Part shown: in pieces, positions 1-36,555 of the stretch
Layout: the number at the start of each line of letters is the position of its first letter
Numbering within the stretch: position 1 is the stretch's first letter
NCBI GenBank assembly: GCA_905233725.1
Contig: CAJOEM010000019.1
Span: forward strand, 1 to 36,555
Source of the DNA: an uncultured Synergistales bacterium
Lineage (GTDB): Bacteria; Synergistota; Synergistia; Synergistales; Aminobacteriaceae
DNA length: 36,555 nt
Direction: 5' to 3'
Notes under the pieces: model-generated
Told to the model about the DNA's origin: nothing
Database searches by the model: none
Seen by the model: only the letters and a program-made list of their open reading frames with translations
Translations under genes and position numbers: made by a program

Positions 1-14
1 TTTTAGCGAATCGA

Positions 15-44
15 ATGCCGGGCGAATGTGTCCGGTATTTTTTT
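15..44 (+). terminator. Rho-independent terminator of an upstream gene
   Basis: A 7-bp stem (15-21 with 32-38, one G-U pair) with a 10-nt loop is followed by a run of T at 38-44. It would end a plus-strand gene lying left of the window. An ATG at 26 lies inside the loop, which argues against it starting the next gene. Confidence 0.7.
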
Positions 45-52
45 GCGCGTTA

Positions 53-61
53 TGCTATCAT
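53..61 (+). promoter_or_regulatory. Candidate extended -10 promoter of the sugar kinase gene
   Basis: TGCTATCAT fits an extended -10 element (TG-N-TATNAT). It lies just after the upstream terminator and about 28 nt before the GTG start at 89. No good -35 box is visible, which is tolerable for extended -10 promoters. The call rests on sequence only. Confidence 0.35.
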
Positions 62-88
62 GATAGCGAAAGTGAGTGTGAGGCAAAC

Positions 89-1210
89 GTGAAGAATCGA
101 GCAATAGTTGCAGGTCATATTTGCATTGATATTACGCCGGTGTTCCCGGATAATGCGCAGAAATTTTGTTCAGTCTCGGAAATTCTCAAACCTGGGAAAT
201 TAATCACGACGAATGCTCCGGATATTCACACGGGCGGAACTGTCGCGAATACTGGTCTTGCTATGAAAATTTTGGGCGCGGACGTGAAATTACTCGGGAA
301 AATTGGCGATGATGGCTTCGGAAAACTTGTCGAGAATGTATTACGAAAATTTCACGCTGAAGATGACTTGATAATCTCGCAAAATTCCGTGACGAGTTAC
401 TCAGTTGTGATTGCGATTCCCGGAATAGACCGGATATTTCTGCACTGTCCCGGAGCAAATGATGAGTTCATGTGTTCGGATATTTCGGACGATGCTCTGG
501 ATGACGCGACGCTGTTTCATTTCGGATATCCGCCGTTAATGCGCAGTATGTTCGTTGACGATGGCTCTGAGCTTGTGAAAATTTTCAAGCGTGTGCGTGA
601 ACGGGAAATTTCTACGAGCCTTGATTTAGCAGCCGTGGATTTAGGAAGCGAATCTGGCCGTGCAAACTGGGGGAAAATTCTCGCGAGCGTGTTGCCGTAT
701 GTAGATTTTTTTGTGCCAAGTTTTGAAGAGTTGTGCCTGATGCTGCGTCGTGAAAAATATGACGAAATAATTGCGCGTGCGAATGGCCGTGACATAACGG
801 AAGTTCTGGATTTTGAAAGCGATATTAAGCCTTTAGCCGAAATTTGTCTCGAACTCGGTGCGAAATGCGTTTTGATAAAATGCGGCTCTCCGGGAATATA
901 TCTCAGGACTTCGGGAAGCATGAATCGAATCGCCAAACGCCTGAAAATAAATCACGCTTCATGGAATAATTTCTCGCGATTCGAACGCAGCTATAAAATT
1001 TCACAGGTATTATCCGGAACAGGCGCAGGTGACACGAGTATCGCGGCATTTTTGACGAGCATTCTTGAAGGCTTTAATCCAGCTGAGAGTTTGCAAAATG
1101 CTGCAGCAGCGGGGGCGTTGTGTTGCACGGCTTATGATGCGATCAGCGGCTTGAAAAATTTGCGCGAAATTCGTGCTATGATTGACGCAGGTTGGGAAAA
1201 AAATTTATAA
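89..1210 (+). CDS. PfkB-family carbohydrate kinase
   Basis: Cytoplasmic ribokinase/PfkB-type kinase that phosphorylates a sugar or nucleoside with ATP; the substrate is not evident. The N-terminal half has the glycine-rich GGTVANTGLA stretch and a GKIGDDGFG block typical of the family. Near the C-terminus, GTGAGDTSIAAF matches the PfkB signature that carries the catalytic Asp and anion hole. I chose GTG at 89 (373 aa): the upstream ATG at 26 lies in a terminator loop and would add 21 residues unlike the family. The class II aldolase gene follows after 21 bp, so the pair probably acts in one sugar-phosphate route, with phosphorylation followed by aldol cleavage. The family call is firm and the substrate unknown. 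Confidence 0.85.
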   Translation: MKNRAIVAGHICIDITPVFPDNAQKFCSVSEILKPGKLITTNAPDIHTGGTVANTGLAMKILGADVKLLGKIGDDGFGKLVENVLRKFHAEDDLIISQNSVTSYSVVIAIPGIDRIFLHCPGANDEFMCSDISDDALDDATLFHFGYPPLMRSMFVDDGSELVKIFKRVREREISTSLDLAAVDLGSESGRANWGKILASVLPYVDFFVPSFEELCLMLRREKYDEIIARANGRDITEVLDFESDIKPLAEICLELGAKCVLIKCGSPGIYLRTSGSMNRIAKRLKINHASWNNFSRFERSYKISQVLSGTGAGDTSIAAFLTSILEGFNPAESLQNAAAAGALCCTAYDAISGLKNLREIRAMIDAGWEKNL

Positions 1211-1231
1211 CGAGAATCAGGTGAATGAAAA

Positions 1232-2110
1232 ATGCTTTGTAATTTGAACGAAGTTTTGTTGGACGCGCAGAAAGGCAAATACGCAGTCGGATTATTCAAC
1301 AGTGTTACGCTTGAAATGACCGAAGCGATTTTCCGTGCTGCTGAGAAATTAAATTCTCCGGTTATAATGGGGACAGCTGAGATACTTTTGCCGGCAGCCT
1401 CGCTTGAATCAGTCGCTGATATGATCATCAATCGCGCAAAACGTTCGAAAGTTCCGGTGGTTCTGCATTATGATCACGGACTTACGTTTGAGAAATGCAT
1501 GGAAGCTCTGAAACTTGGCTACACGTCTGTCATGTACGATTGCTCGACTGCAAATTATGACGAGAATGTCTCAAGAGTTCGCGAAATGGTCAAGATTGCA
1601 CACGCTATGAACGTTACGGTCGAGGGCGAGTTGGGACACGTTGGCGATAACGATGGCGCAGGAAAACTCGAGAAACCCAGCGATTATTACACGAGTGTCG
1701 AAATGGCTGAGGATTTTACGCACAAAACCGGAATCGATGCACTTGCTATAGCCGTTGGAAATGCGCACGGTGATTACAAATTTCCGCCGAAACTTGATTT
1801 CCAGAGAATACGAGATATTCGCACGGCTGCGAAAATTCCTTTGGTATTGCACGGTGGCAGCGGTCTGAGTGATGATGATTTCAAAACTGCGATTGATTGC
1901 GGAATTTGCAAAATAAATATTTTCACGGATATTAACAAAGCTCAGGTCTTGGGCATGAAACAAGCTATAAATTCCGGGATCACTGGCGCGTTTGACATAG
2001 TTCCGTACGAGATTGACGCTATACAGAACGTTGTAGAAAAATACATGCGATTATTCTCTCCCCCTTGTGATTTAATGCGATTAATGCGAGAGGGAGCTTT
2101 TTTGCGCTAA
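1232..2110 (+). CDS. Class II fructose/tagatose-bisphosphate aldolase
   Basis: Zinc-dependent class II aldolase of the Fba/GatY/KbaY family, which cleaves a ketose 1,6-bisphosphate to dihydroxyacetone phosphate and glyceraldehyde 3-phosphate. Visible motifs are LHYDHG (zinc His and catalytic Asp), VEGELGHVG (zinc Glu), GNAHG (zinc His) and VLHGGSGL (zinc His and phosphate loop). A GGTGA-like ribosome site precedes the ATG. The 292 residues slightly exceed the usual 280-288. The last 18 or so, after EKYMRLFS, are encoded by a terminator hairpin, so the native stop has probably been lost and the tail is not conserved protein. The stop overlaps the stop of the convergent antitoxin gene by 4 bp. 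Whether fructose or tagatose bisphosphate is used cannot be told. Confidence 0.9.
   Translation: MLCNLNEVLLDAQKGKYAVGLFNSVTLEMTEAIFRAAEKLNSPVIMGTAEILLPAASLESVADMIINRAKRSKVPVVLHYDHGLTFEKCMEALKLGYTSVMYDCSTANYDENVSRVREMVKIAHAMNVTVEGELGHVGDNDGAGKLEKPSDYYTSVEMAEDFTHKTGIDALAIAVGNAHGDYKFPPKLDFQRIRDIRTAAKIPLVLHGGSGLSDDDFKTAIDCGICKINIFTDINKAQVLGMKQAINSGITGAFDIVPYEIDAIQNVVEKYMRLFSPPCDLMRLMREGAFLR
2058..2103 (+). terminator. Terminator hairpin inside the aldolase 3' end (repeat copy 1)
   Basis: Arms CTCCCCCTTG (2058-2067) and CGAGAGGGAG (2087-2096) form a 10-bp stem with one mismatch and one G-U pair, followed by TTTTTT at 2098-2103. The same hairpin recurs in direct orientation at 2680-2709. This copy has an extra tandem TTAATGCGA in the loop. 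The aldolase frame reads through the whole hairpin. Confidence 0.7.
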
Positions 2111-2334
2111 TTTTGCTGCTGCATTTGTTCGCGGATTTTGCGATTGTGTTCGCGCATTTTGTCGAGATATGGCTTTGCGAGAAAAACTTTCCCGTTTGAG
2201 TTGCTCGGTGGATCGTCCGAGTAGTCCACATCATCGTCGGTCATGTTCAGCAACTTGATAAACGATTCCTTGATTCTTTCACGTTCCTCTTCAGTTTTTA
2301 CAATTTTGAGAACGTCATGCAATCCCATAAACAT
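2107..2334 (-). CDS. Putative antitoxin of the BrnT-like toxin
   Basis: A 75-aa acidic and then basic protein directly downstream of, and overlapping by 20 bp, the BrnT-like toxin gene. The ATG has a good ribosome site (AAGGAAG, 9 nt away). The middle contains DDDVDYSDDPP, resembling the DxDxSDxP stretch near the start of BrnA/CopG-like antitoxins. The C-terminus is a short charged helix (YLDKMREHNRKIREQM) rather than a recognisable ribbon-helix-helix. I infer an antitoxin from position, size and that short motif. BrnT toxins are normally neutralised by BrnA, which also represses the operon, but no DNA-binding fold is obvious here. It ends tail-to-tail on the aldolase gene. Confidence 0.5.
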   Translation of the reverse strand: MFMGLHDVLKIVKTEEERERIKESFIKLLNMTDDDVDYSDDPPSNSNGKVFLAKPYLDKMREHNRKIREQMQQQN

Positions 2335-2650
2335 ATTTGTTCACTTCCTTTTTAACTGCTCGTCTAGCAGAAATTATTCGCAATACATCTTCCCCTTCAA
2401 CGGTCACGCGCTCGACGTACACTACAAATACCAAACCTTGAAGAGCCATTCCTATAATATGAAAGCGTTCTTCGTCAGTTTTTGCATCAAGAGAGTCAAA
2501 TTCTACTACTGCTTCAGTATCCGCAAAAACACACGCAGCTGCCGAAAAAGCAATTTCGTGTTTACGTTCGTTCAACTCCGCTTTGTTGTCGTCCCACGTG
2601 AAATTCAGACTTCCGAGACGCAGCTTTATTTTGCTATGTTCTATCAACAA
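2315..2650 (-). CDS. brnT: BrnT-like type II toxin
   Basis: Small BrnT/DUF497-type protein, a RelE-fold ribonuclease toxin family. NFTWDDNKAELNERKH matches the family N-terminus (FxWDxxKaxxNxxKH), ADTEAVVEFDS sits in the middle, and RIISARRAVKKE matches the conserved RIISAR-A-xKxE end. The start is uncertain: TTG at 2650 or 2647 gives about 111 aa with 14-15 extra residues before the usual family start, and the conserved part begins near NFTWDD. It is the first gene of a two-gene unit with the putative antitoxin, a toxin-first order usual for brnTA. It lies immediately downstream of the phosphoglucomutase terminator. I see no clear promoter. Confidence 0.8.
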   Translation of the reverse strand: MLIEHSKIKLRLGSLNFTWDDNKAELNERKHEIAFSAAACVFADTEAVVEFDSLDAKTDEERFHIIGMALQGLVFVVYVERVTVEGEDVLRIISARRAVKKEVNKYVYGIA

Positions 2651-2674
2651 ATATCACACCCATCATGTCGGAGC

Positions 2675-2709
2675 AAAAACTCCCCCTTGTTATTTAATGC
2701 GAGAGGGAG
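2675..2709 (-). terminator. Terminator of pgm (repeat copy 2)
   Basis: Read on the minus strand, CTCCCTCTCG and CAAGGGGGAG pair around a short A/T loop and are followed by five T (2679-2675), 30 bp after the pgm stop. The element is nearly identical, in direct orientation, to the hairpin at 2058-2096. Confidence 0.75.
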
Positions 2710-2739
2710 CTTTCACGTCTATGATTATTTTCCAGAATC

Positions 2740-4338
2740 TTACGCGATGATTTCCTGAGCTTCTTTCTGAATCTGCTTCAGGTGTTCCGGACTTATAAAG
2801 CTTTCTGCGTATAACTTGCAAATATTCTCCGTACCGGACGGACGCGCTGCAAACCAGCCATTAGCTGTCGTGACTTTCAGACCGCCGATTGACGCGTTAT
2901 TTCCCGGAGCTTTCGTCATCTTGGCTGTGATTTTGTCTCCAGCGAGCGTGTCAGCTTTAATATCTTCCGGCGACAATTTTCCGAGTGCTGCTTTCTGTTC
3001 AGGAGTTGCTGGCGTGTCAATTCGCGCGTAATATGACGTGCCGTATTTCTTCGTGATCTCTGCGTAATGTTCAGCCGGATTCTTGCCCGTAACTGCCGTA
3101 ATTTCGACAGCTAACAAGTCCATTATGATTCCGTCTTTGTCAGTCGTCCAAACTGAGCCGTCTCTGCACAGGAACGATGCTCCTGCACTTTCTTCACCGC
3201 CGAAGCCCATCGAGCCGTCAAGCAAGCCGTCAACGAACCATTTGAAGCCAACCGGAACTTCGCATAATTTTTTGCCTATGCCAGCCGTAACGCGATCGAT
3301 TATCGAACTCGAAACGACCGTTTTGCCGACCATAGCATCAGCACGCCAATTCTTGCGCGACGTGAACAAGTGCTGAACTGCTACGGACAAATACGCGTTT
3401 GGATTCATCAAGCCCTGCGGAGTTACGATTCCGTGTCGGTCATAATCTGTGTCATTTCCGAATGCAATATCATAATCGTCTTTGAGCTTGATCAAATTCG
3501 CCATTGCCCACGGTGATGAACAGTCCATGCGAATCTTGCCATCATGATCCGGCGGCATGAACGAGAATGTCGGGTCTAAATTCGGATTGACAACTTCGAG
3601 ATTCTTAATCCCGTAAATTTCAGCTATAGGCTCCCAGTAATTTATTCCAGAGCCACCTAATGGATCAGCTCCGATTTTCAAGCCGGATTTTGCGATCGCT
3701 TCCATGTCGACAACACTTGCGAGTGCCTTAACGTACGGGATCACATAATCTTCGAAATGCACGTTATCGAGCTTCAATGCTTTCTCGAAAACAACGCGCT
3801 TAATCGCATTAACTCCGGATTTGATCAATTCATTAGCGCGTGCCTGAATCTTGTTCGTCGTCTCTGGTGATGCAGGACCTCCAGTAGGCGGATCGTATTT
3901 TATTCCACCATCAGTCGGAGGATTATGTGACGGCGTTATGACCATTCCGTCAGCTTGATCACTATGCGTCCTGTTATATTCAAGAATCGCTCGTGAAACT
4001 ACTGGTGTTGGTGTCGGGTTGAAATCTTTCGACAAAATTATCTCGACGTTATTTGCCGCGAGAACTTCAACACATGTTCTCAACGATGGCTCGGATAATG
4101 CGTGCGTGTCGGCTCCGATGAATAACGGACCTTTGATGCCTTCAGCTTTTCGATGTTCTGCTACTGCCTGTGCGATTGCGAGTATGTGTGCCTCGTTGAA
4201 GCTGTGCAAAGCCGAACTGCCTCTGTGTCCTGATGTTCCGAAAGCTACCTGCTGCGTCTTGTCGTCAGGATTGGGCGCGAGTGTGTAGTAATCGCTGATC
4301 AAAGACGGGATATTTACGATCTTCTTTTTTGCCTGCAT
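2740..4338 (-). CDS. pgm: Phosphoglucomutase (alpha-D-glucose-specific)
   Basis: Interconverts glucose 1-phosphate and glucose 6-phosphate in the cytoplasm, feeding UDP-glucose for surface polysaccharide or glycogen. The 532 residues fit the bacterial Pgm branch (about 545). Visible are GTSGHRGSS near the N-terminus, the active serine loop [14 protein letters not shown], the metal loop [10 protein letters not shown], the sugar-binding [11 protein letters not shown] and the phosphate loop RPSGTEN near the C-terminus. The ATG at 4338 follows GGAGGA. It is a single-gene unit with its own promoter (4360-4388) and terminator (2675-2709), just downstream of the lpxA end. Nothing is missing. Confidence 0.96.
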
Positions 4339-4359
4339 GAGAAAAATCCTCCGTTCTGA

Positions 4360-4388
4360 ATATTATTAATTATCCAGAATCTTAACAA
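4360..4388 (-). promoter_or_regulatory. pgm promoter
   Basis: On the minus strand TTGTTA (4388-4383) and TAATAT (4365-4360) are separated by 17 bp, a good sigma-70-type promoter about 22 bp before the pgm start. It lies in the 77-bp gap after lpxA. Confidence 0.65.
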
Positions 4389-4415
4389 GCCGCAATAAAC
4401 TTTGCAAGGCAATTA

Positions 4416-5222
4416 TCACGCATTATTTAAGCCAGCTCTTCCCCAGAATGTAACGCCACGCTTCGATGCTTTGTAAAAATCGATTATCTGCTGAATCTCC
4501 GGTGAATAATTATCGCGATTCTGAATCACTCTTTCAAGATTCTTCGTGAATAATTCGTCTCGCCTGTACAAGTCACGATAGAAATTATAAATCTCACGGC
4601 GTTTTTCCGAACTGAAGCCCTCGCGCCTCAAGCCAACGTTATTCAAGCCAAGCAGCCTGAACGGAACTCCTCCAGAAAGCGTGAACGGCGGAACATCTTT
4701 CACAACTCTGAATAATCCGCCAATCATCGAGAACGCGCCGATTCTCACGAACTGATGCACACCTGCCATGCCTCCGAATACAACATGATCGCCAACTTCG
4801 ACGAATCCAGACAAGCCGACTTTATTCGCAATCGTTACGTGATTTCCAATTTTGACATTATGAGCCAGGTGCACGCCTTCCATTATGAAGCAATCATCGC
4901 CTACGACAGTCTCACAGTCTTCACCAGTTGCGCGGCTTATCGTGACATTCTCGCGGATCAAATTATTATTGCCAATGCGAACGTAACTTCTCTCATTCTT
5001 GAAGCCGTGATCCTGCGGGTCGCCGCCAATCGTCGTGTGTTCGCAAATCTTGCAGTTCTCGCCAATCGTCACAAGGTCATGAACTCGCACGAATGATTCC
5101 AAAACTGTTCCAGAGCCAATCTCAACTTCAGCGCCAACATAACAGAACGGTCCAATCACAACACCGTCAGAAATTTTCGCGCCATTTTCTACTATTGACG
5201 ACGGATGAATTTTTACACTCAC
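4416..5222 (-). CDS. lpxA: UDP-N-acetylglucosamine O-acyltransferase LpxA
   Basis: First step of lipid A synthesis: moves a 3-hydroxyacyl chain from ACP to the 3-OH of UDP-GlcNAc. The 268-aa protein shows the hexapeptide (left-handed beta helix) repeats from residue 5 to about 190. The catalytic His is in LAHNVKIGNH (about H121; E. coli H125), and the HQFVRIG and LNNVGLRR blocks are typical. The C-terminal helical domain is complete. The start is GTG at 5222, 2 bp after the fabZ stop, with the GGGGG ribosome site inside the fabZ 3' end. It is the last gene of the envelope operon. The closely packed fabZ supplies or consumes hydroxyacyl-ACP at the same branch point. Confidence 0.96.
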   Translation of the reverse strand: MSVKIHPSSIVENGAKISDGVVIGPFCYVGAEVEIGSGTVLESFVRVHDLVTIGENCKICEHTTIGGDPQDHGFKNERSYVRIGNNNLIRENVTISRATGEDCETVVGDDCFIMEGVHLAHNVKIGNHVTIANKVGLSGFVEVGDHVVFGGMAGVHQFVRIGAFSMIGGLFRVVKDVPPFTLSGGVPFRLLGLNNVGLRREGFSSEKRREIYNFYRDLYRRDELFTKNLERVIQNRDNYSPEIQQIIDFYKASKRGVTFWGRAGLNNA

Positions 5223-5224
5223 AA

Positions 5225-5674
5225 TTACGCCCCCTGTTTATCCTTCTCAAGTGTCGAACCCAACACAAACAAAATTTCCGCTTCTGCCGCAACTTCATTT
5301 TCAACATAACTTGTGACTTTCACCTTGCCGAATTTTCCTCGAACTTTCACGAGTTCAGCCTTTGTGAGTAATTTATCGCCGGGTTTGACAGGTCTGCGGA
5401 ATCTCAAGCCATCAGCTCCTGCGAAGAATGCGATTTTGCCTTTCTCTTTAGTTGCCGAGACGATAATTGACGCGACTTGTGCCATACTCTCAAGAATCAT
5501 CGCTCCAGGCATTACAGGCTCACCCGGGAAATGTCCCACGAAAAACGGCTCATCAATCGTAACGTTCTTGTAGCCGATTGCGTGTTTGTCGTCATATTCA
5601 TCGATTCTGTCAACCATCAAGAACGGATAACGCTGTTGCAGAACTTGCATTATTTCCTGTATATCCATGCTCAT
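5225..5674 (-). CDS. fabZ: 3-hydroxyacyl-ACP dehydratase FabZ
   Basis: Dehydrates 3-hydroxyacyl-ACP to trans-2-enoyl-ACP in fatty acid elongation, competing with LpxA and LpxD for substrate. The 149-aa hot-dog protein has the active site GHFPGEPVMPGAMILESMAQ, with H48 and E62 as catalytic pair. The ATG at 5674 is preferred over 5668 because GGGAG lies 13 nt before it. It sits between lpxC and lpxA, as in many diderm genomes, so the fatty-acid/lipid A branch is co-transcribed. Confidence 0.96.
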   Translation of the reverse strand: MSMDIQEIMQVLQQRYPFLMVDRIDEYDDKHAIGYKNVTIDEPFFVGHFPGEPVMPGAMILESMAQVASIIVSATKEKGKIAFFAGADGLRFRRPVKPGDKLLTKAELVKVRGKFGKVKVTSYVENEVAAEAEILFVLGSTLEKDKQGA

Positions 5675-5722
5675 TTACAAAAATTTTCTCCCTGATTATT
5701 TTCTCGATTTTATATATAATTA

Positions 5723-6559
5723 TCACTGCTGCTTGATTAAATTTGCTAATTTCAAGTGCAATTCGTGGCCTGCTCTTACGGCGATAACATGTCCGGATAA
5801 TTTACGCCCTAACGAAGCCAAATCTCCGATTAAATCCAGAACTTTATGACGCGCAAACTCATCACTCCAGCGCAAGCCTCCTGACGCAAGAATCTCGCCC
5901 TTCACATCGTCAATCAATATTGCGTTCTCAAGACTGCCGCCCAAAGCCATGCCGTGTGAGCGCAGATACTCAATATCCGACAACATAGCAAAAGTCCTCG
6001 CGCGGGAAATTTCTCCGCAAAAATTCTCTGGGGTGCAATCGAAGTCGAATAATTCCGAGCCGACAATCTTGTAACTCACGCAACACGTAATCAAGAGCCT
6101 GTTACTCGAATCCGGGAAATACGCTGCGAATCGATTGCAATTATTATCATCATGAACTATCAACGGCGAATCTACTCTCAGGAAAGTCTGCTCATCAACA
6201 TCTTCAAGTTCAAGCGAGTGACTGAGAATTTGCTGCGTAATTTTCTCCGCACAGCCATCGAGCGCAGGCATCTCTCCGCCCTCAACAGTAATGCGTGCAT
6301 CTCGCCAGATTCCAAGACCAGCAAACGCAGACAAAACATGCTCACAAGTTCTGACGCGCTCACCATTCTCGAAAATATAATCCGAACCGCGAGCCGAACC
6401 GGAATTTCTCAGGCTGCAAATCTCGGATTCATTTTCTTCATTTTCTCCCGAGCGCAAGAGCACAAATTCAGATTCACACGGCTCAATTTTAACTCTGCAA
6501 TCTTTTCCCGAATGAAGACCTTTACCCGCCAATTCAAACGAGCTAATTATTTTCCGCAA
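5723..6559 (-). CDS. lpxC: UDP-3-O-acyl-N-acetylglucosamine deacetylase LpxC
   Basis: Zinc deacetylase of the committed lipid A step. It shows [14 protein letters not shown] at the N-terminus, TCEHVLSA with the zinc His and catalytic Glu (E73/H74), MPALDG, SRARTFA, the second zinc site [15 protein letters not shown], and the general acid His in GHELHLKL. At 278 aa it is slightly shorter than E. coli LpxC (305). The start is TTG at 6559, which places [18 protein letters not shown] where the family begins. AGGAAG lies upstream inside lpxD, and the two genes overlap by 17 bp, suggesting translational coupling. Confidence 0.95.
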
Positions 6560-7487
6560 GAGCTTTCACTTCCTTTTCGAGCAATTTCACGCGACGATAC
6601 AGAACTGGCAAATCCGCGGACAAAACTAACGCACGTTTCGCATCACTGTGATTTCGCGCAGGGAATCCCGAATACAGCGCTCCAGCCGGGACATCATTCG
6701 TAACGCCCGTTCTCGCTGCCAAAATCGCGCCCTTGCCAATCGTAACATGATCCGTAATGCCAACTTGCACCGAAACAGTAACGTCATCTTCAAGAACCGA
6801 GCTTCCAGCAATTCCCGACATAGAACATATTATGCAATTTTTGCCGATTTTCACGTTATGACCGATTTGAACGTGATTGTCAATTTTGGTTCCCGAGCCG
6901 ACTTGCGTGTCATCAATCGTGCCGCAATCAATCGTTGTGCAAGCTCCAATCTCTACGTCATCGCCGATCTCTACGCCGCCAATCTGAGGAATTTTGCGAA
7001 TCAATCCAGAATCTTTATCTCGAATAAAGCCAAAGCCGTCACAGCCAAGAACTGCTCCCGAATGAATCAAGCAATTTTTCCCGACTTTAACGTTCGACAG
7101 CAAAACTGCATTTGGCTCAATCACACTTCCATCACCGACGACGCAATTCTCCCCGACGAAAGCACCAGTTCCGATTTTCGCACTATCTGAAATAATCGGC
7201 GGATTTTTCGGCAGACTCGCGAATATCTCAAGCAAATGCGTCAACAATTCACGCGGTTTTTCACAAGCGATTCCATCACGCCCGGCTTCAAATAATTCTC
7301 TCGGAGCGACAATCACAACAGAACTTTCGAGCCTGGAAATCTCACGTTCATCCCACAACGCGCAAATCGAATCTTCACGCGCACTTTCCGGACTGGAAAT
7401 CCTGTTCACGATACGCTCAGAATTTCCGACTAAAATTACATTCTCATCATGTTCACTTAATCTATCAAAAATTTCTCGCAAAAGCAT
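6543..7487 (-). CDS. lpxD: UDP-3-O-acylglucosamine N-acyltransferase LpxD
   Basis: Adds the second hydroxyacyl chain (N-linked) in lipid A synthesis. The N-terminal uridine-binding domain spans about residues 1-100. Hexapeptide repeats run from about 103 to 280, with the catalytic His in QIGHNVKIG (about H210). A short C-terminal helix ([13 protein letters not shown]) closes the protein, as in LpxD. The family motif GCDGFGF is present. At 314 aa it is slightly short. The ATG at 7487 follows AGGAG, which overlaps the stop of the preceding outer-membrane protein gene. Here lpxD lies upstream of lpxC, fabZ and lpxA, so all of the early lipid A genes in the window are in one transcript. Confidence 0.95.
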
Positions 7488-7500
7488 TTTACAAAATCTC

Positions 7501-8790
7501 CTACAAAAACCATAATCCTCTCAAGCCGAATTTATCACGATTGCCTTCCTGATAATACAACTCGGTCGAGATATGCTTGTCAATCCTGTAGCCAAAAGCT
7601 CCTTCACTGTTATTGCTTTCGAGATTCCAGCGCCACCAGAAATACGGACGCTTCACCTTTAGCGGCATGTAAGCGAATCTCAGGTAAAACTCGTCATCAG
7701 GAACCTGAAATTCCAATCCAGCCGTGAAATTCTCGAACAGCTCAACACGTATTCCCGGACGCGCTATCACGTCAAAATCATCTAGTTCGACAACAAGCTC
7801 CGTGTAAATTTCCGGTCTGAACTTGTGACCCATCATGTGAAAACTCGTTCGATATGCAAAAAACACTCCGGCTTCAGGATAACGCTCTTTCATTCCGGCG
7901 TATGCTGCGACCCAAACCTGGAACATGAATCTATCACTGTCGATTTTCGCATCGAGATTCGCGACCGGCGCAGGCGTGAAATTCACGTTCACATTCGCTT
8001 TCATGTTTTCGACGGCGTGCTTGTCCTCGAGAAATGCCCGGGACATTTTCTCAATCTCGGCTTTGTGAGCTTCTGCCCATTTAACCGGAACTCCGATTAG
8101 CGGCGACAATTCCGGGATCAATTTTGCTTCGAGATCCGTCCTGAACATTGACGGCACAGTCTGAGAATACAACGACGGCTGGATCGCGAGTATCAACGGC
8201 GTCGATGGTCTGAACGCGAGATTTAATATAACGCTGCTTGAATCGCTCGACAGGAATATTTGCAGGTTAAAATCCCAACCAGGGACATGCTTACTCACGA
8301 GTTTTTCGCACTCAGCCCTGAACGCGTCATCTGCCCAGGTCAGCGCATCCGGCGGCAAAATTTCCAACAATTCCGCAATTTCCTCACGCAAGCCCAAAAT
8401 ATCATTCTCGAACCATTCAGACGTAACGTCACGCAAATCCGGGATCATAATATTAATCTCAGGATTTACAATTCCCGAACCTGTGCGAAAAAATTTCACA
8501 TCACGCGAATCGATCTCGATCTCATAGCCTGTGAACAATCTTGACGCGACGAGCTTCAACGTTGCAGCCCTGTCTTCACGAGACATGTTCTCAGGGATTT
8601 CGCTCCAAATCGCCGAGACACTGCGCAAAACCGGAATCTCAAGCCAATCAGGCAAGCCCAAAATCCGCAAATCCGCAGCAAAACAAATCCGTGCCGAAAA
8701 GCCTGCACAACTAATCAGCACGGATAAAATCGCAATTATTATTAAACTAGAACATATCGCCGAATCCGAAATACGTCTTGCTCTCATCAT
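7501..8790 (-). CDS. Exported protein with a likely C-terminal outer-membrane barrel
   Basis: I do not recognise the family. From the ATG at 8790 (or 8787) the protein starts with a basic stretch and a hydrophobic segment ending CFA-ADL, a good Sec signal peptide. The middle (about residues 100-300) is soluble with alternating amphipathic strands. The last 130 residues have repeated aromatic beta strands, and the chain ends RGLWFL, an aromatic C-terminus typical of BamA substrates. The start codon lies inside the 3' end of bamA; an ATG at 8808 would deepen the overlap to 62 bp. Position between bamA and lpxD suggests an outer-membrane role, perhaps a periplasmic domain joined to a small barrel. 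A function in LPS or protein export is only inferred. Confidence 0.7.
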
Positions 8791-10615
8791 CGCCCTTGGC
8801 GTGGTCAACTCGTAAATTTCCGAACGGCGTTTTCACACGTATTCCAACACCGTAATCATCGTGCAAATCCCCGAAATCGAAATGCTCATCTGCGTTTCCA
8901 ATATCATAAAATCCCACGAGCGTAAACATTTCATTAATCGGAACTCTGAGTTCGAAATTTCCCAAGATGACATTGCTGCCCTCGAATGATCTTGAACTAT
9001 AGCCTCTCAGTGAGTTCATGCCGCCCATCGAGTATCGCGCGAAAACTGGCAACTCGTCCTTTGTTGACGAACCTAATCTGACTCGGGCTGCAAAAATCAT
9101 CGGGTTATCATCTGTCCAGCCTCCGTCCATGTCAATTATCCCGTCAAAAACTTTATTCAAAACAGCGTAATATCTCGCCTGAGTCCAGTACTTCAAGTAA
9201 TCGTAATCTCCGCCCAATCCGTGAATCGCTTGTTCAAGTGTTATCTCCCAAATTAGTCCCTTCGAATATGAGACATACGGATCGCGTTTGTCATACGTAA
9301 TTTGCAATTCAATCGTTTGATTCGTGCCGTCCCAGTCCGTCAAGTCGTTTATGTAGCCGGGAATTGCTGCGTGAATGTCATCGTATTTAGCTTCCTGTCG
9401 CCTGAACGTCAAGAACCAGCTCCAATCTTCGTTCGAGAATTTCTTGCCGAAGCCCGCGAAAATGTTCCATAATTCCTCGTCAAATTCGAACTGTCTTCTG
9501 CCGCGCCTGTAATAATATCTGTCGTTGTAACGCAGGAATCTCGCACCGACTCTCCACGCGTAAGTTTTCGAATCCATGTATGGACTTGAAAGCGTTGCCC
9601 AATACGAAGCCTCATCGCCCTCATCGAAGCCAATTTCAAATCTATAGCCTTTGCCCCACAAATTCGAATCTCCATACGTCAATCCGCCGGACAATCCAGA
9701 TTCAGAACCGTAAGCCAAGTTCAAGCCGACTGAAGCTGTGCGTTTTTCCTTCACCGTTAAGATCACATCAACAGTATCGTCAGAATCTTCCGGTACATCA
9801 AAGCCTACATTCACGTCCTCGAAATATCCCAGCCCCTGTAATTTTCCCAACTGATGCCTGAAATGCGTTACGTTGAAAATATCGCCCTTCTGAAGCTTAA
9901 TCTCGCGACGAATTACGTAAGTCTTGGTCTTGACATTTCCCTGAATGATCACGTCGCCGACTTTTGGCTCAAGAATCGTAACGTAGATATTTCCGCCAGA
10001 AATTTGCACGTCAGAAACTCGAACCATAACGTAGCCGTCTTTGTGATAGCGTTCCTGAATTCTGTCCAGGTCATTCTTGAAAAACACGCGATTAAAAACC
10101 GTTCCGACTTGCGAGAAGACTTCTTTCATGAGCTGCTCGTCCGAATATTTCGTGTTGCCCGAGAAAGATATGCTCTCAATTTTGGGATTTTCCTGCACTG
10201 AGAACATAACCGAAACTCCGCCGCCCTCATCACGCACATCAACGTCAACGAACGAGAAGAAGCCCTGGTTATAAATATTCTCGATGTCCTTTTGCAGCAA
10301 ATCGCGATTCAAAACACTTCCGGCTTTCGTGTCAACAACGTTCAGAATATATTCCGACGCGATCTGATCATTGCCCAAGACTCCGACAGACGTAACTTGC
10401 CTTTGTGATTCTTGATTTTCATTTTGCGAGTCAGCCTGAGAATTTTCCTGAACTGCCGGACTTGCTGCACTTGCTGCCCACGGATTGCCGCTAGTTGCGC
10501 GAGAATTTCCCCAACCCGGATTGACGCTCATGTCGCCATCTGCTGCGTAAATTGCGCTTCCCGATAACGCTAAAATCAACGCGAGCGATATTGCGAATAA
10601 ATTCCTGTGTTTCAA
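8747..10615 (-). CDS. bamA: Outer-membrane assembly factor BamA
   Basis: Omp85-family barrel that inserts beta-barrel proteins into the outer membrane. A signal peptide (1-24, cleaved after IYA) is followed by a Gln/Ser-rich linker. I then count three POTRA domains (about 73-143, 144-217, 218-290) instead of the five of E. coli. The 16-strand barrel follows, with the lid motif LRGYSSRSFEG and a terminal Phe (FGFGDMF). The start is TTG at 10615 with AAAGGAGAG 11 nt upstream; no nearby ATG fits. It lies in the middle of the envelope operon and overlaps the next gene. The low POTRA count resembles other deep-branching diderms. It could be a TamA paralogue, but the lpx context favours BamA. Confidence 0.93.
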   Translation of the reverse strand: MKHRNLFAISLALILALSGSAIYAADGDMSVNPGWGNSRATSGNPWAASAASPAVQENSQADSQNENQESQRQVTSVGVLGNDQIASEYILNVVDTKAGSVLNRDLLQKDIENIYNQGFFSFVDVDVRDEGGGVSVMFSVQENPKIESISFSGNTKYSDEQLMKEVFSQVGTVFNRVFFKNDLDRIQERYHKDGYVMVRVSDVQISGGNIYVTILEPKVGDVIIQGNVKTKTYVIRREIKLQKGDIFNVTHFRHQLGKLQGLGYFEDVNVGFDVPEDSDDTVDVILTVKEKRTASVGLNLAYGSESGLSGGLTYGDSNLWGKGYRFEIGFDEGDEASYWATLSSPYMDSKTYAWRVGARFLRYNDRYYYRRGRRQFEFDEELWNIFAGFGKKFSNEDWSWFLTFRRQEAKYDDIHAAIPGYINDLTDWDGTNQTIELQITYDKRDPYVSYSKGLIWEITLEQAIHGLGGDYDYLKYWTQARYYAVLNKVFDGIIDMDGGWTDDNPMIFAARVRLGSSTKDELPVFARYSMGGMNSLRGYSSRSFEGSNVILGNFELRVPINEMFTLVGFYDIGNADEHFDFGDLHDDYGVGIRVKTPFGNLRVDHAKGDDESKTYFGFGDMF

Positions 10616-10645
10616 CTTTATGAACTCTCCTTTCGAATTTGCAAA

Positions 10646-11284
10646 CTATTTATTAATTACGACATAACTTTCGTTACGCAATGCTCTTTCGCCAGTTTGA
10701 ATCAACGAGAATACTTTATCATAACCAAGCTGATTCGTCTGCGAAGTTGTGGTCTTTTTCGCATCGGATTTCGCGTTCGATTCCGATTTTGCGTTATTAA
10801 CCTGGGTTTTCGCGAGAACTTTCTTGCGTCTGGAACTTGAACTCGGGTTCGAATTTGATTTTGCAGGAGTAATTTTCCTGAATGTTTCGTGTTCGTGTTT
10901 AACTTGAGAGACCTGAGATACTTGAGAGATTTTTGCGGGTTCAGGCTCTGCTGCTACCTGTGAATTATCTGCTGGAACAAGATTTGTCACAACATCGCGC
11001 GAAATCGGAACAACTGCGAGTAATATTATCAACGCTGCCAAAGAAATCACACGCAAACATGACGCGAGAAAATACGCTGGATTAAATTCCGGATTTGCAT
11101 GTTTCAACGGCTGAACTCGCTGCCAGACATCACGGCGCAGAACTTCCAAATCCGCGCGCGCACACTCAGCGTCCATCAAAGCATTTTCCATCGCACCGGA
11201 CGAGTAAGAATTTCTCAAACGCTCAAGCCAGCGAATTATTCCTGTGATTCGCTTATCGACTTTCTGTTCAACATTCACGCTCAA
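10646..11284 (-). CDS. Single-pass membrane protein, candidate anti-sigma factor
   Basis: I do not recognise a family. The 212-aa protein has a charged, helical, probably cytoplasmic N-terminus (about 1-70), one strong membrane segment (about 71-93, SLAALIILLAVV) and a low-complexity linker rich in Ser, Lys, Asn and Gln, including SQVSQVSQV. A short conserved-looking tail (GYDKVFSLIQTGERALRNES) ends it. The start is TTG at 11284, 8 nt after GGAGGTG. It begins 29 bp after the sigma-factor stop. A sigma gene followed by a single-TM protein with a small cytosolic domain is the usual layout of a sigma/anti-sigma pair; I infer that role. No HxxxCxxC zinc motif is visible. A cell-envelope scaffold role is the alternative. 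Confidence 0.6.
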   Translation of the reverse strand: MSVNVEQKVDKRITGIIRWLERLRNSYSSGAMENALMDAECARADLEVLRRDVWQRVQPLKHANPEFNPAYFLASCLRVISLAALIILLAVVPISRDVVTNLVPADNSQVAAEPEPAKISQVSQVSQVKHEHETFRKITPAKSNSNPSSSSRRKKVLAKTQVNNAKSESNAKSDAKKTTTSQTNQLGYDKVFSLIQTGERALRNESYVVINK

Positions 11285-11313
11285 ATTTCAACACCTCCTG
11301 CGAATCAAGTCAA

Positions 11314-11910
11314 TCACGCACCCGTAACAGGCGCAACGTTATCAAGATTATCGAGATTCAGCCAGTGGCGGATTTTCGCAATAGCTGACCTTCTCAATCT
11401 GTACACGTGACTCACGTCCAATTTCTGTTCAATCGCAACGTCTTGAGGCTTCTTGCCCTCGAAGAACAGCGCATTCACAACATCAGCTTCTCTGCCGCGT
11501 AATTTCGCGATACTTTCCGAGACATCGATCCAGTCTTCGTTATCATTTCTTGCGAACTCATCGGAATTTGACGAGTTATAATCAACTTGCAGCCATTCAT
11601 CAGGAACAGGCATCGGAGCGCGTCGTTCTGAACGTTCGAGCATGTTTATAATCTGCCCGTGAATCTTGTGATACGCAAACGTTGAGAACTTGAAGCCTTT
11701 ACTTGGGTCGAATTTGTCAACGGCCTGTATCAGCGCGAGCATTCCTTCTTGGATCATATCCTGACGAAGCTCTGCATTTGCTCCGACGTGAATTTTCCCT
11801 GCAATCCAGAACACCAGCGGACGATACGCAACGATCAATTCTTCACGCGCATCGAAATCCCCATTTGTACACAGCTCCCATAGATTTTTCTCGTAATCAG
11901 GGTCTAACAT
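11314..11910 (-). CDS. RNA polymerase sigma-70 family factor
   Basis: Alternative sigma factor of about 198 aa. Region 2 is clear: LIVAYRPLVFWIAGKI, then DMIQEGMLALIQAVDKFDPSKGFKFSTFAYHKIHGQI, the core-binding and -10-recognition helices. A short region 3 (PDEW...) and region 4 follow (LRGREADVVNALFFEGKKPQDVAIEQKLDVSHVYRLR, a helix-turn-helix). Region 1.1 is absent. It resembles the FliA/WhiG or SigF-like group more than ECF factors. I prefer ATG at 11910; TTG at 11934 is in frame but lacks an upstream ribosome site. A GGGGGGAG site lies 14 nt before the ATG, inside the end of the phosphatase gene. It is second in the bamA-lpx operon, so it may govern envelope genes. Confidence 0.88.
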   Translation of the reverse strand: MLDPDYEKNLWELCTNGDFDAREELIVAYRPLVFWIAGKIHVGANAELRQDMIQEGMLALIQAVDKFDPSKGFKFSTFAYHKIHGQIINMLERSERRAPMPVPDEWLQVDYNSSNSDEFARNDNEDWIDVSESIAKLRGREADVVNALFFEGKKPQDVAIEQKLDVSHVYRLRRSAIAKIRHWLNLDNLDNVAPVTGA

Positions 11911-11918
11911 TTCAGAAT

Positions 11919-12644
11919 TTACATCTCCCCCCAAATCGGCAAATTCTCGCCAAAACTTCCGGCTCTAACGTGCAAATCGTCATTCGAGAACACCATGCAC
12001 GCCCGACCATTTCGCATTTCTATGCCACTCATCGCACAATTCGAAACGTCCATGTTCCAGACATTATGCGGATTCAATCCCAGAAACACACCGTACAGCG
12101 CACGCATAATTCCCCCGTGAGAAACTACGACTATATTCTTGTGATTCGCGTTCAGAATTATTCGCATTGCCTCGGACAATCGTTCGGAAAGCTGCTGCCA
12201 ATCTTCGGCTTTATCCGGCGGATTGAAAAACGGGTCTGCTCGCCAACGTGAAAAGAATTCGTGATTAGCTTCCTGAATCCCTTTAATCGACATTCCCTCC
12301 CAAATTCCGAAATTGATTTCTTCGAGTTGCGGGAGGATTACTGGTTCGAGATTTTTCGTGTCAGCGATTTCGCGTGCTGTGAACAGAGCTCGTTCGAGAG
12401 GACTTGAATAAACGATTTCGAATCCCCAACGTGATAATCGTTTTGCAAGAGATTTCGCTTGAGATTTTCCTGCTTCAGTCAGGGGCGTGTCGGTACGTCC
12501 TTGAAACCTCATTTCCTGATTCCATTCAGTTTGACCATGACGTGCCAAAATTATTCTGCATGGCTGCTCACGTTTTTGGGTAAGCGATTCTGCGGAAGTA
12601 TCAGTTTCGTAATTATAAGTATTTTCAGGCGCATCATTAGTCAT
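11919..12644 (-). CDS. Histidine phosphatase family protein (phosphoglycerate mutase-like)
   Basis: Cytoplasmic phosphatase of the branch 2 histidine (dPGM-like) family. ILARHGQTEWNQEMRFQGRTD contains the phospho-acceptor His (RHG) and binding Arg. LERALFTA, LEEINFGIWEGM (acid/base Glu) and VVVSHGGIMRAL (second His) follow in order. The N-terminal 28 residues are extra, Ser/Thr/Glu-rich and poorly ordered. Similar proteins are annotated as CobC (alpha-ribazole phosphatase) or GpmB, and the sequence does not decide between them. The ATG at 12644 follows GGGGGA. It is the first gene of the minus-strand envelope operon and overlaps the upstream untranslated part of the sigma gene. The promoter lies just upstream (12699-12707). 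Confidence 0.85.
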   Translation of the reverse strand: MTNDAPENTYNYETDTSAESLTQKREQPCRIILARHGQTEWNQEMRFQGRTDTPLTEAGKSQAKSLAKRLSRWGFEIVYSSPLERALFTAREIADTKNLEPVILPQLEEINFGIWEGMSIKGIQEANHEFFSRWRADPFFNPPDKAEDWQQLSERLSEAMRIILNANHKNIVVVSHGGIMRALYGVFLGLNPHNVWNMDVSNCAMSGIEMRNGRACMVFSNDDLHVRAGSFGENLPIWGEM

Positions 12645-12698
12645 ATCTGTAAAATCCCCCTTGAAATTTGAATCAGTATTTATAATTATTTAATTGCA

Positions 12699-12707
12699 AT
12701 TATATCA
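12699..12707 (-). promoter_or_regulatory. Extended -10 promoter of the envelope operon
   Basis: On the minus strand TGATATAAT is a perfect extended -10 (TG-N-TATAAT), about 55 bp before the histidine phosphatase start. The upstream side is A/T-rich with no clear -35. It is the only good promoter I can see ahead of the nine-gene run that ends with lpxA. Confidence 0.55.
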
Positions 12708-12743
12708 TGCAAAATTTCATAATTTCATAACACGGAGACAAAT

Positions 12744-13844
12744 ATGAATAATAATGCGCAAAAGTTTTTCAGGCGAATTTCTCTAGTAATTACGATAATA
12801 ATTCTCATCGCGATTCCGTTCTCAAATGCGAGTGCGAAATTGCGTGCGATTTCTCAAGAGAGATTCTTGATGGACACGATTATGCAACTCAAAATTAACG
12901 TTGACGATTCGATTGCGGATTTACAGGCGCAAAATATCCTGAACTCGGCGTTTGAGTTTCTCGCAAAAATAGATTCTTTGCTGTCGATATATAATTCTGA
13001 GAGCGAAATTTCACGTGTGAACGCAAATTCCGGGAAATCTGCTGTGAAAGTTGACGCGATTACACTCGAATCAGTTTTACAGGCGAGAAAATTCTATGAT
13101 ATTAGCGAGGGCGTGTTCAATCCGTTAATCGGCTCTGTGACGAAGCTCTGGAAAATCAATCGTCATGACGGGACTATCCCATCGAAAAGCGATCTTGAAT
13201 CAGCAATCGAACTCTCAAATATTACAAATCTTGAATTGACGCGCGAACCTGAACCGGAAATTTTCCTGAAATCCGCGGGATGTGTGATTGACCTGGGAGG
13301 CATTGCGAAGGGCTTTGCGTCCGAAAAAGTTGCTGAGTATATACGCTCAACAGGAGTGAAATCTGCGTTAATAAATCTTGGTGGGAATGTTTACGTAATC
13401 GGGAAGAATATTCGCGAAACGAATTGGGTGATAGGCGTTCAGAATCCGTTATCGCCGCGCAATAAGCCAGCGTTAGTTTTGGGAGTTAGTGACTGTGCAG
13501 TTGTAACGTCAGGGAATTACGAGCGCTACAAGATAATTGACGGGAAGAGATACTCGCATTTCTTTGATCCGATGACTGGTGAATCTGTGAACAGCAATCT
13601 GCTATCCGTGACGATAATTTCGCCGGACGGTTCGATGAGTGATGCTTTAGCTACGGCGTTTATGATTTCTGGATTTGAGCGTTCAGTCGAGATTTTGCGC
13701 AAAATGAATCCCGCGCCTCATGCAGTATTCATTCAGCAATCCGAATCTGAATCTGCATCCAATGACGGGGGACTTGTGATATTTGCGGACGAAGCTTTGA
13801 GAGAAAAAATTATTTCGTCGGAATTTCCGGTGAAGTATTACTAG
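12744..13844 (+). CDS. apbE: ApbE-type FAD:protein FMN transferase
   Basis: Exported flavin transferase that attaches FMN covalently to Thr/Ser of periplasmic or membrane redox proteins such as RnfG/NqrC. After a signal peptide (cleavage near NASA-KLRA) it shows the family order: FLMDTIMQL; the N-terminal helix ending LLSIYNSESEISRVN; SEGVFNPLIGSV; DLGGIAKGFASEKV (FAD site); SALINLGGNVYVIG; FFDPMTG; and the metal-binding SDALATAFMISG. The 366 residues match the usual size. ATG at 12744 follows CGGAG. It is divergent from the envelope operon and convergent with the coiled-coil gene, whose stop is only 3 bp away. Targets such as Rnf subunits are not in the window. Confidence 0.93.
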   Translation: MNNNAQKFFRRISLVITIIILIAIPFSNASAKLRAISQERFLMDTIMQLKINVDDSIADLQAQNILNSAFEFLAKIDSLLSIYNSESEISRVNANSGKSAVKVDAITLESVLQARKFYDISEGVFNPLIGSVTKLWKINRHDGTIPSKSDLESAIELSNITNLELTREPEPEIFLKSAGCVIDLGGIAKGFASEKVAEYIRSTGVKSALINLGGNVYVIGKNIRETNWVIGVQNPLSPRNKPALVLGVSDCAVVTSGNYERYKIIDGKRYSHFFDPMTGESVNSNLLSVTIISPDGSMSDALATAFMISGFERSVEILRKMNPAPHAVFIQQSESESASNDGGLVIFADEALREKIISSEFPVKYY

Positions 13845-13847
13845 CGA

Positions 13848-14387
13848 TTATTTCCCAGCGAATCCCGCTCCAGATTCGTTCATTGCGAGTAAGCGTCTCA
13901 GAGCTTGAAGTTCCTCGTTCGTGAGTAACGGCTCGTGTTCGTGTTTTCGCTTTGTCTCGTACCACTGAAGAAATTTCTGCATATATGGCGTTGCTACTAT
14001 CACTGCGACTGCGCCAAGTATCCAGTAGACGCTAGTTTGGATTGCTGAGTTCTGTCCCTTCATTTCAGCGAATTGTTCTCTGAGTGCGCCGATTTGCTCT
14101 TCGATTTTGTCAAAACGTTGATCGTTCTTTTCGAAACGTTTATCAAATTTCTGCTCAACTTCACCGATGCGCTGTTCAAATTTCTGCTCAACTTCACCGA
14201 TTCGCTTATCAAATTTCTGCTCAATTTCCCGGCGATTTTGTTCGAACATCAGGCGCATTTCCGACATGAACGAGTCCATTTTCGCGTCAAAAACATCCCG
14301 TCTCAGATAAACGTCATCACTTGTTGCTGCAAATACACTCGAACAAATCAAAATTGCGAATACACACGCAAATATTATTTTTCTCAT
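13848..14387 (-). CDS. Secreted or membrane coiled-coil protein with tandem repeats
   Basis: No family recognised. The 179-aa protein has a signal peptide or N-terminal anchor (MRKIIFACVFAILICSSVFA), then a long coiled coil (about residues 28-110) with 11-residue units such as EQKFDKRIGEV. These are encoded by 33-bp DNA repeats at 14143-14241. A membrane segment follows (VYWILGAVAVIVATPYMQ) and then a charged tail (about 40 aa). I start it at ATG 14387, 6 nt after AAAGGAGAG, rather than at 14429. The gene follows the DUF4365 gene by 38 bp in the same direction, so they are probably co-transcribed. The architecture resembles Bdr-like or DUF1640-type coiled-coil membrane proteins, but I would not assign it. 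Confidence 0.65.
   Translation of the reverse strand: MRKIIFACVFAILICSSVFAATSDDVYLRRDVFDAKMDSFMSEMRLMFEQNRREIEQKFDKRIGEVEQKFEQRIGEVEQKFDKRFEKNDQRFDKIEEQIGALREQFAEMKGQNSAIQTSVYWILGAVAVIVATPYMQKFLQWYETKRKHEHEPLLTNEELQALRRLLAMNESGAGFAGK
14143..14241 (-). repeat. 33-bp tandem repeats inside the coiled-coil gene
   Basis: Three in-frame units start at 14143, 14176 and 14209, each opening with TCAAATTTCTGCTCAA. The first two are nearly identical over 33 bp and the third diverges after about 18 bp. They encode the EQKF(D/E)(K/Q)RIGEV heptad-like units, so copy number could change without breaking the frame. Confidence 0.8.
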
Positions 14388-14425
14388 GTCAATCTCTCCT
14401 TTCAAATTTCGCGTAAAATTTCGCG

Positions 14426-15361
14426 TCACATGTTGTTAAAAATTCTGAACTTCAAGCTGCCCTCGTAATCCGAGCCAAATCCAGGAATTTTCTGATTATC
14501 ATTCGGGAGTCTTCCTGTACAAATGAACGGTTCGGCTGTCAAAAATGCGCGTCCAAGTTCGTTCAACGTCAACTTTAATCGGAACTTCGCAATTTCTCCA
14601 CCCTCAATCGCGTATGGCTGCAAAATCTGCGCGTCAAATTCAGAATCAGAGTCCAGAGCCGAATCAGGATCACGCTTCACAAATTTCTCATCGTTCTGAA
14701 TATTCGCCCACGGAAACAACTTCGGCAATCTCATAACGTGCGGCATATCCGGATCTGTCCTGAATTGCCAGTGATATATTTTCTGCGGCGTTATCAGCTT
14801 CAGCGCGCCTCTTTGTGACGGTTGATTGATCCATTCTTCCATGTCAAGCAAAATTTCCTCACCGTTCGATAGCAACTCAAGCCATGATTTGTCAATCGCT
14901 AATCTCGCCAAATTCGGGCTGGTACACGTCAAATTCCCGATTTCCTGAATCGAATCTTCATCGAAAATCTGCTCATACGGCACAGTCAATTCCCAGTTCG
15001 CGTTATTAATCCCAATATTCTCCGGAGTGACCGAGTTCCAGAAAATTTTCCCGTCATCGAACACCATCAGGACAACCGGAATCGAATGCTGAAACCAGTA
15101 CGCAATAATTTCGTTCCCACCTGAACACACGTAGCCTTTCGGAGTTTTCTGTGTCTCTGTTGCAGAGAAAATTCTGATGCCGATGAAGCGTGAAATTTCG
15201 TCCACGGAATCACGCAGCGTTATCTCAAGATGTGCGTTCAAAGCCGTGTTGCCTTCAAGTTGTTCGCGGAAAATCACGCCGTCCATTCTCGATGACAAGC
15301 GTGATGCTGTGTAAATCCCAAGTTGTTTCGAAGCGCCCTGTTTGTGTAAAAAATCCTTCAC
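14426..15361 (-). CDS. DUF4365-domain protein with degraded nuclease-like motif
   Basis: The N-terminal 120 residues match the DUF4365 pattern: VIFREQLEGNTALNAHLEI, then RFIGIRIFSA, then IIAYWFQHSIPVVLMVFDD and KIFWNSV. DUF4365 is thought to be related to PD-(D/E)XK nucleases, with active site GxDAxIE and QxKSG. Here these positions read LNAHLE (D to N42) and IGIRIFSA (Q to R63, K to F65), so catalysis is unlikely. The C-terminal 190 residues are unfamiliar and have no membrane segment. The start is GTG at 15361, 8 nt after AAAGGAGAG. It is transcribed with the coiled-coil membrane protein downstream. Its promoter region carries two dyad sequences. DUF4365 proteins occur in defence islands, but nothing else here supports that role. 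Confidence 0.7.
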   Translation of the reverse strand: MKDFLHKQGASKQLGIYTASRLSSRMDGVIFREQLEGNTALNAHLEITLRDSVDEISRFIGIRIFSATETQKTPKGYVCSGGNEIIAYWFQHSIPVVLMVFDDGKIFWNSVTPENIGINNANWELTVPYEQIFDEDSIQEIGNLTCTSPNLARLAIDKSWLELLSNGEEILLDMEEWINQPSQRGALKLITPQKIYHWQFRTDPDMPHVMRLPKLFPWANIQNDEKFVKRDPDSALDSDSEFDAQILQPYAIEGGEIAKFRLKLTLNELGRAFLTAEPFICTGRLPNDNQKIPGFGSDYEGSLKFRIFNNM

Positions 15362-15394
15362 GTGAAATTCTCTCCTTTTATAATTCTGCCTAAC

Positions 15395-15414
15395 ATATTC
15401 CCGAGAATATTATA
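15395..15414 (-). promoter_or_regulatory. Promoter -10 with overlapping dyad before the DUF4365 gene
   Basis: The minus-strand TATAAT at 15414-15409 overlaps a perfect inverted repeat, ATATTC-CCGA-GAATAT (15395-15410). A second dyad, CGAATC-A-GATTCG (15439-15451), sits just upstream of the expected -35. The layout suits a repressor operator, but no regulator gene is adjacent. The rest of the gap 15362-15642 holds A/T-rich sequence and the dnaG terminator. Confidence 0.45.
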
Positions 15415-15544
15415 ATTCGTGTTACGATTTTGAGTTTTCGAATCAGATTCGTTTTTTGCGAAAATCCTGCAATTTTTTCACGCCCTAAACTCATTCACTC
15501 AGAGCGTTTAAGTGAGTAAAATCTGTAGCTGTAAATGTAGCTGT

Positions 15545-15618
15545 AAAAAATCAGAATCTCCCGTGTAATTTCCGCCTAAAAATAACACTTTACGCCTCAA
15601 AAATTACACCGGAGATTC
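15545..15618 (-). terminator. dnaG terminator with long stem
   Basis: Arms 15554-15571 and 15601-15618 match over 17 of 18 bp (GAATCTCC-G-GTGTAATTT type) around a 29-nt loop. On the minus strand the hairpin is followed by six T (15550-15545), 25 bp after the dnaG stop. The loop contains a near-repeat, CGCCTAAAAAT / CGCCTCAAAAAT. Confidence 0.7.
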
Positions 15619-15642
15619 CGATTCATTTCACATTATAGTGTC

Positions 15643-17403
15643 TTAGAAAAACTTTTTCAAGTCCTCCATATCAATATACGAAGCTCGCTCATGAAGCATC
15701 TTCTCACGAATACTCTGGATACGCTGAATCGCACGAAATTCCTCAAGAATCTTTTTCATACGCTGCCATTTCTCCAGAGGCTCTAAATTCTCAAGTTCGG
15801 AGCTTATCTCGCGCAGAAAATTCTCCCCCTGTGCAATCACGGACAACGCTCCAACTTCACCGGTCAAGAGCCAACGCTGATTCATTTCCGCTGAATCATA
15901 CGTCAGAATCGCTACAGCAAGATCACAAGCTTCGGATTCTCCCAGCAAATCAATCAGGCTCTGAGAATCAAGACTCGTTCGCAATTCGGGAAAATTCCAG
16001 AGTAACGCACAAATTCCGGCTTCAATCTTGTTAATTCGCGAGTAATCCGGCAAGTCTTGAGCTTCGGATTCAGCTTCAACTTTTCCAACTTCAATCTGAG
16101 AATCCTGTTCCTGAATTTCCGGCGTGAATTTGGCTTTGCTGTGTGAAATTTCGCGGAGTTTGTCGTGTAATTCATCGGGCGATACTCCAAGAATTGCGCA
16201 TATTCGCGTGTTATACGGCTCGATTTCCGGGTAGCGCAATCGTGAAAGATTCTCAAGCAGAGATTTCTCAGCGTTTCGGAATTGCCCGGGTGTAGAAAAT
16301 TTTTCGCGAAGAAATTCCAGATGATGCAGAATCAACGGCTGTGAATCCGCGATTAACGTTTCAAAATCTTTGGCTTCGTTTGCGCAGAGAAATTCGTCCG
16401 GATCTTTTCCCTCGGGAATGCTTATAACTCGAACTGCAAGGCCGTGTTCCTGCAAAATATACATGCCGCGAATCGTTGCTTCCTGTCCGGCTAAATCACT
16501 GTCGTAACAAATGTAGCATGTGTCGGAGAATCTTGCGAGTAATTCTGCCTGTTCCGGTGTGAGCGAAGTTCCAAGAGATGCGATTGATTCTTGAAAGCCG
16601 GATTTGTGAAGTCTCAGCGCGTCCATGTAGCCTTCAACAAGAATTGCGCGTGACTTTTTGCGTATTGAATTTCTCGCGTCGTTGAGCAAGTACAGGTTTC
16701 TGCGTTTCGTGTAGATTTGCGATTCCGGACTGTTTATATATTTCGCGCCGTCACCGTCGATTAATCTGCCGCCGAATGCGATGACTCTGCCGGAAATATC
16801 TTTCACAGGAAATATTAATCTGCCTCTGAACCTGTCGTAAATTCCGCCGGATTGATTCTGAATTGCGAGTCCTGCGTCGAGAATCTGCTTCTCAGAAACG
16901 CCGGAGTTCTTTAGGAATCTTGTGAGTGAATCCCAGGAGTTCGGCGAGTAACCAAGTGAGAAATTCCTGAAGTCGTCCTGAGTTAATAATCTGCGTTTTG
17001 CATATTCGCGCGCGATATTTCCCTCGGGATTTTGCAGCGTGTCCGAGAAAAATTTCGCAGCCAGGTTCATCACGTCGTATAAATCTTTCGCATGAGATTT
17101 TTCGTGGCGAGTTTCGGATTCAAGTTCGACACCGGCGCGTTGTGCTAATAATTCCAGAGTTTGCTTGAAGTCCAAGCCCTCGATTTCCATTGTGAACGTG
17201 AAAATATCTCCGCCTCTGTTGCAGCCGAAGCAGTAATAATTCTGACTATCCGGGTAAACGTGAAATGATGGCGTGTCCTCGCGATGAAACGGGCACAAAC
17301 CTGAGAAACTTCTGCCGGATTTTCGCAGGCGAACTCGTTCACCGATTATGTCGAGAATGTCGAGTTTGCTTTTAATCAGTTCCGTAGCATTTTGAGCGCA
17401 AAT
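15643..17403 (-). CDS. dnaG: DNA primase DnaG, apparent ATT start
   Basis: Synthesises RNA primers at the replication fork. The N-terminal CHC2 zinc ribbon is intact (C37, H40, C58, C61 in CPFH...YYCFGC). The catalytic core follows, with FGGRLIDGDGAKYINS, the TOPRIM motif VEGYMDAL (catalytic Glu) and CYDSDLAGQEA (metal Asp). The C-terminal DnaB-interacting part is short and divergent. In-frame ATG, GTG or TTG codons are absent between the promoter region and the conserved domain. ATT at 17403, 10 nt after AGGGGG, puts 15 residues before DILDII, as in E. coli and Bacillus primases; I choose it (586 aa). CTG at 17364 is a weaker alternative. Longer versions run back into the divergent gene. Confidence 0.9.
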   Translation of the reverse strand: MCAQNATELIKSKLDILDIIGERVRLRKSGRSFSGLCPFHREDTPSFHVYPDSQNYYCFGCNRGGDIFTFTMEIEGLDFKQTLELLAQRAGVELESETRHEKSHAKDLYDVMNLAAKFFSDTLQNPEGNIAREYAKRRLLTQDDFRNFSLGYSPNSWDSLTRFLKNSGVSEKQILDAGLAIQNQSGGIYDRFRGRLIFPVKDISGRVIAFGGRLIDGDGAKYINSPESQIYTKRRNLYLLNDARNSIRKKSRAILVEGYMDALRLHKSGFQESIASLGTSLTPEQAELLARFSDTCYICYDSDLAGQEATIRGMYILQEHGLAVRVISIPEGKDPDEFLCANEAKDFETLIADSQPLILHHLEFLREKFSTPGQFRNAEKSLLENLSRLRYPEIEPYNTRICAILGVSPDELHDKLREISHSKAKFTPEIQEQDSQIEVGKVEAESEAQDLPDYSRINKIEAGICALLWNFPELRTSLDSQSLIDLLGESEACDLAVAILTYDSAEMNQRWLLTGEVGALSVIAQGENFLREISSELENLEPLEKWQRMKKILEEFRAIQRIQSIREKMLHERASYIDMEDLKKFF

Positions 17404-17432
17404 TTTTGAGAGACCCCCTTTTTTTCGAAGCG

Positions 17433-17466
17433 TTGATTTTCTATAATCTATAATATTATTATAATC
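17433..17466. promoter_or_regulatory. Divergent promoter region between dnaG and the DUF2993-like gene
   Basis: Overlapping TATAAT boxes occur on both strands (plus at 17442, 17449 and 17460; minus at 17463-17458). They lie about 55 bp before dnaG and 40 bp before the plus-strand gene. No single -35 has ideal spacing, so exact start points are open. Confidence 0.45.
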
Positions 17467-17502
17467 TTGCAGTTTATGAGTGCGACGGAGGAATGATATA
17501 TT

Positions 17503-18252
17503 ATGCGTTTTAAAAGATTTGTGAAATTTTTCGTGAGTGTGTTCTTGTTGCTGGTTTGCGTTGGGGAAGTTCACGCGCGGGACAGTGTTCAGGATTTGCT
17601 GGATTTTTACGTGCGGAAATTTTCGCCTGAGAAAGCTGTCATGATAATTTCTGGTCAACCGGATTCGTCCGGACATTTCAACGATATTTACATGGACTTG
17701 ACCGGTGTGAAAATCGACAAAGTTCGCTTGAACAAGTTGACGTTCAGATTGACGGATGTGCAGTTTAACGCGCCGTCTCAGTGGGCAAATGGGAAAGTTG
17801 ATTGCAAGAGTGCGCTGAAAGTTTACGCGTTGGCAGAAATTTCTGACCGGGACATTAACAAGTCGATTGAGCGAAAAACTTTCGGGGATCGCGATCACTG
17901 GAAGAACGTCTCATTGAAGATTACGCGCAATGGCTTGAGTGGACGCGGCTATTACGTTGCGAGGGCGTTGGGATTGAGTCTGGATGTTTTGCTGGAAATC
18001 GAGAGTGGCTTGAAAATCGTCGGGAATAAGCAATTATGGCTCGATCATCCTCAAGTAAAAGTGAACAGACTTGATTTGCCGGATTATATTACGAAAAAAG
18101 CGTTGTCACAGATTCAGCCGTTGTTGGATTTGCGAAAATTCCCGTTGCCGCTGAGCATTCACAAAGTTGACTTGAGAAATGGCAGCGCGAGAATCATGAC
18201 GAAGATTTTGCCCAAAGAATTCAAGGGAACACGCTACACATATCCGCGATAA
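17503..18252 (+). CDS. Secreted DUF2993 (LmeA-like) protein
   Basis: A signal peptide (MRFKRFVKFFVSVFLLLVCVGEVHA) is followed by about 220 residues of mixed beta structure. The C-terminal part (LEIESGLKIVGNKQLWLDHPQVKVNRL, then PLDLRKFPLPLSIHKVDLRNGSARI in outline) follows the DUF2993 pattern of lipid-binding, BPI/TULIP-like periplasmic proteins such as mycobacterial LmeA. The match is by eye. ATG at 17503 follows GGAGGA. The membrane-protein gene comes 16 bp later. I infer a periplasmic protein handling lipid or envelope material. Confidence 0.6.
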   Translation: MRFKRFVKFFVSVFLLLVCVGEVHARDSVQDLLDFYVRKFSPEKAVMIISGQPDSSGHFNDIYMDLTGVKIDKVRLNKLTFRLTDVQFNAPSQWANGKVDCKSALKVYALAEISDRDINKSIERKTFGDRDHWKNVSLKITRNGLSGRGYYVARALGLSLDVLLEIESGLKIVGNKQLWLDHPQVKVNRLDLPDYITKKALSQIQPLLDLRKFPLPLSIHKVDLRNGSARIMTKILPKEFKGTRYTYPR

Positions 18253-18268
18253 TTTTACATGATTTGAC

Positions 18269-19990
18269 ATGAATAGCTTAGATCGAAATCGTTTTCTATG
18301 CGTTATATTTTCGGCGTTGCTTCAGGGATTGTTGCTTGGGCTTTACGCGTCGGCGCATTCGGGTGCGTTGTTGTGTATGCCGTTGACGATAATTGTTTTA
18401 ATCCCGTTTGTGTTCTGGCTGAGTCAGGAGCATTGGGGGCGGCGTTTGAAATTCTTGTTGACGTGGCTGACAGTTGTGTTATTCGTGCTGTACATGTACA
18501 GATTGTGGTCGCTTTACGTTCCGGAGAGCAGTTTCTATTACGTACCGTCGCAAAAATCGGATCTGATACGAGCGAGCATGGCTGTATTTTTGCTGATCCC
18601 GTTATTTCAGTGTCGAATGGCTTCGTGGAGTTGGGATATTCCGTACGGTGAGATATTTTTCCAGATGTGCAGGAATTTCTTTTTGCTGTTTCAATCCGTG
18701 ATTGTCTTGGCTGTGTTCTGGAGCCTGATGGTTACGGCTGGATTATTATTTGACATTCTGGGATTAACGCACATTCCGTTTATCATGTTCAATCCGTTAG
18801 TTGCGATGCCGTTGTCGAGTTTGGTGATTTCAATTTCGATTTACGTTGCGCTGAGATTCCCTGGAATTGATTCGCTGAGCCGTTGGATATTATCTGTGCT
18901 TGCTTGGTTATTGCCGCCATTTTCGATTCTGTCGCTGGTATTTGTGACGTGTTTGCCGTTTGCCGGATTGAGAATGCTCTGGAGCACGGGGCTTGCGAGT
19001 ACGTTGATGCTGCTGTTGCAATCTGGCACGATAATTCTTGCGAATGCGGCGTGGCTTGACGGTACGAAAATTACGTTCTCGAATAAGTTCGTGAGATTTT
19101 TCGCGGAACTTGCGTTGTTGTTATTGCCGATTTACACGGTGTTGTGCTTGTATTCGATTGGCATTCGTGTGCAGCAATACGGGCTTTCAACGGATAGAGT
19201 GCAGGCGCTATTTCTGGCTGTAGTCGCTGGAATTTGGGGAATTGGTTACGCAGGCAGCGTGATTTTGCGCAAATGGGGTGGTGCAATCGGGCGCGTGAAT
19301 ATGGCGTGTGTTGCGATTTTGGCAGTAATTGTGATTGCGATGAACTCACCGTTGCTTGACCCGTTCAGATTGGCAGCGAATAATCAGTTGTCGCGATTGA
19401 AATCCGGGAAAATTTCGCCGTCAGAATTTGATTATATTTACACGCGATTCAGCCTTGGACGCTACGGGAATAATATTTTGCGCGAATTGTCTGGCCTGGC
19501 GAACGAGAATCATGAAGTGAAGAACGGCATTGATTTTGCTATGTCAGTTTCACCCGAAGAGTACTTGAACTTCGTCGAGAATAATATTCCGCCAATTTCC
19601 AAGCGACGAGAGATTATTAATTCCGCGAAAGTTTTTCCCGAGGGCAGAGTTCTGGATTCAAAAATTGTTGATTGGTTCGTGAAATACTGGGAGGACGAGA
19701 ACTCAATTTTGCGAGGCGTAACGATGTTGGACGAGATTGCGTTCGCGTATATTGACGTTTCGTTTGAGAATCGTGAGAATCGCGGCTCGAATGCGAGTGA
19801 ATTAATTCTGCTCATGAATGATGGCGGCGTAGTTTACGACACGAGTGATAACACCCCGAATGAAATTGGATTCTTCAACGGAAAATTTGACCCGAGAAAT
19901 TTGCGTGAATCTGATTTAGGCGTGATGAATCCAGTGGTGAAGGACTTAAGTGTGAATAATACCCGCGTTCAGATTGAGCTGCTAAGGTGA
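18269..19990 (+). CDS. DUF4153-like polytopic membrane protein
   Basis: The first 370 residues hold about ten hydrophobic membrane segments. The remaining 200 are soluble. The joining stretch, KSGKISPSEFDYIYTRFSLGRYGNNILREL, matches the characteristic end of DUF4153 proteins (F-Y/R-LGRYG), whose biochemical role is unknown. The 573 residues match the family size. ATG at 18269 lacks a visible ribosome site and lies 16 bp after the preceding stop, so it may be translated by coupling to the DUF2993-like gene. No terminator is obvious after it, only a weak AAGG/CCTT hairpin before TTTTT at 19988-20015. Confidence 0.7.
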   Translation: MNSLDRNRFLCVIFSALLQGLLLGLYASAHSGALLCMPLTIIVLIPFVFWLSQEHWGRRLKFLLTWLTVVLFVLYMYRLWSLYVPESSFYYVPSQKSDLIRASMAVFLLIPLFQCRMASWSWDIPYGEIFFQMCRNFFLLFQSVIVLAVFWSLMVTAGLLFDILGLTHIPFIMFNPLVAMPLSSLVISISIYVALRFPGIDSLSRWILSVLAWLLPPFSILSLVFVTCLPFAGLRMLWSTGLASTLMLLLQSGTIILANAAWLDGTKITFSNKFVRFFAELALLLLPIYTVLCLYSIGIRVQQYGLSTDRVQALFLAVVAGIWGIGYAGSVILRKWGGAIGRVNMACVAILAVIVIAMNSPLLDPFRLAANNQLSRLKSGKISPSEFDYIYTRFSLGRYGNNILRELSGLANENHEVKNGIDFAMSVSPEEYLNFVENNIPPISKRREIINSAKVFPEGRVLDSKIVDWFVKYWEDENSILRGVTMLDEIAFAYIDVSFENRENRGSNASELILLMNDGGVVYDTSDNTPNEIGFFNGKFDPRNLRESDLGVMNPVVKDLSVNNTRVQIELLR

Positions 19991-20049
19991 TGAATACGTG
20001 CTTGCCTTTTTGGGAGTTTCAAGTAAAATTTATGAGCGTAGTGTTTATT

Positions 20050-20078
20050 TTGGAAGCAATATTTTAATCAGACATAAT
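20050..20078 (+). promoter_or_regulatory. Promoter of the LysM/M23-pyrG-LPS transport run
   Basis: TTGGAA (20050-20055) and CATAAT (20073-20078) are 17 bp apart, about 50 bp before the TTG start of the murein hydrolase. It is the only good promoter I see ahead of the six tightly packed plus-strand genes ending with the lptD-like gene. Confidence 0.6.
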
Positions 20079-20129
20079 AATTTTTGTATATAAATTACTC
20101 GGCGAACCGAGATCGGGAGGAGTGTCTTT

Positions 20130-23454
<3,325 letters not shown>

Positions 23455-23462
23455 TGTAATTC

Positions 23463-24659
23463 ATGAGGACGTTGAGAAATTTTTTTGCGATAGTGCTGAT
23501 ATTTGTGAGTTGTGCGAGTTACGCTTCGGAGGCGGTTCCTGATCCTGATCCGAACTTGACATACGATGGCTCGTCGAATCAAATGATGGCACGAATCGAG
23601 GAAATAATTTACGGAAATGCTATGAGCGGCGGATTGATCGAAAGACTGGGTAAAGCTGAAGAGGATTTGTTCGGCAGAAGCTTGCCCGGCACGATTGCTG
23701 AGAGACACGCTGCGATTCTGAATTTTCTCGAGAACGGAACTGAAGATCAGCCGTCGATGTTATTCAAGCTCGGTGTGGCTGAATGGGTCGTTGATAAAAA
23801 GATCGCCGCATCAGAAGCAGTAACGCGCAGACTTGAGAAATTAGAGCTGAATCTGACAAATTCGTCGCGTCAGGGAAACCCGATTGTTATGCGTGTTGAG
23901 AGTTTGTTAGCTACGTTGTTAATGGATCCGGTTACGATTCGCAACGTAGTTTTGCCCAAAGATACGCCGATGAAATTCAGGTTCATGGACGAGTTGAGCC
24001 CTGCAATTTCGAAAGCCGGTGATCGCGTCAGGCTTGAATTGACGAATGACTTGATCGTTGACCAGTGTCTTGTTGCGCCCGCTGGATCGTTGCTCTTGAC
24101 GGAAGTTCGCGAGGTCAAGAAACCCAGAATGTTCGGAATACCTGGCGAGGTCAGATTGAGTTTCGTCGGATTAAGCCCGCTTGGTCCACAGAAGCCGCCG
24201 GTTATGGTTGGCAGTGTCTCTCAGAAAGCTATTGCTGATGCACGCAGAGTTGGCGATCGTGGTGAAGGTGGAGCGATTGGTGCTGGTGCTACGAGTATTG
24301 CTGGAGCTGCGTTACTCGGACCAGCCGGACTTGTCGGAGGATTTTTTATTCGAGGAAATTCGATCAAGATTGCTGCAGGTTCAGTCACGTTTGTTCAGAC
24401 AGCTTCGGACACGACTGTTTCAGCATTCCCAATTCCGCCAAGTTTACAGGAGACGATCCCATCAGATGCAACGCGCATTCAAAGTACGTCTTCTCAGCAG
24501 CAGACCCAGACTCAGACGAATTATGACCCAAATAGAGATACGATTATAAAGGGCGATGTTTTCAACAAGAACGCTTACGGAGCGACGACGTATTACCAGA
24601 ATCAGCCGAGTAGTTCAGGAGGAGATTTTGAGTTGCCACCCGAACAGCAGGTCAGGTAA
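23463..24659 (+). CDS. Exported protein of unknown function with glycine-rich segment
   Basis: No family recognised. A signal peptide (MRTLRNFFAIVLIFVSCASYA) precedes helical repeats with similar ELLFGRSL-type units (about 40-130), for instance MMARIEEIIYG and LIERLGKAEEDLFG. A beta-rich domain (about 160-250) contains VRLELTNDLIVDQCLVAPAGS, reminiscent of the pseudo-barrel parts of secretion-channel proteins. A Gly/Ala-rich stretch (GAIGAGATSIAGAALLGPAGLVGG) could be a membrane-interacting glycine zipper. The tail is Gln/Thr/Pro-rich and disordered. GGGGG lies 11 nt before ATG, 8 bp after pyrG. It overlaps the next gene by 32 bp. The context suggests an envelope role. Confidence 0.6.
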   Translation: MRTLRNFFAIVLIFVSCASYASEAVPDPDPNLTYDGSSNQMMARIEEIIYGNAMSGGLIERLGKAEEDLFGRSLPGTIAERHAAILNFLENGTEDQPSMLFKLGVAEWVVDKKIAASEAVTRRLEKLELNLTNSSRQGNPIVMRVESLLATLLMDPVTIRNVVLPKDTPMKFRFMDELSPAISKAGDRVRLELTNDLIVDQCLVAPAGSLLLTEVREVKKPRMFGIPGEVRLSFVGLSPLGPQKPPVMVGSVSQKAIADARRVGDRGEGGAIGAGATSIAGAALLGPAGLVGGFFIRGNSIKIAAGSVTFVQTASDTTVSAFPIPPSLQETIPSDATRIQSTSSQQQTQTQTNYDPNRDTIIKGDVFNKNAYGATTYYQNQPSSSGGDFELPPEQQVR

Positions 24660-25773
24660 TCTAGCGTTAATAATACTTGCGATAATATTCAGTCTTGCGT
24701 CGAGTGCAATGGCTGTTGATTCTTCAGGTTCTGATAATTTCAACGAGACTGTCAGGATTCTGGAGCGATGGACGGCTGCTCACTGGGGGCAAGATTGTTT
24801 CGTGTGGGTTGTGCATTATCCGAGGGATTTGATTGAGCCTTGGGTAAATGCTGAGGCTGCGAGATCTGGCATGAGTGAGACTGAGCGCGAGAATTATCGC
24901 CGGAAGTTTATCGCGGATTTGCAGCTTGATGATTCGGACACGTTTCTTGTGAGTGTGTACTCGTTCGGGGCTAGACCCGTGCATTTGTCGCCGGTTGATG
25001 AGAATATTTGCCTGCTGACATCGAATGGCACGCGTGTGAAGCCGTCAAGATATGATTCAAGTTTGGAATACGCGTCGAACGGAGTTGTGCAGGGACTTGT
25101 GTTTTTTCCGAAGCAATCGAACAAGAATTTCTCAATCGCGTTGAAAGGCATGTCAAGTCATGAGCGAATTTTCTCGTTTGATCCGCCCGAATACGTTCCG
25201 CCGCCGAAACAGGAAGCTCCTGAAGTTGTCGTCGTGAATATTCCCAAGAAGAAGCAAGAGCCTCGTAAACCAGCACCGCCTCCACCTCCACCGCCGCCAG
25301 TGATTCCAGCACGCCCGATTACGCCGATATTTCAGGAAGATTCGCGTGACATGGCTGAATTTGTCAGCTCGTTGAAAAGCAGGGATAATTCGAGTTCAAG
25401 TCCTGAGTCAAAGCCAGAGCCTGCGAAAACCAGTCGAGTTACACGAACGCAAACTGATAATGATAACTCGTATGTCAGCCGTGAGAATGTTCTGCGGAAA
25501 TTTCTGGAGCTTTGGGTGAATAATAATTCGATTGAGATGTATGAGATGTTGTCGGAAAGTTCGAAGCGATTGATTTCTCGGGAGAATTTCGCGAAAGAAG
25601 TCTCGAAAGCTTCGGATTTCAAATCTGGCTTGAAGGGCGAGTACAAGATTGAATGGCTTGGAAATGAACGCGCGAAAGTTACGGTGGAACGCAGAATGTT
25701 GATGTTCAGGTCTCTTGTAACACGAACTCTCACGTTGACGCGAGAATCTTCAGCTTGGAAAATTATTTGGTGA
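24628..25773 (+). CDS. Exported protein with Pro-rich linker and NTF2-like C-terminal domain
   Basis: I start at TTG 24628, just after AGGAGGAG and inside the 3' end of the preceding gene; it yields a signal peptide (LALIILAIIFSLASSAMA). The N-terminal domain (about 30-190) is soluble and of unknown family, with EPWVNAEAARSGMSE and FLVSVYSFGARPVHLSP. A proline-rich spacer (eight Pro in a row near residue 230) separates it from a Ser/Glu-rich linker. The last 100 residues (VLRKFLELWVNNNSIEMYEMLSES...AWKIIW) resemble NTF2-like/DUF4878-type domains. An upstream ATG at 24556 is in frame but adds residues unlike a signal peptide. It precedes lptC by 3 bp, so an LPS-transport or envelope role is inferred. 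Confidence 0.6.
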   Translation: MSCHPNSRSGNLALIILAIIFSLASSAMAVDSSGSDNFNETVRILERWTAAHWGQDCFVWVVHYPRDLIEPWVNAEAARSGMSETERENYRRKFIADLQLDDSDTFLVSVYSFGARPVHLSPVDENICLLTSNGTRVKPSRYDSSLEYASNGVVQGLVFFPKQSNKNFSIALKGMSSHERIFSFDPPEYVPPPKQEAPEVVVVNIPKKKQEPRKPAPPPPPPPPVIPARPITPIFQEDSRDMAEFVSSLKSRDNSSSSPESKPEPAKTSRVTRTQTDNDNSYVSRENVLRKFLELWVNNNSIEMYEMLSESSKRLISRENFAKEVSKASDFKSGLKGEYKIEWLGNERAKVTVERRMLMFRSLVTRTLTLTRESSAWKIIW

Positions 25774-25776
25774 ATC

Positions 25777-26358
25777 ATGAAGTTAAAGTCGCTATTTTCG
25801 ATTAAAAAATTGTTATTATGCGTGGTATTTCTGGCACTGGTTGCGCTTGTGAATTTTGCGATGCGTGATATGGAGCTTGATGTTGATTTGCTGCGTGAAA
25901 GTCTGATGGCTTCACCCGGAATCTCGATTGAGAATATTCACATGAAACGCGAAATTTCCGGTGACTTGTGGCAGCTTCAGATTCCGTTATTGTCTCGTGA
26001 GGAAGACATGATTGTTGCGAGATCGCTCGACGTGAATCGCACTGTGGGAAATCTTGACGAGAACGCGCCGGGTCAATGGTATTTTTTCTGTCGAGAGGCG
26101 CATTATTATCACGCACAAAATTTTGCGCAGGCTAAGGGACTTCTGGGCACGATTGAATCTGGTACGAAGATATTTAATCTCGAAAGCCCGTTGTTAGAGT
26201 GGCGCGAATCGGATAATAATCTTGTATTTCCTGAGGGATTGAGCTTTTACGATGAAGAATTTTTCCTGAGGACGAAATCTGCGAGTATGGATTTGTCCGG
26301 GCTTGTAATTTTGGATAAGGGGGTCGAGATTCAATGGCAAAAACCGTTAGATATGTAG
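25777..26358 (+). CDS. lptC: LptC-like LPS export protein
   Basis: A 193-aa single-pass inner-membrane protein: a basic start, a membrane anchor (about 11-29) and a periplasmic beta-rich domain. LptC bridges the LptBFG transporter to the periplasmic Lpt bridge. The call rests on topology, length and position directly before the lptD-like gene, because LptC sequences are weakly conserved; I see no decisive motif. ATG at 25777 is 3 bp after the preceding stop. It overlaps lptD by 25 bp, so the two are coupled. Confidence 0.55.
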   Translation: MKLKSLFSIKKLLLCVVFLALVALVNFAMRDMELDVDLLRESLMASPGISIENIHMKREISGDLWQLQIPLLSREEDMIVARSLDVNRTVGNLDENAPGQWYFFCREAHYYHAQNFAQAKGLLGTIESGTKIFNLESPLLEWRESDNNLVFPEGLSFYDEEFFLRTKSASMDLSGLVILDKGVEIQWQKPLDM

Positions 26359-28124
26359 TAATTGCGTTTATGATAATTTTCGCTGGGTCGTGCGTGTTTG
26401 CTCAGGATGCCGAAATTCTTGAGGACGAAGCACAAGCTGAATTTGACGAGTTGACTTCTCAGCCTCAGGCGGAAGACGTATCTGAATTTCAAGCGGCTCA
26501 CGATGACGATGAAGTCTTGGAATTTCAGGCGGATTTCACGGGAGCTGACAGGGAAGAACAAGTGATTTTGCAGGCGGATCGCGTTTCGTTCAATGATGAG
26601 ACGGGAAATGCTGTTGCTCAAGGTGACGCGGAATTGATTTACAAAGGCACGAAAATCGAAGCTGAGCAGATCGAATACAACGCGGACACTCAGAAAATCG
26701 AAGCGCTGTCTTTGCCGGATAAGCAGGTCAAAATCAGTTATGCTGACAAAGTTCTGACGGGCGACAAGCTGAATTATGACTTGAACTCTCGCGAGGGCGT
26801 TCTGACTGGCGCAAAAACGCAAATCGGAGTTGAGAACGGCGGAGTTGTGTACGTTTACGGTGGCGAGATAAACGTGATTCCGTGGGAGCAGGCGAAAAGC
26901 ATGGGTCTTGTGAACGGTTCTCCTGAAGAGTATGTAGTTCAGTGGAAAAATGTTATCATGACTACTTGTGCACTCGATCACGCGCACTACAGGCTCGAAA
27001 CTAAGAAAATTATTTTCATACCGGGCAAGCGAGTTGTTGCGAAACGTCCGAAAATTTACTTGGGCAATACGTACTTGCTAACGTCTCCGATGGATTATGT
27101 TGTTGAGTTAAAGCGTCAAACGGTGAGATATTCGTTCCTGCCGTATATCCAGAAAACAGAAGTTCGCGGCACAGGCGGTGGATTAACCGGGACTGTTGGC
27201 TGGGCGACTGGGCAATTATCGCTGGGATTCTCTTACGGCGGCAAATCCGGGCTCGAATGGCTGCTTGAACTTGAACAGGAATTGAACGACAGATTTACGT
27301 TTATATTGGGTGTCGAATATTCCTGGGACGATCTTTGGGACGAGCGTCAATGGCGACCGTACGCGACGCTGAAATATCAGGACAGAGGCTGGAAAGTTGC
27401 GTTGAACTGGCGCAAGAACGAATATTTTTCCGAGCAGAAGGACACGACGCATAAATACAAAGGCAGACTGGACCGCAGACCCGAAATAGTCGTGAATTCC
27501 CCGTGGTTCAGGTCATCGAAATATTCTTGGCTAATGATTACGGCTGCATACGGAATTTACAAAGAGCAAGTCTACGGCTTTGGCGACAGAGATTCGATTG
27601 CGAGATACGGCGTAGGTTTTCACAGTTATTTTGAATATCCGTGGGGCAATACTGAAATATTCTCGGATTCGACAGGCAATGCCTGGTTCTACGAGGGCGG
27701 CGATGATCAGGAAACGTTGCGGAGTTTTACGGGCTTGCGCTATAAAATCGGCGATGTTGAACTGGGAACAGCTTACGAACGGCGTTACACTTGGGGCGAG
27801 AGTCCGATGTACTGGGACGCTTACAGAGAGCGCGAACGCATTCACCAGAAAATCAGGTTTCACGTTGGAGGCGAAATTTACGCGGCAATTCGTGGCAGCT
27901 ATGATTTGAAAGAGTCTATGGCGGACGAGATTATTTACAGCCTTCAATGGGTGACGGATTGCATGACGTGGGATTTACACTACACGAATGACAGGACATC
28001 TGAGAAAGACGACAGCATTGGATTAGCAATTTCGTTGAACGCATATCCTGATTCTCCAGCATCGTTCGGACAGAAGCGTCAGACAGATCCGTTTTTGCCG
28101 CCGAAAGATTTGCCCAAGAAATGA
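26334..28124 (+). CDS. lptD: LptD-like LPS-assembly outer-membrane protein
   Basis: Signal peptide (ending CVFA-QDAE), an acidic linker, then an OstA/LptA-like beta-jellyroll (about 80-175: VILQADRVSFNDETGNAVAQGDAELIYKGTKI) and a C-terminal barrel of about 390 residues rich in aromatic strands. The stretch TTCALDHAHYRLETKKIIFIPGKRVVAKRPKIYLGNTYLL matches the LptD region that follows the jellyroll. At 596 aa it is shorter than E. coli LptD (784), with a smaller barrel region. It ends with Pro/Lys residues, not the aromatic terminus usual for barrels. GGGGG lies 10 nt before the ATG, inside lptC. It completes a run of LPS-transport genes; lptA, lptB and lptE are not in the window. Confidence 0.72.
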   Translation: MAKTVRYVVIAFMIIFAGSCVFAQDAEILEDEAQAEFDELTSQPQAEDVSEFQAAHDDDEVLEFQADFTGADREEQVILQADRVSFNDETGNAVAQGDAELIYKGTKIEAEQIEYNADTQKIEALSLPDKQVKISYADKVLTGDKLNYDLNSREGVLTGAKTQIGVENGGVVYVYGGEINVIPWEQAKSMGLVNGSPEEYVVQWKNVIMTTCALDHAHYRLETKKIIFIPGKRVVAKRPKIYLGNTYLLTSPMDYVVELKRQTVRYSFLPYIQKTEVRGTGGGLTGTVGWATGQLSLGFSYGGKSGLEWLLELEQELNDRFTFILGVEYSWDDLWDERQWRPYATLKYQDRGWKVALNWRKNEYFSEQKDTTHKYKGRLDRRPEIVVNSPWFRSSKYSWLMITAAYGIYKEQVYGFGDRDSIARYGVGFHSYFEYPWGNTEIFSDSTGNAWFYEGGDDQETLRSFTGLRYKIGDVELGTAYERRYTWGESPMYWDAYRERERIHQKIRFHVGGEIYAAIRGSYDLKESMADEIIYSLQWVTDCMTWDLHYTNDRTSEKDDSIGLAISLNAYPDSPASFGQKRQTDPFLPPKDLPKK

Positions 28125-28174
28125 TTTTTTCACAAGAATTGCAAATTTTTCACACAAGAATCCCAAATCGTAAT

Positions 28175-28180
28175 TATAAT
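28175..28180 (+). promoter_or_regulatory. -10 box upstream of the aminotransferase gene
   Basis: Consensus TATAAT (followed by ATT) 46 bp before the ATG at 28227. The -35 is poor. The 5' flank has two near-copies of TTTTTCACA-AAGAAT (around 28131 and 28147). The box makes the TTG at 28182 an impossible start. Confidence 0.4.
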
Positions 28181-28226
28181 ATTGCTATTGAAAGATAATG
28201 AGAAAGAGAAAGAAAGTGAATCGAAT

Positions 28227-29048
28227 ATGTATTTATGTTATATCGACGGGGAATTTGTTGCCCCTGAGAACGCGAAATTACCTGTGAGTGACTTGATCAT
28301 TCAGCGAGGCGTTGGACTTTTCGAGGCTATCGCAACACACGGAATGAAATCGTTAATGCTCACGCCGCATGTTGAAAGATTGCTGAACAGTGCCGCAAAA
28401 ACTGGTATCGTTAATCTGCCCAGCGCGGAATTTATCAAGAACGTTATTCGTGAAGGTCTGGCGAAGATTGGGCGTGATGCGCGTGTTCGACCGTTCATAA
28501 CTGGCGGTGACGAATTTGACGCAAAAGCCGGAGCATTTACTAAGCCGAGATTCTTTGTGATATTTGACGAGCTTGGCTATGTTAAACCCGAAGAGTACGA
28601 GAACGGTGCGGTTTTGGATCCTGTGCCATACGGACGCGACGATCCTGCGATTAAGAGCGTTGATTATAGATCTACGTTTTTGATGAGCGAAAAAGCAATG
28701 GAAATATTATATTGCCCGAACGGCGAAATCACGGAAAGCGGCCACGGAAATTTCTTTATGATTAGCGACGGGAAATTAATCACAGCTCCGTTATCACGAG
28801 TTCTGAAGGGTACGACACGAGGCGCGATTCTGGAACTGGCTCGCGAATCTGGGATCGTAATCGAGGAAAGATGCCCGTTATGGACGGAATTGAAGAATGC
28901 TCAGGAAGCTTTTGTCACGGGAAGCATCAAGATGGTAGTTCCGGTTGTGCAAATCGGCAGCGTGAAAATCGGCAATGGCAAGCCCGGTGAAATCACGCGA
29001 AAACTCTCGGACTTGTATAAAAAATACATGGAGCGTTGGCTCGAATAA
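28227..29048 (+). CDS. Class IV aminotransferase (branched-chain or D-amino acid type)
   Basis: PLP-dependent fold-type IV aminotransferase of 273 aa. GDGLFEAI-like VGLFEAIATHG, the PLP lysine region AIKSVDYRSTFLMSEKAM, and the motifs ITESGHGNFFMISDGKLITAPL and VLKGTTRGAILELARESGI follow the usual order. IlvE, D-alanine aminotransferase and 4-amino-4-deoxychorismate lyase share this pattern, so the substrate is open. I start at ATG 28227, after a weak AGAAAGTGA site, because a -10 box lies at 28175-28180. It is followed after 88 bp by phosphate butyryltransferase; a link to branched-chain amino acid fermentation is plausible but inferred. Confidence 0.85.
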   Translation: MYLCYIDGEFVAPENAKLPVSDLIIQRGVGLFEAIATHGMKSLMLTPHVERLLNSAAKTGIVNLPSAEFIKNVIREGLAKIGRDARVRPFITGGDEFDAKAGAFTKPRFFVIFDELGYVKPEEYENGAVLDPVPYGRDDPAIKSVDYRSTFLMSEKAMEILYCPNGEITESGHGNFFMISDGKLITAPLSRVLKGTTRGAILELARESGIVIEERCPLWTELKNAQEAFVTGSIKMVVPVVQIGSVKIGNGKPGEITRKLSDLYKKYMERWLE

Positions 29049-29136
29049 TTCTGGCATTAACTCTCAGAGAAAATCGGAAAATCGAAAATCTCGGGAGATT
29101 GCATAAATAAAAAATTCAGAAGGAGCGTTATTAATT

Positions 29137-30069
29137 ATGGAACAAGTAAGATCTTTATCGCAGTTAATCGAAGAAGCAGCAAAGTTGTGTGCGGACAAAG
29201 GCAAGAAGAGAATCTCTGTCGCGATGGCTGAAGATGCCGGATTGATTTCAGCAATCGAAGAAGCTCGCAAACTGGGTCTCGTTGAAGCTACATTGGTCGG
29301 CAATCCTGACAAAGTCAAAGAGTGTATCGCCGAAGCCGGTGCGTCCGAGTCAAGTTATCATATTATTCCTGAGACAAATGAGGCTCAGTGCGGGATCGTC
29401 GCAGTAACGGAAGTTTCGTCAAAGCGCGCTGACATTTACATGAAGGGACAGCTTCACACGGATAATTTCCTTCGCGGAATGTTGAATAAAGAAGTCGGTC
29501 TTCGTGTCGGCAAGAAAGCAATCTCGCATTGTTATTTCCATTCGATTCCGGGATATGATCGCGTAATTTTCATTGCGGACGGAGCGTTTAACATGTATCC
29601 GGATCTGAAAATGAAGGCTGACATCGTCCAGAATACGGCGAATTTTGCACGTTCACTCGGTGTCGAACTTCCGAAAGTTGCGTGTCTCTCAGCTGTTGAA
29701 CTTGTGAATCCTGACATGCCCTGCACACTTGACGCAGCAGCACTCGTCCAGATGAATCAGCGCGGACAGATTAAGAACTGCATCGTTGACGGACCGTTAG
29801 CACTTGACAACGCAATCAACGAGGAAGCAGCAAAGATTAAGCATATCAAATCACCGGTTGCCGGACATGCTGATATTTTGTTCGTGCCGCAAATCGAAGT
29901 AGGAAACGCTCTTGCGAAATCAATCAGCTTCTTTGCGAAGGGCAGCGAAACCGCCGGATTAATCATCGGAGCAGCAGCACCTGTAGTTTTGACGAGCCGC
30001 GCAGATTCACCCAGAGCGAAGTTATTGTCAATCGCTGGAGCAGTCATGTTAGCGCATCATCAGGGGTAA
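29137..30069 (+). CDS. ptb: Phosphate butyryltransferase
   Basis: Member of the phosphate acetyl/butyryltransferase family: acyl-CoA plus phosphate to acyl phosphate plus CoA. The 310-aa length and the blocks RISVAMAEDAGLI, VACLSAVELVNPDMPCTLDAAALVQMNQRGQI, DGPLALDNAIN and GLIIGAAAPVVLTSRADSPRAKLLSIAGAV are typical of Ptb rather than the longer Pta. ATG at 29137 follows AAGGAG. No butyrate kinase gene is adjacent within the window. With the neighbouring aminotransferase it may take branched-chain acyl-CoA to acyl phosphate for ATP, an inference from context. Confidence 0.9.
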   Translation: MEQVRSLSQLIEEAAKLCADKGKKRISVAMAEDAGLISAIEEARKLGLVEATLVGNPDKVKECIAEAGASESSYHIIPETNEAQCGIVAVTEVSSKRADIYMKGQLHTDNFLRGMLNKEVGLRVGKKAISHCYFHSIPGYDRVIFIADGAFNMYPDLKMKADIVQNTANFARSLGVELPKVACLSAVELVNPDMPCTLDAAALVQMNQRGQIKNCIVDGPLALDNAINEEAAKIKHIKSPVAGHADILFVPQIEVGNALAKSISFFAKGSETAGLIIGAAAPVVLTSRADSPRAKLLSIAGAVMLAHHQG

Positions 30070-30112
30070 TAAATAATATTAATATTATTCAGAGGGAGTT
30101 GTTAAAGTAAGC

Positions 30113-30784
30113 ATGAAATTTTCAGGAAAGATTTTAGCAGTGGCGTGTTTGGCAGCGTTAATTGCAACGCCTACATTTGCCGCACCGAAACGTAAACCAG
30201 TTCCAGAGCAGAGAGTTCAGCAGAAAGCCCCGCCGAAAGTTCAGCCAAAACCGGAACAGAAACACGAACAAGCTCCGAAACCGCGTAATGATCAACAGCA
30301 GCATAGGAAACATTCTCCGAGACCAGCACCATCTCGCAAGCATCCAGCTCCGGCACCGAAGCCAGCTCCAAAGCCGGCTCCAAGACCTGTACCAGTTCCA
30401 CCGAAACCAGCTCCGAAACCAGCTCCAGCTCCAAGAACACCAGGACGCAGAATCGAGATTGACCCAAGAGCTGACCAGAGACTGTCGGGTTGGCTGTCGA
30501 GAAATGATGTTGTGTCAGTCGTTATGAAAAATCGCGGTGGCGCAAATATCCGAACGCTGAACGCACGAAAAGTCAAGCGCGGCGATTACTACAGAATGCG
30601 CAACGTCCCAGCAGGAACACAATTCACAGTTCCAAACGGTTGGAGAATAGTTTGTGTATCAGGCTTCGTCGAAGGATTAGGCTCAAGCGGTCATCACACG
30701 AACGATGGCTACGTTGTGTACAGCGGCGGTCAGAGAGTTTTGCTCAAGAATGGCGCGAGTGATTTGCGAATTTACACGCGTTAG
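30113..30784 (+). CDS. Secreted Pro/Lys/Ala-rich protein with small C-terminal domain
   Basis: A signal peptide (MKFSGKILAVACLAALIATPTFA) is followed by a Pro/Lys/Gln linker (about 24-115) with repeats of KPAPKPAP type. A conserved-looking C-terminal domain of about 100 residues (LSGWLSRNDVVSVVMKNRGGANIRTLNARKVKRGDYY...) then follows. The linker is like those that cross peptidoglycan. The globular part is not one I can name. AGGGAG lies 14 nt before the ATG, a long spacing. An 18-bp perfect palindrome of A/T bases (30072-30089) sits just upstream. The ankyrin gene follows after 90 bp. Confidence 0.6.
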   Translation: MKFSGKILAVACLAALIATPTFAAPKRKPVPEQRVQQKAPPKVQPKPEQKHEQAPKPRNDQQQHRKHSPRPAPSRKHPAPAPKPAPKPAPRPVPVPPKPAPKPAPAPRTPGRRIEIDPRADQRLSGWLSRNDVVSVVMKNRGGANIRTLNARKVKRGDYYRMRNVPAGTQFTVPNGWRIVCVSGFVEGLGSSGHHTNDGYVVYSGGQRVLLKNGASDLRIYTR

Positions 30785-30821
30785 TTAGTGAGTTAATCAA
30801 GAATAAGAATCAGATTTTGCT

Positions 30822-30853
30822 ATCGGCTACGTGAGAATTCTTGCGTGGCCGAT
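30822..30853 (+). other. Stable hairpin between the Pro-rich and ankyrin genes
   Basis: ATCGGCTACG (30822-30831) pairs with CGTGGCCGAT (30844-30853), 10 bp with one G-U pair and a 12-nt loop. It lacks a T run but lies 38 bp after the Pro-rich stop and 7 bp before the ribosome site of the ankyrin gene. It could end the first transcript or modulate translation of the second. Confidence 0.45.
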
Positions 30854-30874
30854 TATATTAGGGAGGTTTTACGT

Positions 30875-31834
30875 ATGAAAAAATTTTTTTACAGTTTTTG
30901 TTTGTTAATTTTCGCTTCGACTGCTGCTTTTGCTGGGTTAGCCGGACAATCGGACGATAATCTGATAAACGCGGCTCTGAAAGGCGATAAAAAACGGGTT
31001 CAGGCTATTATGAAACTCGGAACAAAATTCGATGGTGTTTTGGTACACGCGTTGAGAGACAAAAAAGTAGACAATGCAACTTTGAAAATTTTACTCGAGG
31101 CTGGCGTAGATGTTAACGGAAGAGACACATGGCTTGTAACAGGCGATACGGCTTTGATGTATTGTAAAACTCTGGAAACTGCGAAATTGTTAGTAAATGC
31201 CGGAGCAAACGTGAATATCAAAAATAAAGACGGTGTAACGCCTTTGATGAGACTTGATAACGCAGCAGTCATAGAATTTTTGATTCAGTCTGGAGCAAAC
31301 GTAAACGCATTTGACAATAATTACTGGACGCCTTTAATCTGGCAGGTTGAAAAAAGTAATACAGAAGCAGTAAAAATTTTGCTCAAATATGGCGCAGATA
31401 TATTACAACAGAATAAATGGGGAAGAACAGCGTATGATTATACACATTCCGACACTATTGAAAATCTTTTGATCGATGCATTATCAGCTTCTGATAACGA
31501 AGAAGATGAAGAGGACGATGTAGACTACGCGGAATTAGAACTCATAAAACAGTTCGTTGAACGTGAAAAAATTCCTGAATCTGTCTCTTCAGCAGGCGAT
31601 ATTTTTGTTATAACAAGTTACGCAGCTCAATTCAAAGCAGTGGACGGAAATGACGCGATACTTTTTTCTGAGCCTAACACAAATTCAAAACAGATTATGA
31701 ATTTAAGTAACGGTGATAAATTAACTGCTGAAGCCGAATGGGTAAAAGCTAACGATGATTGGTATTACGTTCATTTTGGAAACGTAAAAGGCTGGATTCA
31801 AGCGAAATTTATACTGGAACGAGACCCCGACTAA
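30875..31834 (+). CDS. Secreted ankyrin-repeat protein with C-terminal SH3-like domain
   Basis: A signal peptide (FYSFCLLIFASTAAFA) leads a 319-aa chain. Four or five ankyrin repeats (about 20-195) show the TPLM/TPLI and LLVNAGANVNIKNKDG-type motifs. An acidic linker (EEDEEDD) follows, then an SH3-like domain of about 70 residues with WVKANDDWYYVHFGNVKGWI, the WYxV..-GWI pattern of bacterial SH3 (SH3b) modules that often bind the cell wall. I start at ATG 30875 after GGGAGG; the frame reaches back to 30845 inside the hairpin. Codon use is richer in AAA and GTA than in neighbours, which may hint at acquisition. Function unknown; likely a periplasmic binding protein. Confidence 0.8.
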   Translation: MKKFFYSFCLLIFASTAAFAGLAGQSDDNLINAALKGDKKRVQAIMKLGTKFDGVLVHALRDKKVDNATLKILLEAGVDVNGRDTWLVTGDTALMYCKTLETAKLLVNAGANVNIKNKDGVTPLMRLDNAAVIEFLIQSGANVNAFDNNYWTPLIWQVEKSNTEAVKILLKYGADILQQNKWGRTAYDYTHSDTIENLLIDALSASDNEEDEEDDVDYAELELIKQFVEREKIPESVSSAGDIFVITSYAAQFKAVDGNDAILFSEPNTNSKQIMNLSNGDKLTAEAEWVKANDDWYYVHFGNVKGWIQAKFILERDPD

Positions 31835-31837
31835 TTT

Positions 31838-31872
31838 GAAAATTAAAGCCCCACTCACTTAAGAGCGAGGCT
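31838..31872 (-). terminator. Terminator of the alcohol dehydrogenase operon
   Basis: On the minus strand AGCCTCGCTC pairs with GAGTGGGGCT (31872-31863 with 31856-31847), a 10-bp stem including two G-U pairs, with TTTAATTTT following. On the plus strand those two pairs become mismatches and no T run follows, so it works better for the minus-strand gene. It sits 9 bp after the ancestral alcohol dehydrogenase stop (31881). Confidence 0.6.
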
Positions 31873-31880
31873 CACTTGAA

Positions 31881-31937
31881 TTACATGCTGGCTTTCAGAA
31901 TTTCTATGACTTCTTCACGAGTTAATTTCTTGTAGCC
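31881..31937 (-). pseudogene. Orphaned last 18 codons of the alcohol dehydrogenase
   Basis: Read in another frame, 31937 to 31881 encodes GYKKLTREEVIEILKASM and a stop, which is the normal C-terminus of butanol dehydrogenase-type enzymes. The current gene leaves this frame after ELGVT and stops at 31915. The lost part between ELGVT and GYKKL is typically about 20 residues in relatives. Confidence 0.75.
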
Positions 31938-33000
31938 CAGTTACGCCGAGTTCTTTCAGGCTCAACACCGCACCGATCTCGCGAATCCAGTTTTCGAGAG
32001 CGTCAATTCCTGCGAGAGCGAGTTGTTCGTCAGATTTTCCGTCGGGATTTACGCCCCAGACATTCACGGCAAACCTTGCGAATTTTTTCACGCCGAATTT
32101 CATGATGGTCTTGTAATACGCAATCGAAACTGCTGAGAGCGTCATTCCGTGTGTAGCATTCGTGTAAGCTCCGACAGCCTGACCGATCATGTGAACTTCC
32201 CAATCAGTGCTTTTGCCCTTTGCAATTAAAGTATTTAAAGCCCAAGTTGCAGTCCACATGATATTGCTGCGAGCTTCGTAGTCCGTCGGATTTTTCACAG
32301 CTATTTTCGAACTTGCGATTAACGATTTCATCAAGCCTTCTGCCAAGTAATCGCTTGTGTTGTCGTCCGTTCCCGAGAAATATTGTTCCATTATGTGCGA
32401 CATAATATCAAAAAAGCCCGCGACCATTTGATATTTCGGAACTGTAAACGTGTACTCCGGATTAAGAATCGAAAACTTCGGGAAAACGTTATCGCCGAAT
32501 ACGTGGCCGATTTTTAATTTCTGCGCATGATTCGTGATTACGCTGCCGCCATTCATTTCGCTGCCGGTGCCGACCATCGTCAGAACACACGCAACCGGAA
32601 TAATCTTGTTATCTACGTCTTCCATTCGCAGGAAATATTTGTCCCAGGGATCTTCGCTGCAATAAGTCGAAACCGAAACAGCCTTCGAATAATCACAGAC
32701 CGAACCGCCGCCAACAGCCAAGATTAAGTCAACGTAATTTTCTTTTGCGAGTTTGCAGCCTTCGTATAATTTCTCGACCGTTGGATTTGACATTACGCCC
32801 GGAAGTTCGATTATGTTTTTATCGCATGACTTGAGAATTTTCACGATCTCGTCGTATAAGCCGCTTTTCTTGATCGAGCCGCCACCGTACGTTAGCAGAA
32901 TATTTCTCCCGTAATTCTTGAGTTCAACAGCCAGATTTTCCAACGCATCTTTGCCAAAATACAAGCGCGTCGGATTTGAATAGCTGAAATTTCCTAACAT
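31915..33000 (-). CDS. Iron-containing alcohol dehydrogenase, C-terminally truncated
   Basis: NAD(P)H-dependent alcohol/aldehyde reductase of the butanol dehydrogenase (BDH/YqhD) type. The cofactor loop LILAVGGGSVCDYSKAV and all four metal ligands are present: D198 and H202 in FFDIMSHIMEQ, H270 in VHMIGQ, H284 in NATHGM. The 361 residues fall short of the usual 385-390. After ELGVT the frame changes to GLQEINS and stops, while the normal end is in another frame downstream (31937-31881). An internal deletion has removed about 20 codons and shifted the frame. The metal site is intact, so activity is possible, but the C-terminal domain is damaged. AAGGGAG precedes the ATG at 33000. It is the last gene after the hydrolase and reductase, 36 bp away. 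Confidence 0.88.
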   Translation of the reverse strand: MLGNFSYSNPTRLYFGKDALENLAVELKNYGRNILLTYGGGSIKKSGLYDEIVKILKSCDKNIIELPGVMSNPTVEKLYEGCKLAKENYVDLILAVGGGSVCDYSKAVSVSTYCSEDPWDKYFLRMEDVDNKIIPVACVLTMVGTGSEMNGGSVITNHAQKLKIGHVFGDNVFPKFSILNPEYTFTVPKYQMVAGFFDIMSHIMEQYFSGTDDNTSDYLAEGLMKSLIASSKIAVKNPTDYEARSNIMWTATWALNTLIAKGKSTDWEVHMIGQAVGAYTNATHGMTLSAVSIAYYKTIMKFGVKKFARFAVNVWGVNPDGKSDEQLALAGIDALENWIREIGAVLSLKELGVTGLQEINS

Positions 33001-33036
33001 GTTTAGATTTCTCCCTTCTGATTTTGCGTGAATATA

Positions 33037-33912
33037 TTACCAGTTTTCAAAGCGTTTGTCTTGATGAATATTCCGGATTTTTTGCAAGTCCTGCTCTGTG
33101 AGTTCGAAGTCAAAGATTGCGAAATTTTCCAGAATATGCGCGTGATTTCTTGAACCTGGAATCGCGATGTAGCCTGACTGTAAATTCCAACGCAGAATTA
33201 TCTGTGCAGGAGTCTTCGCGTGAGATTTTGCGATTTCTTGAATAACCCTGTTTGCGAAAATTTTCTGAGTGTTGCCGCGACCGCCGAACGGATACCAGCT
33301 CTCGATGTAAATCCCGAATTTCCTGACATAATTTTGCAATTCGAAATTCTGGTATAACACGTGATTCTCGTTCTGAATTATTGCCGGCATAATCGAGGCG
33401 TTGCGTGTAATCCTGTCGAAATCGTCTCTCGTGTAGTAATTCGAGATACCAAGTGAGCGAACTTTCCCGGATTTTACGGCGCGTTCGATTGCGTGATAAG
33501 CTTGCTCATCGTTATAGCCAGGTTGATGAATCAGCATCAGGTCCACGTAATCCAGATCCAAATCCCGCAGCGAGTTCTCAATCTCAGAATCAGAATCGCC
33601 GCCCGGAAGAATTTTGCTCGTTATGAAAAGCTCCTCGCGTTTGACAAGTCCCTCAGAAATTGCGCGCTTTACGCCTCTGCCTACGCCTCTTTCGTTGCGA
33701 TAATATCTCGCCGTGTCGATTAGTCTATAACCTGATTTTATCGCGAAATACACACAATCTTCAGCCTCGGAATTATTCAGCGTCCAAGTTCCCAAACCCA
33801 GCACGGGCATTTTGTAGCCGCTGTTGAGAGTAACGTGTTCTGCCGCAAAAATTCTTGATGGCAACATGAACATGAGCATGATTAGCAATATTGCTGCAAA
33901 AATACTACGCAT
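33037..33912 (-). CDS. Exported aldo/keto reductase
   Basis: Aldo/keto reductase of the family with intact catalytic tetrad: D and Y in LIDTARYYRNE, K in FITSKIL and H in LIHQPGYND. The C-terminal NADPH-binding part (IPGSRNHAHILEN) is also present. Unusually, the 23-residue hydrophobic N-terminus MRSIFAAILLIMLMFMLPSRIFA-AEH is a clear Sec signal or anchor, without twin Arg, whereas most relatives are cytoplasmic. The ATG at 33912 has only a weak ribosome site and lies 12 bp after the hydrolase stop, suggesting coupling. Similar enzymes reduce methylglyoxal or ketones; substrate and cofactor supply outside the cytoplasm are unclear. Confidence 0.85.
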   Translation of the reverse strand: MRSIFAAILLIMLMFMLPSRIFAAEHVTLNSGYKMPVLGLGTWTLNNSEAEDCVYFAIKSGYRLIDTARYYRNERGVGRGVKRAISEGLVKREELFITSKILPGGDSDSEIENSLRDLDLDYVDLMLIHQPGYNDEQAYHAIERAVKSGKVRSLGISNYYTRDDFDRITRNASIMPAIIQNENHVLYQNFELQNYVRKFGIYIESWYPFGGRGNTQKIFANRVIQEIAKSHAKTPAQIILRWNLQSGYIAIPGSRNHAHILENFAIFDFELTEQDLQKIRNIHQDKRFENW

Positions 33913-33924
33913 CTCTACAAATTC

Positions 33925-34935
33925 TTACAAATTCTCGTGCAGGAAATTCAGGATTTTGTCGAACGGGATTTTTTCGAGATTATCGTACAAGTCAACGTGT
34001 GTAGCCTCGGGAACGACGAATAATTCTTTGGGTTCAGTCGCAAATTTGTAAACGTCCTCGCTGAAATATCTCGAATGCGCGTTTTCTCCGATTATGAGCA
34101 AAATATGCCTCGGCGTAATCTCACTCACAAGATCAAGTAACTGAAAATTCATCCATGATGGCAAACTCGTAAATGTGAATTGCGCGATTGAATTGTGATG
34201 ATAACCCCGTGGTCTCGAGTAAAATTCCCCAAATTCCGAACCGATTGCGTCATGTTCGAAATCTATTTCCAGATTTGCGCCGCGTGTCGTCATTGCAGGA
34301 TTATTTCCCTCAGCTTCTGCCCAACGTTGAATTGCTGCCTGTTCGCGGATTTTGTCACGTTCTTCTTTTGAGTCCGCGTTATCGAGCCAGCCTTTGCGAA
34401 TCACTCGTGAAATATCATACATGGAAATTGTAATTACGGCTTTGATTCGCACGTCCATAGCTGCTGCGGAAAGTGCAAATCCTCCAGAACCGCAAATGCC
34501 TATTGCCCCGATTTTCTCACGCTCAACGAAATCACGAGTTCCCAAAAAATCTACAGCCGCGCTGAAATCCTCGGCGAATAATTCCGGCGAAGAAATGTGT
34601 CTTGGCTGACCTGAGCTGTAGCCGTTATATGACGCATCGAACGTAAGAGCTACGAAGCCGTTTTCCGCTAAAACCTGCGCGTAAATTCCTGGACTTTGTT
34701 CTTTCACGCCACCGTACGGAGCACCGATTACGACAGCTGAGTGTTTTTGCGACAAATCCAAATCTTTCGCAACGTACAAATCACCAGCGAGTGTGATCCC
34801 AAAACGTGTCTTGAATTTCACGGGTGTGCGCGTTACATTCTCGCTCAGCCTGAAAATATAATTATCCAGAACCTGAGCAAACGCAACATTCGCGAAAATT
34901 AATACCAATGATATAACCAGAAAAATTTTTCTCAT
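33925..34935 (-). CDS. Exported alpha/beta hydrolase (dienelactone hydrolase-like)
   Basis: A signal peptide (MRKIFLVISLVLIFANVAFA) precedes an alpha/beta-hydrolase fold of about 310 residues. The oxyanion region is VVIGAPYGGVKEQSPGIYAQVLAENGF and the nucleophile elbow is IGICGSGGFALSAAA. The elbow can be read as Ser (CGSGG) or, as in dienelactone hydrolases, Cys (GICGS). The catalytic His is likely in PEATHVDLYDN. I start at ATG 34935 after AAGGGAG; the longer frame from 35040 overlaps argH. First gene of an operon with the exported reductase and the alcohol dehydrogenase. Function is probably esterase or lactone hydrolysis, inferred. Confidence 0.82.
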   Translation of the reverse strand: MRKIFLVISLVLIFANVAFAQVLDNYIFRLSENVTRTPVKFKTRFGITLAGDLYVAKDLDLSQKHSAVVIGAPYGGVKEQSPGIYAQVLAENGFVALTFDASYNGYSSGQPRHISSPELFAEDFSAAVDFLGTRDFVEREKIGAIGICGSGGFALSAAAMDVRIKAVITISMYDISRVIRKGWLDNADSKEERDKIREQAAIQRWAEAEGNNPAMTTRGANLEIDFEHDAIGSEFGEFYSRPRGYHHNSIAQFTFTSLPSWMNFQLLDLVSEITPRHILLIIGENAHSRYFSEDVYKFATEPKELFVVPEATHVDLYDNLEKIPFDKILNFLHENL

Positions 34936-34957
34936 ATGAGCAACTCCCTTCGCAATC

Positions 34958-34965
34958 ATTATAAT
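34958..34965. promoter_or_regulatory. Shared -10 sequences between the hydrolase operon and argH
   Basis: ATTATAAT reads as TATAAT on both strands (minus 34963-34958, plus 34960-34965), about 25 bp before the hydrolase start and 50 bp before argH. The -35 boxes are weak on both sides. The two transcripts probably diverge here. Confidence 0.4.
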
Positions 34966-35011
34966 ATACACGTAACAAAACACGAAAATCAGAATGGAGT
35001 AGAAAATTAAA

Positions 35012-36415
35012 ATGTGGCACGGAAGATTCAAAGAAGGCACGGCAAAATCAGTTCAGGATTTCACACAATCATTGGACGTTGATTGGCGAATGGCAGAATG
35101 TGATATACGCGGCAGCATCGCACACGTCAGAATGTTAGGTAAAACCGGAATTTTGAAAGCTGACGAATCCGAGAAAATCGAACTGGGATTGCGAAAAGTT
35201 TTGGACGAGATTAAATCCGGAGAATTTACGCCGTCAGAATCGCTCGAAGATGTTCACATGAATGTCGAAGCACGCTTGACAGAAATCGAACCGTTGGGAG
35301 CGAAATTACACACAGCACGCAGCCGTAACGATCAGGTTGCTACGACCACAAGATTATATTTGCGCGCGAGAATTTTGCAGCTCGAAGAAGAAATGCACAC
35401 GCTACTCTCAGTTATGATTGCGAACGCTGAACGTCACAGACTCGTGATAATTCCGGGTTATACACACATGCAACAAGCTCAGCCGATTTCGTTCGGGCAT
35501 TACTGGTTGGCTTGGGCAGAAGCGTTTTTCAGGGATTGCGAGAAACTGGAGTTTGCGTTTGATTCTCTGAACGAGTGTCCGTTGGGTTCGGGAGCTTTAG
35601 CAGGCACGACTTTGCCGATTGACCGCGAGTTTACGTCTGAATTGCTTGGCTTCAGGAATCCTACACGCAACAGTCTGGACAGTGTAGCGCAACGTGATTA
35701 CATGCTGGACTTTCACTTTTTCGCAGCGAGTTTTGCGTTACATATTTCGAGACTATGCACGGATTTGATAAACTGGAACACTCAGGAATTTGCCTGGATA
35801 ATTTTGCCTGACGCATTTTGCACGGGTTCGAGCATGATGCCGCAGAAAAAGAATCCGGACGTTCTGGAACTGGCTCGCGGAAAAACAGGTGAAGTAATTG
35901 CGAACATGCTGGACTTGATTATGAATCTGAAGGGATTGCCAATGACATATAACCGAGATTTGCAGGAGGACAAGCGCGGTCTCTGGTTATCGCTTGATAC
36001 TGTCGAGAGCGTTGTGAAAATCATGAGCGTGTTGCTGTCAAAAATAGAAATCGATGAGGAAATTGCGCTGCGTGGGCTTGAGAAGGGCTATTCACTCGCG
36101 ACGGACATTGCTGAGTATCTGGTCATGAAGGGCGTGCCGTTTCGTGAGGCGCATTCAAGAGTTGGCAAGTTAGTATCCTGGTGTATAGATAAGCATCTGG
36201 AATTTTCGGATTTGAGCGTCGAACAGTGGCGAGAACATATTCCTGAATTTGACGAGAACTTGCTTGAGATTCTTTCACCTGAGGCAGCAGTCGCACGCCG
36301 TGATATTTACGGTGGCACAGGATTTTCGCAGGTTGAGCGTCAGGTTCGCGAGAATTTGATTCGCCTGAACAATCTCAGAGCATCACATCATGAACGACTC
36401 CGAAAAACTGAGTAG
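35012..36415 (+). CDS. argH: Argininosuccinate lyase
   Basis: Last step of arginine synthesis: argininosuccinate to arginine plus fumarate, in the cytoplasm as a tetramer. MWHGRFKEGTAKSVQDFTQSLDVD at the N-terminus, the LHTARSRNDQV block, the HMQQAQPISFGHYW region and the fumarase/lyase signature GSSMMPQKKNPD (with the catalytic Ser) are intact. The 467 residues match the usual size. GGAG lies 12 nt before ATG at 35012. It stands alone; argG is not in the window. The tRNA-Ala promoter begins 5 bp after its stop. Confidence 0.97.
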   Translation: MWHGRFKEGTAKSVQDFTQSLDVDWRMAECDIRGSIAHVRMLGKTGILKADESEKIELGLRKVLDEIKSGEFTPSESLEDVHMNVEARLTEIEPLGAKLHTARSRNDQVATTTRLYLRARILQLEEEMHTLLSVMIANAERHRLVIIPGYTHMQQAQPISFGHYWLAWAEAFFRDCEKLEFAFDSLNECPLGSGALAGTTLPIDREFTSELLGFRNPTRNSLDSVAQRDYMLDFHFFAASFALHISRLCTDLINWNTQEFAWIILPDAFCTGSSMMPQKKNPDVLELARGKTGEVIANMLDLIMNLKGLPMTYNRDLQEDKRGLWLSLDTVESVVKIMSVLLSKIEIDEEIALRGLEKGYSLATDIAEYLVMKGVPFREAHSRVGKLVSWCIDKHLEFSDLSVEQWREHIPEFDENLLEILSPEAAVARRDIYGGTGFSQVERQVRENLIRLNNLRASHHERLRKTE

Positions 36416-36420
36416 CAACA

Positions 36421-36449
36421 TTGACAAAACATCGCATCTCGAATAAAAT
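36421..36449 (+). promoter_or_regulatory. tRNA-Ala promoter
   Basis: TTGACA (36421-36426) and TAAAAT (36444-36449) are separated by 17 bp, a near-consensus sigma-70 promoter 22 bp before the tRNA. It is the strongest promoter match in the window. Confidence 0.85.
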
Positions 36450-36471
36450 ATCCTGCGGTGAATAATTAATC

Positions 36472-36547
36472 GGGGCTGTAGCGCAGCTGGGAGCGCGTTT
36501 CCCTCGCACGGAAGAGGCCGGGAGTTCGAATCTCCTCAGCTCCACCA
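36472..36547 (+). tRNA. tRNA-Ala (CGC anticodon)
   Basis: All cloverleaf parts fit canonical numbering over 76 nt including an encoded CCA. The acceptor stem is GGGGCTG/CAGCTCC with one G-U pair. The D arm is GCGC/GCGC, the anticodon stem TTTCC/GGAAG, and the T arm GGGAG/CTCCT with TTCGAAT loop. The anticodon loop CTCGCAC puts CGC at 36505-36507, reading GCG alanine codons. Confidence 0.97.
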
Positions 36548-36555
36548 GAATATAA

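Follow-up and report, generated by a model that had tools for sequence, protein, structure and literature searches.

A sigma factor, a single-pass membrane protein and a predicted outer-membrane barrel around bamA in Synergistota: a candidate trans-envelope signalling unit

Gene content and organization of the locus

The window analysed here is an entire contig of 36,555 bases from an uncultured Synergistales bacterium with a genome of 1.87 Mb. Its minus strand carries, in order, an alpha-ribazole-phosphatase-like gene, a sigma-70 family factor, a single-transmembrane (single-TM) protein (called 'the partner'), bamA, a further gene (called 'omp3'), lpxD, lpxC, fabZ and lpxA. The features discussed below are as follows (window positions):

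12699-12707, minus strand: candidate extended -10 promoter of the operon, TGATATAAT, before the alpha-ribazole-phosphatase-like gene
11919-12644, minus strand: alpha-ribazole-phosphatase-like gene, upstream neighbour of sigma
11314-11910, minus strand: sigma-70 family factor, about 198 aa, start chosen by aligned relatives
11623-11838, minus strand: sigma2 (region 2) of the sigma factor
11365-11511, minus strand: sigma4 (region 4) of the sigma factor
10646-11284, minus strand: partner, single-TM, 212 aa, candidate membrane-anchored sigma regulator
11111-11257, minus strand: presumed cytoplasmic part of the partner, conserved two-helix hairpin (RWLER...ECARAELE..R)
11006-11071, minus strand: transmembrane helix of the partner, approximate, read from the sequence
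10673-10723, minus strand: conserved C-terminal motif of the partner, here YDKVFSLIQTGERALRN
8747-10615, minus strand: bamA, neighbour, kept where sigma, partner and omp3 are lost
7501-8808, minus strand: omp3, POTRA-like N-terminal part and short beta barrel (about 10 strands) by prediction, without Pfam family
6543-7487, minus strand: lpxD, next after omp3

The last three genes on this strand are, to judge by gene order, presumably lpxC (5723-6559), fabZ (5225-5674) and lpxA (4416-5222). An earlier, sequence-only reading of this DNA had described a sigma factor and a membrane protein followed by bamA and the lipid A genes. The pair is real, with both open reading frames at the places claimed on the minus strand; the sigma frame spans 11314-11934, within which aligned relatives favour the ATG at 11910. 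The remainder of the description was correct in that bamA adjoins the partner, but the gene after bamA is omp3, which is no lpx gene and the frame of which overlaps the end of bamA, and lpxD comes only after it.

Distribution and conservation of gene order in Synergistota

A survey of 185 Synergistota genomes (G000-G184; 62 genera, 12 families; sigma threshold E <= 1e-25) detected sigma in 156, the partner in 159 and omp3 in 156 genomes, with 6, 9 and 9 genomes in the three presence scans assigned by subtraction from the full set. The numbers were 104, 105 and 102, respectively, among the 115 genomes with a completeness of 90% or more and a contamination of 5% or less. Gene order was scored in 164 loci, some genomes being scanned twice. 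Sigma and partner were adjacent on one strand in all 152 loci where both were found, and partner and bamA shared a strand in all of 150, with a distance from the partner to the matched bamA domain of less than 300 bases in 127 loci and 300-787 bases in the remaining 23; bamA and omp3 were at most 300 bases apart in 137/138 loci. The earlier reading had proposed conservation of the gene pair as a check, to be failed if the membrane protein were conserved without the sigma gene: the two genes were always adjacent and were lost together, and no uncut locus examined held the membrane protein without sigma. Apparent discordance in nine genomes (G022, G042, G084, G086, G103, G137, G153, G175 and G179) was explained by contig ends, and in G085 the end of the partner was visible beside unreadable bases at the locus. 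Co-occurrence of the three genes was uncertain in G068, G081, G136 and G138, and locus-level inspection covered families other than f11. In family f12 (G065), sigma, a partner-like frame, bamA and omp3 followed one another in order, the partner being missed by the profile and its layout seen by eye.

The sigma factor was found in 23 named relatives at 62-74% identity, all of them Synergistaceae or Synergistales assemblies with mostly ruminant titles; beyond Synergistota, the search consisted of one close-relative scan of genome contigs with sigma as the query. Neither TamB (12/22 genomes) nor flagellin (18/22 genomes) was associated with the unit of sigma, partner and omp3, each occurring with and without it. 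No description of the unit was found in the literature searched, which consisted mostly of titles and the openings of abstracts.

The sigma factor

The sigma factor of the window matched Pfam Sigma70_r2 (E 4.3e-17) and NCBIfam TIGR02937 (E 2.7e-25, above the family cut-off). Across 25 aligned sigma members, Sigma70_r2 was present in 25, Sigma70_r4 in 23, Sigma70_r4_2 in 11 and PF07638 in 3, and none of the 10 Pfam families matched at E <= 0.01 was a region 3 family. TIGR02937 also matched all 25 members, although it is a superfamily model that scores housekeeping-type and FliA-like genes higher. Regions 2 and 4 with region 3 absent are the layout of ECF (group IV) factors. After the broad TIGR02937, the best NCBIfam models were WhiG, SigG and FliA, all over region 2. 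Membership in the WhiG/FliA families themselves was rejected, the window sigma lacking region 3 and scoring far below the family cut-offs (71.9 bits against 343 for WhiG, 62.6 against 189.6 for FliA_WhiG). Judged by sequence matches, the protein combines the architecture of an ECF sigma factor with a region 2 like that of WhiG/FliA. The statement that it is not of ECF type therefore holds for the affinities of region 2 and fails for the sigma2-sigma4 layout.

Only three loci in the genome of the window passed the TIGR02937 cut-off, namely a housekeeping-type gene, a FliA-like gene (both labels being read from frame length) and the sigma of the unit, which is thus the only sigma-70 gene above the model cut-off besides the other two. 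G009, G019 and G048 likewise had three such loci, and G043, G049 and G141 had more; among genomes without the unit's sigma, G010, G024 and G030 had two and G038 and G039 had one. In six loci of other families (L098, L100, L101, L103, L106 and L111), another sigma gene, 245-271 aa long and probably FliA-like, was located some 5-10 kb away from the unit.

The partner protein

Alignments of 23 diverse members and of 154 partner frames (147 distinct sequences) gave a common layout of a conserved N-terminal part, presumably cytoplasmic, followed by a hydrophobic stretch and, after a variable linker, the C-terminal motif L..LhQxGxRALR. The single hydrophobic stretch (residues ~72-93, read from the sequence) bears out the earlier description of one TM segment and a cytoplasmic part of about 70 residues, and AlphaFold modelled the cytoplasmic part as a two-helix hairpin (pLDDT ~75). 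The periplasmic tail had been called low-complexity, which is true of the linker but not of the conserved motif at its end. The window partner was without a Pfam family, and among 25 members no family occurred more than once at E <= 0.1. A juxtamembrane VTxDE...LR..LS motif was seen in most rows outside the rumen genus; in the partners of that genus (window 10723-11006 and relatives) most of it is missing, while most other-family rows keep it.

The C-terminal motif was uninterrupted in 152/154 frames, and the two exceptions belong to genomes that have lost omp3. A first, too strict pattern recovered 135 of the 154 frames, most of the 19 misses showing the motif by eye. By a gap-aware leave-one-out score the two exceptional frames were the lowest (L064, -53.2, exaggerated by its tail having been left unaligned; L066, -14.8), the next being 18.8. 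In an ungapped sliding scan they scored 6.6 and 6.3, respectively, against 21.0 for the next and a median of 40.3; only L101 (-16.0) and L232 (-14.8) fell below them, because their motif runs to the very end of the protein, where the scanning window does not fit. Remnants of the motif persist in L064 and L066, split by short insertions.

The omp3 protein

The AlphaFold model of omp3 (pLDDT 90.7, pTM 0.81) confidently predicts POTRA-like domains and a short barrel. By eye, the model contained a beta-alpha-alpha-beta-beta unit at residues 3-77, another at ~164-247 and, from residue 250 to the C-terminus, about ten strands forming the barrel, and the protein is predicted to lie in the outer membrane. 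Window omp3 had no Pfam family, OMP_b-brl reaching at best 0.01 and occurring in 2/22 members. The best Foldseek matches of the model were BamA and TamA, with an E-value of 3.3e-9 but TM-scores of about 0.2. Structure comparison of the barrel (residues 247-391, excluding the POTRA part) gave Z 11.8 against a designed ten-strand transmembrane barrel (131 residues aligned, rmsd 3.3) and Z 8.6 to 10 against KdgM, PcoB, NanC and OMPLA, but also Z ~10 against soluble nitrobindin-type barrels.

A possible resemblance to Omp85 proteins (BamA, TamA) would lie in the predicted POTRA-like domains before a barrel and in the top Foldseek matches. Omp85 barrels have 16 strands, whereas about 10 were read in omp3; none of 22 omp3 sequences had an Omp85 Pfam match at E <= 0.1, and comparison with a local BamA profile gave no sequence relation (hhalign probability 0.7%).

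Joint losses of the unit and separate loss of omp3

Sigma, partner and omp3 were all missing from 21 genomes, of which 15 were uninformative (bamA not found in 14, and weak fragments in G126). In the other six (G010, G024, G030, G038, G039 and G141) the bamA-lpxD region was intact without the three genes, and in two of the sigma-less genomes the alpha-ribazole-phosphatase-like gene is still a neighbour of bamA. The joint losses corresponded to six state changes on a bamA tree, or to five if the G010/G030 pair, which the tree does not resolve, counts once; the tree was a quick one, with long branches flagged for G038, G039 and G141, three of the six sigma-less rows. As the lost genes stood on both sides of a bamA that was retained, a single simple deletion cannot explain each joint loss, and a shared function of the three genes can.

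Loss of omp3 alone was seen in G032 (L066) and G017 (L064 and L145), where lpxD follows bamA directly, and sigma and partner are kept. Since the two genomes are close relatives, this probably represents a single event. Their partners are the only two of 154 without an uninterrupted C-terminal motif, with hairpin and sigma intact; in this lineage the hairpin was thus retained alongside sigma, and decay of the tail accompanied the loss of omp3.

Tests of sigma-partner interaction

Docking was modelled on a read-through chain built from L068, in which sigma, its stop codon as Gly, the natural intergenic stretch and the partner up to the membrane helix were joined (alignment of 37 rows, 5 paired). 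AlphaFold returned a pLDDT of 71.6 and a pTM of 0.39, and the docking of sigma and hairpin was not confident. Mean-field couplings were computed per pair (Neff 56 to 109) and jointly (115 loci, or 86 without the rumen genus). Per pair, sigma and the partner hairpin scored 1.03, while 12 of the 13 other block pairs lay between 0.68 and 0.92 and BamA with the C-terminal motif reached 1.05; jointly, sigma and hairpin scored 0.31 and 0.53 with 115 loci and 0.18 and 0.41 with 86. The coupling between the membrane region of the partner and omp3 dropped from 1.84 to 1.28, less than the 1.32 of cobC-omp3, when the rumen genus was left out and the region slightly extended. Direct-coupling analysis gave no convincing sigma-partner excess over the control pairs. 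An M50 protease was encoded in 6/6 genomes tested, which is weak evidence, because all 14 control genomes encoded one too.

The operon promoter and the targets of sigma

Only one extended -10 (12699-12707) was found on the minus strand of ~11275-13000, and here the alpha-ribazole-phosphatase-like gene abuts sigma, so that the sigma-membrane protein pair does not strictly head the operon in the window as had been claimed. The claim fares better outside the rumen genus, where an extended -10 (TGNTANNAT) stood before sigma in 73/104 loci (shuffled mean 3.6), compared with 4/39 loci inside it (shuffled 1.8); all shuffles were single-base shuffles. The element persists before bamA in four of the six sigma-less genomes, which is suggestive and not proof, since 13 of 75 other intergenic starts in the loci have one on the right strand (12 on the wrong strand; shuffled 4.0). 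A sigma factor without region 3 is not expected to read the TG element. Given this, and the retention of the extended -10 in sigma-less genomes, transcription of the operon probably depends on the housekeeping sigma, and the targets of the unit's sigma probably lie elsewhere. Autoregulation by sigma, which the four sigma-less genomes with the element leave unsupported, is unlikely. For the same reason, the earlier suggestion of a regulatory system for outer-membrane building finds no support as direct control of the bamA-lpx genes by sigma. No regulon or sigma-specific promoter was found in the present analysis.

Comparison with known systems

In the FecA-FecR-FecI and FoxA-FoxR-FoxI systems, too, genes for an outer-membrane protein, a sigma factor with regions 2 and 4 and a single-TM regulator whose C-terminal part is periplasmic lie together, and all three kinds of gene were found here at one locus, the outer-membrane location of omp3 being predicted. 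In a report on FoxA-FoxR-FoxI (PMC11637429), the signalling domain of the transducer is described as binding the C-terminal domain of FoxR and protecting it from proteolysis. In contrast to those systems, 22 omp3 sequences had no Pfam match to a TonB-dependent receptor or signalling domain and 25 partners none to FecR (both at E <= 0.1), the periplasmic end of the partner is a short motif, and the genes of the unit flank bamA. The proposed chain resembles FecA-FecR-FecI in its layout and not in its components.

The RpoE-RseA-DegS-RseP system is an envelope stress response with a single-TM regulator beside sigma. The unit shares with it a single-TM partner beside sigma, a possible link to an outer-membrane protein and the presence of a site-2 protease. 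It differs in that no RseA-type domain was among the Pfam matches of the partner, region 2 of its sigma is nearer to WhiG/FliA/SigG, and its operon promoter is apparently independent of its own sigma. RsiG is described in PMC8325347 as an antiparallel coiled-coil with the c-di-GMP motif E(X)3S(X)2R(X)3Q(X)3D. The likeness to RsiG-WhiG lies in region 2 (nearest to WhiG/SigG/FliA), in the predicted hairpin of the partner's cytoplasmic part and in Foldseek, which returned RsiG-WhiG entries for the model of the unit's sigma; unlike RsiG, the partner is membrane-anchored, and unlike WhiG the unit's sigma is without region 3. Among 154 partner frames the RsiG motif occurred exactly in none and with one mismatch in one (two after shuffling).

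Zinc anti-sigma (ZAS) factors carry the motif HxxxCxxC. It was present in 0/154 partner frames, which rejects the partner as a ZAS protein and agrees with the sequence-only reading. RsgI-type anti-sigma factors have an N-terminal Pfam family (RsgI N-terminal), to which 25 partners had no match at E <= 0.1, a result compatible with remote kinship. It is plausible that the unit is a new form of trans-envelope sigma signalling outside the FecIRA, RseA, ZAS and RsiG families.

A proposed relay and its alternatives

Since sigma, partner and omp3 flank bamA across most Synergistota and are lost together, they may make up a chain by which signals pass from the outer membrane to transcription, a reading to which we give a probability of roughly one half. 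It is supported by the conserved gene order, the joint loss and the separate fates of the two partner ends in one lineage, and by the predicted folds of omp3 and sigma2. Direct contacts of the partner with sigma at one end and with omp3 at the other, the direction of the signal, proteolysis and a regulon are steps that we infer. In such a chain, omp3, as an outer-membrane barrel with POTRA-like periplasmic domains, would act as sensor or dock, to which a long flexible linker would let the C-terminal motif of the partner extend through the periplasm, and the cytoplasmic hairpin would hold or tune sigma. A change in the contact between omp3 and the tail, reflecting barrel assembly or the state of the outer membrane, might then alter the partner or lead to its cleavage (an RseP-type site-2 protease is encoded), whereupon sigma would be freed to switch on genes elsewhere.

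The joint losses would fit any functional dependence, including one in which sigma and partner are a sigma/regulator pair, the C-terminal tail responds to some other periplasmic cue, and omp3, as an output or client, depends on the sigma regulon. That account, which we consider unlikely, would also accommodate G017 and G032, which keep sigma and partner without omp3; it sits less well with the interruption of the C-terminal motif only where omp3 is gone, and with the overlap of omp3 and the end of bamA, given which a separate sigma promoter for omp3 has no evident place outside bamA. The same lineage bears on a second alternative, that the partner works with omp3 to connect the two membranes, inner and outer, as a TonB-like or scaffold protein, beside an independent sigma. 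A membrane helix, a long charged linker and a conserved C-terminal motif do recall periplasm-spanning tethers, and neither the read-through fold (pTM 0.39) nor the couplings gave a sigma interaction signal. Yet with omp3 gone and the motif interrupted, G017 and G032 still have the cytoplasmic hairpin and sigma, and sigma and partner were never apart at the uncut loci examined, so that we hold a tether with an unconnected sigma to be distinctly improbable. Gene order in the bamA region is strongly conserved in the phylum, and the three genes could be plain operon neighbours held by that order without shared function; with some five or six losses each removing sigma, partner and omp3 on both sides of a kept bamA, we regard this as very unlikely.

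Returning to the signalling chain, a more far-reaching version may be advanced tentatively, with the odds somewhat against it. Synergistota might possess their own outer-membrane-to-sigma relay, in which a small POTRA-like barrel protein and a sigma lacking region 3 are linked by a single-TM regulator that binds sigma through a new helical-hairpin domain and ends in a short C-terminal tether motif. Such a relay would be wired into the bamA operon, report on outer-membrane protein assembly, be ancestral to the phylum and have no sequence kinship to RseA or FecR. To our knowledge, little is known of outer-membrane surveillance in bacteria outside the well-studied groups. Three genes that flank bamA phylum-wide, with clean losses in nature and one case in which the two ends of the unit have come apart, offer a candidate open to direct testing.

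Variation in BamA

The BamA end branches of L091 (G038), L092 (G039) and L138 (G141), all three sigma-less, were among the longest in the bamA tree, at 0.72, 0.58 and 0.43, respectively, compared with a median of 0.096, as if BamA had changed faster in these genomes after loss of the unit. At one further locus (L078:7128-7922, G031), a second, partial bamA-like ORF of 264 aa lies between the partner and the full bamA; its 51% identity to BamA over query residues 73-294 marks it as a duplicated POTRA-bearing fragment.
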